DNA of 64,000 nucleotides, taken from positions 62,001 through 126,000 of the forward strand of contig DAHUXH010000006.1 in assembly GCA_027307235.1 (NCBI GenBank). The letters are read 5' to 3'. The first letter of the stretch is position 1, and the number at the start of each line of letters is the position of its first letter. The position numbers and the translations under genes were made by a program. Under the pieces are notes generated by a model. It was not told the DNA's origin. It saw only the letters and a list, made by a program, of their open reading frames with translations, and ran no database searches. Origin of the DNA: Vulcanimicrobiota bacterium (GTDB taxonomy: Bacteria; Vulcanimicrobiota; Vulcanimicrobiia; Vulcanimicrobiales; Vulcanimicrobiaceae). Positions 1 to 64,000 of the stretch are shown here, one piece after another.

Positions 1-36
1 GCCGTCATACTCAACCGCCATGCGAATCGTCGCCAT
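1..36 (-). CDS. truA: TruA, tRNA pseudouridine synthase A (5' end only)
   Basis: Only the first 12 codons lie in the window; the gene continues beyond base 1. Reading leftward from the ATG at 36 gives MATIRMAVEYDG. This matches the usual TruA opening, a short basic strand followed by a YDG turn. TruA converts uridines 38-40 of the tRNA anticodon arm to pseudouridine. The gene follows the DUF5069 gene in the same direction, with a hairpin between them. An ATG at 21 is an alternative start. No strong ribosome site is visible. The identity rests on 12 residues, so it is tentative. Confidence 0.5.
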   Translation of the reverse strand, partial: MATIRMAVEYDG

Positions 37-83
37 CGCGGGCCGTATTGGCGAAGCGACGCGCAGCTCATGCCGGAACGAGC

Positions 84-111
84 GCGAGCCCCGGCTAGCG
101 CCGAGGCTCGC
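84..111 (-). terminator. GC-rich hairpin between DUF5069 gene and truA
   Basis: GCGAGCC at 84-90 pairs with GGCTCGC at 105-111. CGGC at 92-95 pairs with GCCG at 100-103 inside it. It lies about 24 bases after the DUF5069 stop and before truA. No T-run follows on either strand, so it is a weak intrinsic terminator at best and may act as an mRNA 3' end stabiliser. Confidence 0.35.
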
Positions 112-134
112 GACACAACTCGTGTCTGAAAAGA

Positions 135-569
135 CTAGACGGCCGTGCGAACCGGGACGTCGCGCTTTTCGTCGAGGTCGAGCATGTCCGGCCAGCGCGT
201 CACGTCGGTGCGGTCCGGCGCGACCGTGTTGCGCAAACCGATGAGATATGCGAGTGACTCACCTTCGGCTTCGTGATTCAGGTACGCATGGTTCCAGCGC
301 TCGATTTCTTCAGCGCTCTTTTTGTCAGTGAATCCCTTGATATAGCCTTCGATCTCGGCATCGCTCTTCGCGTTCTTGATCACGTCGAGCAACTGCTCGT
401 GGTCGATCCCGAGAAAGGTGAAGACCTCTTTGTCCATCGGGCAGTTGTAGTGATAGTCGCCGATGTTGCCGTGCGCAAGCGCCTTGCCTTTGTCGACGGT
501 GCGCCCGATCTGCACGACTCCGAACAGAGGGTCGCGCACGCTGCGCGGGTATTCCTTGGTCAAATCCAC
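135..569 (-). CDS. DUF5069 family protein
   Basis: A 144-residue protein of unknown function. It starts VDLTKEYPRS, then has a conserved core with an IGRTVDKGKA segment, a Y-H-Y-N-CP motif and FLGID, which is the DUF5069 pattern. I chose the GTG at 569 because AAGGAG lies 11 bases upstream and family members begin with a DLTK..PRS segment. A GTG at 626 would add 19 residues and overlap the preceding gene's stop as GTGA, but has no good ribosome site. It is last in the greA-lysS run before truA. No enzymatic activity can be assigned from sequence. Confidence 0.75.
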   Translation of the reverse strand: MDLTKEYPRSVRDPLFGVVQIGRTVDKGKALAHGNIGDYHYNCPMDKEVFTFLGIDHEQLLDVIKNAKSDAEIEGYIKGFTDKKSAEEIERWNHAYLNHEAEGESLAYLIGLRNTVAPDRTDVTRWPDMLDLDEKRDVPVRTAV

Positions 570-622
570 AGCTCGATCTTCTCCTTCACGTTCTGCTTTG
601 GAAACGATCGCTAGAACCCGGT

Positions 623-1504
623 TCACTTTCCGGAGGTTGCGATCGCGGCCGACCAGCCGACGAACGGCATCACGAAGGACTCGCGATCCGCCAGGCTGCC
701 CGAGTCAGCGAAGCGTGCCACATAGTTGACATAGCGCAGCCCATACGAAAAACGCAGGTTGCGGCGCACGATGCGCGTCACCGAGAGCGCGGTGTCGATC
801 AGCGACCCCTGCTCGGCCGCGAACTCCGGCCGGCGGACGAACATGCGCGTCCTCGTTCCGATCGTGACGGCATGGCGCAGTTCATCGGTGATGATCGCTG
901 TCAGATGCGGGCTCGCGGCAAACGACGCGTCGAGCGACCACCGTGGGCGCCCGATCAGGCGGCGCGAGAGCTCGTAGCGTGCACCGACGACGTGCGACTG
1001 CTGCGTCTCGATCTGCTGCTGCGTAAGCTGGGGGAACGTGAAGCGCGAGCCGTCGGGAAACATGACGCTGGATGCTGGGGCGAACGCTCCTTGCAGCGTG
1101 CTCGAACGCTGATTGAGAATCGTTTCTCCGATTCCGATCCGCGTGCCGTCGCGCAGCGCAAACCGGAGGACGCCGAAGAGCACGCTCAAACGCGTCTGCT
1201 CGTAATTCGTGAAGTTGCCGCCGTCACCCAAGCTCTGCGAAAACCGATCGTACTGCACGGGGCCGATCGGCGGGATGCCTTCCAAAAAGATCGACGCGCG
1301 TCCCACCCGGCGTTCGACGGTGAAGCTCGGCAAAGGCAGGAACGGCGTCGATACGGTGTGCCCCGTGCGGCTCGTCGACTGCTCGGTCGAGCCGATCGTT
1401 CCGTTGATCGACACCCCGACCGTCGTCTGGCCGGCGCGCGCGGCCAATGCTGAAAACAGCACCGCGCAGATGAGCGCGGTGCCGGTAAGTCGTGACACCT
1501 TCAC
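623..1504 (-). CDS. Secreted beta-barrel-like protein of unknown function
   Basis: A 293-residue protein beginning at a GTG (1504) 5 bases after the lysS stop. Residues 1-24 form a signal peptide: a basic start (KVSRLTG), a hydrophobic stretch and an A-R-A-G cleavage region. The rest alternates polar and aromatic or hydrophobic residues and ends in repeated strands such as RFSYGLRYVNYVARF. This looks like an outer-membrane or periplasmic beta-barrel. I recognise no family. An in-frame ATG at 1654 would put about 50 residues inside lysS and is rejected. Translational coupling to lysS is likely; a functional link is not obvious. Confidence 0.7.
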   Translation of the reverse strand: MKVSRLTGTALICAVLFSALAARAGQTTVGVSINGTIGSTEQSTSRTGHTVSTPFLPLPSFTVERRVGRASIFLEGIPPIGPVQYDRFSQSLGDGGNFTNYEQTRLSVLFGVLRFALRDGTRIGIGETILNQRSSTLQGAFAPASSVMFPDGSRFTFPQLTQQQIETQQSHVVGARYELSRRLIGRPRWSLDASFAASPHLTAIITDELRHAVTIGTRTRMFVRRPEFAAEQGSLIDTALSVTRIVRRNLRFSYGLRYVNYVARFADSGSLADRESFVMPFVGWSAAIATSGK

Positions 1505-1509
1505 ATCAA

Positions 1510-3003
1510 TTACCCGTGTTGACGCTGCAGTGGAAACAGTATGACGTCGCGGATGCTTTGCTTGCCGGTGAGGAGCATGACCAATCGGTCCACACCGATG
1601 CCGATGCCGGCGGTCGGCGGCATCCCGTATTCGAGCGCACGCACGAAATCCCAATCCGGTTCGGGAATCTCTTCGTCGCCCTTGGCACGCTCGCGAACCT
1701 GTTGCTCGAAGCGCTCGCGCTGATCGTCCGGATCGTTCAGCTCGGTGAACGCGTTGCTGATCTCCATGTTCGCGCAGAACAATTCATAGCGATCGACCAG
1801 TTCCGGGTCGCCGGCTTTGCGCTTGGCAAGCGGCGAAATCAGCGTTGGATAGTCAACGACGAACGTCGGCTCGATCAGGTGCGGCTCGAGCACGTGCTCG
1901 AAGATCTTGTCGAGCGCATGGCCGTGCGTCGGCGACGGCGGCAGTCCAAGCTCGGCGACGATTGCGGCTGCACCGCCCGGCGAGAGCAACTGCTCGCGCG
2001 TGTATCCGCCGTGGCGCGCGATGCCGTCCAGATACGCGACGCGCGCGAATGGGCGCTTGAACGAGATCGTGCGCTCGCCGACGCGCAGTTCCTCGCGTTC
2101 GCCGCTGACCGCGCCGACCAAATGATGGATCAACGCTTCATTGAAATCCATCATGTCGTGCACGTCCCAGAACGCCGCGTACAGTTCGAGCATGGTGAAC
2201 TCGGGGTTGTGCGTGGTGTCGATGCCTTCGTTACGGAAGATGCGCCCGATCTCGTAGACGCGCTCCAGGCCGCCGACGATCAAACGCTTGAGGTTCAACT
2301 CCGTAGCGATGCGCAGTTGCATCTGCTGATCGAGGGCGTTGACATGCGTGAGGAACGGACGCGCCGACGCGCCGCCGGCGACGTGCAGCAGCGTCGGTGT
2401 CTCGACTTCGAAGAACCCGTTGGCGTCGATGAAACGCCGCATCTCCGAGATGATGCGGCTGCGCGCGATCATCGCGTCGCGCACGTCGTCGTTGACGATG
2501 AGATCGACGTAGCGCTGCCGATAGCGCTTCTCCACGTCCTGCAGACCGTGCCACTTGTCGGGTAACGGGTACAGCGCCTTCGCGAGCGGTGCGAAATCGA
2601 CCAAATGCAGCGTCAGGTCGCCCTTCTTCGAGCGGAACATGTAGCCGGTCACGCCGACAACGTCGCCGCGTTCCAGGTGGTCCCACACTGCGAACCGCTC
2701 GTCGCCGAGTTCGTCCTTGCGAATGTAGACCTGAAGACGTCCGGTGCGATCGTGCACGTCAGCGAAGATCGTCTTGCCCATCGTTCGTTTGGACATCAAG
2801 CGGCCCGCGAGCGACCAGCGCTCGCTCTGCGCGGACTGACCGACGTCGAGCACGCCGTAGCTCGCGTGCAGTTCCTTGGCGGTCGTTTCGACGGCGTAGC
2901 GCGTCTGCGCGAACGGGTCGCCGCAAGTCGAACGCAAAGCGGCCAAACTCTCTCGTCTGGCCGCTATCAGCGCTGCTTCGGTTTTTCCGAGATCTTCGTG
3001 CAT
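1510..3003 (-). CDS. lysS: Lysine--tRNA ligase, class II
   Basis: Charges tRNA-Lys with lysine in the cytoplasm. The 497-residue length matches bacterial LysS. An N-terminal OB-fold anticodon-binding domain (about residues 60-150, with VAGRLMSKRTMGK-like sequence) precedes the class II catalytic core. Visible motifs are motif 1 around FFEVETPTL, motif 2 around RIFRNEGID..HNPEFT and motif 3 GIGIGVDRLVML near the C-terminus. The start is the ATG at 3003, with GGAG just upstream. It follows greA by 23 bases and is probably co-transcribed with it, an arrangement common in bacteria. Confidence 0.97.
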   Translation of the reverse strand: MHEDLGKTEAALIAARRESLAALRSTCGDPFAQTRYAVETTAKELHASYGVLDVGQSAQSERWSLAGRLMSKRTMGKTIFADVHDRTGRLQVYIRKDELGDERFAVWDHLERGDVVGVTGYMFRSKKGDLTLHLVDFAPLAKALYPLPDKWHGLQDVEKRYRQRYVDLIVNDDVRDAMIARSRIISEMRRFIDANGFFEVETPTLLHVAGGASARPFLTHVNALDQQMQLRIATELNLKRLIVGGLERVYEIGRIFRNEGIDTTHNPEFTMLELYAAFWDVHDMMDFNEALIHHLVGAVSGEREELRVGERTISFKRPFARVAYLDGIARHGGYTREQLLSPGGAAAIVAELGLPPSPTHGHALDKIFEHVLEPHLIEPTFVVDYPTLISPLAKRKAGDPELVDRYELFCANMEISNAFTELNDPDDQRERFEQQVRERAKGDEEIPEPDWDFVRALEYGMPPTAGIGIGVDRLVMLLTGKQSIRDVILFPLQRQHG

Positions 3004-3026
3004 TACTCCGAAGCCATCATGGTCGA

Positions 3027-3539
3027 TTACGACGCCTTCTTTGCCGTCTTCTTCGACGTGCCGTTGGACTTGATCGCGTCGATCTTGTACTTCACGACGC
3101 CGCGCGGCGTGGTGACGTCGACCGTGTCGCCTTTCTTGTGTCCCATCAGCGCGCTGCCGAGCGGCGATTCGTTGCTGATGCGTTGCTTGACCGGGTCTGC
3201 TTCCGCCGAGCCGACAATCGAGAACTCGTAGCCCTCGCCGTTCTTGAGGTCTTTGACCTTCACGACGCAGCCGAGGTGCACTTCACCGGCAGCATACTCG
3301 GACTCGTCGATGAGACGCGCGTTGCGAATCATCGCCTCGAGCTTGAGGATGCGTCCCTCGATGAAAGCTTGCTCTTGCTTGGCGTCTTCGTATTCCGCGT
3401 TTTCGCTCAGGTCGCCGTACTCTTTGGCCTGGCGAATGCGATCGTTGACCTCTTTACGATGAACAGTTTTCAGCTCGTCCAACTCGTTCTGGATTTTGTC
3501 CAGGCCCTCCGGAGTGAGGACGATCTCTTTCTCGTTCAA
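3027..3539 (-). CDS. greA: Transcription elongation factor GreA
   Basis: Rescues backtracked RNA polymerase by stimulating transcript cleavage in the secondary channel. This 170-residue protein has the N-terminal coiled coil (about 1-75), whose tip carries the conserved acidic pair (SENAEYEDAK). The C-terminal FKBP-like domain includes ESPLGSALMGHKKGDTV. It ends in a short lysine/serine tail (TSKKTAKKAS), slightly longer than usual. The start codon is TTG at 3539, supported by AAGGGG 7 bases upstream and by the standard NEKEIVLTPEGLDKI beginning. It heads the greA-lysS operon. Confidence 0.97.
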   Translation of the reverse strand: MNEKEIVLTPEGLDKIQNELDELKTVHRKEVNDRIRQAKEYGDLSENAEYEDAKQEQAFIEGRILKLEAMIRNARLIDESEYAAGEVHLGCVVKVKDLKNGEGYEFSIVGSAEADPVKQRISNESPLGSALMGHKKGDTVDVTTPRGVVKYKIDAIKSNGTSKKTAKKAS

Positions 3540-3559
3540 GGAATACCCCTTACGAAGGA

Positions 3560-3589
3560 ACCCTTTTCAGCGTCAGGGCGCCAAAGGGT
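3560..3589 (-). promoter_or_regulatory. Hairpin in the greA leader
   Basis: ACCCTTT (3583-3589 on the minus strand) pairs with AAAGGGT (3560-3566), about 20 bases upstream of the TTG start and next to its AAGGGG ribosome site. It could be a leader structure that affects greA expression, or the remains of a terminator for the upstream operon that ends at 3699. No T-run follows. The rest of 3590-3698 is GC-rich with no other clear signal. Confidence 0.3.
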
Positions 3590-3698
3590 CCCGTGTGGTA
3601 TCGGCACCCGCTACGATGCCGGGGCGGGTTGGTTCGGGAGCGCGGCTAGGTCCCCTTCCGGCCGATTCCTCCTCGCGCCGCTCGCTCGCCGGTCCCCC

Positions 3699-4610
3699 TT
3701 AACCGGCGGCCAGGTCGACCACGCGCGGGGTGAGCCGCAAGTCCCGCAAAACGCGTTCGTAATCGGCTGCCGTGACCTCGCTCCAGCGTTTACCGAGCAA
3801 TGCGAGCAGCGCCGCTTCGACGACGTTGGTGCCGAAAGAGCGCCCACCGAAGTCGGGCGTCGTCGTAATCAACAGCTTCACGCCGCGCTCACGCAGTTCA
3901 TCGAGGTTGCCCGCCGTCACCGTGTTGGTCAGGACGATCTTGCCGTCTAGGCGCTGCGGCATGAACTGCCGCATGAAGTGATAGTCGCCGGCGATGATCT
4001 GCGCGTCTTCGTAGTACTGCGGATACTTGGACTCGGGCGGTTTGTCTTGCTTCTTGCCGGTCGGATAGAAGAACTGAAACGGCAGCTTGCAGGCGTCGGG
4101 AAGATAGCGTTCGGCGAGCGCTTCGAATTCGGCGAGGCCCCGCACCGGCTTGTCGAGATCCAGCGCGAAGATGAAATCGCCGAAGAGCACGTCGGCGCCT
4201 GCGTCAACCAGCGCCTGCGCCATGCCGAATCGATCGAGCGCGCTCACCATCAACACGCGCTTGCCGCGCAGGTCGATGCCGAGTTCGCTGCCCATGAAGC
4301 CGACCGCCGCGCGTTCCAGTGTGTTCTTCAGGCCGCTGCCGTCGACGACCGGCGTGACCGTCGCCGCTTCGAGCATGCGCAGACCGTCGCGCAGCGCGTA
4401 GCGTGTGCTGCCGGCATACAGATACACGTCGATGCCGCCCAAGCCGATCGCATCGACCGTTCCGTCCAGCTCGCGAATCTTCGCGATCGCCGCGTCGAGC
4501 TTGCCGTCCATTCCGACGCGCGAAATGTCGAACTCTTCGCCGAGCAACGTCACGCGCGCGCGATGATCGCGCGTGGACGAGCCGAGGGAGACCGAGACGA
4601 TCGTTTTCAT
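3699..4610 (-). CDS. Uncharacterised dehydrogenase-like protein (of the kind often labelled quinate 5-dehydrogenase)
   Basis: A 303-residue cytoplasmic protein, start ATG 4610, overlapping the preceding gene's stop by 4 bases (ATGA). It opens with a beta-strand MKTIVSVSLGSS and has a second nucleotide-binding-like stretch near 120-150 (GKRVLMVSALDRFGMAQAL). It ends with LLITTTPDFGGRSFGTN. From memory, relatives carry the name quinate 5-dehydrogenase, but no shikimate or quinate context exists here and I would not trust that activity. It is the last gene of the tight aminotransferase / SRPBCC / acyl-reductase-like cluster and probably works with them. Confidence 0.6.
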   Translation of the reverse strand: MKTIVSVSLGSSTRDHRARVTLLGEEFDISRVGMDGKLDAAIAKIRELDGTVDAIGLGGIDVYLYAGSTRYALRDGLRMLEAATVTPVVDGSGLKNTLERAAVGFMGSELGIDLRGKRVLMVSALDRFGMAQALVDAGADVLFGDFIFALDLDKPVRGLAEFEALAERYLPDACKLPFQFFYPTGKKQDKPPESKYPQYYEDAQIIAGDYHFMRQFMPQRLDGKIVLTNTVTAGNLDELRERGVKLLITTTPDFGGRSFGTNVVEAALLALLGKRWSEVTAADYERVLRDLRLTPRVVDLAAG

Positions 4611-5728
4611 GCCGGTATCTGCCTGCGGCGCTCCGCCGCCTCGCGAGTCGCGGCGATTTTCTCCGGCGTGATCGCGGTGTCGAACGCGCGCATGTCAGCG
4701 AGCGTGAAGCCGCAGCGCGTCGCCATCGCCTCGATGTCAATGACCTTCTGCAGATCGATCCCGCGGCCGAGCGTGTAGTTCTCGAGACGGTGTTCGAGCG
4801 CCAGCACCATCGTCTCGCTCATGCACGCAAGTGCGGTTCGCGGCGGCAGGTTGAGGTCGAAGACCGTTCCCGGCTCGCGAACACGCTCGAACACGGGATT
4901 GCCGGGAACGCACATGTTCCCGCCTTCGGTGACGAGCACGTCGGGACGTTCGAGCGCAACGCGCCGGCTCACGTCGTGCGGAAGCGAGAGTTCGCAGACG
5001 ACCGCGCCGGCCGGCAAGTCTTCCGGTTCGATAACGTCGTGCGTCGACGACGTCGCGGTGAGAATCAAGCGGCCATGACGAACCGCTTCGGCGATGTTGG
5101 TGGTGTAGGACGACGCACACCCGAGCGTGTGCCGCACCTCGTCGTGGAATTTTGCAAGCCGCGTCAGATTGCGCGCGACCAAGATGACATGTTTGACGCG
5201 CGGTGCAATCAGGCGTGCGCATGCCGAGCCGATCGATCCGGTCGCGCCGACCACGACCGCGGTCGTTTCCGCCGGATCGATGCCCATCTCCGCAGCCCCG
5301 CGAAACAGGCTTTGGATTCCGGCGGCGATCGTCAGCGAGTTGCCGGTGGTCACCGGAATCGGCGCCCGTTCCGCAATGGTGACGCCGCCGTCGCCGACGA
5401 CGCCGGTAAACGCACCCAAGCCAGCGACGTTCGCACCGAGTTCGACGCCGATCTCGATCGCGCGCAGGATGCGTTGGTAGACGTCCTCACGCGGGAGTTC
5501 GAGCAGCTGCTCGGGCAGCAACGGAGCGGCGACGAACCAGCCTTCGGTTTCGCGTCCGTCCGGCGTGCGCACGCCGGTGATGTGGGCGGCCGCGTACGAC
5601 GGCATCCACTCCAGAATCTTGCGGATGATCGGCGCGCCTTTGCCGGCGGCTCCGGGTTCGTAGCGCGCGACGTCTTCCAGCGAGAGCGGATGAATGACGA
5701 AGCAGAACTTCGCGGGATGCCGGTTCAT
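4607..5728 (-). CDS. Acyl-thioester reductase-like protein (AAR / COG5322 family)
   Basis: A 373-residue protein resembling cyanobacterial long-chain acyl-ACP reductase, which reduces an acyl thioester to an aldehyde with NADPH. Seen here: GLGAFTGVVGD near 103, the TTGN segment at 127-130, a Rossmann motif GATGSIGS at 161-168, and ACMSETMVLALE from 301. Its Cys302 aligns with the catalytic cysteine of the cyanobacterial enzyme (in ACFAEAML). The following LENYTLGRGIDLQKV also matches family style. It overlaps both neighbours by 4 bases, so translation is coupled. The substrate is unknown. It could instead be an amino-acid or other dehydrogenase, as the COG name suggests. Confidence 0.7.
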   Translation of the reverse strand: MNRHPAKFCFVIHPLSLEDVARYEPGAAGKGAPIIRKILEWMPSYAAAHITGVRTPDGRETEGWFVAAPLLPEQLLELPREDVYQRILRAIEIGVELGANVAGLGAFTGVVGDGGVTIAERAPIPVTTGNSLTIAAGIQSLFRGAAEMGIDPAETTAVVVGATGSIGSACARLIAPRVKHVILVARNLTRLAKFHDEVRHTLGCASSYTTNIAEAVRHGRLILTATSSTHDVIEPEDLPAGAVVCELSLPHDVSRRVALERPDVLVTEGGNMCVPGNPVFERVREPGTVFDLNLPPRTALACMSETMVLALEHRLENYTLGRGIDLQKVIDIEAMATRCGFTLADMRAFDTAITPEKIAATREAAERRRQIPA

Positions 5729-6159
5729 CGCTCGGCCTCGCGCTTGAGCGCGGCGAGCATCATGACGCTGTTCTCGCGCACCTTGCGCTCCAGCGTCGGA
5801 CCGATCAGTTCCGCCAGCGTCGGCACACCGAAGTCATAGTCGACGCCGAGCAAGACGTGCGTCGCACCGTCACGCTCTTCGAACGTCCACGATCCTTCAA
5901 ACTTGTCGAGGTCGCCGTCGAGCAATTGGTAGTCGATGCGCAACGCGCCGTCGTCAAAGCGGTCTTCCTCGGTCCACTCGATCGGCGCCTCTTCGACGAG
6001 CGTCTTCCATTGCGAGATCACGCGATCGGGATGACGCTCCAGAATCCGCACGGTCTCGACGTCCGGCATGAAATCGGGAAAGCGCTCTTGCTCTTTCGCG
6101 AGTTCGTAGACGATCCGGGCCGGTGCTGCGATCACGATCGTTGTTTCGACGTATGGCAT
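5725..6159 (-). CDS. SRPBCC (START-like) family protein
   Basis: A 144-residue polyketide cyclase/dehydrase-like or coenzyme Q-binding-like protein. The helix-grip fold is suggested by YVETTIVIAAPARIVYELAKEQERFPDFMP at the start, central beta-strands (VISQWKTLV, ALRIDYQLLDGDLDKFEGSW, ATHVLLGVDYDFG) and a long C-terminal helix (LERKVRENSVMMLAALKREAER). Such folds bind lipids or aromatic ligands. The start ATG 6159 lies 3 bases after the aminotransferase stop, and the stop overlaps the next gene. In this cluster it may carry or cyclise a hydrophobic intermediate; that is inference. Confidence 0.8.
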   Translation of the reverse strand: MPYVETTIVIAAPARIVYELAKEQERFPDFMPDVETVRILERHPDRVISQWKTLVEEAPIEWTEEDRFDDGALRIDYQLLDGDLDKFEGSWTFEERDGATHVLLGVDYDFGVPTLAELIGPTLERKVRENSVMMLAALKREAER

Positions 6160-6162
6160 GCC

Positions 6163-7416
6163 TTACAAGCGGCCGAGGTTCTCGTAGGCGTTTGCGAGCC
6201 CTGCCCGCAGCGCTTCGAGCGCGTAGGCAATCTCGTCCTCGGTCACGACCAGCGGAGGTTCGAGCCGGATCACCCGCTGCTGGTTGAGCGTCCAGGCAAC
6301 GGTCACGCCGCGCTTGAGCATCTCGGGAATAATCCAGCCGCCGTAGCCCTCGTTGGTCAATTCGATGCCGACCAGCAATCCAAGCCCGCGCACCGCCGCG
6401 ATCACGTCGCCGAATTCATCGGCCAGCGCGCGCGCGCCGTCGAGCAATTGCGCCCCGCGAACGCGCGCGCATTCCACCAGACCGTCATCGACCAGCACCT
6501 CCATCGCGGCGAGCGCAGCGGCGCACGCGATCTCGCTGCCGCCGAAGGTCGACGTGTGCAGGAGCGGTGCTTTGCCGTATGCGCGGTTCCACACCGGCGT
6601 TCGCGCGATATAGGCGCCGACCGGCACGACGCCGCCCGAGAGCCCTTTCGCCAGCGTCATCACGTCGGGCACGACGCCGTCGCGATCGCAGCCGAAGAGC
6701 AGCCCGCAACGCCCGAGACCGGTCTGCACTTCATCGGCGATGAACAGCGCACCGCTGCGATCGCACGCCTCGCGCACCGCGCGCAGGTAGCCGGGGAGCG
6801 GCACGTTCACGCCGCCTTCGCCTTGCACCGGTTCGACGATGAACGCGGCCGCATCGTGCAGTGCCTCGTCGAGCGCCGCGTCGCCGTACGGTACGTGCGC
6901 GACGTCGTCGAGCAGCGGCCGGAAACGCTCTTGAAAGGCCGGCCGCCCGCTCACGGAGAGCGCGCCCAGCGTCTTGCCATGATAGGCGTCGATCGTCGAA
7001 ACGACTTTGGTGCGGCCGGTCGCCGCGCGCGCGAGCTTGATCGCGCCTTCAACCGCTTCGGTGCCGCTGTTGCACCAAAACGATATCTCGAGATCGCCGG
7101 GCGCAAGTTCCGCCAATCGTTTGGCCGCGCGGCCGAGCAGCACGTTGAACATCGTTTTGCCCGACAACGACATCGCATCGAGTTGCTCTTTGACCGCGGC
7201 GATCACGCGCGGATGCGAATGACCGAGCGTGAAGACACCGTATCCTCCCGCGAAGTCGAGATACGCCTTGCCGGTGTGATCCCAAATCGTCGTGCCGCTC
7301 GCGCGCACTTCGACCGGACTGCCGGAGAGCTTCATGACGCGTGCGAGCGGCGGATTGACGTACCGCTTATAGTTGTCGAAGACTTCGTCTGCCAGCGACG
7401 TGCGTTCGTCGATCAC
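6163..7416 (-). CDS. Class III pyridoxal-phosphate aminotransferase
   Basis: A 417-residue fold type I aminotransferase of the acetylornithine/putrescine/4-aminobutyrate group. Visible: SFWCNSGTEAVEGAIKLARAATGR (cofactor phosphate region), YHGKTLGALSVSG, EPVQGEGGVNVP, the LFIADEVQTGLGR Asp motif and TLAKGLSGG with the Schiff-base lysine. The usual length is 390-460. I chose GTG 7416, with AAGG 9 bases upstream and 11 bases past the dusB stop; an ATG at 7455 lies inside dusB. It starts the four-gene cluster with SRPBCC, acyl-reductase-like and dehydrogenase-like genes. An omega-amine or aldehyde substrate fits both family and neighbours, but is not proven. Confidence 0.85.
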   Translation of the reverse strand: MIDERTSLADEVFDNYKRYVNPPLARVMKLSGSPVEVRASGTTIWDHTGKAYLDFAGGYGVFTLGHSHPRVIAAVKEQLDAMSLSGKTMFNVLLGRAAKRLAELAPGDLEISFWCNSGTEAVEGAIKLARAATGRTKVVSTIDAYHGKTLGALSVSGRPAFQERFRPLLDDVAHVPYGDAALDEALHDAAAFIVEPVQGEGGVNVPLPGYLRAVREACDRSGALFIADEVQTGLGRCGLLFGCDRDGVVPDVMTLAKGLSGGVVPVGAYIARTPVWNRAYGKAPLLHTSTFGGSEIACAAALAAMEVLVDDGLVECARVRGAQLLDGARALADEFGDVIAAVRGLGLLVGIELTNEGYGGWIIPEMLKRGVTVAWTLNQQRVIRLEPPLVVTEDEIAYALEALRAGLANAYENLGRL

Positions 7417-7426
7417 GGCTGCGCCT

Positions 7427-8434
7427 TCACGCTGCGACCTGCGCTGCGCCGGCAACGCGCTCGATCGTCTCTTCGATCACGGCGATCGCCTGCGCCGCGG
7501 TGTCGATGCGCATGATACGCTCGCGCACGTGCGCCGCCCCCGCGATGCCTTTGAGATAGAGCGCAACATGCTTGCGCATCTGCGGCACGGCGCGTTGCTC
7601 ACCCAGTTCGTCGACCATGGTGCGGTAGTGCACGATGCAGAAGCCCAAGCGTTCGGCCGCGCTCGGCACCGGTGCCACCGCTCGCCCTTCCATGAGATCG
7701 CGAATCTGTGAGACCAGCCACGGATTTCCGAGCGCACCGCGACCGATCATGATCGCATCGACGCCGCTCTCGCGCATGCGCGCCATCGCCGTCTGCGCAT
7801 CGTCGAGATCGCCGTTGCCGATGACCGGTATCTCAATGGCCTGTTTCAAACGTGTGATGTGTTCCCAGTCCGCGCTGCCTTTGTAGAATTGTTTGGCGGT
7901 GCGCGCGTGCAGCGTCACGGCCTGCACGCCGGCGCGCTGCGCGCGCTTGGCGACGTCGACGTACACCAGATCATCCTGCGTCCACCCCAGACGCATCTTC
8001 ATCGTCACCGGACAATCAACCGCGTCGACCACCGCCTTCATGATCGCTTCGCAGCGATCGACGTCGCGCAAACAGGCCGAACCGCCGTTGGTCTTGGTGA
8101 CCTTGGGCGCCGGACAGCCGAAGTTGATGTCGACGATGTCCGCGCCGCATTCGCGCACAACCTTGGCCGCCGCCGCCATCGTCTGCGGATCGTCACCCCA
8201 CAGTTGCGTCGAGACCGGCTTCTCGAGCCCATGCTGGTCGATCATCTCCATCGTTCGCCGGCTGCCGTATGCGAGCGCGTTGGAGGAGACGAACTCCGTC
8301 ACCGTCAGCCCGAAGCCGAACGGCCTATAGAGCGCGCGCATCGTGCGATTGGTCACGCCAGACATCGGCGCGAGCACGAGCGGCGGCCAAATCTGAATGT
8401 CGCCGATCTTCAGCGGCGCAACGGTATGGGACAT
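7427..8434 (-). CDS. dusB: tRNA-dihydrouridine synthase (DusB type)
   Basis: Reduces uridine to dihydrouridine in tRNA using FMN and NADPH. The 335-residue TIM barrel shows LAPMSGVTNRTMR at the start, FGCPAPKVTKTNGGSACL with the catalytic cysteine, MKMRLGW, VTLHARTAKQFYKG and VIGNGDLDD, then IGRGALGNPWL for FMN phosphate. The start at 8434 gives MSHTVAPLKIGD, a normal DusB opening; an upstream in-frame ATG at 8455 lies next to the palindromic repeat and is less likely. It leads into the aminotransferase cluster with an 11-base gap. Confidence 0.95.
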   Translation of the reverse strand: MSHTVAPLKIGDIQIWPPLVLAPMSGVTNRTMRALYRPFGFGLTVTEFVSSNALAYGSRRTMEMIDQHGLEKPVSTQLWGDDPQTMAAAAKVVRECGADIVDINFGCPAPKVTKTNGGSACLRDVDRCEAIMKAVVDAVDCPVTMKMRLGWTQDDLVYVDVAKRAQRAGVQAVTLHARTAKQFYKGSADWEHITRLKQAIEIPVIGNGDLDDAQTAMARMRESGVDAIMIGRGALGNPWLVSQIRDLMEGRAVAPVPSAAERLGFCIVHYRTMVDELGEQRAVPQMRKHVALYLKGIAGAAHVRERIMRIDTAAQAIAVIEETIERVAGAAQVAA

Positions 8435-8459
8435 GGCGCTGCGAGTATACCACACGGGT

Positions 8460-8565
8460 GGGGGAGGCTCTTATTTTCGCCATGCCGTCGTTGCGGCGAG
8501 CCTCGTGTACCGTAGTACACTTCGGCTCTCCGCGCCTCGGCCTGACGAAAATCAGAGCCTCCCCC
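8460..8565. repeat. Palindromic intergenic repeat, long copy (A)
   Basis: A 106-base element with outer arms of 20 bases at 8460-8479 and 8546-8565. The arms match as an inverted repeat except at one base. A second imperfect hairpin lies inside (8493-8510 with 8515-8533). Bases 8526-8555 on the minus strand match 12005-12034 on the plus strand at 29 of 30 positions (copy B). The right arm ends in the TAG stop region of coaX, so the element forms the 3' end of that operon and probably acts as a strong transcript-end hairpin. A REP-like non-autonomous element is the likeliest class. Confidence 0.75.
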
Positions 8566-9335
8566 TAGAGACCGTTGCGGTGGAAGAGCGCCAGGCCTAT
8601 TAGGCTCAGGTGGGGATCGACGGTGTCGATCGCAGTGGTGTGCTTGGCGATGATCTCCGCGAGGCCGCCGGTCGCGACCGCGCGCGCGTGAACGTTCATC
8701 TCCGCGCGCATCCGCGACACGAGCGCCTCGGTTTGCCCGACGTAGCCGAAGATGATTCCGGCATCGAGGGCATCGGTCGTGTTGCGTCCGATCGCGTGCT
8801 GCGGCGCTTCAAGCGATATTTGCGGAAGCTTGGCGGTGCGCTGGAAGAGCGCGTCGATCGAGATGTTGATCCCCGGCGCGATCGCGACGCCCAAGTACTC
8901 GCCCTTCGCGGAGATCGCGATGAAGACGGTGGCAGTGCCGTAGCTGACCACGATCAGCGGGCCGCCGTAGCGCGTAAAGCCGCCGACCGCCGCGGCGACC
9001 AGATCCGCGCCGACCTCTCCGGGGCGCTCGGTGTGAATCGGCATCAAGCGCTGTTCGTTGGCGACGAAGAACCGGGGCGTGACGCCGAACAACTTCCGTG
9101 AAGCGTCGGCGAGCGTCGAGTCGAGCTTGGGCACGACGCTTGCGATAACGACGGCGTCGATGGTCTTTGGCTCGATCCCGTCGCTCACGAGAAGTTGTGC
9201 GAGCGTCGCGCGCACTTCGTCGGCGGTAACGAGCGGCTGCGTGCGAATACGCCAGGTGTGCATCGGGGTATCGCCCGGCAGCGCGAAGCATCCGACCTTC
9301 GTTTCGGTGTTACCGACGTCGATCGCTACCAGCAT
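8565..9335 (-). CDS. coaX: Type III pantothenate kinase (active-site motifs degenerate)
   Basis: CoaX phosphorylates pantothenate, the first step of coenzyme A synthesis. The 256-residue acetate-kinase-fold protein keeps the phosphate-1 motif DVGNTETK near the start, the IAPGINIS strand, the AKLP loop, GRNTTDALDAGIIFGYVGQ and ATGGLAEIIA. Two usual motifs differ: the interface motif GxDR reads GADL, and the phosphate-2 motif DFGTATT reads SYGTATV, so the aspartate is serine. Activity may be altered. The gene overlaps the coaBC stop (ATG 9335, or GTG 9338). It is the last gene of the panC-coaBC-coaX operon, and its stop lies in a palindromic repeat. Confidence 0.88.
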   Translation of the reverse strand: MLVAIDVGNTETKVGCFALPGDTPMHTWRIRTQPLVTADEVRATLAQLLVSDGIEPKTIDAVVIASVVPKLDSTLADASRKLFGVTPRFFVANEQRLMPIHTERPGEVGADLVAAAVGGFTRYGGPLIVVSYGTATVFIAISAKGEYLGVAIAPGINISIDALFQRTAKLPQISLEAPQHAIGRNTTDALDAGIIFGYVGQTEALVSRMRAEMNVHARAVATGGLAEIIAKHTTAIDTVDPHLSLIGLALFHRNGL

Positions 9336-10522
9336 CACCGCGCCTCCATCAGTTCCGCGACGGCATCGAGCAGACGTGCGGCAAGCACCGGCTTGCCGGC
9401 TCGGCCGAGATCGCGGCGCTCATGTTCATTCCACAGCAGCACGAGCGCATTCTCGCCGGTGCCGAATCCGCGTTCGCGCGACACGTCGTTGACGGCAATC
9501 GCATCGAGATGCTTGCGGACGAGTTTTTCGCGCGCGTGTTCTTCGTGGGCATCGGTTTCGGCGGCAAAGCCGACCAAGAACGTCGCGCCTTTGCGCTCGC
9601 CGATCGCCGCGAGCACGTCGGGTGTGCGTTCCATACGAACCGTGAGATCGTCGCCGTTCTTCTTGAGCTTGGTGTCACTGCGTTGCGCCGGACGCCAATC
9701 GGCCACCGCCGCGGTCGCGATCACGAGATCGGCTCCGGCCGCCGGACCCAGCGCGAGATCGTGCAGCTCTTGCGCGGTCGTGAAGCGCTCGACCGTCACG
9801 CCGTGCGGGGGTTCGAGCAGCGTCGGCCCAAGCAAGAGCGTCACCGTCGCGCCGCGCGCCGCTGCTTCACGCGCGAGGGCAATGCCCATCGCGGCGGTTG
9901 CCGCGTTGCTGACGAAACGCACCGGATCGAAGGCTTCCCGCGAGGGACCCGCCGTGATCGTGACGCGCAGGCCATCCATCGAGCGGCGGCGCGCGAGCGT
10001 GCGTTCAACGGTCTGGAGGATCCGCTCTTCGCTTGCAAGGCGCCCGACGCCGCGCTCGCGCTCGGCGAGAAACCCGGCGTCCGGTTCAACGATCTCGTAT
10101 CCGCGCGCACGCAACGTCGCGATGTGCTCGCGCGTGCTCGGATGTTCCCACATCGCTTCATTCATCGCAGGTGCGAGCACGATCGGAATGCGTGCGGCGA
10201 GCAACGCCGTCGTCACCATGTCGTCGGCGAGTCCGAGCGCGAGTTTGGCGATGAGATTCGCGGTTGCCGGGGCGACGACGGCAATGTCGGCTTCACGCAC
10301 CAGGCGAATGTGCGCGATGCGTTCGGGCGCATCCCACAACGACGTGTACACCGGGCGAGCGGTGAGTGCCGAAAACGTCAGCGGCGCGATGAACTGCTCG
10401 GCATGCGCGGTCATGATCACGTCCACGATTGCACCGCGCTGCACGAGCGTGCTGGTCAGGGATGCGGCCTTGTACGCGGCGATCCCGCCGGAGACCGCGA
10501 GAAGAATACGCGCTCCGTTCAT
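9335..10522 (-). CDS. coaBC: Bifunctional phosphopantothenoylcysteine decarboxylase / phosphopantothenate--cysteine ligase
   Basis: Couples cysteine to phosphopantothenate (CoaB) and decarboxylates the product (CoaC). In the 395-residue protein the flavoprotein CoaC half (1-180) shows LLAVSGGIAAYKA, the APATANLIAKLALGLADD segment and PAMNEAMWEHP. The CoaB half shows VTITAGPSREAFDPVRFVSN, VIATAAVADWRP and DTKLKKNGDDL. Oddities: the CoaC flap, usually ACG..G.GRM, reads AERERGVGRL without the catalytic cysteine, and the CoaB motif N.SSGxMG reads NAATAAMG. Start ATG 10522 overlaps the panC stop by 4 bases. Confidence 0.93.
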   Translation of the reverse strand: MNGARILLAVSGGIAAYKAASLTSTLVQRGAIVDVIMTAHAEQFIAPLTFSALTARPVYTSLWDAPERIAHIRLVREADIAVVAPATANLIAKLALGLADDMVTTALLAARIPIVLAPAMNEAMWEHPSTREHIATLRARGYEIVEPDAGFLAERERGVGRLASEERILQTVERTLARRRSMDGLRVTITAGPSREAFDPVRFVSNAATAAMGIALAREAAARGATVTLLLGPTLLEPPHGVTVERFTTAQELHDLALGPAAGADLVIATAAVADWRPAQRSDTKLKKNGDDLTVRMERTPDVLAAIGERKGATFLVGFAAETDAHEEHAREKLVRKHLDAIAVNDVSRERGFGTGENALVLLWNEHERRDLGRAGKPVLAARLLDAVAELMEAR

Positions 10523-11346
10523 GCCGCGATCCACACATTGTCGAGCAACCGCGTCGCGCCCAATCGCACCGCGCCGATCACGAACGCCGGCGCGCGCAGC
10601 ACATCGAGAGGCCGGTACGTGTCGGCATCGACGACGTCAAAATAGTCGAGCTGCAGAAGATCGCCGAGCGCCGCATGCGCATCGATGACCGCTTGGCTCT
10701 TCGAGCGGCCCGCTTCCATCGCGTCGCGCATCACTTGCAGCGCGCGATAGAGCGACGGCGCTTGTGCGCGCTCGTCCTGGTTCAAATACACGTTTCGGCT
10801 GGACATCGCCAAACCATCGGTTTCGCGCAGGGTCGGGACGATCTCGACGCGCGCGGCGCAGGCAAGATCGGCCATCATGCGGCGCAGCACCGCCGTCTGT
10901 TGGGCGTCCTTTTGCCCGAGAAAGAGAACGTCGGGCGCCACGATGTTGAGCAACTTTGCAACGATCGTTGCGACACCGCGAAAGTGCGTCGGACGAATCG
11001 CGCCTTCAAACGTGCGGCCGATCTCGCCGACGTCCACCGTCGTGGTGAATTCCGGCGGATACATGGTCGCGACGTCCGGCGCGAAGAGCACGTCGACACC
11101 GCCCGCCGACAGCTTCGCGCGATCGCCTTCGAAGTCGCGCGGATACGTTCCCAGATCTTCGTTCGCCGCGAATTGCAGCGGATTGACGAACACCGATGCA
11201 GCGACTGTCTTGCACTGTGCGCGTGCTGCATTGATCAGCGAAAGATGACCGGGATGCAGCGCGCCCATCGTCGGCACGAAGCCGACCGGACGGGGAGCGC
11301 GCGCGATCAGCGCGCGAGTTGCAAAGATGTCCGTGACGATCTCCAC
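10519..11346 (-). CDS. panC: Pantothenate synthetase
   Basis: Joins pantoate and beta-alanine with ATP to make pantothenate. At 275 residues it is of family length. It has the HIGH-like motif PTMGALHPGHLSLI (about 25-38), ASVFVNPLQFAANEDLGTYPR, the FLGQKDAQQ segment and the SSRNVYL signature. The start is GTG 11346 with GGGGAGG about 6 bases upstream. It heads the coenzyme A precursor genes panC-coaBC-coaX and follows a small FHA gene by 23 bases. The catalytic motifs look intact, unlike those in the two genes downstream. Confidence 0.96.
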   Translation of the reverse strand: MEIVTDIFATRALIARAPRPVGFVPTMGALHPGHLSLINAARAQCKTVAASVFVNPLQFAANEDLGTYPRDFEGDRAKLSAGGVDVLFAPDVATMYPPEFTTTVDVGEIGRTFEGAIRPTHFRGVATIVAKLLNIVAPDVLFLGQKDAQQTAVLRRMMADLACAARVEIVPTLRETDGLAMSSRNVYLNQDERAQAPSLYRALQVMRDAMEAGRSKSQAVIDAHAALGDLLQLDYFDVVDADTYRPLDVLRAPAFVIGAVRLGATRLLDNVWIAA

Positions 11347-11369
11347 TGCACCCTCCCCTGCGAAGCCGG

Positions 11370-11663
11370 CTACGCCTGCGTTACGCGCAAGACGGTCCGG
11401 CCGACGGTAAACGGCACACCCAGTTCCAACTCGGCCGTCCCTTGAACCAAACGTCCACCGAGCTTGGTCCCGTTGCGGCTTTCGAGGTCGGTCAGCACGA
11501 GGTGCTCACCGTCGATCGCGAGGCGAGCGTGGCGGCGCGACACGTACCGGTCGAGCGCGATGCACGCATCGGCCACCTCGTCGTCGCGACCGATCGTGAT
11601 GTCGCGCTCAAACGTCCAGGTCTTTCCGTCGAGCGGCCCGCTCAACACTTCGAGCAGATACAT
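11370..11663 (-). CDS. Single-domain FHA protein
   Basis: A 97-residue protein consisting of one forkhead-associated domain, which binds phosphothreonine peptides. The signature residues are present: TIGRDDEVADACI with the GR pair, YVSRRHARL with SRRH, and DLESRNGTKLGG with NGT. There is no signal peptide or membrane segment. It lies 23 bases before panC on the same strand. No Ser/Thr kinase gene occurs in the window, so its partner is unknown. It is divergent from the small gene at 11771 across a 107-base gap that should hold both promoters; I see no convincing boxes there. Confidence 0.9.
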   Translation of the reverse strand: MYLLEVLSGPLDGKTWTFERDITIGRDDEVADACIALDRYVSRRHARLAIDGEHLVLTDLESRNGTKLGGRLVQGTAELELGVPFTVGRTVLRVTQA

Positions 11664-11770
11664 GGCGGCGCGCCCTTCGCTACGGGCCCTCGCCTGCCTG
11701 CAAGATTAAGAAACGAGTTAAGTCGTGACTAAGATAATGCAAGTTTGGGGACGATACTTGGTAGGCGACC

Positions 11771-11983
11771 ATGAACGACAGAATCGACGAACTCCTGCAC
11801 CTCATCGAGGTGGAACCCGAAGCTTTGCGTGAGGCGGAGTTCCTGCAGGCACAGGCGATTCTGGAGACGATGGTCGGCAAGCAGGTCACCGCAGCCGAAA
11901 TCGACGAGACCCGCATCGTCATCACAACGTCCGACGGCAACAAATACTTCTTTTACGGCTTCTTGGGCGGCGCCCAAGAATAA
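11771..11983 (+). CDS. Small conserved-looking protein of unknown function
   Basis: A 70-residue acidic protein, ATG 11771, ending in TAA at 11983. The N-terminal half is a predicted helix rich in E and L (IDELLHLIEVEPEALREAEFLQAQAILETMV). The C-terminal half is beta-prone (TRIVITTSDGNKYFFYGFLG). There are no cysteines, signal peptide or membrane segment. Codon usage is typical of the region. It stands alone on the plus strand, divergent from the FHA gene and convergent with a PilZ gene, with a palindromic repeat between the two stops. No family is recognised. Confidence 0.6.
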   Translation: MNDRIDELLHLIEVEPEALREAEFLQAQAILETMVGKQVTAAEIDETRIVITTSDGNKYFFYGFLGGAQE

Positions 11984-11994
11984 CGGCACAACCC

Positions 11995-12055
11995 GAGGGA
12001 AGCGCTGATTTTCGTCGGGCCGAGGCGCGGAGAGGCGGAAATCGGCGCTTCCCTC
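11995..12055. repeat. Palindromic intergenic repeat, short copy (B)
   Basis: A 61-base element with 20-base arms at 11995-12014 and 12036-12055 that pair except at two positions. Its core at 12005-12034 is nearly identical to copy A at 8526-8555 in the opposite orientation. The inner hairpin of copy A (about 45 bases) is missing. It sits between convergent genes and its right arm ends at the TAG stop of the PilZ gene, so it can act as a two-way terminator. Confidence 0.75.
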
Positions 12056-12450
12056 TAGTGTTGTTCGTCGCGGACGAAAGCGACGATGGCCTCTAGGTCA
12101 GGGATGGCGTATTGGGTGAAGGCGATACCGTGCGCGTACCGTGCGAGCGCAGCGTCGTAAAACGACAGCACCACGCGCCCGTGAACCAGAATCTCGGTGG
12201 TATGACGCGGCAACGCGAAGCGGAGCGCGACGCGCTGACCGGCCGCCAAATCGCTCGTGGTGAGCACACGCATTCCGCCCGCGCTCAGGTCGATCGCCGA
12301 GCCCTCGGTAACCAGTTCAAATCCCGGTACGATCACGGTGACCGGGAACTCGACGCTCGCTCGGTAGTACCGCCGTTGCGCGGCTGGCCGGCCCTGGGTG
12401 CTCACAGTCGTTGCCTTCTCGCTCGGCTTTCCGCCGCCTTCCATCTTCAC
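12055..12450 (-). CDS. PilZ domain protein
   Basis: A 131-residue protein with a single PilZ domain, which binds cyclic di-GMP. RRYYRASVEFPV (about 26-37) supplies the RxxxR motif and IDLSAGGMRVL (about 58-68) the D/N-x-S-x-x-G motif, followed by the beta-barrel strands. Start GTG 12450 overlaps the previous gene's stop as GTGA; an ATG at 12444 would be 2 residues shorter. It is last in the run lexA - EIIC - YnbB-like - PilZ. No diguanylate cyclase is in the window. Confidence 0.88.
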   Translation of the reverse strand: MKMEGGGKPSEKATTVSTQGRPAAQRRYYRASVEFPVTVIVPGFELVTEGSAIDLSAGGMRVLTTSDLAAGQRVALRFALPRHTTEILVHGRVVLSFYDAALARYAHGIAFTQYAIPDLEAIVAFVRDEQH

Positions 12451-13697
12451 GATGCCACAACCGCGTCGGCTGCGAATAACGCACCGAGATATGCATGCTC
12501 AGCGACGACGCCGCCCTGCACGTACACCTCGAACGGCTCGCGTAACGGCGCGTCACACGAGAGTTCGATAGTTGCTCCACCGACAAAGGCACCGCTCGAC
12601 ATAACGACCGGATCAGCATATCCGGGAACCGCACCGGGCTCCGGCGAGAAACGCGCATTGATCGGCATCGCCCGCTGCAAGCCGCGTGCGAACGCGAGCA
12701 AACGCTCGCGGTTTCCGAGTGCAATTGCCTGCACGATGTCCGTGCGCACGTCTCCTGGTTGCGGATCGATCACATATCCAAGCTCCGCGAAAAGAGCGGC
12801 GATAAAATTAAGCCCGCGTAAAGTTTGCTCGACCACGAGCGGCGCCACGAAAAGCCCCTGCACGAACGCACGCCCGAAACCGAGCGTGGGCCCGAGTGCC
12901 GTCCCAAGTCCCGGTGCATACAAACGCGCCGCGATTTTCTCGACGAGATCGTGTCTGCCGGCGATGTAACCGCCGGCCGGAGCGAGCGCGCCGCCCACGT
13001 TCTTGATCAGCGACCCCATCACCAAGTCAGCGCCGACGTGCGTCGGTTCACGTGCTTCAACCAGTTCGCCGTAACAATTGTCGACGAGAATCGCGCAGCG
13101 CGGCGCATGCTTCTTGATCAGCGCGAACGTGCGGTCGAGCTGTGCGATCGAGAGCGAACGGCGCGGCGCATACCCGCGCGAACGCTGGACAAAGACCGCT
13201 GCCGGCTGTACGGCGTCGAGTTCGCGCGAGAGCGCCGCATGATCCACGCCGCCTTCCTGCGCGAGCGCGATCTCACGATAGTGGATGCCGTGCGCGACCA
13301 GCGAGTGCGGCGCGTCGCAAATCGCGTTGCGCAAGGTGTCATACGGGCGTCCGGCGATGGCGAGCAGTGTGTCGCCGGGGGGCACGCAAGCCGCAAGCGA
13401 TGCGACGATGGCGTGGGTGCCGCTGACAATCGACAGGCGCGCAAGCGCGCGTTCAGCGCCGAATATCCGCGCGAGCAGGTTCTCGTATCGCGCTCGCGCG
13501 GCGTCATCGTAGCCGTATCCGGTCGATCCAGCGAGATCGCTCTCGTCGATCCCTTCGTCGAAAAATGCGCGCAGCACGTTGGCTTTGACCTGCGCTTGCG
13601 CGTCGTAGCGCAGGTCGCGCACGCGCTCTTGCGCGCGCAGCGCGGCGTCGCGAACGCGCGGCGACACACTGAAACGTTCGAGCAACGCATCGATCAT
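12447..13697 (-). CDS. YnbB-like PLP enzyme (methionine gamma-lyase / aluminium resistance family)
   Basis: A 416-residue fold type I PLP enzyme of the COG4100 family, related to cystathionine lyases. Family-typical parts are GSTGYGYDDAARARYENLLARIFGAERALAR, the RPYDTL loop, VFVQRSRGYAPRRSL, CAILVDNCYGELVE with the cofactor aspartate and GSLIKNVGGALAPAGGYIAGR with the Schiff-base lysine. The cellular substrate of this family is not well established. Start ATG 13697 overlaps the EIIC stop by 4 bases, so it is translationally coupled to that gene. Confidence 0.87.
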   Translation of the reverse strand: MIDALLERFSVSPRVRDAALRAQERVRDLRYDAQAQVKANVLRAFFDEGIDESDLAGSTGYGYDDAARARYENLLARIFGAERALARLSIVSGTHAIVASLAACVPPGDTLLAIAGRPYDTLRNAICDAPHSLVAHGIHYREIALAQEGGVDHAALSRELDAVQPAAVFVQRSRGYAPRRSLSIAQLDRTFALIKKHAPRCAILVDNCYGELVEAREPTHVGADLVMGSLIKNVGGALAPAGGYIAGRHDLVEKIAARLYAPGLGTALGPTLGFGRAFVQGLFVAPLVVEQTLRGLNFIAALFAELGYVIDPQPGDVRTDIVQAIALGNRERLLAFARGLQRAMPINARFSPEPGAVPGYADPVVMSSGAFVGGATIELSCDAPLREPFEVYVQGGVVAEHAYLGALFAADAVVAS

Positions 13698-14872
13698 GAT
13701 TTCGCCAGTTCCCGGCGCTCGTAGGCACGCAGGAAGGGATAGTAGATGGCAGTCGAGATCGCCAGGTTCACGAAGACGAGCGCGACCGCGCGCAGATCCA
13801 CGGTTGCGATGAACGAGGAGACAATCGTGGGCACCGTTGAGGGCACGTAGAATGCGGGGCGCCCGACCAGATTGTAGGCGACGGCCAGGTACGTGATGGT
13901 CGCGATCGCGAGCGGCGCCAGCAAGAACGGCACCGCGAAGACCGGATTATAGACGATCGGCAAGCCGAACAACAACGGTTCGTTGATATTGAACAGCGCG
14001 GGGGCGAGCGACACGCGTCCCACCGTGCGCAAGCGTCCGACGCGCGAGATCGCCAGCAGCAACGACAGCGGCAGCGTCGCACCGGCACCGCCGGGGAAAA
14101 CGAACACGAACAGCGAGACGGTCACGATGTGCGGAAGCGGCGCGTGCGCTGCGAATGCACTCGAATTTTCGGCTTGTAACGTCAAGTACAACGGCGTGAC
14201 GATCGCGGCGAAGAGCGCCGGACCGTGGACGCCGATCAGCCAGAGCGCACATTCGAGCACGACGATCAACGCAAGCGCGACATATGAGTCACCGAGCGTC
14301 GCGAGCGGCGAAAGCATGGCGATGACGGCGGCCGGCACGGAGATGTGCAACGCCGCAAGTCCGAGCCCCACACCGATCGTCAACGCCAATCCCAGCAGTT
14401 GCGCGAGCGTCTTGTGCGCGATGGCGCGCACGCATATCTCGATGATGCCCGAGGCCATGATCACGGTGAGGATCGCGATCAGCAGCGCACTGGTTCCGAA
14501 CGATCGCAAGTATTCGACGGTCGGCGTGAACGGCCGCGGCGCGACCAGGGCGAACGCGAGCACGCAAGTCGCGGTGAAGAGCGCCGGCAACATCTCTATC
14601 TTCGCGGCCAATCGCCACGCCAAAATGGGCACCAGCGCCACGCCCATCACCGTGAACGACGGAATGATGATCTGCGCGATACGGCGCGCCAGTTCGTTGC
14701 CGCTGTGCGGAATGTGGAGCAGGAGCAACGCCGCGAAACACACCCCGAAGCCGATCAGACTCCAGGGCAGGCTTTCGCGGATGGCTACCGGGGTGGGGCG
14801 CTCCCCGAGCGCGTGCAAGAACGCGTCAGAGCTTGCGAACCACCGCTTCAACGCGACCGACGATATCGACAT
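13694..14872 (-). CDS. PTS transporter subunit EIIC, lactose/cellobiose-type
   Basis: A membrane permease domain of a phosphotransferase system, 392 residues with about ten hydrophobic segments. The family signatures are AIRESLPWSLIGF near 30-45 and APALFNINEPLLFGLPIVYNP, the NEP sugar-binding motif, near 290. No EIIA, EIIB, HPr or enzyme I gene lies nearby, so it may be an orphan or may transport without phosphorylation. The ATG at 14872 lies inside the end of lexA (47-base overlap); no ATG, GTG or TTG with a ribosome site occurs nearer the lexA stop. It is followed by the YnbB-like gene with a 4-base overlap. Confidence 0.85.
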   Translation of the reverse strand: MSISSVALKRWFASSDAFLHALGERPTPVAIRESLPWSLIGFGVCFAALLLLHIPHSGNELARRIAQIIIPSFTVMGVALVPILAWRLAAKIEMLPALFTATCVLAFALVAPRPFTPTVEYLRSFGTSALLIAILTVIMASGIIEICVRAIAHKTLAQLLGLALTIGVGLGLAALHISVPAAVIAMLSPLATLGDSYVALALIVVLECALWLIGVHGPALFAAIVTPLYLTLQAENSSAFAAHAPLPHIVTVSLFVFVFPGGAGATLPLSLLLAISRVGRLRTVGRVSLAPALFNINEPLLFGLPIVYNPVFAVPFLLAPLAIATITYLAVAYNLVGRPAFYVPSTVPTIVSSFIATVDLRAVALVFVNLAISTAIYYPFLRAYERRELAKS

Positions 14873-15437
14873 CGCTCGCGTAGATTGGCGCCATCTGCTT
14901 ATTCTCCGGCTGCAACCGCACGCGGGTACCTTCTTTATAGAAGGTCTTGACGGTAGCTTCGCCCTCGATCATCGCCACCACGATCTCGCCGTTCTGCGCG
15001 TTTTTCTGCGGCCGCACGACGAGCAAGTCGCCGTCGAGGATGCCCGCGTCGATCATCGAGTCGCCCGCAACGCGCAGCGCAAACGCATTGGAAAGCTTTG
15101 GCAGGAAAGAGGTCGGCAACGCGAATTCGCCTTCGATATTCTCCTGCGCGGTGATCGGCGTGCCGGCCGCGACTTTGCCGACAATCGGCATCGCAATGGT
15201 CTCCGGAGCGGCGCCGGCCGGACCATCGGCGCGCAGCGCGCGGGGCTTGGTCGGGTCGCGCGAGATCAGCCCGCGGCGCTCGAGGCTCTTGAGGTGCGAG
15301 TGGATCGTCGAGGAGGACGACAAGCCGACGCGCTCGCCGATCTCACGCACCGAAGGCGGATAGCCATGCTCGGCGGTCAGCTCGCGGATCGCTTCGAGTA
15401 TGCTGCGCTGGCGGTCGGTTGCCGGCTTCTCGGTCAC
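14826..15437 (-). CDS. lexA: LexA repressor
   Basis: SOS-response repressor that dimerises on operator DNA and self-cleaves when RecA is activated. In the 203-residue protein the winged helix-turn-helix (about 1-70) includes YPPSVREIGERVGLSSSSTIHSHLKSLERRG. The AAG cleavage site lies in VGKVAAGTPI, the catalytic serine in GDSMIDAGILDGDLLVV and the lysine in ATVKTFYK. Start GTG 15437 has AAAGGAG 7 bases upstream. A divergent LysM gene faces it across 219 bases containing three matching LexA sites, one of which overlaps the presumed lexA promoter. Confidence 0.97.
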   Translation of the reverse strand: MTEKPATDRQRSILEAIRELTAEHGYPPSVREIGERVGLSSSSTIHSHLKSLERRGLISRDPTKPRALRADGPAGAAPETIAMPIVGKVAAGTPITAQENIEGEFALPTSFLPKLSNAFALRVAGDSMIDAGILDGDLLVVRPQKNAQNGEIVVAMIEGEATVKTFYKEGTRVRLQPENKQMAPIYASDVDIVGRVEAVVRKL

Positions 15438-15491
15438 GCCGTTCTCCTTTCCACTATGCCATGCATATGGCACCGGATTCGGGTACACCCT

Positions 15492-15497
15492 ATCATA
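15492..15497 (-). promoter_or_regulatory. Candidate lexA -10 box
   Basis: On the minus strand this reads TATGAT, 54 bases before the lexA GTG. The expected -35 zone falls on the LexA site at 15513-15526, which would give self-repression. No good -35 hexamer is visible, so the call is tentative. Confidence 0.4.
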
Positions 15498-15512
15498 GGG
15501 TCAGAAAAAAAG

Positions 15513-15526
15513 CAAACATACGTTCG
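15513..15526. promoter_or_regulatory. LexA operator 1 (lexA-proximal)
   Basis: The minus strand reads CGAACGTATGTTTG, which fits the Gram-positive SOS box CGAAC-N4-GTTYG. It lies between the candidate lexA -10 and the -35 (15534) of the divergent gene, so it can repress both. Confidence 0.8.
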
Positions 15527-15533
15527 AAACGCC

Positions 15534-15564
15534 TTGACAGCTTGTGGAGAAGTCATGCTAAAAT
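15534..15564 (+). promoter_or_regulatory. Promoter of the divergent LysM gene
   Basis: TTGACA at 15534-15539 and TAAAAT at 15559-15564 are separated by 19 bases. TGC before the -10 makes it an extended -10 (TGCTAAAAT), which compensates for the long spacer. It is flanked by LexA operators 1 and 2. Confidence 0.7.
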
Positions 15565-15572
15565 CTAGGGGA

Positions 15573-15586
15573 CGAACAAGCGTTTG
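15573..15586. promoter_or_regulatory. LexA operator 2
   Basis: Reads CGAACAAGCGTTTG, the same CGAAC-N4-GTTTG pattern as operators 1 and 3. It sits at about the transcription start of the LysM gene, a position that blocks initiation. Confidence 0.8.
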
Positions 15587-15612
15587 GCCCAAGATATCGA
15601 CCGAATCGTCAT

Positions 15613-15626
15613 CGAACGAATGTTTG
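15613..15626. promoter_or_regulatory. LexA operator 3
   Basis: Reads CGAACGAATGTTTG. It lies in the untranslated leader, 31 bases before the GTG of the LysM gene and 40 bases centre-to-centre from operator 2, close to four helical turns, which would allow cooperative binding. Confidence 0.8.
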
Positions 15627-15656
15627 CCACTAGATAGAGTAAGGAGCAAGACCACC

Positions 15657-15935
15657 GTGAAACCGCGCAAACGTCCCACGCTGATGCCCGCGATCGCACT
15701 CGCGACGCTTGGTTTGATGGTCGCCCTCCCGACGCTTTCGGGAAGCCTCCACGCAGCGAGCGAGCAGCGCTACACGACGCACACGGTTCGCGGCGGCGAC
15801 ACGCTCTGGGCGATCGCGGCGGCGCACACGCCCGGCGACGGCGACGTTCAAGACACCATCGACCGCATCACGGCGATCAACCATCTCGGCTCCGGATCCA
15901 TTCACATCGGCGAACACCTCCGCGTCCCGGAATAA
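15657..15935 (+). CDS. YneA-like LysM protein, predicted SOS cell-division inhibitor
   Basis: A 92-residue protein from GTG 15657 (AAGGAG 11 bases upstream). The basic start KPRKRPTL is followed by one hydrophobic segment (about 9-28, a signal or anchor) and then a LysM peptidoglycan-binding domain (about 39-91) with YTTHTVRGGDTLWAIA, ITAINHL and IHIGEHLRVPE. Size, layout and position divergent from lexA match Bacillus YneA, which delays division during SOS. Three LexA operators lie in its promoter region. Sequence identity to YneA outside LysM is not evident, so the division role is inferred from context. A strong terminator follows. Confidence 0.75.
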   Translation: MKPRKRPTLMPAIALATLGLMVALPTLSGSLHAASEQRYTTHTVRGGDTLWAIAAAHTPGDGDVQDTIDRITAINHLGSGSIHIGEHLRVPE

Positions 15936-15965
15936 GACAGTCTCTCCAGAGCGATAGAAGACAAA

Positions 15966-15998
15966 GAAACGCGGCGATGAGCCGCGTTTCCTTTTTGT
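15966..15998 (+). terminator. Rho-independent terminator of the LysM gene
   Basis: A perfect 10-base stem, GAAACGCGGC (15966-15975) with GCCGCGTTTC (15981-15990), loop GATGA, followed by CTTTTTGTTTT. It is 31 bases after the LysM stop and faces the end of the small gene at 16018 on the other strand. Confidence 0.93.
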
Positions 15999-16017
15999 TT
16001 TCCAGCGCCGGTACGTT

Positions 16018-16227
16018 CTAGCGCCGGCTGACCAGGGTGATGGTGTGGCCCTCATGCTCGTTGAGAAAGTCGAGCCCCTCGACCATCCAGGTATCGAGAC
16101 CGTTCTGCGAATGCTTGGCGACTTCGCGTGCGATGTGCTTGCGATCGCGCAGCCAGGCGAGTTCCGTGCGAGGCGCGGTCACCCACGCCGCCATCTCGCA
16201 CTCCTCGCATTTGTATCCGTAGATCAA
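16018..16227 (-). CDS. Small protein with a single CxxC knuckle, unknown function
   Basis: A 69-residue protein just after sucD (gap 3 bases). It opens [10 protein letters not shown], like the first half of an FmdB or rubredoxin zinc ribbon, but no second cysteine pair follows, so it would need a partner or a dimer to bind metal. The rest is helical with many charged residues ([13 protein letters not shown]) and ends in a strand (HTITLVSRR). The TTG at 16227 has no ribosome site. The ATG at 16194 has GAGGAG 6 bases upstream and would give 58 residues without the knuckle. It is probably the third gene of the sucCD operon. Confidence 0.55.
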
Positions 16228-16230
16228 CCG

Positions 16231-17109
16231 CTACACGCGCACGGCGAGCCGTTCGCCGAGCAGCGCCGGAATCTCCGACGGACGATCGGCAACCGGAACG
16301 CCGGCGGCTTTGAAGGCATTGATCTTCGACTGCGGCGTGCCGAACGTTCCGGAGATGATCGCGCCCGCGTGGCCGAGCGATTTTCCCGGCGGAGCGTTGC
16401 GTCCGCCGATGAAGGCCACGATCGGCATCTCGGGCATGTGCGCTTTGATGAAGGCGGCCGCGTCTTCTTCATCGGAGCCGCCGATCTCACCGCACACGAC
16501 CACCGCATCGGTCTGCGGATCGTTCTTGAACTCGCGCAGACAATCGACGAACGTCGTCCCGATGATCGGGTCGCCGCCGATGCCGACGCAGGTGGATTGA
16601 CCGAAGCCCGCGCGGGTGAGCAGATCGACGACTTCGTACGTCAAGGTGCCCGAGCGTGAGATCAGGCCGACGTTGCCTTCTTTGAAGACATGACCCGGCA
16701 TGATGCCGACCGACGATCGGCCCGGCGAGATTAATCCCGGGCAGTTCGGGCCGATGATGCGCATCCCGTGCGTCGTCGCGACCACCTTGAGCATGTCGTG
16801 AACCGGCACGCCTTCGGTGATGCACACCGCGAAGGTGATTCCAGCTTCGTGCGCTTCGTAGAGCGCATCGGCAGCGAAGGGCGGCGGAACGAAGATGACG
16901 GTGTGCGTGGCGCCGGTTGCGTTCACCGCGTTCTTGACGGTGTCGAAGACCGGCAAGCCGTGCTCGGTTTTCTGACCGCCCTTGCCCGGCGTGACGCCGC
17001 CGACGATGTTGGTACCATAGGCCAGCATGCGCGAGGTGTGATACGAGCCCTCACCTCCCGTGATGCCCTGAACGATGACCTTGCTATTCTTATCCAAGAA
17101 AATCGACAT
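16231..17109 (-). CDS. sucD: Succinate--CoA ligase, alpha subunit
   Basis: With SucC it interconverts succinyl-CoA and succinate with nucleotide phosphorylation in the TCA cycle. The 292-residue protein has an N-terminal CoA-binding Rossmann domain ([35 protein letters not shown]) and the [11 protein letters not shown] segment. The phosphohistidine is in [12 protein letters not shown] near the C-terminus. It lies 12 bases after sucC. The ATG at 17109 gives [13 protein letters not shown], the standard start. Confidence 0.97.
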
Positions 17110-17121
17110 GTGTTCGCTCTC

Positions 17122-18279
17122 CTACGCGCTCGCCAGCTCAACGGCGCGCTTGGCGCCTTCGTCCATGGTTTCAACGGGCGTCATCCCGGCAGCAGCCAGA
17201 ATCTCGCGCCCTTCTTTTTCATTGGTGCCCGTCAAGCGAATGACCAGCGGAATCTTGCGCGAGGTCGTCTCCTTCATCGCCTGCACGATGCCTTTGGCGA
17301 CTTCGTCGCCGCGCGTGATGCCGCCGAAGATGTTGACGAAGAACACTTTCGCGGGCGTGTGATTGACCACGAGTTCGTAACACTTGCGCACGCGCTCGGC
17401 GTTGGCGCCGCCGCCGACGTCGAGGAAGTTCGCGATCTCGCCGCCCGCGTTCTTGACCGCATCCATCGTGCCCATCGCAAGGCCGGCGCCGTTGGCCATC
17501 GTGCCGACGTCACCCGGGAAACGCCGGAAGTTACGAATGCCAAGACCGGCGGCGGCCGCAAGCGCTTCGTCTTCGTCGAGCGGAAGCACCGCTTGCCAGT
17601 CCTTGAATTCGGGATTCTTGTAGAGCGCGTCGTCATCGAGTTCAATTTTTGCGTCTGAGGCGATCACGCGTCCGTCTTTGGTCAGCGCGAGCGGGTTGAT
17701 CTCGACGAGCTTCGCGCCGTACTTGAAGAACAGATCGTAGATGCCCGCGACGATCGCCGGAAACTGTTTGCGAAATCCGGGGTCAAGCTCCGAGGCAAAC
17801 GCCAACTCGCGGCCGATGAACGGCGAGTAACCGACGGCAACATCGATGAAATGTTTGGCAATCGACTCCGGATGTTTTTCGGAGACTTCCTCGATGTCCA
17901 TGCCGCCGAATTTGCTGACCATCACGACCGGCTTCTTCGTCGTGCGATCGATCGCGATCGCGCAGTAGGCTTCAAGGGCGATGTCCAGCGTCTCTTCGAC
18001 CAGCACCGCGTTGATCGGCTCGCCGTTTGGATTCTGCCGGTTCGGCGGCATCGGCGTCGCCAGAATGTCTGTGGTCACCGCGCGCGCCTCGTCCGCGTTC
18101 TTCGCGAACTTGATCTTGCCGGCTTTTCCGCGCCCACCCATGAGCACTTGTGCCTTGACGACCCAGTTGCCCGGATTCTTCTCGACGAAGGCCGCGACGT
18201 CGTCGGCCGTCTTGCAATGCTGACTGCGCGGCACGGGAATTCCAACTCTGCGAAAGAGTTCTTTTCCCTGATATTCCAT
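17122..18279 (-). CDS. sucC: Succinate--CoA ligase, beta subunit
   Basis: A 385-residue ATP-grasp subunit of succinyl-CoA synthetase that carries the nucleotide and succinate sites. It starts with MEYQGKELFRRVGIPVP, the family opening, followed by WVVKAQVLMGGRGKAGKIKFA, AKLVEINPLALT and FLDVGGGANAERV. The C-terminal NIFGGITRGDEVAKGI binds CoA-side residues. ATG 18279 is chosen over earlier in-frame starts because of this motif, although no clear ribosome site precedes it. First gene of the sucC-sucD unit. Confidence 0.97.
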   Translation of the reverse strand: MEYQGKELFRRVGIPVPRSQHCKTADDVAAFVEKNPGNWVVKAQVLMGGRGKAGKIKFAKNADEARAVTTDILATPMPPNRQNPNGEPINAVLVEETLDIALEAYCAIAIDRTTKKPVVMVSKFGGMDIEEVSEKHPESIAKHFIDVAVGYSPFIGRELAFASELDPGFRKQFPAIVAGIYDLFFKYGAKLVEINPLALTKDGRVIASDAKIELDDDALYKNPEFKDWQAVLPLDEDEALAAAAGLGIRNFRRFPGDVGTMANGAGLAMGTMDAVKNAGGEIANFLDVGGGANAERVRKCYELVVNHTPAKVFFVNIFGGITRGDEVAKGIVQAMKETTSRKIPLVIRLTGTNEKEGREILAAAGMTPVETMDEGAKRAVELASA

Positions 18280-18350
18280 GAGGTTCACGGTTGAAAGGCG
18301 CTCCGCTCTAAGCAATGGGGTGGTATGTCATCTCTTCCCAGGGACGCCCC

Positions 18351-18398
18351 AAAACGACCCGAGGTACGCCGGCGTCTCCGGCTGCGAGACCTGGTTTT
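18351..18398 (-). terminator. Hairpin after the acyl-CoA dehydrogenase gene
   Basis: On the minus strand AAAAC, AGGT and GCCGG pair in order with CCGGC, ACCT and GTTTT around a small loop, with mismatches between blocks. It starts 3 bases after the acyl-CoA dehydrogenase stop and ends in GTTTTGGGG. It probably ends the thiolase operon and separates it from sucC, whose promoter must lie in 18280-18350. Confidence 0.5.
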
Positions 18399-18400
18399 CC

Positions 18401-19564
18401 TTAGTCGAGTCTACCGAGCAACGACCGGGCGATGATGAGTTGCTGAATCTCCGAGGTCCCTTCGTAGATCTCGGTGATCTTCGCGTCGCGGTAATACCGC
18501 TCGACGGGAAATTCGGTGGTGTAGCCGTAGCCGCCGTAAATTTGCACGGCTTCGGCCGCGTGCTTGCGTGCGGCGGTCGATGCGAACAGCTTGGCTTTGC
18601 TGGCCTCGGCCGCGAACGGTTTGCCGGCACCCGCGAGCGCGGCGGCACGATAGGTCAACAGCCGCGCGGCATCGAGATCGGTCGCCATCTGCGCGATTTT
18701 GAACGAGACGCCTTCGAAGGCGCCGATCGGTTTGCCGAACGCGCGGCGTTCCTTGGCGAACATGACGCTTGCGTCCAAACACGCCGCGAGGATGCCGGTG
18801 GCTTGCGCCGCGATGCCGATGCGGCCGCCGGTCAGCGCAGTCATCGCATTGCCGAACCCGTCGCCTTCGCGACCGAGGAGCGCCTCGTACGGAACTTTGA
18901 CGTCGTCGAAGGCGAGATCGACGGTGTTGCTCGTGTGAATGCCGAGTTTCTCGGTCACCTTTTCGACAACGATGCCCGGCGTGGCCGCGTCGATGAGAAA
19001 TGCGCTCACGCCCTTAGGCCCGGGAACTCCCGTGCGAAACATACCCATCGTCACCGTCGCGCAGCCGCCGTTGGTACACCATTGCTTGCGGCCGTTGAGC
19101 ACGTAGCAATCACCTTTGCGCTTGGCGGTCGAACGAATGCTGGCCGCATCCGAACCCGCGTCGGGCTCGGTCAATGCGAACCCCGCGATCGCGTTGTGCG
19201 TGGCGAGCTTCGGCAGCCACTGCTCCTTCTGCGCCTCGTCGCCGAGTTTAACGATCGCGCTGCAGATCATCGAATGCACCGAGAGCGTCACCGCGGTACC
19301 GGCATCGACGCGCGCGAGCTCCTCGATCGCAAGCGCATATGACACGTAGTCGGCGCCGACGCCGCCGTACTGCTCGGGAACGATGATCCCCATGAGTCCG
19401 GCGTCGTTGAGCTTGGCATAGAGCTCGCGTGGAAAAACGCGTTCGCGATCCCACGCCGCGATGTGCGGCGCGATTTCGCGTTGTGCGATCTCGGCGGCGA
19501 GCGCTGCGATCTGACGCTGTTCGCCGGTGAGATCGAACTGCGCGCGTGTGTTCGCTTCGATCAC
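18401..19564 (-). CDS. Acyl-CoA dehydrogenase (short-chain/butyryl type)
   Basis: An FAD enzyme that oxidises acyl-CoA to 2-enoyl-CoA, 387 residues. The N-terminal helical domain is followed by [16 protein letters not shown] (flavin and substrate), [27 protein letters not shown] and [32 protein letters not shown]. The last carries the catalytic glutamate of the IYEGT motif. Start GTG 19564 overlaps the stop of the dehydrogenase gene before it as GTGA. Thiolase, 3-hydroxyacyl-CoA dehydrogenase and this gene form one operon for C4-type acyl-CoA interconversion. An enoyl-CoA hydratase is missing from it. Confidence 0.95.
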
Positions 19565-20409
19565 GTGTCGTACCGGTAGAAGCCGCGTCCGCTCTTCTTT
19601 CCAAGCCATCCGGCGGCGACATACTGCTTGAGCAGCGGGCACGGCCGGTACTTCGAGTCGCCGAATCCTTCGTGCAAGACGTTCATGATCGCAAGACAGG
19701 TGTCGAGGCCGATGAAATCGGCCAGCGTCAGCGGCCCCATCGGATGGTTCATCCCGAGTTTCATCACGGTATCGATCGCTTCAACCGAACCGACGCCTTC
19801 GTAGAGCGTGTAGATGGCTTCATTGATCATCGGCATCAACACGCGGTTGGAGACGAAGCCGGGAAAATCGTTGACCTCGACCGGCGTCTTGCCCATCTGC
19901 CCGGCCAGCGCGTGTGTGAAGTCGTAGGTCGCCTGTGAGGTCGCGATGCCGCGAATGATCTCAACGAGCTGCATCACCGGCACCGGGTTCATGAAGTGCA
20001 TGCCGATGCATTGTTCGGGGCGCTTGGTGGCCGCCGCGATCATCGTGATCGAGATCGATGACGTGTTGCTGGCAAGAATCGCGCGCGCGGGCGTCTGCGC
20101 GTCGAGCGTGCGGAACAACGCGAGCTTGGTGTCGAGGTGTTCGGTGGCGGCCTCGACGGCCAGATCCACGTCGTAGTGAGCGATCGTCGTGCTGGGCGTG
20201 ATGCGCGCAATGACGGCATCGGCCACAGCTTGCGACTTGCGGCCTTTTTCAACGTCGCGCGCGAGATTTTTCTTGATGACACTGAGACCGCGCTGGACAA
20301 ATTCGTCCGCGCGGTCGTTGAGGAGAACGTCGTGGCCCGCTTGGGCGGCGACCTGCGCGATGCCGGAGCCCATCTGCCCCGCACCGATCACGGCTATGCG
20401 ATAGGACAT
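19561..20409 (-). CDS. hbd: 3-hydroxybutyryl-CoA dehydrogenase
   Basis: NAD(P)-dependent interconversion of acetoacetyl-CoA and 3-hydroxybutyryl-CoA. The 282-residue protein has the Rossmann motif [23 protein letters not shown] at the start, SNTSSISIT, the [15 protein letters not shown] segment with the catalytic histidine, [18 protein letters not shown] and [11 protein letters not shown]. The length is typical of FadB2/Hbd enzymes without a hydratase domain. It lies 6 bases after the thiolase gene and overlaps the next gene by 4 bases. Confidence 0.95.
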
Positions 20410-20415
20410 CGGTGC

Positions 20416-21756
20416 TTAGTCGACTCGCACCAATACTGCGTCGCCTTGACCGCCACCCGAGCAGATCGCTGCGATACCGAGACCGCCGCCGCGTTGACGC
20501 AGTTGATTGATCACGGCGCCGACGAGGCGCGCTCCCGATGCGCCGATCGGATGCCCCATCGCGACTGCGCCGCCGTTCTTGTTGACGTCGCTCTCGCTCA
20601 AACCCAAATTGCGCGCCGACGCGATCGCGACGGTCGAGAAGGCTTCGTTGATCTCCCACACGTGAATGTCGCCCGTCGACAAGTGGTGCTTGTCGAGCAG
20701 CTTCTGCGCGGCCATCGCCGGCGTGAAGCAGATGTAGGGCGCATCCCAGCCGACGGTCGCGTGATCGATGATCGTGGCGAGCGCCGCATAACCGTGTTCC
20801 TTGGCATACTGCGCGTCGGCCAGAATCAACGCGGCCGCGCCGTCGTTGACGCCGGGTGCGTTGGCCGCCGTGATCGTTCCGTCTTTTTCCAGCGGCGGAA
20901 GCTTCGCCATCGCCTCGATGCTCGCGTCCGCGCGCACCGGCTCGTCGCGATCGACCAACGTGAACGGCACGTCACCGGTCACGAACGGAGCGTATTTCGC
21001 GTAGTCGAACGTGAACTGCGCGGATGGCTCGTGATCCCACACGGCGCTCTTCGCGCCCACGGTTGCCGGAATGCGCACCTTGCCCGCTCGCGCCAACTCA
21101 TCGACGACGACCTTGCCCTTGGCTTTGGTCGCAACTTTGACCGGAACGATTTCGTCGGCGAGGCGTCCGGCTTCGTGCGCGGCGTGCGCGCGCCGATGGC
21201 TCTCGTAGGCGAAGCGGTCTTGGTCCTCGCGCTTCATCGCGGTTTCAGTGGCGACGCGGCTGCCTTGCTGCGCCATCGTCATCGGGAAATACTGATCCCA
21301 CAAACCGTCGTATTGCATCGCGTCGATGAGCTTGCCGTCGCCGAAGCGGTAGCCGTAGCGCGCGTCCTTGAGCAGGTACGGCGCGTTCGACATCGATTCC
21401 ATGCCGCCGGCCGCGACCACGCTGTTGGCGTTGGCGTTGATCAAGCGCATGGCGCTTGCGACTGCGAGCATACCCGAGGCGCACACCTTATTCACCGTCT
21501 CCGCCGTCACCGTCTTGGCGAGGCCGGATTTGAACAGCACTTGGCGCGCGGGATTCTGCCCGGCGCCGGCTTGCAGCACGTGGCCGAAGATGACGTGCTC
21601 GATCTCCGAGGGATCGAGTCCACAGCGGCGCAGCGCACCGATCAGGGCAACGGCGCCGAGGGTGGTAGCTTCGAGGGACGAGAGCGCACCGCCGAGCTTG
21701 CCGAACGGCGTGCGCGCGGTCGCGAGGACAACGGCATTGGAGTTCATGGGAGTCAT
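20416..21756 (-). CDS. Acetyl-CoA acetyltransferase (thiolase)
   Basis: Condenses two acetyl-CoA or cleaves 3-ketoacyl-CoA. The active-site cysteine is in VNKVCASGM, the NEAF motif in VWEINEAFSTVA, the histidine in GHPIGASGAR and the second cysteine in CSGGGQGDA (usually CIGGGQG). At 446 residues it is about 50 longer than most. The extra length falls around residues 210-290, between the two thiolase halves, as a K/R- and aromatic-rich insert. Start ATG 21756, or ATG 21747 three codons in. First gene of the operon with hbd and the acyl-CoA dehydrogenase. Confidence 0.94.
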   Translation of the reverse strand: MTPMNSNAVVLATARTPFGKLGGALSSLEATTLGAVALIGALRRCGLDPSEIEHVIFGHVLQAGAGQNPARQVLFKSGLAKTVTAETVNKVCASGMLAVASAMRLINANANSVVAAGGMESMSNAPYLLKDARYGYRFGDGKLIDAMQYDGLWDQYFPMTMAQQGSRVATETAMKREDQDRFAYESHRRAHAAHEAGRLADEIVPVKVATKAKGKVVVDELARAGKVRIPATVGAKSAVWDHEPSAQFTFDYAKYAPFVTGDVPFTLVDRDEPVRADASIEAMAKLPPLEKDGTITAANAPGVNDGAAALILADAQYAKEHGYAALATIIDHATVGWDAPYICFTPAMAAQKLLDKHHLSTGDIHVWEINEAFSTVAIASARNLGLSESDVNKNGGAVAMGHPIGASGARLVGAVINQLRQRGGGLGIAAICSGGGQGDAVLVRVD

Positions 21757-21853
21757 AACCGCACTCGGGTTCGCGCGGTCATCACGGCACCCCTAGGAGG
21801 GACCCATTTGCGAACCGGTTGCCAGGTCGCCGGGATGACTGATCTGGCTGGGG

Positions 21854-22747
21854 TTATTGCTCGGCGGGTTGGGTGCAGACGATCATCTCGTTTGGGGCGC
21901 AGGTTTCGCATTCGAACTGGAGGGTCACGTGGCGGATGCCGAAGCGCTCCCGGGCGAGTTCGGTTACCGAGCGCAGGATCGCGGTCGCCTCGCTGATGCG
22001 CCGGTCGGGCACCACGATATGGGCGGTCAGCGCCGCCGAGCCGCTGCCGATCGACCAGATGTGCAGGTCATGGACGGCGGCGACGCCGTCGATCGCGAGC
22101 AGGTCGTCGCGAACGCGGTGCGTGTCGATCCTCGCCGGTGCGCCTTCGAGCAGCACGTCGACCGTGTCGCGCAGGACGCGCACCACGCCGACCACGATGA
22201 TCGCGGCCACGAAGAGCGAGAGCGCCGGGTCGATCCATGTCGCTTTGGTGGCGACGATGACGATGCCGCCGACGACCACCGCGAATGCGCCAAGTGCGTC
22301 GCCGACGACGTGAAAGAGCGCGGCGCGAAGATTGAGATTGTGCGATTGCTCCGCGCCGTGACCAAGCAGAAAGCCGATGCCGCCGTTGACGAACAGTCCG
22401 ATCAGCGCGACGGCCGTCATCAATGAACCGCTGGGGAGTTCCGGTCGCGACAGCCGCCCGACGGCTTCGTAGGCGATGAAGATGGTCGCGACCAGCAAGA
22501 GCGTGCCGTTGAAGAGCGCGCCTAGCACTTCCAGCCGTTCGTACCCGAACGTCTTGCGGCGGTTGGCCGCGCGCGCGGCGCCGACGGTCGCGAGCAGCGC
22601 AAGCGCCAGCGCCAGGACGTCGGTGCACATGTGCACCGCGTCGGTGATCAAGGCGATGCTGTGCGATCGCCATCCGCCCCAAAATTCGAAGAGTGCCACC
22701 GCGGCTGCGGCTGCGAGCGAAATCGCGAGGCGGCGATTCGCGCTCAT
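21854..22747 (-). CDS. Cation diffusion facilitator (Zn/Co/Cd efflux, CzcD type)
   Basis: A 297-residue antiporter that exports divalent metal ions for protons. Six membrane segments are visible. The metal site motifs are in ALITDAVHMCTDVLALA (TM2) and FHVVGDALGAFAV (TM5), each with the H-x3-D pair. A C-terminal cytoplasmic ferredoxin-like domain follows (VAAVHDLHIWSIGSGSAALTAHI). Start ATG 22747, 6 bases after the methyltransferase-like gene. Last gene of a long minus-strand run; 97 bases without a clear feature separate it from thiolase. Confidence 0.93.
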   Translation of the reverse strand: MSANRRLAISLAAAAAVALFEFWGGWRSHSIALITDAVHMCTDVLALALALLATVGAARAANRRKTFGYERLEVLGALFNGTLLLVATIFIAYEAVGRLSRPELPSGSLMTAVALIGLFVNGGIGFLLGHGAEQSHNLNLRAALFHVVGDALGAFAVVVGGIVIVATKATWIDPALSLFVAAIIVVGVVRVLRDTVDVLLEGAPARIDTHRVRDDLLAIDGVAAVHDLHIWSIGSGSAALTAHIVVPDRRISEATAILRSVTELARERFGIRHVTLQFECETCAPNEMIVCTQPAEQ

Positions 22748-22753
22748 CTCACG

Positions 22754-23350
22754 TCAACTGTGCAGGGCCTTGAACGCGAGGATGGCGAGCATCACGCCGA
22801 AGGTGATGAACGTGCGCGTTTCGGCATCGCGAATCACGCTGGGATTCCATTCCCCTTGCGCGCCGGTCATCGGCTGCATCTGCGGCAGATACGGCGGCAC
22901 GCTCGCGCGGTAGTGATCGAACTCGTGACCGAACTGCGAACGCAGATACGCCTCTTCGTGAGGAACGATCATGGCGTACACGGCGACCATCACCGCGAGC
23001 GAACCGATGATGAGCGCAAGCTTCGCCGCGCTCCCGTTGTCGCCGGTGAAGGCCAGCGCAAATCCGAGCGCGGTGATGAAGTTTCCGACGTAGAGCGGGT
23101 TGCGCACGTAGGCGTACGGTCCGGCGGTCACGAGTCTCGGAGCGGTCACGGCGTCGCCGCGCGTCGTCACGCCGGAGAAACCGACAGCCCAGCACCGCAC
23201 CAGTTCGCCCGCGAACGCGATCGGCAGGCCGACGGCGATGCCGAACGCGCTCGGTTTTCCCAAAACGGCGAGCACCACCGCCGGGATCGCAAGCAGCATG
23301 CCCCGGTTCTTGAAGACGAAAGCTTTGACGTCGTCGCTCTGCGGATTCAT
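22754..23350 (-). CDS. Isoprenylcysteine carboxyl methyltransferase-like membrane protein
   Basis: A 198-residue membrane protein of the ICMT/phospholipid methyltransferase superfamily, with about five hydrophobic segments. The SAM-binding signature is clear: RLVTAGPYAYVRNPLYVGNFITALG near the middle and HEEAYLRSQFGHEFDHYRASVPPYLP toward the end. Its bacterial substrate is unknown. I start at ATG 23350, 16 bases after the rmd stop; a longer in-frame opening lies inside rmd. Its position after GDP-sugar genes is not explained by function. Confidence 0.85.
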   Translation of the reverse strand: MNPQSDDVKAFVFKNRGMLLAIPAVVLAVLGKPSAFGIAVGLPIAFAGELVRCWAVGFSGVTTRGDAVTAPRLVTAGPYAYVRNPLYVGNFITALGFALAFTGDNGSAAKLALIIGSLAVMVAVYAMIVPHEEAYLRSQFGHEFDHYRASVPPYLPQMQPMTGAQGEWNPSVIRDAETRTFITFGVMLAILAFKALHS

Positions 23351-23366
23351 CGCTCGCGTGCTTCGA

Positions 23367-24293
23367 CTAGCGCGCTGCGCTGGCCTCGTACACGTCGCGC
23401 AACGACGCCGTGAGAGCGATACGCGGCAACCATCCGGTCGCGGCGCGCAGTTTGTCGTTGCTTCCATAGAACATCGGCACGTCGGACGGGCGCATGCGCT
23501 CCGGGTCTTCGCGCACTTCGACCGGAACGCGCGCGATCAGCAGCAGCTGACGCAATAGCTCTTTGATCGACACCGCTTCCCCGCTGCACACGTTGTAGAT
23601 CTCGCCAGGCGTCGCATGGCGCGCCAACGCGACGTAGGCGTCGACGACGTCGCGAACGTCCAGAAAATCGCGACAGGCATCGAGGTTCCCCACCTCCATC
23701 ACGCGCGCGCCGCCCGCCGCGATCGCCGCGAGTTGCTTAGCGAAGTTGGGAACGACGAAACGGTCGCTTTGACCGGGGCCGATGTGATTGAACGCGCGCG
23801 CGATCGCGACGTCGAGACCGAAACTGCGCGCTTCGCCGAGCAAGATCGCTTCGGCCGCCGCCTTGCTCGCGGCGTACGGGTTGGCCGGCGAGACCGCCTG
23901 CGATTCGCGCAAGGGAAAGGCATCACGCGGCGCTCTTCCATAGACTTCCGCTGAACTCGCGAACACGATGCGCGGCATGCTGCCGGTATCGGCCGCGTAG
24001 CTGCGCACCGCGGCGGCCAGTCGCGCGGTGCCGAGCGCGTTGATGTCGTAGACGCGAAGCGGATCGCGCAGCGCGTCGGGCACGAAACTGATGGCGGCGA
24101 GATGAAAGATCACATCGGGCCGCGCCACGTCGAGTGCCGCGCGCAGCGTCAGTTCATCGGTGAGGTCGAGCGGGAAGAACGCGGCGCCGTCATGCGGTCC
24201 GCCGCAGGCCAGCACGTCGTATCCTTCGGCGCGCAGCCTCGGAACGAGCACGGTGCCGACGAAGCCGCTCGCGCCGGTGACGAGCGCACGCAT
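23367..24293 (-). CDS. rmd: GDP-6-deoxy-4-ketohexose reductase/epimerase (RMD-like)
   Basis: A 308-residue extended short-chain dehydrogenase. It has the TGASGFVG nucleotide motif at 6-13, FASSAEVYG with the catalytic serine/threonine region and YAASKAAAE carrying the YxxxK pair. The partner gene gmd lies 4 bases upstream, so it probably reduces GDP-4-keto-6-deoxymannose to GDP-D-rhamnose. GDP-fucose synthesis would need a GMER-type enzyme, which is a different subgroup. Assignment of the exact product is inference. Confidence 0.82.
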   Translation of the reverse strand: MRALVTGASGFVGTVLVPRLRAEGYDVLACGGPHDGAAFFPLDLTDELTLRAALDVARPDVIFHLAAISFVPDALRDPLRVYDINALGTARLAAAVRSYAADTGSMPRIVFASSAEVYGRAPRDAFPLRESQAVSPANPYAASKAAAEAILLGEARSFGLDVAIARAFNHIGPGQSDRFVVPNFAKQLAAIAAGGARVMEVGNLDACRDFLDVRDVVDAYVALARHATPGEIYNVCSGEAVSIKELLRQLLLIARVPVEVREDPERMRPSDVPMFYGSNDKLRAATGWLPRIALTASLRDVYEASAAR

Positions 24294-24297
24294 CGAG

Positions 24298-25966
<1,669 letters not shown>

Positions 25967-25988
25967 GCTTTGACGGCGGGCAGGCCGA

Positions 25989-26729
25989 CTACTCTTTGCG
26001 CGCCCGGTCGACGACGCTGCGGGCGATGAACGCCGCCACTTCGCTCGGAAGGGTCCCCCGGCCGAACCCGGCGTCGTAGCCCAGTTCGCTCGCCATCAGG
26101 TTGGTGACCCGCGGACCGCCGCAGCAGAGGACGACGCGGTCGCGCAGGCGCTCGGCTTCCAGCAATTCGGCGAGCGCCGTGAAGTTCTTGATGTCGCTGC
26201 CCTTCTGGGTGACCACTTGGGAGGCGAGCAGCGCGTCGATTCGCTTCTCCTTGGCGATGCGCACGAACTCTTCGACGGCCACCTGGCTTCCGAGGTTGTA
26301 GACCTCGAACATCTGGTAGCGTTCGAGCCCGTAGTCGCCCTTGTAGCCCTTCATGTTGAGGATCGCGTCGATGCCGACGGTGTGCGCGTCGGTGCCGATG
26401 CAGGCGCCCGCGACGCGGATCTTCCGCCCGAGGCGCTCGCGGATCATCGCGTCGATCTCTTCCATCGACATCGCGTGCGTCTTGACCGACGGCGCCTTGA
26501 TGGCGTCGGCGTCGACCGCCTGCGTCGTGCTTGCGTACACGACGAAGAACGAAAATCCGGTCGCGATGGCGCGCCCTTCGACGACTTGCACGTCGGTGAA
26601 CCCCATCTTGGCGACGAGTTGTCGCGCCGCTTCGTCGGCGGCTTCGCTCCATTGCACGGGCAGCGTGAACGACAACTGCACTTTGCCGTCGTTCATCGTG
26701 TCGCCGTACGGTTTCACATACGCGCTCAT
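25989..26729 (-). CDS. kamE: Lysine 5,6-aminomutase, beta subunit
   Basis: The adenosylcobalamin- and PLP-binding subunit, which moves an amino group between C6 and C5 of D-lysine or beta-lysine. The 246-residue protein has the B12 motif D-x-H-x-x-G at 114-119 (GTDAHTVG), with cobalt ligand His116. Lys127 in NMKG sits 11 residues later, the same spacing as the His133/Lys144 pair of the clostridial enzyme. A GG-rich C-terminal Rossmann part follows. It overlaps kamD by 4 bases. No reactivating protein is next to it. Confidence 0.93.
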   Translation of the reverse strand: MSAYVKPYGDTMNDGKVQLSFTLPVQWSEAADEAARQLVAKMGFTDVQVVEGRAIATGFSFFVVYASTTQAVDADAIKAPSVKTHAMSMEEIDAMIRERLGRKIRVAGACIGTDAHTVGIDAILNMKGYKGDYGLERYQMFEVYNLGSQVAVEEFVRIAKEKRIDALLASQVVTQKGSDIKNFTALAELLEAERLRDRVVLCCGGPRVTNLMASELGYDAGFGRGTLPSEVAAFIARSVVDRARKE

Positions 26730-28267
26730 CTGCGTTGCAGCGCTTCTTCGAAGGGATTGTAATAGCCGGGTGCGCGCGCGAAGACCCCGTCGAACCCGCG
26801 ACCGCCGTCGGCCGGCCGCGACACGTCGGCGAAGACCGCCGACTCGATCGCCTGCATCAAGCCCATCTCACCGACCCGGCCGAGCAGATGTTCGCAGCCC
26901 GAGAGCACGTCCTGCGCGCGGCGATCGATGACGCCGCCGGGTTTGATCGCGATCTCGTCGCCGAAGTGGCGCGCGGTGTTCATGATGTACCGCGCGTTGT
27001 CGAGTGCGAGCGCGCGGTCGCCGAGAAACGGCGTGTGAATCGCCTCGGTCAGCATGCCGCACAGGTGGATGGTTTGATGCGTCATCACTGATGTCAGGTT
27101 GAAGAGCGCGTCGATCAGATGACCTTTGAAGATGTCGCCGGTCATGTGTTTGGTCGGCGGCATGTACTTCAGCGGCGCATCCGGGAAAATTTGGCGCGTC
27201 AGTTGCGCTTGCGCGACCTGATAGAGGAACCCGTCCTGCAGATCGGGATTGATCTCGTAGGCGTCGCCCAGGCCAATCTGCCGGTCGGGCATGCCCGCGC
27301 GATGCGCGAACTCTTCGTTGATGAACTGCGATGCGAGCACGGCGGGGGCTTGCTCGACCGCGTCGGCGGTCGTCAAGTAGTTGTCTTCGCCGGTGTTGAT
27401 GATGATGCCCGAAAAGGCATTGATCATCCGGCTGAAGTGCTGGTCGACGAACGTGCGCTTCATGTTGATGTCGCGGAACAGGATGCCGTACATCGAATCG
27501 TTGAGCAGCATGTCGAGCCGTTCCATCGCCGCGGTCGACGCGATCTCCGGCATGCACAATCCGCTCGCGTAATTGGTGAGCATCACATAGCGGCCGACGC
27601 GCTCGGAGACCTCGTCGAGCGCCTCGCGCATGATCTTGAAGTTCGCCTGCGTCGCGTAGGTGCCGCCGAAGCCTTCGGTCGTCGGACCGTAGGGCATGAA
27701 ATCCAACAGCGACTGTCCCGTCGAGCGGATCACGGCGATGATCTGCGCGCCGGCCTCGACGGCGGCGACCGCGGCGGTACGGTCTTCGTAGATGTTGCCG
27801 CTCGCGACGATGACGTAAAGCAGCGGCGGCTCGGTCTGCGGCAGCCGCGCGAGCCGTTCTTCGCGCTCGCGGCGGCGCGCGCGCAGCCCGCCGAGCGCTT
27901 GCTCGATCAGCGGACGCAGGGCACCGCGCGCGGCTGCTTCCGGAACCTGTGCGAACGACGCCAGTTCGAGTGTGCCGGCACTCAGGGCTTCGCCGAGCGC
28001 GAACGGCGCAAGCGCGGTTTCGGCCAGCGCCTTTCCGAAGGCGAGCGCCACGCCGCACGCACGATTCGCCGGCGAGAGCGCATCGACGATGATGTTTGGG
28101 ACCGGAATCTCATCGCGGCCGACGCCGTCCACCCCGAGCAGGCGCAGCACCGAACGCTCGACGGCGACCGTCGAGTGCGAGGCAATGAAGTCACTGACCG
28201 GCGCCACAACCGCCGCCGCCAAAGCGCGGCAACGATCGACCGCAGCCCGATCGATCCGCAGTTCCAT
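26726..28267 (-). CDS. kamD: Lysine 5,6-aminomutase, alpha subunit
   Basis: A 513-residue TIM-barrel subunit that binds substrate and the adenosyl group; the length matches KamD. Typical stretches are LLYVIVASGNIYEDRTAAVAA, QSLLDFMPYGPTTEGFGGTYATQ, MPPTKHMTGDIFKGHL and ALDNARYIMNTARHFGDEI. ATG 28267 has AGGATAAAG upstream and lies 5 bases after the flippase stop. Other lysine-fermentation genes (kamA, kdd, kce, kal) are absent from the window, although thiolase, Hbd and acyl-CoA dehydrogenase lie 5-8 kb away. It sits inside a polysaccharide gene run, which is unusual. Confidence 0.94.
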   Translation of the reverse strand: MELRIDRAAVDRCRALAAAVVAPVSDFIASHSTVAVERSVLRLLGVDGVGRDEIPVPNIIVDALSPANRACGVALAFGKALAETALAPFALGEALSAGTLELASFAQVPEAAARGALRPLIEQALGGLRARRREREERLARLPQTEPPLLYVIVASGNIYEDRTAAVAAVEAGAQIIAVIRSTGQSLLDFMPYGPTTEGFGGTYATQANFKIMREALDEVSERVGRYVMLTNYASGLCMPEIASTAAMERLDMLLNDSMYGILFRDINMKRTFVDQHFSRMINAFSGIIINTGEDNYLTTADAVEQAPAVLASQFINEEFAHRAGMPDRQIGLGDAYEINPDLQDGFLYQVAQAQLTRQIFPDAPLKYMPPTKHMTGDIFKGHLIDALFNLTSVMTHQTIHLCGMLTEAIHTPFLGDRALALDNARYIMNTARHFGDEIAIKPGGVIDRRAQDVLSGCEHLLGRVGEMGLMQAIESAVFADVSRPADGGRGFDGVFARAPGYYNPFEEALQRR

Positions 28268-28272
28268 GGTCT

Positions 28273-29562
28273 TTATCCTACACTATGCGTCGCGAGCTTT
28301 CGTCGGAGCGGGTTTCGCGGCGACTCAAGCCCCACCGCGAGCGCCGTCGTCACGAGGGCGATACCGTTGAATGCCACCATGACCGACAAAACAGCCTGGA
28401 TCGATGGGTGATACAGGGCAATGGCCACGATCTCCGCGACCGCCACCGCGATGAGCGGAAACGAGAACAGCAGCCGGTGCAGCGCGATTGCATATGATGC
28501 GAAGATGTTGGTCGCCGCCAACAATGCCATTGCACCCGCGTACCAGATCAACAGCGGCGCGGCCGCGTCAAATGCCCGGCCAACCAACGCGTGCAGCAAC
28601 AGCACACCACCAAAATAGAAGATCGCGAGTCCGACTACGGCTATCGCCGCAAACATGGCGATACTGCCGAGCAATACGCCGGTCGTAGAGGCGCCGCGCG
28701 CCTGCCGATCAACCGCTTTGGGCAGCAGCACCGCGGGAGCGAACCCGGCAACGAAGAGCATGATCTTCCCGGCAAGTGAGGCCGCCGAATAGATGCCGGC
28801 TTGCGACGGGCTGAAGTAGTGCTTCACCAACACGACGTCGATCGAACTCAGAATGGCGACTGCGACCGCGCACGCAGCCGCACTCCCGGTCGTTTGCAGA
28901 ACGCGTTTGCGATCGATGGAGAATTTCGCCGTGACAGCATCGCCGTATTTTCGGAGGAGCCGTCTCAACGCATATGCCCCGCACGCCGCTTCCGATAGTA
29001 TCAGTGCGGACACTCCGCCGAAGAGGCCGAACGGGATGACGAGCACGGCGCCGAGAAGCGCGCGCGACGCGCCCTCGATCGCGGCGACGGCGGAAAAGAC
29101 GGTAAACTCGTGATCGCCTTGCAACACGGCGCGCAACGTCGCGACCAACATCATGGCGCAACCCGCGAGCGTTGCGGCCGGGATCGACCAGACCGGCACG
29201 TGCATGAATCCGCCCAAGGGAACGGCGAGAATCGTCGCTACCGCGACGAACCCGGCGCTGATCGAAAGAAACAACCGCAGCACGAAGCGCAGCAGCGCAC
29301 GCATGTGTCCCGGGTCCGCCAACGCGCGAAACTCCGCCGCCGACTTGGTGATGACGTTGGAGAGCACCGATGCCGGAAGCGAGACCAGCAGCGCCAAGGT
29401 GATCAAGGCGTACAGCGAGCCATACTCCGCCACACCGAGCAAACGACTCGTCGCCGCGTGATACAGAAAGAAGCACGCATTGCCGAAGGTCGTCGCGACC
29501 ATGACGAGCAGCCCGTGACGAACCACGTCACTTGCGCGGAGACGGTCAAATAGCGTTCGCAT
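28273..29562 (-). CDS. Polysaccharide flippase (Wzx/MATE-like)
   Basis: A 429-residue membrane protein with about 12 hydrophobic segments, of the MOP superfamily that flips lipid-linked sugars across the inner membrane. The start MRTLFDRLRASDVVRHGLLVMVATTFGNACFFLYHAATSRLLGVAEYGSLYAL is the typical Wzx opening. ATG 29562 overlaps the rfbD stop by one base (TAATG); a longer frame lies inside rfbD. It belongs to the rfbD - wzx - kamDE - gmd run and is the probable exporter for the dTDP-/GDP-rhamnose polymer. Confidence 0.88.
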   Translation of the reverse strand: MRTLFDRLRASDVVRHGLLVMVATTFGNACFFLYHAATSRLLGVAEYGSLYALITLALLVSLPASVLSNVITKSAAEFRALADPGHMRALLRFVLRLFLSISAGFVAVATILAVPLGGFMHVPVWSIPAATLAGCAMMLVATLRAVLQGDHEFTVFSAVAAIEGASRALLGAVLVIPFGLFGGVSALILSEAACGAYALRRLLRKYGDAVTAKFSIDRKRVLQTTGSAAACAVAVAILSSIDVVLVKHYFSPSQAGIYSAASLAGKIMLFVAGFAPAVLLPKAVDRQARGASTTGVLLGSIAMFAAIAVVGLAIFYFGGVLLLHALVGRAFDAAAPLLIWYAGAMALLAATNIFASYAIALHRLLFSFPLIAVAVAEIVAIALYHPSIQAVLSVMVAFNGIALVTTALAVGLESPRNPLRRKLATHSVG

Positions 29563-30434
29563 TAGGCGAACACGACGCGGTCGCGCAGATAGTCGTGAAT
29601 GCCTTGCTGCCACGGCGGAATGTCGATACCGAGCGCGTGCAGTTTTTGCGACTCGAGCGCCGAGAACGCCGGGCGGCGCGCGCCGGCTTTCCATTCCGCT
29701 CCATGTATCGCGGTCAGCGGATACTCCACGCCGTGCTGGCGCAGCGCCTCCGCCGCGAAGTCATACCAGCTCACCGGCCCCGCCGCGCAGGCATGATAGA
29801 GACCATAGCTGCCGCTGCGTGCGATCTGTTGCAGCGCCTGCGCGAGATGACCGGCGTAGGTCGGCGATGCGATCACGTCGTCGACAATGCGAATTTCTTC
29901 ACCGGCGGCCGCTTTCGCGAGGACGCGATCGATGAACGTATGGCCCTTCGAACTGCTGGCACGTATCCCGTAGACGCCGCACGTGCGCACGACGAACGTG
30001 CGCGACCGGCGACGCAAGACGAGCAACTCACCGGCGAGCTTGGACGTGCCGTACACCGAGATCGGGTGCGGCGCGTCCGATTCGACATACGGCCGGTTCG
30101 TTTCGCCGTCGAAGACGTAGTCGGTCGAGATCGTCATGAAGGCGCATCCACGTTCGTCACACAGCGCCGCGATGCGATCGACCGCGAGCGCATTGACGGC
30201 AAAGGCGCGTTCGGGTTCGACTTCGCATCGGTCCACGTTGTGGAAGGCGGCACAATTGACGACAAGATCGGGGCTCGCCGCATCGAGCGCGCGCGCCACC
30301 GCATCGGCATCTTCGATGTTGACCTCCGAACTGCTCGGCGCGACGATCTGCACGTCAGACCAGCGTCGGCGAATCTCGGTGCCGAGTTGCCCGCTCCCGC
30401 CGAAGAGCAACACACGCTGCGTAGTAGCTGCCAC
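29562..30434 (-). CDS. rfbD: dTDP-4-dehydrorhamnose reductase
   Basis: Last step of dTDP-L-rhamnose synthesis (RmlD). The 290-residue protein has LLFGGSGQLGTEI at the N-terminus, ISTDYVFDG, YGTSKLAGE with the catalytic tyrosine/lysine, RTCGVYG and a C-terminal R-R-P-AFSALESQKL segment. GTG 30434 fits the family start; a longer in-frame opening would overlap the divergent rfbC. It is divergent from rfbC across a 65-base promoter region. RfbA and RfbB are not in the window. Confidence 0.94.
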   Translation of the reverse strand: MAATTQRVLLFGGSGQLGTEIRRRWSDVQIVAPSSSEVNIEDADAVARALDAASPDLVVNCAAFHNVDRCEVEPERAFAVNALAVDRIAALCDERGCAFMTISTDYVFDGETNRPYVESDAPHPISVYGTSKLAGELLVLRRRSRTFVVRTCGVYGIRASSSKGHTFIDRVLAKAAAGEEIRIVDDVIASPTYAGHLAQALQQIARSGSYGLYHACAAGPVSWYDFAAEALRQHGVEYPLTAIHGAEWKAGARRPAFSALESQKLHALGIDIPPWQQGIHDYLRDRVVFA

Positions 30435-30499
30435 GGCGCGTCTGTTCGGTATAGATGCGGTCCCGCCTACTGTTTCTAAAGCAGGCGCATGAGGATACG

Positions 30500-31063
30500 A
30501 TGAAACATTTCCGAACGATGCCGTCACTAGCGATCGAACAGACGCCGCTGCGCGGAGCGCTCGTCCTGACTCCCGCGATCTTCGCCGACGACCGCGGCTT
30601 CTTCAAAGAGACCTTCTCGCAACCGCGCTACGCACAGGCAGCCGGCTCGGACGCGCCGTTCGTTCAAGACAACGTTTCGGTCTCGCGGCGCGGCGTGCTC
30701 CGCGGCCTGCATACCGATCCGCGCATGGCCAAGCTCGTTCAGGTGCTCCACGGCGCGGCCTTCGACGTCATCGTCGACCTGCGCGACGGCTCACCCACGC
30801 GCCTGCAGTGGTTCGGCCTCGAACTGTCAGCCGAAAATCACCGTCAGCTCTACGTACCCGCAGGCTTCTTGCACGGCTATCTGGCGCTGACCGAGGACGT
30901 GGTCTTCCACTATAAGCAGACGGCCCTCTACGACCCGGCCACCGAGCTTGGCATCGCCTGGAACGATCCCGGCCTCGCGATCCGCTGGCCAATCGACGCC
31001 CCGCCCGTGCTCTCCGCCAAGGACGCGAACAACCCGACCCTGCGAGAACGCGGACTCGCGTAA
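30500..31063 (+). CDS. rfbC: dTDP-4-dehydrorhamnose 3,5-epimerase
   Basis: Cupin enzyme that epimerises C3 and C5 of dTDP-4-keto-6-deoxyglucose. The 187-residue protein shows FADDRGFFKETFSQPRY, QDNVSVSRRGVLRGLHTDP with the catalytic histidine region, VIVDLRDGSPT, YVPAGFLHGYLAL and DPGLAIRWP. ATG 30500 has GAGGA upstream; ATG 30518 is an alternative. It is divergent from rfbD. A second, clearly different epimerase of this family lies at 47084, serving the CDP-sugar set. Confidence 0.95.
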   Translation: MKHFRTMPSLAIEQTPLRGALVLTPAIFADDRGFFKETFSQPRYAQAAGSDAPFVQDNVSVSRRGVLRGLHTDPRMAKLVQVLHGAAFDVIVDLRDGSPTRLQWFGLELSAENHRQLYVPAGFLHGYLALTEDVVFHYKQTALYDPATELGIAWNDPGLAIRWPIDAPPVLSAKDANNPTLRERGLA

Positions 31064-31071
31064 CAATCGGA

Positions 31072-31097
31072 CCTTCGCCGGGTAGGAATGGCGAAGG
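31072..31097 (+). other. Perfect hairpin between rfbC and the ECF sigma operon
   Basis: CCTTCGCC (31072-31079) pairs exactly with GGCGAAGG (31090-31097) around a 10-base loop. It begins 8 bases after the rfbC stop and ends 19 bases before the sigma factor ATG. Without a T-run it could be the rfbC transcript end or a leader structure of the sigma gene. Confidence 0.4.
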
Positions 31098-31116
31098 AAC
31101 ACCGAATCGAGGGAGG

Positions 31117-31752
31117 ATGGCACGCGATCATCGCAGCGACGAGGAACTTGCCCGGCTCATCTGCGAAGGCGATCACGAACTCTTCGCGGAGCTGGTCGAC
31201 CGGTACAAGGGCGGCATCGCCAATTTCATCAGTGCGAGCATCCACAGTCCGGCCGACGTGGCTGACCTCAGCCAAGACACCATGCTTCGAGCCTATGCGC
31301 ACTTGGGGACGTTCAACCCGGTCCTCGGAAAATTTTCGACGTGGATCTACCAGATCGCACGCAACGTCGTGAGGACCCATCTCGGCAAGACGCTCAAACG
31401 TCCGCAGCCGCACGAGCTTCCCGAAGATCAAACGCTGGAGAACTCGCTGCCCGACCTTTCTCCCGACTCGGATCCGGCCGGCGGTGTGCTGCGCGAAGAG
31501 GCGGAACGTGAAGTGCGCGCCGCGCTCGCCGAGCTTCCTGAAAGGATTCGGACGGTGCTGGCGCTGCGCTATTACGACAACATGGAATATCACACGATCG
31601 CGAGCACGCTCGGCCTCTCGCTCGGCAATGTGAAGACGTTGATCCATCGCGGCAAGATCGCACTTGCCCAACGCTTGCGCGACCGCGAACGCCGCGCGCA
31701 CGCCGCCGCCGCGACTGCGAAAGGGGGCTCACATGCGCTGCTCCTCGTGTGA
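31117..31752 (+). CDS. ECF-type RNA polymerase sigma factor
   Basis: A 211-residue sigma-70 family factor with only regions 2 and 4. Region 2 (about 20-90) reads LFAELVDRYKGGIANFIS through DVADLSQDTMLRAYAHLGTF and FSTWIYQIARNVVRTHLG. Region 4 (about 135-190) has LPERIRTVLALRYYDNMEYHTIASTLGLSLGNVKTLIHRGKIAL. An alanine-rich tail follows. The gene overlaps its anti-sigma partner by 20 bases. The GGAGG sequence directly abuts the ATG, so spacing is poor and initiation may depend on upstream structure. It probably controls an envelope response, judging by the next two genes. Confidence 0.92.
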   Translation: MARDHRSDEELARLICEGDHELFAELVDRYKGGIANFISASIHSPADVADLSQDTMLRAYAHLGTFNPVLGKFSTWIYQIARNVVRTHLGKTLKRPQPHELPEDQTLENSLPDLSPDSDPAGGVLREEAEREVRAALAELPERIRTVLALRYYDNMEYHTIASTLGLSLGNVKTLIHRGKIALAQRLRDRERRAHAAAATAKGGSHALLLV

Positions 31753-32287
31753 ACCGCTGCTCGATCAATATGTCGAAGGCACGCTCGCGCCGCGCACGAT
31801 GAGTGCCGTTTCAGCGCATCTCAAGACGTGCGACGCCTGCCGCGTCCTGCTCACGGAGTTGCGCGTCGTCGACGCGTTGCTCGCGACGTCGCCCAAACTG
31901 GAACTGCCGCCGAACTTCACCTTCGCGCTGATGGCCGATATCCGTTCGCTCGCGCCGCCCAAACGTGTGTCGCACCCGCTGTGGCCTTGGCTGACGGGAT
32001 ATGTGCTGGTCGCCTGGGTGCTCGCATTCGGCACGGTCTCGACACATGGAACGCTCGCACCGATGCTGACGGACATTGTGCGCTCGGCCTTCGCCGATGC
32101 ACAACAACTGCTCGGCGTGTTCTCCGGCGCAGCGCAGGCGTTCGGGTCGAGCAACATGACCTTCATCGCCGGTGTTGTGACGTTGCTCGTAATCGACGGG
32201 CTGTTTGTCGCCGGCGTCTTCGCATTCTATCGATCGCTGCGCTCGCGCCTGGCGGCGCAGCGTCTTTCCGAGGGGGATTCGGCATGA
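31733..32287 (+). CDS. Anti-sigma factor with zinc-finger domain
   Basis: A 184-residue membrane protein. The cytoplasmic ZAS-type domain is at 1-45, with C3 and C6 and the H29-x3-C33-x2-C36 motif (AHLKTCDAC). Two hydrophobic segments follow (WLTGYVLVAWVLAFGTV and TFIAGVVTLLVIDGLFVAGVFAFY). It would hold the upstream ECF sigma factor at the membrane. ATG 31733 lies inside the end of the sigma gene, giving tight coupling. The stop overlaps the next gene by 4 bases. Confidence 0.9.
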   Translation: MRCSSCEPLLDQYVEGTLAPRTMSAVSAHLKTCDACRVLLTELRVVDALLATSPKLELPPNFTFALMADIRSLAPPKRVSHPLWPWLTGYVLVAWVLAFGTVSTHGTLAPMLTDIVRSAFADAQQLLGVFSGAAQAFGSSNMTFIAGVVTLLVIDGLFVAGVFAFYRSLRSRLAAQRLSEGDSA

Positions 32288-33135
32288 TTCGTCACATGGT
32301 CGCGATCGTGGTGATGCTCATCTGCGGGCTTGCGATCGCGCTTCCGGCTTCGGCGCAGACGCGCTCGATCGACCACGGCGGCACCTACTTCGGAAACATC
32401 ACCGTCGATCGCGATCAGGTGGTCGACGGAGACGTCACCGTGATCGGCGGGGACGCGACGATTTTCGGGCGCATCAACGGTTCGGTCACCATGGTCGGCG
32501 GCAGTATCGATCAACGGCCCGGCTCGACGATCACCGGGGACACGAACGTCGTCGGCAGCGACGTCGCGCAAAACCTCGCCCCGTGGCTGCCGATGCAGAA
32601 CGGCGATCCGTTCGCGCACCAGTATCGCAAGCTCGGCGGGCTCGCGTTCAACATCGTCGCCATCCTGCTCTTCTTGATCTTCCCGGCGCGCGTGCGCGTC
32701 GCCATCTCGCGCCTCGAACACCATGCCGGCTTGGCGGCGGCAACCGGTCTGCTCGGCTGGATCGCCGTGTTTCCGCTCGCGTTCCTCTTGCTGTGCACGA
32801 TCCTGCTGATTCCCTTGATTCCCGTGGAATTCGTGGTGCTGGCCGCCGGCGTGTTCCTGGGCAAGGCGGCGCTCGGTCTGCTGGTCGGCCGCCGCTTCTA
32901 CGAAATGGTGGCGCAGCGCTCGACGCCCACGCCGCTGGTGGCGCTGATCATCGGTCTGCTGCTCATCTCGGCGGCCGAGATGCTGCCGATGATCGGGTTG
33001 CTGGCCAAGGCGCTGGTCTGGATCATCGGCCTAGGAGCCGCTCTGCTCTCCTGCGTGGGTGAGGACCGCTTCTCGGGGCCGATCGCCGCTGGGCCGCGGG
33101 CACCCATCGGCGGGCCGCCGATGGTCATCCGGTAA
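32284..33135 (+). CDS. Membrane protein with bactofilin-like beta-helix repeats
   Basis: A 283-residue protein with a signal peptide (1-25, ending PASAQ). It then has short repeats rich in V, G, D and N (VVDGDVTVIGGDATIFG, SVTMVGGS, STITGDTNVVG) like a bactofilin beta-helix. Four or five membrane segments follow (about 120-265) and the tail is rich in G and P. Bactofilins are normally cytoplasmic, so an exported copy joined to membrane helices is unusual. It is the third gene of the sigma/anti-sigma operon (ATGA overlap) and probably an envelope-stress target or sensor. Function unproven. Confidence 0.75.
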   Translation: MIRHMVAIVVMLICGLAIALPASAQTRSIDHGGTYFGNITVDRDQVVDGDVTVIGGDATIFGRINGSVTMVGGSIDQRPGSTITGDTNVVGSDVAQNLAPWLPMQNGDPFAHQYRKLGGLAFNIVAILLFLIFPARVRVAISRLEHHAGLAAATGLLGWIAVFPLAFLLLCTILLIPLIPVEFVVLAAGVFLGKAALGLLVGRRFYEMVAQRSTPTPLVALIIGLLLISAAEMLPMIGLLAKALVWIIGLGAALLSCVGEDRFSGPIAAGPRAPIGGPPMVIR

Positions 33136-33167
33136 GCCGAGCAGAGTTCGTCCGGCGGGCCGCGAAG

Positions 33168-34382
33168 ATGCCGCCCATGGCTACGGTTTCCCACGCGCTG
33201 CGCTTCGCGCAACGCACGGCGCGCATGCGTGCCTCGACGATCCGCGAGATGCTCAAGGTCACGCAGCAACCAAACGTGATCTCGTTCGGAGGCGGGCTTC
33301 CCGCTCCCGAACTCTTTCCCACCGACGCAATCGCCGATGCGACCCGCGCCGTCATGAACGAGTACGGGCCGTTGGCGCTGCAGTACAGCGTCACCGAAGG
33401 CACGCCGGAGATGCGCAGGTGGGTCGCGCAACGCTTGGGACACCGCTTCGACATGGACCTCTCTCCAAGCAATGTGATGATCCTCAACGGATCGCAGCAA
33501 GGCTTGGACTTGATTGCCAAGATCTTCATCGACCCGGGTGATCAGATCGTGCTCGAAAGCCCCTCGTACCTGGGAGCCATTCAGGCATTCGATGCCTACC
33601 AGGCGCGCTATCTCACCGTCGAGACCGACGACGAAGGCATGATCCCCGAATCGCTCGAGCACGTGCTCGAACACGCCGACCCGTTTCCGAAGTTCGTCTA
33701 TCTTGGACCGACATTCCAAAACCCGACGGGCCGTACGCTCTCACGCGAGCGCCGCGAGCGCATCGTCGCCATCTGCGAAAAATTCGAACTGCCGATTCTC
33801 GAAGACGATCCGTACGGAGAGCTGCGGTTTGAAGGCGACGACCTGCCGTCGTTGCTCTCGCTCGCGCGCAAGGCCACGGTGATCTATCTCGGCACGGGGA
33901 GCAAGATCGTGGCGCCGGGGATGCGTGTCGCCTGGGTGGTGACCAAGAGCGCCGACGTGCTCGAGAAGATCGCGCTCGCAAAGCAAGCCGCCGATCTGCA
34001 AGCGAACTCGCTGACGCAATACGTCTTTCATCGGTATGCGACCAGCGACCAATTCGACGAGCACGTGCGCACGATCGTGCGGACGTATCGCGAGCGGCGC
34101 GACGTCATGCTCGACGCGCTCGCCGAACACATGCCGGCTTCGACGCGCTTCAATCGCCCGAGCGGCGGCATGTTCCTCTGGGTCTCCCTCCCCGGTATCG
34201 ACACCGAGGAGTTGCTGCCGGTCTGCGCCGAGCAGCGCGTCTTTTTTGTGCCGGGCGTCTTCTTCTACCCGAACGACGACGTCCACGACGGCATGCGCCT
34301 CAACTTCTCGAACGCGGGGAACGAGAAGATCCGGCTGGGCATCGCCCGGCTGGCCGAAGCCGTCCGCGGCTTTCGGAAGTAA
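33168..34382 (+). CDS. PLP-dependent aminotransferase (2-aminoadipate transaminase-like)
   Basis: A 404-residue fold type I aminotransferase of the LysN/MocR-catalytic group without a regulator domain. Visible are SFGGGLPAPELFPTDAI, LQYSVTEGTPEMRRWVAQRL, GSQQGLDLIAKIFIDPGDQIVLESPSYLGA, TFQNPTGRTLS, LEDDPYGELRFEG and the lysine in LGTGSKIVAPGMRVAWV. Relatives act on 2-aminoadipate, leucine or aromatic substrates, so the substrate is unknown. ATG 33168 or 33177 could be the start. It stands alone on the plus strand. Confidence 0.87.
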   Translation: MPPMATVSHALRFAQRTARMRASTIREMLKVTQQPNVISFGGGLPAPELFPTDAIADATRAVMNEYGPLALQYSVTEGTPEMRRWVAQRLGHRFDMDLSPSNVMILNGSQQGLDLIAKIFIDPGDQIVLESPSYLGAIQAFDAYQARYLTVETDDEGMIPESLEHVLEHADPFPKFVYLGPTFQNPTGRTLSRERRERIVAICEKFELPILEDDPYGELRFEGDDLPSLLSLARKATVIYLGTGSKIVAPGMRVAWVVTKSADVLEKIALAKQAADLQANSLTQYVFHRYATSDQFDEHVRTIVRTYRERRDVMLDALAEHMPASTRFNRPSGGMFLWVSLPGIDTEELLPVCAEQRVFFVPGVFFYPNDDVHDGMRLNFSNAGNEKIRLGIARLAEAVRGFRK

Positions 34383-34451
34383 CTCGCCCCACCGCGCGTC
34401 GAATGGGATGCGCGCCCGCCAGTAGCTTTACCGCCAAGAAGGAGTACCCAC

Positions 34452-34934
34452 GTGGCTGAGCAGTTCGTGACCGGGATCATCCCGACGTGTGACATTGCGG
34501 AACTGGAACGTGTCATTGGTAGCATCGCCGGGATCGATCGCTCGCGACTGACCGTCATCACCAAGGCGACGCGTTCCGACGATCACGATCGTTCGTTTCT
34601 GAATTTTCTGCACGCGTCCGGCCCGATTATCGACGCCGAAACCGCGGGCACGGGCCTTCTCGAACCCGATCGCATCATGACGACCAGCGGTGGCACCGGC
34701 GTCCCGGGCATAGGATCAAACCAGACGTCCTACGGAACGCTGCACTACCCGCGCCTGATTCAACACGTGGCGAACCTGCCTATTCCCGACGACGAAGCCG
34801 ACAACTACAACGACGCCCTCGACGACGGCCGTTGTGTCGTCGCCTACCAAGCCGAACCAGCCGAAGTCGCCGCCTACGAATCAGCCTTCGACAAAGCTGG
34901 CATCCGTAAAGTCAAAACGTTCGCCCGGGCGTAG
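34452..34934 (+). CDS. Hypothetical protein, 160 residues
   Basis: Start GTG 34452, with GGAG 7 bases upstream. There is no signal peptide or membrane helix. The N-terminal half reads like an alpha/beta module (FVTGIIPTCDIAELERVIGSIAGIDRSRLTVITK). The middle has a glycine/serine/threonine-rich stretch (TTSGGTGVPGIGSN). The C-terminal part repeats the idea of a stress-type protein (DDGRCVVAYQAEPAEVAAYESAFDKAGIRKVKTF). The layout resembles small general-stress proteins but I cannot name a family. It is the last high-GC gene before the island. Confidence 0.65.
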   Translation: MAEQFVTGIIPTCDIAELERVIGSIAGIDRSRLTVITKATRSDDHDRSFLNFLHASGPIIDAETAGTGLLEPDRIMTTSGGTGVPGIGSNQTSYGTLHYPRLIQHVANLPIPDDEADNYNDALDDGRCVVAYQAEPAEVAAYESAFDKAGIRKVKTFARA

Positions 34935-34937
34935 GTC

Positions 34938-34957
34938 TTGGCTAAGCGAGGCCAAGG
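34938..34957. terminator. Hairpin between convergent genes at the island border
   Basis: CTTGGC (34938-34943) pairs with GCCAAG (34952-34957), 4 bases after the stop of the hypothetical gene. It faces the GT2 gene ending at 35006. Without a T-run it is a weak candidate. Confidence 0.35.
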
Positions 34958-35005
34958 GCGCAGACGATGCCTATGAGTGAATCGTATCCGACGTTGTCGT
35001 GATCG

Positions 35006-36040
35006 CTAGCTCTTACGATGCCCAAAAGGTCCTTCCCGCATAATTCGCGACGATTTTAAATGCGTTAGCATCTGCTCGAGCTTGGCCCATCGAGGCACCA
35101 CATATCGTAATATTGCCGTCCGTCTTGTCGGATATTGTCTTCTATGTTCTGCCACTCTTGGGAACAACGCAACGGCATCACGCCACGCATCAACGTAGAC
35201 TGCCGCCGTTTTACGATCCCCGAGAATGGCAATCCCGATGCACTCCAATACCTGCGTGAGCGCAATAAAGGGCGCATGAGTAAACCACTGGAGAACGTCG
35301 GCGTTACGATAGAAGGCAAGCCAGATGTTTCGCTCGCGTAGATACGCGCGACGGCGAATTTTGGATATATCCGAAAGCCCTTTACCGAGCGTTGCGCCTC
35401 CAAGATGCACAAAACTGGCCCGATCGTCGATGAGAAAAGACTTTCCAATACCGCGCAACTTCCACGCCAGATCCAGATCTTCGGTATACCATTCAAGGTA
35501 CTCGGAATAGCCACCGACTGCGAGAAAATCGACCCGCCTCAGTACCGTGACGCAGCCACTCTGGAAGAACGCATCTAAAATCGGTCGGCTCTGTCTATTT
35601 GGGGGAACTGGGAATCCGCTCAAATCCAGCCCAAGACCGTATTCCTGTGATGATCCATCAGGATTTCGCAGTTCAGGCGAGACGATACCAACGGCGGAGT
35701 TGGCTTGCAGAACACCCGTCAAGTAACGCAACGACCCGGGCTGTCCTATAACGTCATTGTTCAGTAATGCAATATATTCCGACTTTACTTTGAAAACGGC
35801 GATATTTAATGCTTTGCCTAAGGGTACGTTCTTGTCAATGCGAACGATTTCAACGGTTGGCCAGCACTTTTGCACGTATTCGCTCGTTCCGTCGGTCGAG
35901 CCATTGTCAACAATGACCACATGACCTTCGTCGATAATTGACGACAGGCATTTGTCGAGCAGATGCATCCCGTTAAACGTCAATACGAAGACTGCCAGCC
36001 GTGTATCCATCGTAAATCCACTGTCGAATCCTGAATTCAC
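35006..36040 (-). CDS. Family 2 glycosyltransferase (rhamnosyltransferase-like)
   Basis: A 344-residue GT-A enzyme. The sequence shows VFVLTFNGMHLLDKCLSSI, VDNGSTDGTSEYV with the nucleotide-binding aspartates, LLNNDV (DxD equivalent NND) and the acceptor motif WYTEDLDLAWKL with the catalytic base. The C-terminal 110 residues hold a hydrophobic, membrane-associated part. The layout resembles WbbL-type rhamnosyltransferases. GTG 36040 overlaps the next gene's stop as GTGA; ATG 36010 is an alternative. It is paired with the reductase-like gene at 36037. Low GC marks it as part of the island. Confidence 0.85.
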   Translation of the reverse strand: MNSGFDSGFTMDTRLAVFVLTFNGMHLLDKCLSSIIDEGHVVIVDNGSTDGTSEYVQKCWPTVEIVRIDKNVPLGKALNIAVFKVKSEYIALLNNDVIGQPGSLRYLTGVLQANSAVGIVSPELRNPDGSSQEYGLGLDLSGFPVPPNRQSRPILDAFFQSGCVTVLRRVDFLAVGGYSEYLEWYTEDLDLAWKLRGIGKSFLIDDRASFVHLGGATLGKGLSDISKIRRRAYLRERNIWLAFYRNADVLQWFTHAPFIALTQVLECIGIAILGDRKTAAVYVDAWRDAVALFPRVAEHRRQYPTRRTAILRYVVPRWAKLEQMLTHLKSSRIMREGPFGHRKS

Positions 36041-36945
36041 TTTGTTCTCTTAACTTCCGTTGTTTGGATAATGCGTCTGACTCCTTCCTCTAGCGTCATT
36101 GTCGGCGTAAATCCAATGGTATTTTTCAGTAGCGACGCATTGGCAACAACATCGGGCCGACCTATCCTCTTTGGCAGACTCACAACCGATGGGATCAAGT
36201 GTGGTGCTACAAGAGCCGCGATCATCACTGCAACTTCTCGTATTGAGATACCAACGCCGGTTCCAACGTTTATGGCGCCAGCAACATCTGATTCCGCAAT
36301 TTGAACTAGCGCCTCAGCTACGTCGTCCGCATATATAAGATCAATTCTTCTATCAGGCTCCCTTAGATCTGGAACGCACCCTTCGCGAAAGGAGGTTATC
36401 ATCGATGTGATGAGCTTCTGCGCCGGCTCTCCCTCGCCATAGACATAAAAAAGCCGTGCCCAGGAAAATGACATGGGAGCAAGTTCGTTTTTCGCACTCA
36501 TTGCAATCTCGAAAAGGGCGTTCTTCGCGTGCCCGTAAGTAGACGTCGGTCTTCGCATAGAATATGCTTCCGAAATTGCACTCGTGTCACCATCGCCGTA
36601 TTCGGCGCAACTACCAACCCCAATAAACTTATGTACTGCGCTCGCGGCAAGTGACTTAAGCAGTTCAAGGCTCGCCGCCAAGCAATCCAGATTTTCAAGC
36701 GAAGTCCAGAACTGGGGAGGGCGTGCGATCCAGGCGAGGTGTATTATGCAATCGGCGCGCACAGAACGTATCTGATCCGCCGCCTCCATCACCAATGCCG
36801 GCTGCATGAAGTCCATTGGAATATATGGGATACCATGGGAGACTGGCGAGCGACCCGCTGTCACAATGTGGTGACCGCGATCGAGCAAACGCGGCAAAAT
36901 CAGGCGCCCAAGGAAGCCACTGGCTCCGGTAACGATGATCACCAT
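36037..36945 (-). CDS. NAD-dependent epimerase/dehydratase, candidate 4-ketoreductase of the CDP-sugar set
   Basis: A 302-residue extended short-chain dehydrogenase: TGASGFLG at 6-13, GSCAEYGDGD with the catalytic serine region and STYGHAKNALFE with YxxxK. The DLIYADDVAEAL segment is typical of nucleotide-sugar enzymes. The CDP-sugar genes 44-47.6 kb lack a final 4-ketoreductase, and such reductases are of this kind and size, so this gene may supply it. A 4-epimerase is possible. ATG 36945 is divergent from the acetyltransferase across 223 bases, where I see only presumed promoters. Confidence 0.8.
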   Translation of the reverse strand: MVIIVTGASGFLGRLILPRLLDRGHHIVTAGRSPVSHGIPYIPMDFMQPALVMEAADQIRSVRADCIIHLAWIARPPQFWTSLENLDCLAASLELLKSLAASAVHKFIGVGSCAEYGDGDTSAISEAYSMRRPTSTYGHAKNALFEIAMSAKNELAPMSFSWARLFYVYGEGEPAQKLITSMITSFREGCVPDLREPDRRIDLIYADDVAEALVQIAESDVAGAINVGTGVGISIREVAVMIAALVAPHLIPSVVSLPKRIGRPDVVANASLLKNTIGFTPTMTLEEGVRRIIQTTEVKRTK

Positions 36946-37168
36946 GGTACGCTATTTCGTTCGGTCTCCGGGGGATGACGAGAAACGAATGGCGTAGCTT
37001 TCCGCTGGATTGCAATCAAGGAGATATTCAAGTGCAGAAGGATTCGTCAACAGGCTGCCCTCGTGCCTCCTGTTTCCCACCGGGGCATGCCCAGCGCCGC
37101 ATTGGAGCGATCGCCTTGTCACCTGCACCGAGATTGTGGCAACAATATCGAAAGCGACTCGTCAAGTA

Positions 37169-37804
37169 ATGCAAGCGCAGGAGCCATCCGCCTGGGAACG
37201 CGTCAAGCGTCGTTATCGGGTCGACCCAGCGACTACCGTCGAAAATGCATTCTCGCTGCTGTCAGATGGCGTGCAACGGGCAATTTGGCGGTTACTCCTT
37301 AGGCGCCGATTCAGAGCATTCGGAAAAAGCTCGGCAATTATTCAGCCCCGGCTACTGAACGGAACCCGCTTCATGTCGATTGGTGCCGGTGTATATATTA
37401 GAAGCGGTGCACGCTTGGAGGCCATACGTTGGATAGGAGACTCAATTTACACACCATCAGTGCAAATTGGTGATGGTTGTTTTTTCGAATTCGACTTCCA
37501 GTTGAGTTGCGCATCGCGAATATCAATTGGACGCGACGTCCTGGCTGCTGGGCGCGTATTCATCACCGATAACGATCATGGCCGAGATCCGAAGACTCAT
37601 CGTCTTCGACAACCCATTCTTACAGCTCCCGTCGATATCGGCAACTACGTGTGGCTTGGGCAAAATGCATGCATCCTAAAAGGGGTTTCTTTGGGAGACG
37701 GATGTATCGTCGCTGCCGGGGCAGTTGTTACTAAGAGCTTCGCAGCGGGCAGCATCATCGGCGGCGTTCCAGCACGCAAAATTGGTGATCTTCCTAATGC
37801 CTAG
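37169..37804 (+). CDS. Left-handed beta-helix O-acetyltransferase
   Basis: A 211-residue hexapeptide-repeat acyltransferase of the maltose/galactoside acetyltransferase type (WcaF/VatB-like). The coil region (about 70-205) contains ISIGRDVLAAGRVFITDNDHG with the catalytic histidine, PVDIGNYVWLGQNACILKGVSLGDGCIVAAGAVVTKSF and the closing GGVPARKIG. It probably acetylates a sugar residue of the surface polymer. I chose ATG 37169; a TTG at 37010 would add 53 residues of unlikely composition. Its end overlaps the next gene by 8 bases. Confidence 0.85.
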   Translation: MQAQEPSAWERVKRRYRVDPATTVENAFSLLSDGVQRAIWRLLLRRRFRAFGKSSAIIQPRLLNGTRFMSIGAGVYIRSGARLEAIRWIGDSIYTPSVQIGDGCFFEFDFQLSCASRISIGRDVLAAGRVFITDNDHGRDPKTHRLRQPILTAPVDIGNYVWLGQNACILKGVSLGDGCIVAAGAVVTKSFAAGSIIGGVPARKIGDLPNA

Positions 37805-40800
37805 CTTTGCGCGAATTCGAGGAGCGAAGCCTTGGCTTGCGATCGCCTCGACAATCGCCATCGCGATCATCTGTCTTCATTGGGCGAAGCCGGGAACGAT
37901 AATTGCACAGATAGATCTTTTTCCAAACCTGGCACCATTCAGGCTCCTTACGAAGTCATTTTGGTCCTGGGGAACATTTCTCAATGCCAACGGCATCCAT
38001 GAGAGTCCTGCTGCTACGACGTTCTATCTCGTGACCGGAATTCTACAATCATTCTTTGGGCAGACCTACGGGCAAATCGCCTACCTTTGCCTAGTCTTGA
38101 CGCTCACCTGGTGGGGTGTGTATAGGCTTTCCCGATATCTCGAGATGCCGGAACCCGCCGCCGCATTATCGGCTTGGCTCTTCACCTTTAATCCCTATGG
38201 CGAATTCTACTTAGCCGTCTTCTTCACAGCGACGGTGCTTGCAGCGGCACTGCCGTGGACGGCATACATCGCAATCCGAGCAGCTCAGGAACCGACCTTC
38301 AGGCGGACGGGTACGATCATTTCGACGATTCTCGCATTTGCAGTCTATCCAATAATTGCTGGAACGCCGCAATTACTCTTCGAGTTCCTAATCGCTACTC
38401 TTTTCTTCGCATGGATTGCCCAGGCACGAGCGGTGAACCGCCCGTCATATTTGCGGTGGCTGCGTCATACAACGCTGCTTTCGGTCGCTACGTCTTTATG
38501 GTGGATCGTTCCAATAGTAATTGCTTTTTTTGGAAACCATATAACCCGGCCGACGTCGGGAAGCGATGCCTGGTGGGTATATCGGGACGCTTCATTCCTT
38601 AACATACTTCGACTCACGTTTGCATGGACGTGGAAACTTCCCGAATATTTCCCCTATAGCGCGAATATTGATGCCAGACCGATCCTCTATGGCGCCCAAT
38701 TCCTCTTGGTTGCAACGGGATTTTTCGCCATGATTTTGGTTGAAGGTCGCAAGCAGCGCTTAGTGGGCTCTCTTATTCTCTTCGCAGGCGCAGCATTTTT
38801 TCTCGCCAAGGGATCACATGAGCCTTTCGGCATTGTAAACCAGGCCTTGATGAGTACACCTCCGTTGTTCTTATTCCTCGAACCTGCTGGTATCGTCATA
38901 GCCGGAGTTCTCGCACTGGCTCTCTGCGCCGGTCTTCTTTTTTCACGCCTACAGGTCTTGCTTTCCAAACCGGCGCTAATAGCGAGCGGCATTGCGATAG
39001 TAGGACTCGCATATGCATCTGCTTATCCGCTCTATGATGGCTCGTTTTGGCACGGCCCCACGGTCGCGACCCCTTCGATGCACGTTCGACCGCCACACTA
39101 CTGGGCTGCTCTTGGAAGATATGCATCCGCTATCGATCCCAATAGTATTATCGTTGTTGCACCGGAAAATGAAAGCTATCAGGCCAAGTATGATTGGGGT
39201 TACGAGGGTGTCGATCTTATCGCAAATGAATATCTTTCTAACCCGGTATTAATGCTAGGAGCTCCGCTCACCTACATAAATGATCAGCGTAGCACGATCT
39301 TAGGAAATGCCCTTCAAAAGACCTTGGCCGACGGCTCTCCACTTGCTGCAGCACTTATGCGCGGTATCGGGGCGCGTTTTGTGATTTTCAGGGAAGATTT
39401 AGAAGGGTCAACTTCACGCATCACGCTATCTTCGTTGGCGCGAGCTCTTCCAGGTGCTCGACTAATCCGATTTGGCCCCCTTTCGCTTTTTGCGTTGCCA
39501 TTTTCAACCCACCCAATTCTGGCGTCTAATTCGTATATCGAATCATACGGGAATTCAATTGCGCCCACTACGCAGACGATTCTCTCGTCACTCGTCGATA
39601 ATAACTTACCGCACATCGCTCGCGGCTCCATCAAGTCATCGATCGAACCGATGCTTAAGGAGATGAACGTCGGCCCGCATGAGTTTTTTGCGCCCGCAGT
39701 TAGCCGCATCATCGTCGCGAACTCGACCAGGTACCCGGTCAAGATTTTGCCGCAATTTGATTCGATTTTGGGCCTGCTCACATCGGATCCACCGCGAGCA
39801 ACATACTTTCTTGGAAGTGGGCGTGATATTAACGCAGTGACTCCAAACATAGCCAAGGAATTTCAGTCGTACCAACCTTTGCTAACGCAAACGACCATGG
39901 ACCAGCTCGGGGACAGCGCCGCGCTAACTGTGATGAACCCCTCTTTTACACCGACTAGCACCATGATGTCGGTATCGATCGCAACTCACGATCCCGTGGC
40001 GCTAGTGCTTCGCAGCGGCAGTAATAGCTATTCAACAACCGCAGTGCCATTTGATGGCGTGCAGACGGTGACATTCCGAAATGTCAGAGTCTTCCCTGGG
40101 TTAAACGACTTCTCCATCATTTTTCAGGCACGACGCGACGTTCACGCCACACCCGATCCGGCGAACGGAGGCGAGATACTCAATGTTGCATTTTGGGGCA
40201 CCCACCCGATGGGCCGCGCACCAATCTACGATAGGACAGGACTTCTCATCTCGCTCGATGCAGTACGGCATCGACACATTATCGCGGGCATCGTGCCGGT
40301 TTCCGGAACGATTGCGCAAGATCCGATACTGCGCGTTAGTCTTGGGGGATATACAATTCCGTATAATCCTGGAGTCATCGTGCCGATAAAAACGGAGACT
40401 GGCCGCTATCTCTGTTTCGCACCGCTTGTCAGTGGTATTAACATACCGCTCCGGCCCGCGATCAGTAAATGTCTCCACGCCAATCATGTGGCGCCCAGCA
40501 CGGATGCGACCTTCGGCTATCTTCTCCTGGATTTGGCAACCCCACCCACGTTTGATGTCCTCAAAGGCTATCCAGCCATCGATTCGGTCAGCTTCGAGCG
40601 CTTGCAGGACGAAGCGCGGGTCATTGTTCATGCTTCTGGTGATTTACGAAATTCGCAACGGGTCGCACCAAAAGAGATGAAAGGAAGTGATCCGCGGGGC
40701 CTACTCGACATAACTGTAAAAGCTTCTAGTAACATGCAAACCCGCAACGTAATCCAGCTAGAGCTGGCTGGAACAGCTCATCCAATAGAATTCGTAGACA

Positions 40801-41408
40801 TGGGAAATGGGGAATATCGCCTAGTTAGGACAGCGTCGGCACAAGGCTTGAGCTCAGCGCGCAAAATGTTCGTTCACACTAAGCAAAAGTTCGGCGTGGC
40901 GATTGTCAATGCCAAGCTCAGTCTCCCAGACGGCTTTGGCGGGTTTCTACTTGGCTCCATGCGATACCAGATCGATCCTCGCCACGACGTCTATCGCAAA
41001 CTCCTTCACTTGCGGAGAGCCGAGAACCTATCGCTCGTATCGTCAACTCCGGAACTAAGCGCATTGGTCTTCGATAGCGGCGTACGGCCTACTGTGATTC
41101 GTGCGAGGTCCGAAGAGTTCGCATTGCAAAACCCGCTATGGAATCGACTGCCCTTGACGGCATTGCAAGGTTCCCACTTCATTACGCTGCGCCGATACTT
41201 TAGTTGGAGCTGGCAAGCTATAGCAATTCGAAACCGGCATATCGAACTAGCCCCGCATTTCCTCGTTAACGGTTGGGCGAATGGGTGGTACGTCGATGGC
41301 GATAGCACCATTATCATGTTCAACGTCGCGAACGATTTGCAACTGTTATTTATAATTGCAGGCGCGATATTGATTGGCGTCTTGCTAGTGAAGAGAGAAG
41401 CAGTTTGA
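37797..41408 (+). CDS. Giant GT-C family membrane glycosyltransferase (AftD-like)
   Basis: 1203 residues. The N-terminal third (about 1-420) holds roughly 12 membrane helices. An early loop contains QIDLFPNLAPF with an acidic residue like the GT-C catalytic aspartate, and WLFTFNPYGEFYLAVFF follows. The remaining about 750 residues form a periplasmic beta-rich part ending in one membrane helix (LQLLFIIAGAILIGVLLV). This layout resembles mycobacterial alpha-arabinofuranosyltransferase AftD, so it would transfer lipid-linked sugars outside the inner membrane. Start ATG 37797 overlaps the acetyltransferase. AT-rich island gene. Confidence 0.7.
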   Translation: MPSFARIRGAKPWLAIASTIAIAIICLHWAKPGTIIAQIDLFPNLAPFRLLTKSFWSWGTFLNANGIHESPAATTFYLVTGILQSFFGQTYGQIAYLCLVLTLTWWGVYRLSRYLEMPEPAAALSAWLFTFNPYGEFYLAVFFTATVLAAALPWTAYIAIRAAQEPTFRRTGTIISTILAFAVYPIIAGTPQLLFEFLIATLFFAWIAQARAVNRPSYLRWLRHTTLLSVATSLWWIVPIVIAFFGNHITRPTSGSDAWWVYRDASFLNILRLTFAWTWKLPEYFPYSANIDARPILYGAQFLLVATGFFAMILVEGRKQRLVGSLILFAGAAFFLAKGSHEPFGIVNQALMSTPPLFLFLEPAGIVIAGVLALALCAGLLFSRLQVLLSKPALIASGIAIVGLAYASAYPLYDGSFWHGPTVATPSMHVRPPHYWAALGRYASAIDPNSIIVVAPENESYQAKYDWGYEGVDLIANEYLSNPVLMLGAPLTYINDQRSTILGNALQKTLADGSPLAAALMRGIGARFVIFREDLEGSTSRITLSSLARALPGARLIRFGPLSLFALPFSTHPILASNSYIESYGNSIAPTTQTILSSLVDNNLPHIARGSIKSSIEPMLKEMNVGPHEFFAPAVSRIIVANSTRYPVKILPQFDSILGLLTSDPPRATYFLGSGRDINAVTPNIAKEFQSYQPLLTQTTMDQLGDSAALTVMNPSFTPTSTMMSVSIATHDPVALVLRSGSNSYSTTAVPFDGVQTVTFRNVRVFPGLNDFSIIFQARRDVHATPDPANGGEILNVAFWGTHPMGRAPIYDRTGLLISLDAVRHRHIIAGIVPVSGTIAQDPILRVSLGGYTIPYNPGVIVPIKTETGRYLCFAPLVSGINIPLRPAISKCLHANHVAPSTDATFGYLLLDLATPPTFDVLKGYPAIDSVSFERLQDEARVIVHASGDLRNSQRVAPKEMKGSDPRGLLDITVKASSNMQTRNVIQLELAGTAHPIEFVDMGNGEYRLVRTASAQGLSSARKMFVHTKQKFGVAIVNAKLSLPDGFGGFLLGSMRYQIDPRHDVYRKLLHLRRAENLSLVSSTPELSALVFDSGVRPTVIRARSEEFALQNPLWNRLPLTALQGSHFITLRRYFSWSWQAIAIRNRHIELAPHFLVNGWANGWYVDGDSTIIMFNVANDLQLLFIIAGAILIGVLLVKREAV

Positions 41409-41584
41409 GAGCCGGGATCGCCGTCAGCGGGCTTCTTGCTTTAGCTGCTTCAATCGGACTACATGCAATTAGCCAAGAAGGTGCTGGGGAGCTGTTCGGA
41501 GTTGCAACTTATTTCTTGCTACTGCTCGCGGCGCTGGTTCCCCCAAAACGAGGGGAACCGATCTGCGGCGACGGCGACGAATAA
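41405..41584 (+). CDS. 59-residue membrane protein between the two giant membrane proteins
   Basis: Reads from TTG 41405, overlapping the preceding stop as TTGA, to TAA at 41584. Two hydrophobic segments are evident: AGIAVSGLLALAASIGLHAI and LFGVATYFLLLLAALV, separated by SQEGAGE. A short polar tail (KRGEPICGDGDE) follows. AAGAGAG about 10 bases upstream could serve as ribosome site. It is shorter than most gene finders accept. Its placement, coupled to a GT-C enzyme and 21 bases before another, suggests a small partner subunit. No family is recognised. Confidence 0.5.
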   Translation: MRAGIAVSGLLALAASIGLHAISQEGAGELFGVATYFLLLLAALVPPKRGEPICGDGDE

Positions 41585-41605
41585 AGGCTGGGGTGAGAGG
41601 CTCTC

Positions 41606-44002
41606 GTGTGGAAGATGGGTGAGCTTGCTATCGGGCGGCTGCCATACACTATTCGGTTCCACCTCGGAGCCGGCGCAGTCGCCTTGGTCTTTGGCCTGAT
41701 CTACGCGTTACCGCTTCTTCGCGCAGATGGTGTGCCGGCATTTCAGCAAGACTGGCTATGGCCTGCTTGGCCTCAACAGTGCGCTGCTTTTTCACTCAAG
41801 GGTGCTTCGCCTTGGATTTCGGGCGGCACGGGTTTACCGGCTTCCTATCCTCAGCCTTGGTGGCCATACCTTGTTGCAGGATCCCTATGTTCTGCGCTAG
41901 GGCCAAAGTTGGCACTAGTCGCCTATATCGGCTGCGTCGTTTTTGTTGGCGCCTATCTTGCCATTCGATTGTTTAGTTTCGTATTAGGACCATTTTCCGC
42001 CATCGCCGCAGCCGCGATACTTTGGGGCAGCCCTGTCCCGCTCAACGAGATTCAGGCTGGACATTGGTTCTTCTTGACCTCGTATGCAGTCGCACCCCTC
42101 GTTCTTGAAACGGCATTTTTTGCGACGCGACGGTGGGCTTGGTTGCATCTTGGAGTACTTCTTGGCGTCGCCAGTGCACAACAACAATTCTTCCCATTAC
42201 TGACCGCGGCTCTTCTGGGGATTGGCTTTTCACGCCGGAATCTGCTTTCGGCTACCCTGCCAGCTATTCTCGTGGGGGTGGCTGTCGTGAGTCCGCTTTG
42301 GATTAGCGCTGTTCTTCTGCGGCAAGATGCTGCGCTATCGACGATCTACACTTTCGGACATTGGATCGACTCACAAAGCGCACCCTTGTCGGACGCCCTA
42401 AGAATGATTGGGTACATCGGTGGTTACGATGCTGGATTACTCAATCACGCTACACGGTTGGCGCTTTGGCTACTACCTGTCTCATCGATCGCATTCGCAA
42501 TTTTCAAGTGCCGCATTGCCGCCGTCCGAAACCTTGGACTTATCTGCGTGGTTTCGGTCCTACTTTATAGCGGCACGCGCGGCCCCCTAAGTGGCGTGAT
42601 AGACTGGGCATTCATTCACATTCACCCTGTCAATGCGTTCCGAGAATTGTACATTTTCAACGTGGTTACAGTATTCTCGTATGCATTTCTAACCGGCTCG
42701 GCAATTAACACACTTTTGCGGCACACACGCTATCGTATTCTCGGAATCTTTCTTTGGTGCGTTTTTGTCGGACTTAGCATGGTGATCATGTCGCGCTCAA
42801 CGATTGGGATGTCGACATTTACTACAACAGCCTTCGAGCAGCGTGCGGTAAACGCGATCGCGCAAAAGCATTCGTGGGGTCGCTTTATCGTTGACCCCGC
42901 CATAGAGCCAGTGCGGCGACCGAGCGGCGAGAGCCGCGGCGGATACTCGCCTTGGCTTCTCCCGATCGGATTGCAGTGGAGCGGTGCCGACTATGGGCAA
43001 ACATTTCCAAGTATGTACGTTGCGCGTGGTCTGTCGGCTCCGACTCCTGATCGAGTCGCCAACGCCGCTTTTCAACGCATCGGCATAACTGACCTGATCT
43101 CAGATCCAGCTCTAGTTTCGACCACGGTTGTGGAACCAGCTTTGAGAAACATTTACAACCGGTGGCCCATCCAATCGGCTAAAGTGCCGGGCGTACGTGA
43201 CTTCAAAGACAATACTCTCGTATCGGTCGAACCCTACAGCGCGAAACCAGGAACCTTTGCCTCAAACTACAGCGGTGTGCGCACGATCGACCCGGTAACC
43301 CAGGCGCGTCCGCTCGACCTCATGCCACTCGCAGAAGAGGATCCACGAGAATCTTGGTCGCCGCTCGCATTCTGGCCAACACTCCCCGTGTGGGCATACG
43401 CTGAGCCCAATGGGATATTTACACTGCGGGCCACAGCGCGCCTTTCAATAGCAACCGACTCGTTTATAGCCGCAGGCAACACCGACGGGCACCTCACCTT
43501 GAGTGGATGCGTAAGCGCTGCGACCCTCGACGGGCACTTCCGTTTGTTTCGGTGCGCAAAGGATCCCGTGTTTAGTGGCGCGCCGCCAATCGTCGTCTCG
43601 CAAGTATTCGAAGGCGGGGCCCTCGCAACGACTCGACCGCAGACGGGAGCTATGGGGACCGTGCATATTCGACAGATCTTGCCGTGGCAGATTAGGCTTG
43701 ACGCCCAGATAAAGGGCGGCTCGGCCTTAGTCCTACGGCAGTCTTTCAACGACCTCTGGGCATGCGACTCATGCGGCGGCCGTCACATCGCAGTAGACGG
43801 GTTCGCAAATGCGTGGGTCATGCCAGCGGACTTTAAGGGACCGCTGACGTTGACATACCGTGGGGCGTACGCTTATTTTTTGGGCCTTACCCTCTCGCTG
43901 TTCTTTATCATAAATTCATTCTTGGCTACGGTCCTCGGGGGTATTCGAGGGTTAGCAAAATATGTCTCCACGGAGTGCAGGGTGTCCGCGCCCGAAAGCT
44001 AA
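41606..44002 (+). CDS. Large polytopic membrane protein, GT-C-like
   Basis: 798 residues. The first about 430 hold 10-12 membrane helices with a first periplasmic loop [20 protein letters not shown] and an aromatic-rich [18 protein letters not shown]. The second half is a soluble domain rich in prolines and tryptophans with a cysteine pair near the end ([10 protein letters not shown]) and a final membrane helix ([20 protein letters not shown]). The architecture parallels the gene at 37797, but the two do not look alike in sequence. Start GTG 41606 with GAGAGG upstream, or ATG 41615. It probably transfers a lipid-linked sugar; the substrate is unknown. Confidence 0.65.
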
Positions 44003-44018
44003 CCAGAGTCTGTCAACT

Positions 44019-44789
44019 ATGAAGGCTGTCATACTCGCCGGCGGTCTAGGCACGCGCATTAGTGAAGAGACGCATCTGCGTCCAAAACCGATGGTTGAAA
44101 TCGGCGGCAAGCCGATTCTTTGGCACATTATGAAAATATATGCCGCTCACGGTATTTGCGATTTTATCGTGTGCTGTGGCTACAAAGGCTACGTCATTAA
44201 GGAGTACTTCGCAAACTACAGTCTACATATGTCGGACGTAACGGTTGACCTTCGTGCTGGCATAGTCACGGTAAACCAGAGCTATGTCGAACCTTGGTCG
44301 ATTTCGCTCATTGACACAGGCCACGATACGATGACCGGCGGCCGGCTGAAGCGCGTGGCTCCCTACCTGCAAGATGATGAGCCATTTTGTTTCACTTATG
44401 GCGACGGCGTATCGGACGTCAACATTACCGATCTCGTGATGGCTCATCGACAAAATCGGCGGCTTGCAACGGTCACAGCGATCCAGCCGCCGGGGCGCTT
44501 CGGGCAATTAAAGTTCGACGGTCACACGGTGACCGGCTTCCTGGAGAAGCCTGAAGGGGACGGGGCCTGGATCAACGGCGGCTTCTTTGTCCTTGAGAAG
44601 AAGGTATTGGATTATATTGCCGATGATGCAACGCCATGGGAGCGGGCACCCATGGAAAGGCTCGCTGACGAAGGGCAACTGGGCGCATATCTACACCGTG
44701 GCTTCTGGCACCCGATGGACACTCTCCGTGACAAGACGTTCCTTGAGGAACTTTGGGCAAAGCCGAATTGCCCCTGGAGGGTCTGGTGA
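44019..44789 (+). CDS. rfbF: Glucose-1-phosphate cytidylyltransferase
   Basis: Makes CDP-glucose from glucose-1-phosphate and CTP, the entry to CDP-deoxysugars. The 256-residue protein has [41 protein letters not shown] at the start, [17 protein letters not shown] with the metal aspartates and [21 protein letters not shown]. All are diagnostic of RfbF. ATG 44019 begins the motif exactly, 17 bases after the GT-C gene. It overlaps rfbG by 4 bases. Confidence 0.95.
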
Positions 44790-45841
44790 TCGACGGGGAC
44801 CTGTGGAAAGGAAAGTCGGTTCTCGTAACCGGGCACACTGGATTCAAGGGCTCGTGGCTGTCCATCTGGCTCGAGCAGCTAGGTGCACGCGTTGTAGGCG
44901 TCGCTTTACCGCCATCGACGAAGCCATCCCTATATGAAGATGCGAACCTCGCGAACTACGTACAATCATCTGAACACGACATCCGTGATGTTGCATTCCT
45001 GGAGCAATTAATCGTTGATCATGATGTAGAGGCAGTCTTTCATCTCGCGGCGCAAGCCCTCGTGCTTCCATCATATAATGATCCCCTTGATACTTTTTCA
45101 ATCAATGTCTTGGGAACTGCGGCAGTGCTCGAGGCGGTGAGGCGCACAAGACGTCCTCGAGCATGTGTTATCATCACAAGCGACAAATGTTATGAAAACC
45201 GCGAGTGGGTTTGGCCATATCGCGAGGATGATCCGCTTGGTGGCCACGATCCATATTCGGCAAGCAAAGGCTGCGCTGAAATCGTAACGTCCTCATATCG
45301 CAGGTCCTTCTTTATCGAAGGGACGACTGGTCTTGCGAGCGCCCGCGCAGGCAACGTGATCGGAGGGGGCGATTGGTCCAAGCACCGGCTCATTCCTGAC
45401 ATTGTGCGCGCCCTTGATAGCAATAGCGAACTTCGTGTGCGCAACGCGGCAGCGATTCGACCCTGGCAGCACGTCCTTGAGCCGATATCGGGTTACCTCC
45501 TCCTGGCACAGCGGCTCTTTCAAGGGGACGAGGTTGCAGCTCAATCATGGAATTTCGGCCCCGACACAAGCAACGAGCGAGATGTTGCCTGGATGATCGA
45601 GCGATTCCAACTAGCGTGGGGAGATGGCGTGACAATGATTCATACGAACGCCTCCGCTCATGAGGCACGGTATCTCTCGCTTGATAGTAGCAAATCACGG
45701 CGGATCCTTGGCTGGAAACCCGCTCTCGGAATTGAAGAAACGATTGAATGGACTGCGCGATGGTATAAGCGATACCTTGAGGGGATTAGCGCACGTGAAC
45801 TGTGCATGGCAGATATCATCGAGTTTACGAGGCGAGGATAA
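44786..45841 (+). CDS. rfbG: CDP-glucose 4,6-dehydratase
   Basis: Converts CDP-glucose to CDP-4-keto-6-deoxyglucose. The 351-residue protein has [27 protein letters not shown] (nucleotide site), [37 protein letters not shown] with the catalytic threonine/serine and [11 protein letters not shown] with YxxxK, then [14 protein letters not shown] 44786 overlaps the rfbF stop as GTGA and has GGAGGG upstream. It is the second enzyme of the CDP-sugar set. Confidence 0.95.
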
Positions 45842-45849
45842 GAGGGTCA

Positions 45850-47076
45850 ATGAAAACGCCGATCTGTAGGTTCTGCGGCAACACGCTGCAGAGGACATTC
45901 GCGAACCTGGGCATGTCACCGCCATCGAATGCATTTCTCTCGGCAGTTGAATTGGGACAATTGGAGCGCTTTTATCCCCTTCACGCCTATGTATGCGAAA
46001 GTTGCCTACTAGTGCAGCTCGAAGAATTTGAGACTCCCGCCGAAATCTTCACGGATTATGCTTACTTTTCATCCTTCTCATCGTCATGGCTCGAACATTC
46101 GGAGCACTTCGCTACGAGGATCGTGAAGCGTCTTGGTCTTGACGAAAAGAGCCTCGTGATTGAGATTGCGAGCAATGATGGATATTTGCTGCAATACTTC
46201 AAGAAGCAAGGTATCCGAACGCTAGGGATCGAGCCGGCCGTGAACGTAGCCCGAGCGGCCCAAGAGCGCGGTATAACCACGATTACTGAATTTTTCGGCT
46301 CGCAAGTTGCTACCGCACTTGTTGACGATGGTGAACAACCGGACTTGATCTGCGCAAATAATGTTCTCGCACACGTTCCCAATATTAATGATTTCGTATC
46401 CGGCATCAAGATTCTCTTGAAGACAAACGGAACTGCGACGTTTGAATTCCCACATCTTCTAAAACTCATCGAATTCAACCAGTTTGACACTATATATCAT
46501 GAACATTTTTCCTATTTTTCGCTCTTGACAGCCGTCAATATCTTTAGGTTCCACGACCTCGAAGTAGTAGATGTAGACGAATTACCAACGCATGGAGGAT
46601 CGCTCAGGCTTTTTGTGCGCCATAGTGGTCAGGCCACACCTAGCGAAAATGTTGCGAGAATCTTAGCCAACGAAAGAGAGGCGAACCTCGAGCACGTCGA
46701 GACCTACTCGATGTTCAGTGGTCAAGTGGAAGCGTCAAAACGCACGCTCCTGAAATTCCTTATCGATGCCAAGAATGCTGGCAAGCGGATTGCAGCTTAT
46801 GGCGCCGCGGCGAAGGCGACAACACTCCTTAACTACTGCGGTATTCGGACCGATTTTATCGACTACATCGTCGATCGCAATCCGTATAAACAGAATCGAT
46901 ACTTGCCAGGCTGTCACATTCCAATCTTGGATCCTGCTGCGATAGCGCGCTCCGAACCGGATTACATTCTGATCCTTCCATGGAACTTGAAAGAAGAGAT
47001 CACCAAACAGCTAGCATATGTCGAACGCTGGGGGGCACGTTTTGTCGTGCCGATCCCGCGCGTTGAGGTGCTATAG
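45850..47076 (+). CDS. C-methyltransferase for a nucleotide deoxysugar (TylCIII/NovU type)
   Basis: A 408-residue SAM-dependent enzyme. The N-terminal zinc domain (1-60) has CRFCGN and CESCLL. The Rossmann SAM domain contains LVIEIASNDGYLLQYFKKQGIRTLGIEPA. HVPNINDFVSGI and FDTIYHEHFSYFSL follow; the HEHFSY region matches the catalytic tyrosine/histidine region of sugar C3-methyltransferases. A C-terminal fold holds RIAAYGAAAKATTLLNYCGI. It probably adds a methyl branch at C3 of CDP-4-keto-6-deoxyglucose. ATG 45850 lies 8 bases after rfbG. Confidence 0.9.
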   Translation: MKTPICRFCGNTLQRTFANLGMSPPSNAFLSAVELGQLERFYPLHAYVCESCLLVQLEEFETPAEIFTDYAYFSSFSSSWLEHSEHFATRIVKRLGLDEKSLVIEIASNDGYLLQYFKKQGIRTLGIEPAVNVARAAQERGITTITEFFGSQVATALVDDGEQPDLICANNVLAHVPNINDFVSGIKILLKTNGTATFEFPHLLKLIEFNQFDTIYHEHFSYFSLLTAVNIFRFHDLEVVDVDELPTHGGSLRLFVRHSGQATPSENVARILANEREANLEHVETYSMFSGQVEASKRTLLKFLIDAKNAGKRIAAYGAAAKATTLLNYCGIRTDFIDYIVDRNPYKQNRYLPGCHIPILDPAAIARSEPDYILILPWNLKEEITKQLAYVERWGARFVVPIPRVEVL

Positions 47077-47083
47077 AGTAGCG

Positions 47084-47638
47084 GTGAAACTAATTCCGAC
47101 TACACTCCGTGGAGCTTACACGCTGAAAATCGACCCAATTGAAGACGATCGCGGATTTTTCGCAAGGTCCTGGTCAGATGATGTTATTTCAAACATGGGT
47201 CTCGATTGCCGAATAGCACAATGTAGCATTTCATTTAATAGACACATGAAGACGGTTCGCGGACTCCATTTTCAACAGCCCCCCTTTGCGGAAACGAAGA
47301 TTGTTCGCTGCACAGCTGGCGCTATTTTTGATGTTATTCTTGACGTGCGCCCGGATTCTTCGACCTTTCTAAAATGGTATGGGCAAGAACTGAATTGCGA
47401 TAATCGAGATGCCCTCTATATACCCGTTGGTTTTGCTCATGGTTTTCAGACTTTAACGGATAATGCTGAGGTTTTCTACATGATCTCAACGCAATTCAAT
47501 CCAGGAGCCGCGAGGACTATCCGTTGGGATGATGCTGCTCTTGGGATAACATGGCCTCATAGGCGCGACATCGTCATTTCGCATAAGGACGCCACTGCTG
47601 CTTCCGCGGCCGAGACCCTCGGAATTGATCAATCGTAG
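47084..47638 (+). CDS. Nucleotide-sugar 3,5- or 5-epimerase (RmlC-like cupin)
   Basis: A 184-residue cupin of the dTDP-4-dehydrorhamnose 3,5-epimerase family. DDRGFFARSWSDD, RHMKTVRGLHFQQPP with the active histidine, IFDVILDVRPDSSTF, YIPVGFAHGFQTL and AALGITWP are visible. Its place after rfbF, rfbG and the C-methyltransferase shows it works on the CDP-3-C-methyl-4-keto sugar, probably at C5. It is not the rhamnose enzyme, which lies at 30500. GTG 47084 is 7 bases after the methyltransferase stop. Fourth gene of this operon. Confidence 0.9.
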   Translation: MKLIPTTLRGAYTLKIDPIEDDRGFFARSWSDDVISNMGLDCRIAQCSISFNRHMKTVRGLHFQQPPFAETKIVRCTAGAIFDVILDVRPDSSTFLKWYGQELNCDNRDALYIPVGFAHGFQTLTDNAEVFYMISTQFNPGAARTIRWDDAALGITWPHRRDIVISHKDATAASAAETLGIDQS

Positions 47639-47698
47639 GTGTTTGCGCGTTCTATCCGCGTAGATGGATGCCTCGCCCGCATGCGTGGGAAGCGAAAG

Positions 47699-49693
47699 CT
47701 ACTTCGCTGATACGAATTCGCGCCTGCTCAACGCAAATAGCGCGCGTGAGTTGTCTATATTCGAAGATCCCACAAGCGACCATTTTTCGTTCAAATCTAC
47801 TGAGCGAATCTCGCCGCCGATGATGGACTGCATCATTTCGTTGAGCATCGCCTGCGCTGACCGGTGCCACGAAAACTCCGAGGCACGCAGAAGGCTACCC
47901 TCCTCCAATGTGAAGCGAAGTTCGTCGTTGTCTAACACCGCGCAAATGGCGGGAGCAAGACTTTCTGCTTCTGGAACCAGCAGGCCGCTCTTGCCATGAA
48001 CTATGGCCTCCCTAAGGCCTGGAACCGCGTATGCGATCGCAGGCGTTTTACAGGCGTTTGACTCGATTACGGAGATGCCCCAGCCTTCCATCTCCGATGG
48101 CGTCACAGAAACCCAAGCTTGTTGCAGCAACGCGAGCTTACGTGAATCATCTACAAAGCCTTCAAAGATCACCGCGTCGCCAAGTCCTGAGTTCATCACT
48201 TGAGCTTCCAAAGCTGGACGCGCGTCTCCGGCCCCTGCGATGCGCAACACGGCGTTAGGAACTTGGGTGCGCACCTCCGCGAAGGCAGCAATCAGCAAAT
48301 CGACGCGCTTATATGTTTTTAGGCGACCTAAATAAAGCACTGTTGGCACCGGCGCTTTTTTAGATGGCATTAGTGATGTGTCGACGCCACATCGGACCAA
48401 GCCGATATTTTGTTTCTTAATTCCTAGTTCGCACATTTGGCGACGCGTGTCTTCTGAAATTGTGACAAATCGCGAATTTCGGTAAAGCCATGGAACGAGC
48501 TTCGCCTCGCACCACATCAGTGGATAGGCAATCAATGCTGGGAGGTGTTTGCGGAATACTTCCTGATGCACGTGATAGACCAAACATATTCTTGGTTTTA
48601 AAGAATACAATGGAGAAAAAAAAGGTATTCCGTTTTCGGAATCGATCACGACATCGAAGCGATCACGCAAATCACGCAAGTACATCAGCGGCGCCAATGC
48701 ATAGACTGAGAGTGCGTTTCCGACGCGCCTAATGCCAATGCCTTCGAGGTCTTCTCGTTCAAGACAGCCCTTGAAGCCTGCGGTTAGCCATTCTACGTGG
48801 TGACCCCACTCCACCCAGCGGCGCGCCTGCTCGAAGAGATATGCTTCAGCTCCACCCGCTTGCGGATGCTTTGGGTCTCGCCAGTTCACGATCAAAATGC
48901 TTAAGCGATCGTGCAGGCGTAGTGGTGAGGTCGGGAAGCACCAATCAAAGAGTGGCACCGCCAACCTAACCAGCGAGTGATGCAACCGGAGACGGATGAG
49001 CGATGCGAGCATCCTTGCCGAGGATGGTATTAAGCGAACTCGCGAACCAGATGAATCGATCCAATGCGTTGGCACCTCTTTCACCTGTAAGCCACGGGAT
49101 TTCAGCTGAAAAAGAAGATCGACATCGAATGCTAGATTGGCCGTTTCGATATCCCTCATCACGCACTCGATTGCCGATCGGCGAAACACTTTCGCACCAC
49201 ACTGGGTGTCGGAATATGGAAGCCCAAAGAAGAGTCGCACCAACGCATTGAAACATCGGCTCGCGAGCCTTCTGGCAAACGGCTGACTGATTCCAATTAG
49301 TGATCCCTTTGCCCATCGAGATGCGATGATCCCATCTGCCTCGCCAATCGATTCAAAAAGCCGACGCATTTCAAATGCGCTGGTAGAACCGTCCGCATCG
49401 ACGTAGCCAACGACTTCAGCCTGCGCGAGAAGGAATCCGGCTCGAACTGCTCCTCCCTTTCCCACTGCGTGGGGAATATCCACCAAATGTACGTGCGAGT
49501 GCTTCGTACGCACTGATTCAACAATGCTCTTCGTAGCATCGATGCAGCCGTTCAGCACGACAATGACTTCCGAATCCAGAAAGGCTTCGGCATACTGTTC
49601 AAGCGTCTGCCGAATGCGATGCTGCTCGTTGTATGCTGGAATTACAACAGAAAAACGAGGACTCTGAGAGCACCATGTTTCTTGCGTTATCAT
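47699..49693 (-). CDS. Two-domain glycosyltransferase, GT2 fused to GT4
   Basis: 664 residues. Residues 1-240 form a GT2 domain of the dolichyl-phosphate glucose/ALG5 type: FSVVIPAYNEQHRIRQTLEQY, IVVLNGCIDAT, YVDADGSTSAFEM (DxD) and YSDTQCGAKVFRR. Residues about 265-620 form a GT4 domain with GGAEAYLFEQARRW, VTISEDTRRQM, VLYLGRLKTYKRVDLLI and PSEMEGWGISVIESNACKTPAIAY with the E-x7-E donor site. It may add two successive sugars. ATG 49693 overlaps the murJ stop (49690); it converges with the CDP-sugar operon. Confidence 0.87.
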   Translation of the reverse strand: MITQETWCSQSPRFSVVIPAYNEQHRIRQTLEQYAEAFLDSEVIVVLNGCIDATKSIVESVRTKHSHVHLVDIPHAVGKGGAVRAGFLLAQAEVVGYVDADGSTSAFEMRRLFESIGEADGIIASRWAKGSLIGISQPFARRLASRCFNALVRLFFGLPYSDTQCGAKVFRRSAIECVMRDIETANLAFDVDLLFQLKSRGLQVKEVPTHWIDSSGSRVRLIPSSARMLASLIRLRLHHSLVRLAVPLFDWCFPTSPLRLHDRLSILIVNWRDPKHPQAGGAEAYLFEQARRWVEWGHHVEWLTAGFKGCLEREDLEGIGIRRVGNALSVYALAPLMYLRDLRDRFDVVIDSENGIPFFSPLYSLKPRICLVYHVHQEVFRKHLPALIAYPLMWCEAKLVPWLYRNSRFVTISEDTRRQMCELGIKKQNIGLVRCGVDTSLMPSKKAPVPTVLYLGRLKTYKRVDLLIAAFAEVRTQVPNAVLRIAGAGDARPALEAQVMNSGLGDAVIFEGFVDDSRKLALLQQAWVSVTPSEMEGWGISVIESNACKTPAIAYAVPGLREAIVHGKSGLLVPEAESLAPAICAVLDNDELRFTLEEGSLLRASEFSWHRSAQAMLNEMMQSIIGGEIRSVDLNEKWSLVGSSNIDNSRALFALSRREFVSAK

Positions 49694-51312
49694 GCGATTG
49701 GTGCGTCCCTATTCTCCGGGGGGCTGATGATGTTGCGTTCGAATTTTGCGAGGATGGCGCGGAGCGCGACTTCTAGTTCTTCGGCGCCAAGGAGTTTTGA
49801 TGCGGCAATGAAGACGGCGCCGCCGATAACGATCTGACCGGTGAGATACCACGCGCGCGAGGCGAGGGTGGGATCGGGGTGCACGCCGAGCGCGGCGATC
49901 CAGTGCAGTGCCAGCACCATCGCGATCGATGCGACGACCACGCGCCCGACCGAAAGCAACAACCGTTTCCAATCGAAGCCGCCGATCAAGCGCCAGACGA
50001 GCACGAACAGCATGACCGCCTGCATCGTTTGACTCACCGAATTTGCGAGCAGCAGCCCGCGCGCCCCCAGCGGTTGCAGCCACAGAAGCGACAGCAGCAC
50101 GTTGACGACGACCGTGAACACCGAGATGGCGACCGTCCAGCCCGTCTCATTGCAAGCAAAGCAGCAACGCGTGAGCACGACGTTGGCCGCCAGCGCCAGC
50201 AGCCCCACCGCCGCGTAGGGCAACAAGCTTGCGCACAACAGTGCCGACGCTTCGGTGAACGACCCTCGCTCGAAAAGTGCCTGCACCATCGGATACGCGA
50301 GCACCACCAGCGCGCAGGTCGCAGGAATAGCGATGAAGCCAACCAGCCGCAGCCCCATCTCCAGCGTGACGCCGATGGCTCGCCGGTTCTCGCGCGCAAA
50401 GTGGGCTGCAAGCATCGGGAAGAGCACGGTCGCGATCGCCGCCGCGAAAATCTGCTGGGGGAAGAACACCAGTTTCGTCGCGTAGTTCATTCCCGCCATG
50501 TATCCCGCCGAGAGCGTCGATGCGAAGAAGCGGTCGAAGAACAGGGCGATCTGCCCCGCGGCCGACCCGACGACGACGGGACCGAGCACGAGCCACACGC
50601 GCTGGAGACCGGGATGACGCAGATCGATGACCGGCCGGTACCGGCCGATCAGCAAGAACGACGGAAGCTGCACCGCAAGCTGCGCGACCAGCCCCCACAT
50701 CGTTCCGGTGACGAGCGCGAAGATTCCGATCTGCCGATCCATCAGCACGACGAACCCGATCGTCGCCAGGTTGACGGCGATGCCGGTCAGCGCGGTCGCG
50801 CGAAAGCGATGGTATGCGTTGAGCATCGCCGCGAGCACCCCGCTCAAGCTGACCGCGATGATCGACGGCATCAAGATGCGCGTCATGTGAACCGCAACGC
50901 CCATCTGCGGCGCGGGGAAGCCGTGCGCGATCAGCGGCACGTAATACGGCGCGAGGATGTATCCCACCACCGCACACACGCTCAAGATCAGCGCAAGTAG
51001 ATTGACGATCGTGCTGCACAGCCGCCACGCTTCGTCTTCCTCACCGTGCGCGAGATACGACGAAAAGGTCGGCACGAGCGCGGTCACGAGCGCGCCGTTG
51101 AAGACGCCGAAGAGAATGGTCGGGATGGTCGCGGCCGCGAGAAATGTGTCCATCTCCCACTGCGTACCGTAATACTTCGCGTTGATGACTTCGCGAAAGA
51201 AACCGAGCGAGGTCGAGCCGAGCGTCGCCGCCATGATGAAGAGCGTCGACCCCGCGATCGCCGCGCGAGCGGGTTTTGGACGCGGGCTGACAAGCCGCAG
51301 GCGCGCGTTAAT
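49690..51312 (-). CDS. murJ: Lipid II flippase MurJ
   Basis: A MOP-superfamily flippase with about 14 membrane helices that moves lipid II for peptidoglycan. STSLGFFREVINAKYYGTQWEMDTFLAAATIPTILFGVFNGAL is the classic MurJ start, followed by GYMAGMNYATKLVFFPQQIFAAAIATVLFPMLA. No usual start codon lies near the true N-terminus. A perfect AAGGAGGG sits 6 bases before ATT 51312, which overlaps the previous stop as ATTAA. I therefore mark 51312 (540 residues). Alternatives are ATG 51387, inside the upstream gene, or ATG 51234. High GC returns here. Confidence 0.88.
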   Translation of the reverse strand: MNARLRLVSPRPKPARAAIAGSTLFIMAATLGSTSLGFFREVINAKYYGTQWEMDTFLAAATIPTILFGVFNGALVTALVPTFSSYLAHGEEDEAWRLCSTIVNLLALILSVCAVVGYILAPYYVPLIAHGFPAPQMGVAVHMTRILMPSIIAVSLSGVLAAMLNAYHRFRATALTGIAVNLATIGFVVLMDRQIGIFALVTGTMWGLVAQLAVQLPSFLLIGRYRPVIDLRHPGLQRVWLVLGPVVVGSAAGQIALFFDRFFASTLSAGYMAGMNYATKLVFFPQQIFAAAIATVLFPMLAAHFARENRRAIGVTLEMGLRLVGFIAIPATCALVVLAYPMVQALFERGSFTEASALLCASLLPYAAVGLLALAANVVLTRCCFACNETGWTVAISVFTVVVNVLLSLLWLQPLGARGLLLANSVSQTMQAVMLFVLVWRLIGGFDWKRLLLSVGRVVVASIAMVLALHWIAALGVHPDPTLASRAWYLTGQIVIGGAVFIAASKLLGAEELEVALRAILAKFERNIISPPENRDAPIA

Positions 51313-51979
51313 GGGCGCCCTCCTTGAACAGCACCGCCGGGATGGTCTTGAGAATGAGCAGCAGATCGCCAAGCGGCGTCCATTCATTCACATACCTGTT
51401 GTCGAGGTGCATCCATTCGTCGAACGCGACCTCGCTGCGGCCGTTGATCTGCCACAGACACGTCACGCCTTGCGGCACGCTCAGCCGGCGCATCGCATAG
51501 GCGTCGTAATGGAGCACCTCGCTCGAGAGCGCGGGCCGCGGACCGACCAGCGACATGTCGCCGATCACCACGTTGAACAAATTCGGCAATTCGTCGATGC
51601 TCGTGCGGCGCAAGAACCCGCCGAGCGGATGCAGCCGCGGATCGTTGCGAATCTTGAACACCGGGCCGTCAGCCTCGTTGAGGTGCATCACCTCAGCGCG
51701 CATCTCGTGGGCGTTGTTGACCATGGTGCGCAGCTTGAACATCATGAAGATCACACCGTTGCGGCCCACGCGCTCCTGCGCGAAGAACGGCGAGCTTCCG
51801 GTGACGGCGAAAACCGCGATCGCCGCGACGGCGATCACCGGCAGCGCGAGCAGCAAAAGGGCACAGCCCAAGAACACATCGATCAAGCGCTTGATCGTCC
51901 ACCAATGCGCCGGCACGTGGCGCACCATCGCGAGGCCGTCGGCGGCGCGCGGCAGACGGTCCTCGGTGACGGCTTGCAT
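51308..51979 (-). CDS. Undecaprenyl-phosphate sugar-phosphate transferase (WbaP/WcaJ-type)
   Basis: A 223-residue initiating transferase that puts the first sugar phosphate on undecaprenyl phosphate. TIKRLIDVFLGCALLLLALPVIAVAAIAVFAVTG forms the membrane helix, FAQERVGRNGVIFMMFKLRTM the signature and RRTSIDELPNLFNVVIGDMSLVGPRPAL the catalytic Asp-Glu region. The C-terminal end carries WQINGRSEVAFDEWMHLDNRYV. It lacks the N-terminal four-helix part of WcaJ, so it is a core-only type. ATG 51979 overlaps the deoB stop by one base. It starts the surface polymer made by the sugar genes above. Confidence 0.93.
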   Translation of the reverse strand: MQAVTEDRLPRAADGLAMVRHVPAHWWTIKRLIDVFLGCALLLLALPVIAVAAIAVFAVTGSSPFFAQERVGRNGVIFMMFKLRTMVNNAHEMRAEVMHLNEADGPVFKIRNDPRLHPLGGFLRRTSIDELPNLFNVVIGDMSLVGPRPALSSEVLHYDAYAMRRLSVPQGVTCLWQINGRSEVAFDEWMHLDNRYVNEWTPLGDLLLILKTIPAVLFKEGAH

Positions 51980-53091
51980 CAGGCGAAGGCTTCCATGACG
52001 GTCTTCCCAACGCGATCCAGTCCCTCGATGATACCCAGATCGGCGCCGGGTCCACCGCTCAGATGGATGAAGGGCACGAACTCGCGGGTGTGGTCGCTGC
52101 CGGGGGCCGTCGGGTCGCACCCATGGTCGGCCGTGAAGATGACCTGATCTCCGGGCCGCAGCCCCGCCTCCAGGCGCGGGATGAGCGCGTCGAGCGCCTC
52201 CAGCGCGTCGGCATAGCCCCGCACGTTGCGGCGATGACCGTACTTCGAGTCGAAATCGTTGAGATTCACGAAGATGAAGCCGCGTTCACAGGAGTCGAGC
52301 AACCCGAACGTCTTTTCCATCGCATCACGGTTATCGGCCACACGCACCGACGATGTAACGCCGTGGCCGCAGTAGATGTCGCAGATCTTGCCGACGGCAT
52401 GCACCTCGATGCCACGTTCGGCTAGCGTGTCGAGCACGCTGGGCGGCGGTTCGACGGCATAGTCGCGGCGGTTGGCCGTGCGAACGAAGGCCCCGGGAGT
52501 GCCGAGAAACGGCCGTGCGATCACCCTGTTCACGTTGTGCGGCGCGACCAGCATCGCGCGCGCCCTTTCACACCAGTCATAAAGCGTGGGAAGCGGGACG
52601 ATCTCCTCATGTGCCGCCACCTGGAAAACCGAATCCGCCGATGTATACAAGATCGGTCGTCCGGTCGCGATGTGCTCGGGTCCGAGTTCATCGATGATCT
52701 CCGTGCCCGACGCGGGCTTGTTCCCAAGCGGCGCCTTGCCGGTGATGCGCGTGAACTCCTCCACGATTTCCGGAGGGAAGCCATTTGGATAGGTCGGAAA
52801 GGGCACGGCAGTGATGATGCCGGCCATTTCCCAATGACCCGTGATGGTGTCTTTGCCACGGCTTCGCTCGCGCAGCCGCGCGACGCGCGCGCGCGGCGCC
52901 GGCATCGGGCGCACGCCCGCGATTTCCGTGAGGTTGCCCAGACCGAAACGCTCGAAATTGGGCAGGTGCAAGCCGCCGGCACGTCTAGCGACGTTACCGA
53001 TGGTGTTGGCACCCGCAGCGTCGCCGTAGTCGCGGTAATCGGGTAACGCGCCGATGCCACCCGAATCTAAAACGATGGTTACCACTCGCAT
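51979..53091 (-). CDS. deoB: Phosphopentomutase
   Basis: Interconverts ribose- or deoxyribose-1-phosphate and the 5-phosphate in nucleoside salvage. The 370-residue alkaline-phosphatase-fold protein has VTIVLDSGGIGALPDYRDYGDAGAN-like metal aspartates, GKDTITGHWEMAG, PASGTEIIDELG, the NLNDFDSKYGHRRN segment and TADHGCDPTAPGSDHTRE. ATG 53091 has AGAAGAG upstream; earlier in-frame starts lie in the divergent gene. DeoA at 57903 is its pathway partner. Its 5' end overlaps the divergent LptD-like gene. Confidence 0.95.
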   Translation of the reverse strand: MRVVTIVLDSGGIGALPDYRDYGDAAGANTIGNVARRAGGLHLPNFERFGLGNLTEIAGVRPMPAPRARVARLRERSRGKDTITGHWEMAGIITAVPFPTYPNGFPPEIVEEFTRITGKAPLGNKPASGTEIIDELGPEHIATGRPILYTSADSVFQVAAHEEIVPLPTLYDWCERARAMLVAPHNVNRVIARPFLGTPGAFVRTANRRDYAVEPPPSVLDTLAERGIEVHAVGKICDIYCGHGVTSSVRVADNRDAMEKTFGLLDSCERGFIFVNLNDFDSKYGHRRNVRGYADALEALDALIPRLEAGLRPGDQVIFTADHGCDPTAPGSDHTREFVPFIHLSGGPGADLGIIEGLDRVGKTVMEAFA

Positions 53092-54901
53092 AGAACTCTT
53101 CTCGCGTTTAGCGTTTCGGCGGCGTTCTGCCTGCCGTTGGGTGCCGCTGCTGCTGGCGTTCGCCGTCGCGCTCGCGGTGCGCGCGCCCGCACTCGCCACG
53201 GCATTGATCCGCTTGCATGCTGACAGCATTCGCTTTTATTACGACCGGTATCTGATCGAAGCCGACGGCGGCGTGCAAGTGACCACCGACGACGGGGTCT
53301 CGATCGTCGGCGATGCGTTTTCGATGGATCTCAAGCTCAATCGCTTCCTGGTTGCCGGACACGTGCGCGTCGACGGCAAGACGGGCACCGTCACCGGCGC
53401 GGCGCTGGCCGACTTCGTCGACTTCAACCGCATCTATTTCGTGCCGATCACGAGCGAGCCGGATCGCTGGACGTTCTTGAACGACGATTTCGCGCACCCC
53501 GCCAAGGGTCGCGAGATGCCGGGCGACACCTTCGAATTTCCGGACACCTCGAACGCGACGCCGTTTCTCACCGCCGCCGGCGTCACCATCGGCGCACGTC
53601 AGTTCATGAGCTTTCGCACCGTGCGCCTCGCAGCGCTGCACCTGCCGCTCGAATCGTTTTATCTCAATTTTTCGCAAAACCCGAACATCGTGCAAAACTC
53701 GCTCGCCGGAGCAACCTTGGATCTCACCTATGAGTTCGCGGGGAGCGCAAACGCGAATAGCGCGCTGCACCTGCGTTACGATCCATCGAACAAGACGTAC
53801 TATTCGTTCGAACAGCATTTTGCCACGACCAAAGCCTACGCGGCGATCTCGGTCAATCCGCTGTCGCGCCCGCAGAAGTTCTACGATCTCAACGCCGGGG
53901 CGCGCGTCACGCCGACCTCGCAAATCTCGCTCTTCGCCCAAGAGAGCGCGTTTCAACTCGGCTTGACGCAGCCGCTCGATGCGCAACTGACGACGTATCT
54001 GACCGCGACGCAAGCGCTCAAGCACGCGAGCATTCAAGGCAGTTTTCAGGTGACGCGCTTCGCCTTGCTCCCGCCCCCGCCCAACCATCAAGGCTTCTAC
54101 GGCGCGCCCGAGCATTTTTGGAATCCGCAACGCGAGTTCTTCGGGGCGCTGGGTTTGAGTTCGTTTCCCAAACGTGTCGGACGCCTGCCGCTCTTCTACT
54201 CCTACCGCTACGGCGTCGGCAACCAAAACGATCCCTACGGATTGCAGAACTACGGCAACGTCGTCTACACGTCGTGGTGGAGCAATTACGTCGGCACGAC
54301 GGTCTATTCGCCGGGCATCAAGCTCGGCGACCACGACAACCCCTACAAGGTCTACACGCTGACCGCGCTCTTCGACAAGCAGCGCACCACCTACAGTTTG
54401 CCGCACGCGCTTGAAACCGCGACGACGACGGTCGGCATCAGCCGTCTCTTGGGGAGCACGGCCACCGCGTCGCTGACCTACTCCATATCCCACAACGGCG
54501 ACTACTACAAGAACGGGCAGCAGACCGCGTACGCACCGGTGATCCCGGTCGTCAACGGCGTGAGCTTCCCGGGATTCGCCGCCTTCCAAGGCGTCGCCAC
54601 GCTGCACACGCTCTCCCTCAATGCGAGCTACGCTCCCTCGCCGAACCTCGCGTTCTTCATGCAAGCGCGCCAGCACGTCGACTTTCCGCGCGCGATTCCG
54701 CACCTCGTCCCGCTGCCGCCGACCAACGTTCTCGGCCAGCCGCTCATCGCGTCCTACGTCGGGCAGCCGCCCTACGACGCGAGCCTCGAAGTGCGCTTTC
54801 GCATTCTTCCGCATTACGCGCTGGACATCGGGCGCACGTACTACTTCGGGTTCGGCGGCTTGCGCTGGAATCCGCAGTTCGTCGTGCAGGTGACGCAATG
54901 A
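53075..54901 (+). CDS. LptD/OstA-like outer membrane protein
   Basis: 608 residues. A long basic signal peptide (about 1-40, RRRSACRWVPLLLAFAVALAVRAPALA) precedes an OstA-like beta-jellyroll domain (about 48-160) with IEADGGVQVTTDDGVSIVGDAFSMDL, typical of LptA/LptD. The rest alternates aromatic strands ending in a tyrosine/phenylalanine-rich barrel closing with FVVQVTQ. It could insert lipopolysaccharide-like glycolipid, or be a general barrel. ATG 53075 overlaps the 5' end of divergent deoB by 17 bases; ATG 53054 or GTG 53141 are alternatives. No ribosome site supports any of them. It overlaps the next gene by 4 bases. Confidence 0.72.
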   Translation: MVTTRIELFSRLAFRRRSACRWVPLLLAFAVALAVRAPALATALIRLHADSIRFYYDRYLIEADGGVQVTTDDGVSIVGDAFSMDLKLNRFLVAGHVRVDGKTGTVTGAALADFVDFNRIYFVPITSEPDRWTFLNDDFAHPAKGREMPGDTFEFPDTSNATPFLTAAGVTIGARQFMSFRTVRLAALHLPLESFYLNFSQNPNIVQNSLAGATLDLTYEFAGSANANSALHLRYDPSNKTYYSFEQHFATTKAYAAISVNPLSRPQKFYDLNAGARVTPTSQISLFAQESAFQLGLTQPLDAQLTTYLTATQALKHASIQGSFQVTRFALLPPPPNHQGFYGAPEHFWNPQREFFGALGLSSFPKRVGRLPLFYSYRYGVGNQNDPYGLQNYGNVVYTSWWSNYVGTTVYSPGIKLGDHDNPYKVYTLTALFDKQRTTYSLPHALETATTTVGISRLLGSTATASLTYSISHNGDYYKNGQQTAYAPVIPVVNGVSFPGFAAFQGVATLHTLSLNASYAPSPNLAFFMQARQHVDFPRAIPHLVPLPPTNVLGQPLIASYVGQPPYDASLEVRFRILPHYALDIGRTYYFGFGGLRWNPQFVVQVTQ

Positions 54902-55728
54902 CGCTGCGGTCCGCCGCCGCGCGCGCTTTCGCAGGGCTCGCGCTCGCCGCGCTGATCGCGGCGAACGCGCCGCTGCGTATCACCGGCCAGTTGCTCGACT
55001 ACGAACGCGGGTATGTGTTCTTCACGACCGGTGACGGTTTTCGCGTCGCGCCCAACGTGGAGATCGACGACTTCGCCACCGGTAAACCCTCGCCTCGAGA
55101 ACCACGCGCGCGTTCATGGGCTCGCGCCACCTTCGACGATGCGGGGACGGTCGTCAAACTTGAACTTTCGCGCACGCGTTTGCCGGCCGAAGGCGACTAT
55201 GCGGCCGTGCGTCATTTCGCGGTGGCGCTCTCGACGCCGGTTCCCAATCCCGAACTCGCTCCGCCGCCGTCGAGCTTCCTCGGCGGAAAGCACTACTCCG
55301 GAAAGCGCGTGACGGTCGTGTTCACCGTAGAGGTTCCGCCGAACACGCCGAGCACGGCGGTCGTCTATCTCACCACCGATGCCAACGCCTGGGATCCGCA
55401 AGCCATCCGCATGGACCGCCTGGATGCGCTGCACTTCCGCGTCGTGCGCGTGATGCTCTCGGGCACGCACCTGCAATACCTATACACGCGCGGTTCGCTG
55501 CAGAGCGTCGAGCGCGCGGAGAACGGGCTCGACCGTGCGCCGCACGTGCTCGATCTCACCGATGCCGATAGCCGCACCGTCACCGACGTCGTGTATCGTT
55601 GGGCCGACGACGTCGTCGGCGGCACGCGTCAGATCGCGCCGGGCACGATTCCGACGCCATTCAATCCCAACCCGTTCCCGAATCTTCCGACCGGGCCGTC
55701 GCCGTTTCCCCGGCCTACTGGATTGTAA
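54898..55728 (+). CDS. Secreted protein with starch-binding-like (CBM20/48) domain
   Basis: A 276-residue protein from ATG 54898 with a signal peptide (RSAAARAFAGLALAALIAANA). A beta-rich N-terminal half precedes a C-terminal module (about 135-240) that resembles carbohydrate-binding family 20: VTVVFTVEVPPNTPSTAVVYLTTDANAWDPQAIRMDRLDALHFRVVRVMLSGTHLQYLYTRGSLQSVE. A proline-rich tail (NPFPNLPTGPSPFPRP) ends it. It is coupled to the LptD-like gene (ATGA overlap). It may bind polysaccharide at the surface or serve as an accessory to the barrel. No catalytic domain is present. Confidence 0.72.
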   Translation: MTLRSAAARAFAGLALAALIAANAPLRITGQLLDYERGYVFFTTGDGFRVAPNVEIDDFATGKPSPREPRARSWARATFDDAGTVVKLELSRTRLPAEGDYAAVRHFAVALSTPVPNPELAPPPSSFLGGKHYSGKRVTVVFTVEVPPNTPSTAVVYLTTDANAWDPQAIRMDRLDALHFRVVRVMLSGTHLQYLYTRGSLQSVERAENGLDRAPHVLDLTDADSRTVTDVVYRWADDVVGGTRQIAPGTIPTPFNPNPFPNLPTGPSPFPRPTGL

Positions 55729-56287
55729 CCGACGTCGTGCGCGCGGTGGCCTTGCCCTGCGTGTCGCGCGCGATGATCTGCACGTCGAAGTTTCCGCGAA
55801 TGAAGAACGGAAGACTCGGAACCGTGTAAGTCATCCGAAAATCGCCGCCGCCGACTTTATTCATCGTCGTGCTGTACCCGGCGATCCGAACTTCAACGCT
55901 CGCGATGTCGAGTGTGGTGCGCACCTCGCCCGCTACGACGTCGCCCGAGTGAATCACGGTCGGATTAAGCGAGACGGCGAGAATGCGCAGAACCCCCGGC
56001 GTCGGTGTCGCGGAAGGGAGCGCTGCGGGTGCGGACGGGGATGGCGGCAGCGCGCTCGGCTGGGCCGGCACCTGGGACGGCGCGGGCGATGCCGTCACGG
56101 TCACCGGAATCGTCGGCGTCGCCGATGGCGTTGTCGTTGGCGTTGCTGGCGGCATCGCTGAAGCGGCCGGCATGGCGGTCGCCACCGGCGCAGGCGTTGT
56201 CTGGTCGGTAGGCCGGTTTTGCGCGGTGGTACACCCGGTCAGTATCGCAGCGGTCACGGCTAGGAGGACGATGGGTGTTGTACGCAT
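55715..56287 (-). CDS. Lipoprotein with Pro/Thr/Ser/Ala-rich linker
   Basis: A 190-residue protein with a lipobox LTGC (Cys19) after a hydrophobic signal. The linker, about residues 20-97, consists of P, T, S and A. A beta-rich C-terminal domain of about 90 residues (VLRILAVSLNPTVIHSGDVVAGEVRT to GKATARTTSVTIQ) resembles an immunoglobulin-like fold. ATG 56287 has GGGAGG 9 bases upstream. It overlaps the 3' end of the convergent gene by 14 bases. Probably a surface or periplasmic envelope component; its partner is unknown. Confidence 0.8.
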   Translation of the reverse strand: MRTTPIVLLAVTAAILTGCTTAQNRPTDQTTPAPVATAMPAASAMPPATPTTTPSATPTIPVTVTASPAPSQVPAQPSALPPSPSAPAALPSATPTPGVLRILAVSLNPTVIHSGDVVAGEVRTTLDIASVEVRIAGYSTTMNKVGGGDFRMTYTVPSLPFFIRGNFDVQIIARDTQGKATARTTSVTIQ

Positions 56288-56378
56288 GGAACGTGTCCTC
56301 CCAACGTACGTCGCCGGTCACGAGGTTCCCGCACCCCGGGCAGCGTTGGCCCGCTCCGTCGTCGAATGAGCGGTCGCG

Positions 56379-57338
56379 ATGAGCGATTCCGTATCGACAC
56401 CGCGCTTGAGCATCGTCGTCCCGCTGTTCAACGAGGAAGGCAACGTTGCCGCACTCCTGGCGCGTATCGTCGCCGTCGTCGAGCGCCTCCCCGAACGCGA
56501 CAGCTACGAAATCGTGCTCGTCAACGACGGCAGCAGCGATCACACGCTCGCGCGCATTCGAGACGAACTGGCGCGGCGTTCGAACATCGTGCTCGTCAAT
56601 CTTTCGCGCAACTTCGGTCATCAACTCGCGGCCACCGCGGGTATCGAGATCGCGCGCGGTGACGCCATCGTCTTGATGGACGGCGATCTGCAAGACCCGC
56701 CCGAACTCATCGAAGCGTTTTTGGATCGCTACCGCAAAGGGTACGACGTGGTGTACGCGGTTCGCCGCACGCGCAAGGGCGAAAGCGCGTTCAAAGTGTG
56801 GACCGCGCGTGCGTTCTACCGCATCATCAAGCGCCTCACCAAGGTGTCGATTCCGGTCGACACCGGCGATTTTCGTCTGATGAGCCGTCGCGTGGTGGAA
56901 GCGCTCAAGCGCTCGCCCGAACGCCACCGCTTCTTGCGCGGCCTGGTGAGCTGGGTCGGTTTCAATCAGATCGGCGTCGAGTACGACCGCGAAGAGCGCG
57001 CATCGGGAACGACCAAGTACCCGCTGCCCAAGATGGTGCGCTTCGCGATCGACGGCATCACGTCGTTCAGCGACGTGCCGCTGCGCTTCGCGTCCTATCT
57101 CGGCTTCTCGGCCAGCCTCGTCGCGTTCGTCTACGCACTGGTCGTCATCGGCTTCAAGGTCTTCAGTCTCAAGCCGCCCGGCTACACGCCCGGATGGGCC
57201 TCCACCATCGTGGCGGTGCTATTTTTGGGCGGCATCCAGCTCATCGGCATCGGCATCCTCGGCGAGTACATCGGCCGCATCTACGACGAAGTCAAAGGCC
57301 GCCCGCTCTACCTAATAAGCGAAATCGAACGCTCGTGA
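56379..57338 (+). CDS. Family 2 glycosyltransferase, GtrB/DPM1-like (polyprenyl-phosphate glycosyl donor)
   Basis: A 319-residue enzyme with LSIVVPLFNEEGNVAALLARIV, VLVNDGSSDHTL and LMDGDLQDPPELIEAFLDRYRKGYDVVYAVRRTRKGESAFK. Two C-terminal membrane helices follow (FASYLGFSASLVAFVYALVVIGF and ASTIVAVLFLGGIQLIGIGILGEYIGRIYDEVK), diagnostic of bactoprenol-phosphate glucosyl or aminoarabinosyl transferases. It makes an undecaprenyl-phosphate sugar for GT-C enzymes, which fits the two giant membrane transferases in the island. ATG 56379. Confidence 0.94.
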   Translation: MSDSVSTPRLSIVVPLFNEEGNVAALLARIVAVVERLPERDSYEIVLVNDGSSDHTLARIRDELARRSNIVLVNLSRNFGHQLAATAGIEIARGDAIVLMDGDLQDPPELIEAFLDRYRKGYDVVYAVRRTRKGESAFKVWTARAFYRIIKRLTKVSIPVDTGDFRLMSRRVVEALKRSPERHRFLRGLVSWVGFNQIGVEYDREERASGTTKYPLPKMVRFAIDGITSFSDVPLRFASYLGFSASLVAFVYALVVIGFKVFSLKPPGYTPGWASTIVAVLFLGGIQLIGIGILGEYIGRIYDEVKGRPLYLISEIERS

Positions 57339-57369
57339 CGAACGGAACTCGACCGCCCGCGCCGTGCGA

Positions 57370-57612
57370 TCAATAGGCGTCTTTGCGATCGACGACACGC
57401 AAGATGGCCATTTCGCCACCAGCGAACGTAAACAACACACGAAAACGCCCTACACGCAAGCGATATTCTGACCGGCCTTGAAGTTTCTTGACATCGCCGT
57501 TTGCGCCGCTGGCAAACGCGCGAACCGCCGCGAGGAGTACGCGGCGGTCATGGTCACCCAGGCGGTCGAGGTCGCGCGCTGCGCGGTTACCAAACCGGAC
57601 GCGCCAGCTCAA
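57370..57612 (-). CDS. RelE/ParE-type toxin
   Basis: An 80-residue toxin-like protein. FGNRAARDLDRLGDHDRRVLLAAVRAFASGANGDVKKLQGRSEYRLRVGRFRVLFTFAGG and a final RVVDRKDAY give the RelE/ParE fold, with the Arg-rich Y-R-x-R-x-G-x-x-R-V motif. It would cleave mRNA on ribosomes or inhibit gyrase; which one cannot be told from sequence. It follows its antitoxin with a 4-base overlap and converges with the GtrB-like gene. Confidence 0.85.
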   Translation of the reverse strand: MSWRVRFGNRAARDLDRLGDHDRRVLLAAVRAFASGANGDVKKLQGRSEYRLRVGRFRVLFTFAGGEMAILRVVDRKDAY

Positions 57613-57836
57613 AGACCATACCGACGTTCGAGTTCTTCCAGCGCGACGGTTCCATCTGCGTGATCGACCTCAGCAAGGGCGGCGAGTTCGTCTTCGTCGG
57701 CAGGTACTTCTTCTGCCAAGAGGCACTGGACGGCCAGGCGATCGTGCGCTCGCGCGGCCTCTACCAGGGCGGCGATGTGGTCCACTTCGGTTTCAGGCAG
57801 CGCATCTATGAGCTGATGGAGTGCGGCGCGGGTCAT
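57609..57836 (-). CDS. Antitoxin partner of the RelE-type toxin
   Basis: A 75-residue, strongly acidic protein (many D and E in EEVPADEDELAALAEVDHADGTVALEELERRYG). A helical N-terminal part (LHQLIDALPETEVDHIAALVEAARAH) looks like a short dimerisation region rather than a full DNA-binding domain. ATG 57836; the stop overlaps the toxin start. Typical small antitoxins are upstream like this and repress their own operon. No family can be named with certainty. Confidence 0.7.
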   Translation of the reverse strand: MTRAALHQLIDALPETEVDHIAALVEAARAHDRLAVQCLLAEEVPADEDELAALAEVDHADGTVALEELERRYGL

Positions 57837-57902
57837 GGCAGCATTCTAACACGGCTAAAGCCCCACGGTTCAAGTGGTCGCAAGGCGCTCCAGTTTTTCG
57901 AT

Positions 57903-59156
57903 TCACCCGGTGACATCGTCGTAGATGAGTGGTCGCGACGGCGGCTGATCCGCAATGATGTGAAAGGCGCCGGCGATGGCTTCCGGCATTGCGTTCGTGC
58001 CGTAGCATTCGGCTAGCACGTCGCCGGTTCGCACTGGATCGCCGATGCGCACGCGCACTCGGATGCCCGCGCATGCATCGCCGGCACTGAGCGCACGGGC
58101 TTGGTTGCCGAGCGCCACCGCGTCGATCGCACCGATGAATCCGCTGCTCGCGGCTCGGACGCTCGCGCGCTGCTCTACGGGCGCGAGCGCTTCCAACGAC
58201 GCGCGCCGTGCGCCTTGTGCTTCGATCATCTCGACGAACTTTTCGTAGGCGGCCCCGGAGCGCAGCGCGTCCTCGGCGCGAACCGGCGCATCGGCAACGC
58301 CGGCAGCCTCGAGCATCGCCGACGCGATGCGCACGGAGAGTTCTCGCAGGCGTGAATCGCCGTCAAGCCCGCGCAGCACGTCACGAACGCCGACGATCTC
58401 CAATCCGGTACCGATCCACGTGCCGAGCGGCTCGTTCATGTCGGTGACGAACGCGCGTGCCGCGCGGCCGCAGCGGCGCGCCACCTCGACCAGCGTTTGC
58501 GCCAGCGCACGTGCGGACGCGATGTCTTTCATGAACGCGGCCGTGCCGCACTTCACATCGAAGACGAAGGCCTCCGCGCCGCCGGCGAGTTTCTTCGAGA
58601 GAATGGAAGCAGCGATGAGCCCGACGCTCGGCACCGTGCCGGTCCGATCGCGCAGCCGGTAGAGGCGCTTGTCGGCGGGAACGAACGCGTCGGTTTGCAT
58701 CGCGATCGCGCAACCGATGCGCTCGACCTGCGCGATGAATGCCTCCATGCTCAATGCGGCGCTGCATCCGGGGATGGCTTCGAGCTTGTCGATGGTGCCG
58801 CCAGTGTGGCCGAGCGCGCGACCCGAGAGTTTGGCGACACGCCCGCCGCAGGCGGCGACGATCGGCACCGCGATCAGCGAAACGCTATCGCCGACGCCGC
58901 CGCTCGAGTGTTTGTCGACGACGTTCTCGGCGTGAAAGGTCAGCGCTTCGCCGCTGGCCGCCATCGCGCCGGTCAGCGCGGTGATCTCGTCGAGTCCCAT
59001 GCCGCGAAAGACGCAGGCCATCGCGAGCGCCGCCATCTGCGCGTCATCGACCGCGCCGTCCATGTATGCGCCGACGATCGCGTCCCACTGGGCCGGCGAG
59101 AGTTCATCGCCGTCACGCTTGCGTTCGATCGCCAAACGCATGGTCGTATCATCCAT
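57903..59156 (-). CDS. deoA: Thymidine (pyrimidine-nucleoside) phosphorylase
   Basis: Cleaves thymidine or pyrimidine nucleosides with phosphate, giving deoxyribose-1-phosphate that DeoB uses. The 417-residue protein has LSPAQWDAIVGAYMDGAVDDAQMAALAMACVFRGM, VDKHSSGGVGDSVSL for the phosphate site, KLSGRALGHTGGTIDKLEAI, KLAGGAEAFVFDVKCG and FVTDMNEPLG. ATG 59156. It is divergent from the O-antigen ligase-like gene across about 44 bases, which must contain both start signals. Confidence 0.95.
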   Translation of the reverse strand: MDDTTMRLAIERKRDGDELSPAQWDAIVGAYMDGAVDDAQMAALAMACVFRGMGLDEITALTGAMAASGEALTFHAENVVDKHSSGGVGDSVSLIAVPIVAACGGRVAKLSGRALGHTGGTIDKLEAIPGCSAALSMEAFIAQVERIGCAIAMQTDAFVPADKRLYRLRDRTGTVPSVGLIAASILSKKLAGGAEAFVFDVKCGTAAFMKDIASARALAQTLVEVARRCGRAARAFVTDMNEPLGTWIGTGLEIVGVRDVLRGLDGDSRLRELSVRIASAMLEAAGVADAPVRAEDALRSGAAYEKFVEMIEAQGARRASLEALAPVEQRASVRAASSGFIGAIDAVALGNQARALSAGDACAGIRVRVRIGDPVRTGDVLAECYGTNAMPEAIAGAFHIIADQPPSRPLIYDDVTG

Positions 59157-59200
59157 CGGGCTACGGGTTTCGTGCCGCCGCGAAGCGAAGCCCGCTCCTC

Positions 59201-60508
59201 GTGCATCTTCCCCCGGTTGTCGTTCCCGTCGTCACGCCGGTGCCGTTGGATCCGATCGCGCTCATCGTGTACGCGGCCGTCTTCGTCGCGGCGGCGATCG
59301 CGGTGTCGCGCAAGGCCTCGATCGGCACGTGCGCGCTGCTCGTTTGCGCGCCGTTCGCGTTCTATCGCGACGTCGGCTCGACGACGATCACACTGGAGAA
59401 GGTCGTCGTCGTCGCGACGCTCCTCGGCTTGAGCACGTACATCGGCGCTTTTGGACGCTTGGGCGCCCGCGCCATTCGTCCGTTGCTGCTTGTCGCCGCG
59501 TGCGCGATCGGTGCCACCGCGCTCTCGGCCACGCAAGCGTTGCACCTCGGGCCATCGGTGCGTGAGATTTTCAAGGGCGTCGAATATCTGACCGTCTTCG
59601 CCGCGGCGTACTGCGCGCTGCGCATCGATCCCGACGTCACGCTGGTGGAACGGACGTTCGCCGGCGTCGTCATCGCGGTGTGCGCGCTTGCGCTCGTGCA
59701 AGAACTGTTCGGTGCGCCGTCGGGGCTGCACTTCGCGAGCATCGATGTACCGCGCATCGCGGGTCCGCTTGAAGGGCCTAATCAACTCGGCGCCTTCCTC
59801 GAACTGTCGATCCCGGTGCTCGCAGCGCTGATCGCACAACGGCGCACCTTTCTGCTCTCGCTCGCGCTGGGCGCGGCCGTCGCCGCGGAGATACTCACGT
59901 TCTCGCGCGCGGGCATCCTCTTCGCGTTCGTCGGACTTGCTGTCGTCGTCACGTTCTGCGCGCACCGGCGCGCGCTGGTCGCGCCGGTCGCGATAGGCGC
60001 GAGCATAGGCCTCGCGGTCACGGGCGCGTGGGCAAGCGTGGCGCACTCCTTTGGCGTCTTTCGTCTCTTCGATTGGTCGAGCAACTACGCGGGCGGCGTC
60101 GGCAATCGCGGCGTTCTCTGGCACGCGGCGCTGCTGCTGTGGCGAGAGCATCCGCTGCTCGGCATCGGCGCCGGAAACTTCGAACTCGAATTGCCGCTCG
60201 CAGGCGTCCACGGCGTGCGCACGGAGGCCAACAGCTGGTATCTGCAAGCGCTCGTCGAAGGCGGCATCCCGTCGTTGCTCACCACGCTTGCCCTCGCGAG
60301 CATGCCCATCGTACTGTTCGCCCGGCGTCTGCGCTCGTCGCCGCTCGCGCTCGGAGCGTGCGTCGCGGGTGCGGCGTTCGCGCTGCACGGGATCGTCGAC
60401 GACTTGATGTTCTTCACCAAAGTCGGCGCGTGGTGGTGGCTGGTCCTCGCGATCGCGGCCGCCGCCTGCACCGACACGCCGCACCCTGATATGGTAACAA
60501 CCCCGTGA
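59201..60508 (+). CDS. O-antigen ligase-like membrane protein (Wzy_C)
   Basis: 435 residues with 10-12 membrane helices. RIAGPLEGPNQLGAFLELSIPVLAAL, LTFSRAGILFAFVGLAV and WREHPLLGIGAGNFELELPLAGVHGVRTEANSWYLQALVEGGIPSLL are the WaaL/Wzy_C signatures; the last is the large periplasmic loop with conserved glycine, histidine and arginine. It either polymerises or ligates surface polysaccharide. GTG 59201 is chosen; earlier in-frame starts overlap deoA. It ends overlapping mfd by one base. Confidence 0.88.
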   Translation: MHLPPVVVPVVTPVPLDPIALIVYAAVFVAAAIAVSRKASIGTCALLVCAPFAFYRDVGSTTITLEKVVVVATLLGLSTYIGAFGRLGARAIRPLLLVAACAIGATALSATQALHLGPSVREIFKGVEYLTVFAAAYCALRIDPDVTLVERTFAGVVIAVCALALVQELFGAPSGLHFASIDVPRIAGPLEGPNQLGAFLELSIPVLAALIAQRRTFLLSLALGAAVAAEILTFSRAGILFAFVGLAVVVTFCAHRRALVAPVAIGASIGLAVTGAWASVAHSFGVFRLFDWSSNYAGGVGNRGVLWHAALLLWREHPLLGIGAGNFELELPLAGVHGVRTEANSWYLQALVEGGIPSLLTTLALASMPIVLFARRLRSSPLALGACVAGAAFALHGIVDDLMFFTKVGAWWWLVLAIAAAACTDTPHPDMVTTP

Positions 60509-63500
60509 TGACCGACACGCTCCCCCAGACCGCGACCATCGCCGAGGCAGTGCTTCGTGAATTACCCGCGTCCAACCGCGCGCTCGGACACGCGATCGAA
60601 CGCCTTCGGCGCGAGCATCCGTCGGTCGCGCTTCACGAGACCGTCGCCGCCGCTCGACCGGCGCTGATCGCGGCGCTCTTCCGCGCGCTCGGCCGAACGC
60701 TCTTCGTGGCGACGCCGACGGCCGACGCCGCCGAGCGCATCCTCACCGACATCTTGTACTTCATCGGTGAAAACGAGCCGCGCAGCGTCGCGCTCCTGCG
60801 CCCGCGTGACGAAGCGATCGGCGCGATCGAGAGTCCTTCCGAACGCAGCGCGCGTATGGCGCTGTTCGCCGACCTGCTCGACGGCACGCCGCGCATCGTG
60901 GTGGCGCCGGTAGCGGCATTGCGCCAATACGTCATGCCGCCGGCACTCTTTGCGTCGTCGCGCGTGCTGCTCGAACCCGGCGCGAACGCCGGGTGGGAAA
61001 CAACGCTCAACCACCTGCACCGCTTGGGATACACCCGCACCGATGTGGTGAGCGCGGCCGGCGAATACGCCGTGCGCGGCGGCATCCTCGACGTCTTTGC
61101 GCCCACGGCTTCTCAACCGGTGCGCGTCGAATTCTTCGGCGACGAGATCGAGAACATACGCTCCTTCGCGCTCGAGACGCAGTTGAGCACCGGACGGTGC
61201 GAACGCGTCGACATCGCTCCGTGGAGCGAACTGCCGCGCGACGATGTCTACCGCGCGCGCGTCATCGAGCGATTCGCCGGGCCCGGCAACGTCCGCGCGG
61301 CGATGCGCGCGCATCTGGATCTGGGTGACGATGTTCCGCAGCCGTGGCTGTCGCTCGCCTATGACGAACGCGCCACCGTTCTCGACTATCTGCGCGACGA
61401 CGCGCTCGTCGTGCTCGACGATCCGGGGATGCTTGCCACCATCGACCACGCGCTCGAAGACGAGCGCGCCCGCGAGGAGAACGTGCTGTTGGCCGCGCTC
61501 GGGAGCGACAGCGCCGGTGCGATCTCCGTCAACGAGGACGACGTGCAGGACGCGCTGCTCGCCGACGTCGCAGCGCCGCATCCGAAGCTCGCCGATCTGC
61601 GCGGTACGTTGACCGAGCGCGCGCTCCTGACGTTCACCGGCGCGATCGAGAGCGTGCACGGCGCCGCGCTGCCGCAACCGCGCGACGCCTTCGTCGTCGA
61701 ATGCGCGCCGGTCGAACATTTCAATCGGCAGATTCAACTTTTCACGACAACGTTGCGGGAGTGGACCAAAGCCGGCGAGACGACCCTGATCGTCAGTTCC
61801 GCCACCTCGCGCATCGCCGATATTCTGCACGCCGCCGGCATCCCGCCGGAACGCACCGCGACCACGCTGCGCATGCGTGAACGTGGCCGCGCGGAGGCGG
61901 CGCTCGGCGCGAAGCCGAGCGGCCAGGTCTTCATCGATCACGGCAGCATCGAGAGCGGCTTTGCGATTCCCGATCTGCGCTTACGCGTCATCGGAGACCG
62001 CGAGATCTTCGGCCAGCCCGCCAAACGGGTGAAACTGCGCGCGATCAAGGAAGGCGTGCCGGTCACCCTGGCCGACCTCAAGGTCGGCGATTACGTCGTC
62101 CACGCCGTGCACGGCATCGGCCGCTATTTGGGTCTGCGCACCGAGACGATTCTCGGCGCGACGCAAGACTACATCGATCTGCAGTTCGCGGGCAACGATC
62201 GCATGATGGTGCCGGTAACGCAGATGCACCAGATCTCGAAATATAGCGCCGGTGAGGGCGGCGTTCCACGCCTCTCGAAGATGGGCGGCGCCGACTGGGC
62301 ACGCACGAAGGCGCGCGTCTCCGAATCGCTGGCGAAGATCGCCGACGGTCTGGTGCACCTCTACGCCGAACGCGAACTCGCCCAAGGACACGCATTCTCC
62401 GGCGATTCTCCGTGGCAAGCCGAGATTGAAGAAGCGTTCCCGTACGAACTCACCCCTGATCAAAAAACCGCGATCGACGACACCAAGGGCGACATGGAAC
62501 GGCAGCGCCCGATGGATCGCTTGGTGTGCGGCGACGTCGGTTACGGCAAGACCGAAGTTGCGATTCGTGCCGCGTTCAAAGCCGTCGCCGGGAAGAAGCA
62601 AGTCGCGGTGCTCGTTCCGACGACGCTGCTCGCGGCACAGCACTTCCGCACGTTCTCGGCGCGATTCGCGGGCCTTCCGCTGCGCATCGAAGAGCTGTCG
62701 CGTTCAAAGAGCAAAGCCGAACAGAACGTGATCTTGCGCGATCTCGCTCAAGGCAAGGTCGACATCGTCATCGGCACGCACCGGTTGCTGCAAAAAGACG
62801 TCGCCTTCTCCGACCTCGGGCTGATCATCGTCGATGAAGAGCAGCGTTTCGGCGTGATGCACAAGGAGCGGCTCAAGGAGTACCGCGCATCGGTTGACGT
62901 GCTGACCCTCTCGGCGACGCCGATTCCGCGCACGCTGCACATGTCGCTGCTCGGCGTGCGCGACCTCTCGCTAATTCAAACGGCACCGAAGAATCGCATG
63001 TCGGTCAAGACGATCGTCGCGCCGACCAGTGACGCGCTGATTCAACATGCGATCGCCGCCGAGATCGATCGTGGCGGGCAGGTCTACTATTTGCACAACC
63101 GCGTCGAGACGATTCACGCGGTGAAGAGCGCCCTGCAGGTGCTGATGCCGCGCGCGCGCATCGCTATTGCGCACGGCCAGATGAACGAAGGCGAGATCGA
63201 ACCGATCATGCAAGACTTCATCGACGGCGACATCGACGTGCTCATCGCCACGACGATCATCGAAAACGGCATCGACATTCCTAACGTCAATACGATCATC
63301 GTCAACAACGCCGATATGTTCGGGCTCGCGCAGCTCTACCAACTGCGCGGGCGCGTCGGCCGTTCGAACCATCAAGCCTACGCCTATCTGCTCTATCAAG
63401 GCCACAAGGCGTTGAGCGAAGAGGCCAAAGCGCGCCTCGAAGCGATCCGCGAATTCACGCACCTGGGCTCCGGCCTGCAGATCGCGATGCGTGACCTCGA

Positions 63501-64000
63501 GATACGCGGCGCCGGGAATCTTCTCGGCTCGGCGCAGTCCGGCTTCATCGGATCGGTCGGTTTCGACACCTACTGTCAGTTGCTGGCGGAAGCGATCGCG
63601 CAGCGCCGCGGCATGGCGGCCGCTCTGGAAGAGCGGCGCGAGGCGGTCATCGACGTGAAGCTCAACGCCTACATTCCCGACGATTACATCGCGCAAGTGT
63701 CTCAGAAGATCGCGGTCTATCAACAGCTCGCACGCGCGCGCAGCGAAGCGGAAGTCGATGAGATCGCGGCCGGCGTTCGCGACCGGTTCGGCGCATCGCC
63801 GGTGCCGTTCGATCATTTGGTCGATTTGACGAAGCTTCGCACGATCGCGCTCACCAAGCACGTGACGCGCGTGGTCGTCGACGACGAGCGGCTGACACTC
63901 GGTGTCGGTTCGAGCTTCGCGTTCGACGCCGCCGCCCTGCCGAAGTTCCAATCGCTCACGAAGAACCGCTTCCGCTTCGGCGAGAGCAAGATCGTCGTCG
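60508..64000 (+). CDS. mfd: Transcription-repair coupling factor Mfd (3' end beyond window)
   Basis: Displaces stalled RNA polymerase and recruits UvrA to template-strand damage. ATG 60508 opens a frame without a stop to the window end (1164 residues seen). The N-terminal UvrB-like domains reach about residue 480. The CarD-like RNA polymerase interaction domain starts near 520 (LADLKVGDYVVHAVHGIGRYLGL). The helicase holds Walker A GDVGYGKTE (675-683), DEEQRF (776-781), LSATPIPRTLHMSL and QLRGRVGRSNHQAYAYLL. A start of the C-terminal TRCF domain is visible. No strong ribosome site; GTG 60505 is possible. Confidence 0.96.
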   Translation, partial: MTDTLPQTATIAEAVLRELPASNRALGHAIERLRREHPSVALHETVAAARPALIAALFRALGRTLFVATPTADAAERILTDILYFIGENEPRSVALLRPRDEAIGAIESPSERSARMALFADLLDGTPRIVVAPVAALRQYVMPPALFASSRVLLEPGANAGWETTLNHLHRLGYTRTDVVSAAGEYAVRGGILDVFAPTASQPVRVEFFGDEIENIRSFALETQLSTGRCERVDIAPWSELPRDDVYRARVIERFAGPGNVRAAMRAHLDLGDDVPQPWLSLAYDERATVLDYLRDDALVVLDDPGMLATIDHALEDERAREENVLLAALGSDSAGAISVNEDDVQDALLADVAAPHPKLADLRGTLTERALLTFTGAIESVHGAALPQPRDAFVVECAPVEHFNRQIQLFTTTLREWTKAGETTLIVSSATSRIADILHAAGIPPERTATTLRMRERGRAEAALGAKPSGQVFIDHGSIESGFAIPDLRLRVIGDREIFGQPAKRVKLRAIKEGVPVTLADLKVGDYVVHAVHGIGRYLGLRTETILGATQDYIDLQFAGNDRMMVPVTQMHQISKYSAGEGGVPRLSKMGGADWARTKARVSESLAKIADGLVHLYAERELAQGHAFSGDSPWQAEIEEAFPYELTPDQKTAIDDTKGDMERQRPMDRLVCGDVGYGKTEVAIRAAFKAVAGKKQVAVLVPTTLLAAQHFRTFSARFAGLPLRIEELSRSKSKAEQNVILRDLAQGKVDIVIGTHRLLQKDVAFSDLGLIIVDEEQRFGVMHKERLKEYRASVDVLTLSATPIPRTLHMSLLGVRDLSLIQTAPKNRMSVKTIVAPTSDALIQHAIAAEIDRGGQVYYLHNRVETIHAVKSALQVLMPRARIAIAHGQMNEGEIEPIMQDFIDGDIDVLIATTIIENGIDIPNVNTIIVNNADMFGLAQLYQLRGRVGRSNHQAYAYLLYQGHKALSEEAKARLEAIREFTHLGSGLQIAMRDLEIRGAGNLLGSAQSGFIGSVGFDTYCQLLAEAIAQRRGMAAALEERREAVIDVKLNAYIPDDYIAQVSQKIAVYQQLARARSEAEVDEIAAGVRDRFGASPVPFDHLVDLTKLRTIALTKHVTRVVVDDERLTLGVGSSFAFDAAALPKFQSLTKNRFRFGESKIVV

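Follow-up and report, generated by a model that had tools for sequence, protein, structure and literature searches.

In the class Eremiobacteria, the SOS repressor gene lexA is faced by a divergent gene for a small YneA-like LysM protein, and the two probably form an SOS checkpoint module in which LexA would repress both genes and the LysM product would pause cell division. The pair was analyzed in a window of 64,000 nucleotides (the whole stretch of DNA under study) from a genome of Candidatus Eremiobacterota (WPS-2), class Eremiobacteria, a group of diderm soil bacteria. LexA operators, SOS control and a YneA-like arrangement had been proposed in a preliminary description of this DNA, and all three are strongly supported by the class-wide footprint and by the operator motif at the recA and imuA operons. 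Whether a LexA-controlled, FtsW-directed LysM division inhibitor of the YneA/ChiZ type has been fixed in this diderm class since its origin is a further step, for which we see about as much reason for belief as for doubt. If true, the pair would represent an old checkpoint that predates or crosses the monoderm-diderm boundary and has its own conserved helix design.

The lexA gene (HTH and S24 autopeptidase) is located on the minus strand at 14826..15437. Its product matches TIGR00498 over residues 21-220 of 220 (E=1e-70) with 237.5 bits, well above the curated cut-off of 110.95, and Pfam matches to LexA_DNA_bind and Peptidase_S24 were obtained as well. The longest open reading frame extends to 15488; the GTG at 15437 is the more likely start. 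AAAGGAG is found about 8 nt before this GTG, and many homologues align just from about residue 15-20. On the plus strand, the 92-residue LysM protein is encoded at 15657..15935, with a GTG start (15657) behind AAGGAG at 15641. Downstream follows a terminator-like hairpin with a T-rich tail (15966..15990, plus strand; the scan found 2 terminator-like sites against 0.8 expected), which suggests that the LysM gene is a monocistronic unit.

We searched lexA in 149 genomes of Candidatus Eremiobacterota and took 110 surrounding loci. Enough upstream sequence was available for 81 genomes of the class Eremiobacteria, one per species, yet related species are not independent of each other. In all 81, a divergent LysM gene faces lexA under LexA operators, so the pair is conserved in relatives, as the preliminary description had wished to see checked. 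Where a class locus showed no LysM match, as in a few cases, it ended at a contig edge. No LysM neighbor of lexA was found in a small and biased sample that covered other classes of the phylum, Bacilli, Clostridia, one Thermoleophilia and one Chloroflexota locus. As a diderm class has the pair in all of its readable genomes, the checkpoint would seem to be independent of a monoderm wall. Among distant Eremiobacterota, four lexA loci of family f16 (L157, L159, L161, L162) have a pair of TGAAC-N4-GTTCA sites upstream, spaced by about 33 nt; a LysM neighbor was not found at these loci, and f16 genomes often carry a second LexA.

The neighbor of lexA had been read as a single-helix LysM protein, and this reading holds. 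Pfam LysM matches it with 6.3e-10, and the AlphaFold2 model (pLDDT 82) comprises a single N-terminal helix (residues 10-27), preceded by a basic N-terminus, and a C-terminal beta-alpha-alpha-beta LysM fold (domain 41-92). A Foldseek search with this model returned LysM structures with a probability of 1.00, though the best E value was only 0.008, and Pfam detected no catalytic domain. Against the NCBIfam model YneA (NF010723) the protein reaches 1.1e-11 and 44.5 bits. This is the most-hit family for the LysM proteins of the class; it is matched by 42 of 42 aligned members, in several of them over most of the model length, and two f3 members sampled singly gave no YneA match at 1e-8. However, the sampled scores of 44.5-56.6 bits do not reach the curated cut-off of 60 for NF010723, and we therefore call the protein YneA-like rather than a certified YneA. 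Further NCBIfam matches, all with weak scores, included ActS, an activator of amidases, and LysM hydrolases.

Within the family alignment, the helix segment matches LysM in conservation, with a mean top-residue frequency of 0.68 compared to 0.63 in the domain. Residues P11, P25, G47, W51, N75, G85 and P91 are invariant; the two prolines P11 and P25 flank the helix, which carries the conserved motif LMPxIALxxLSLxVxLPxLS. Judged from the alignment, helix conservation and flanking prolines exceed the needs of a plain signal peptide. They fit, by analogy, the FtsW-targeting mechanism of Bacillus YneA, whose helix binds TM7 of FtsW and whose LysM domain must bind peptidoglycan for inhibition (PMC13396833). 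In YneA, D46 and T47 are required for peptidoglycan binding and toxicity (PMC13396833), and G47-D48-T49 of the class protein would correspond to this region by motif, rather than by alignment to YneA itself. The divergent LysM family is a resource for finding the helix residues needed to dock on FtsW.

The proposed checkpoint would act as follows. As the conserved sequences indicate, LexA would bind CGAAC-N4-GTTTG around both promoters and repress lexA and the YneA-like gene. Self-cleavage of LexA triggered by RecA-ssDNA is an established pathway, and upon DNA damage it would presumably lead to synthesis of the small LysM protein. The prediction is that this protein is anchored in the membrane by its one helix and exposes LysM to the periplasm. 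In analogy to YneA of Bacillus, its helix might dock on the septal polymerase FtsW while LysM would hold nascent septal glycan, such that division would be paused until repair ends. A YneA-like function is likely, and the role as division inhibitor is drawn from this analogy.

The chief rival accepts SOS induction and dispenses with division inhibition: the helix would be a cleaved signal peptide, and a free periplasmic LysM protein would bind or protect peptidoglycan, or activate an amidase, during damage. An L-Y-A-A / L-H-A-A stretch, conserved directly after the helix, could be where signal peptidase cuts to set LysM free, and the weak hydrolase and ActS matches point in the same direction. 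Against this stand YneA as the most-hit family, a helix conserved to the same degree as the domain, the two invariant prolines and the missing catalytic domain. On balance we consider a soluble LysM protein rather unlikely, and the checkpoint remains our preferred reading.

A second question is the origin of the pair, for which the preliminary description had offered an ancient shared checkpoint or a transfer. In the LexA tree, the class sequences group on the side of Firmicute, Actinomycete and Chloroflexota LexA; a separate side comprises the majority of LexA proteins from other Eremiobacterota. This position speaks for a recent acquisition of lexA and the LysM gene from a Firmicute. However, class LexA forms one clade (support 99/98) with internal divergence, no readable class genome lacks the pair, and lexA genes of the other side, in families f15 and f16, are preceded by GAAC-N4-GTTC-type sites as well. 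Some other Eremiobacterota also have LexA copies on the side of the class, several branches are long, and the other phyla were sampled with search bias. We regard a recent transfer as improbable, because every readable class genome has the pair. With a single LexA clade and the pair in all readable genomes, the arrangement, on this evidence, dates back to the origin of the class or earlier. Of the earlier alternatives, descent from the ancestor of a larger group and an ancient transfer into the class ancestor are both compatible with these results.

In the window, exact CGAAC-N4-GTTTG sites start at 15513, 15573 and 15613, all between lexA and the LysM gene and all conforming to CGAAC-R-N-R-Y-GTTTG; they had been claimed at precisely these positions, on either side of a TTGACA promoter, and both claims proved exact. 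The LysM promoter (15534..15564, plus strand), as read from the sequence, consists of TTGACA (15534-15539), a spacer of 19 nt and the extended -10 element TGCTAAAAT with TAAAAT at 15559-15564. Across the class alignment, this TTGACA hardly varies. With spacers set to 16-18 nt, a consensus promoter scan missed this promoter because of its 19-nt spacer. Operator 1 (CGAACGTATGTTTG, 15513..15526, minus strand) precedes the LysM -35 by 7 nt and is found in the same place in nearly every class genome. A probable TATGAT-like -10 of lexA (about 15491..15496, minus strand) is located inside a conserved CTA-N-CATA block; its position, deduced from the sequence, would bring operator 1 near the lexA -35 region, with which it probably overlaps too. 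Operator 2 (CGAACAAGCGTTTG, 15573..15586, plus strand) starts 8 nt past the last base of TAAAAT (15564), over the predicted transcription start, and operator 3 (CGAACGAATGTTTG, 15613..15626, plus strand) falls in the 5' leader, ahead of AAGGAG and the GTG start. LexA on operators 1 and 2 could block both promoters.

Apart from these three sites, CGAACNNNNGTTTG has no exact match in the 64 kb according to a pattern scan of the window. With one mismatch allowed, 13 matches were obtained, a number that 0 of 100 shuffles reached. The genome of 2.41 Mb (20 contigs) has 40 places with CGAAC-N4-GTTYG, and at this genome-wide rate three exact sites within 150 bp have a probability of ~3e-9, or ~4e-5 expected clusters per genome if the number of such stretches is counted. 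A far stronger test than this chance estimate is the comparison across the class: the shared lexA/LysM intergenic DNA comprises 184 exact operators in 21.5 kb, compared to 1 in 47.7 kb of control DNA downstream. None of the 81 regions is without an exact operator, 77 have at least two and 26 have three, with a conserved spacing of ~60 nt from operator 1 to 2 and ~40 nt from 2 to 3. That the operators serve lexA autoregulation alone, with the LysM gene as a neighbor with an incidental promoter, is very improbable, since, while operator 1 by itself could serve lexA, operators 2 and 3 follow the LysM -10 towards the LysM gene, in conserved positions, and the gene order is kept in all 81 genomes.

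To judge from its distribution, CGAAC-N4-GTTTG is the LexA operator of the class, because it also precedes imuA-imuB-dnaE2, ftsY-recA and an RNase H-fold gene. The exact box is found upstream of imuA in 26 of 27 class genomes; at this locus, dnaE2 (a DNA_pol3_alpha match) follows downstream, with space for imuB between. The imuA-imuB-dnaE2 cassette has been described as persistently LexA-regulated in all hosts that have it, and GAAC-N4-GTTC as the LexA motif in B. subtilis and M. tuberculosis (PMC3323433). For recA, a scan limited to 350 bp upstream mostly revealed no box, while a scan widened to 1.49 kb located it upstream of ftsY, which precedes recA in most genomes. Within the window's order (families f1 and f2), an exact box stands ahead of ftsY-recA or directly ahead of recA in 16/16 scored genomes. 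Operators of the Gram-positive type GAAC-N4-GTTC were thus found at lexA (81/81), imuA (26/27) and, in this order, ftsY-recA (16/16). In much of the order (L198, G000:C10:185829-187836 and L189-L206) ftsY is directly upstream of recA behind the LexA box, and this arrangement would put the SRP receptor gene inside an SOS operon.

Enrichment at other SOS genes, the check proposed for the motif, holds for imuA and for recA of f1 and f2, and its outcome favors the finding. As a LexA target in the class, uvrA was rejected (box in only 1/30). In the outer family f3, 0/11 genomes have a CGAAC-N4-GTTYG box within the ~1.49 kb scanned before recA (L178-L188, L190); a twelfth f3 recA locus with only 9 bp of upstream sequence was left out. 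Unlike f3 recA, f3 lexA/LysM and imuA do have the box. Elsewhere, the genome has several CGAAC-N4-GTTYG sites with no SOS gene next to them, which may be due to chance. Given the motif and its class-wide footprint, SOS control of the LysM gene is close to certain.

A candidate for a new SOS protein is a 139-residue family present in 29/31 class genomes (window genome: G000:C12:200686-201102; L026:5087-5506), whose gene has the exact box upstream in 23 of 24 readable loci. It has no Pfam match; its AlphaFold2 model (pLDDT 92) shows an RNase H fold, with RNase H1 4e19 as best PDB match (E 2.6e-7). The invariant residues Y57, Y102, C107 and L109 are unlike the acidic RNase H active site. In addition, a sporadic radical-SAM gene is present in 3/31 class genomes (L239-L242; G000:C7:57695-58714), and an exact LexA box marks its start in 3/3. 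These data outline the SOS regulon of a little-cultured phylum at the level of its operators; in the literature searched, we found no earlier one for Eremiobacterota.

The host was described as diderm on account of an LptD-like protein and O-antigen genes. The diderm setting stands: the window genome encodes an Omp85 protein for outer-membrane assembly (E=4.9e-20, G000:C20:191144), an O-antigen ligase and dTDP-/GDP-sugar genes are located within the window, and for WPS-2 a diderm envelope, with genes for BamA and LPS, has been described (PMC6664022). The LptD-like protein was not recovered among two candidate frames of the window, which gave no Pfam match.

Division inhibitors adjacent to lexA are known from Bacillus, Listeria, Mycobacterium, Corynebacterium and Staphylococcus (PMC13396833, PMC6851548, PMC3989709). 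YneA of Bacillus subtilis and Listeria (NF010723) shares with the class protein the divergent position to lexA, GAAC-N4-GTTC operators, small size and an N-terminal helix followed by a C-terminal LysM. It differs in that the class protein resides in a diderm host and its sampled scores fall short of the YneA cut-off; the conserved helix motif of the class may be a further difference. ChiZ (Rv2719c) of Mycobacterium tuberculosis, a negative regulator of division, likewise adjoins lexA, is damage-induced and has one membrane helix and an extracellular LysM (PMC3989709, PMC6851548). Its actinobacterial host and reported wall hydrolase activity set it apart, by description and not by sequence. Since Mycobacterium ChiZ already has this arrangement, the preliminary claim of a new SOS division inhibitor outside Firmicutes overstated the novelty, and a "first outside Firmicutes" would be wrong. 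SosA of Staphylococcus and DivS of Corynebacterium are lexA-adjacent, SOS-induced, single-helix division inhibitors as well (PMC6851548), but both are without LysM. SidA of Caulobacter is a small SOS-induced membrane inhibitor in a diderm with FtsW as proposed target; in contrast to the class protein, a LysM is not described for it, and its binding is predicted for the opposite side of FtsW TM7 (PMC13396833). In the literature searched, we found no diderm phylum in which lexA is paired with a YneA-like gene, though a published case may exist. What appears to be new is a diderm phylum with the lexA/LysM arrangement, fixed across a class. While lexA-adjacent LysM inhibitors have been described as a Gram-positive feature (PMC6851548), their counterpart across a diderm class suggests that this type of lexA-paired checkpoint is probably not confined to Gram-positives.
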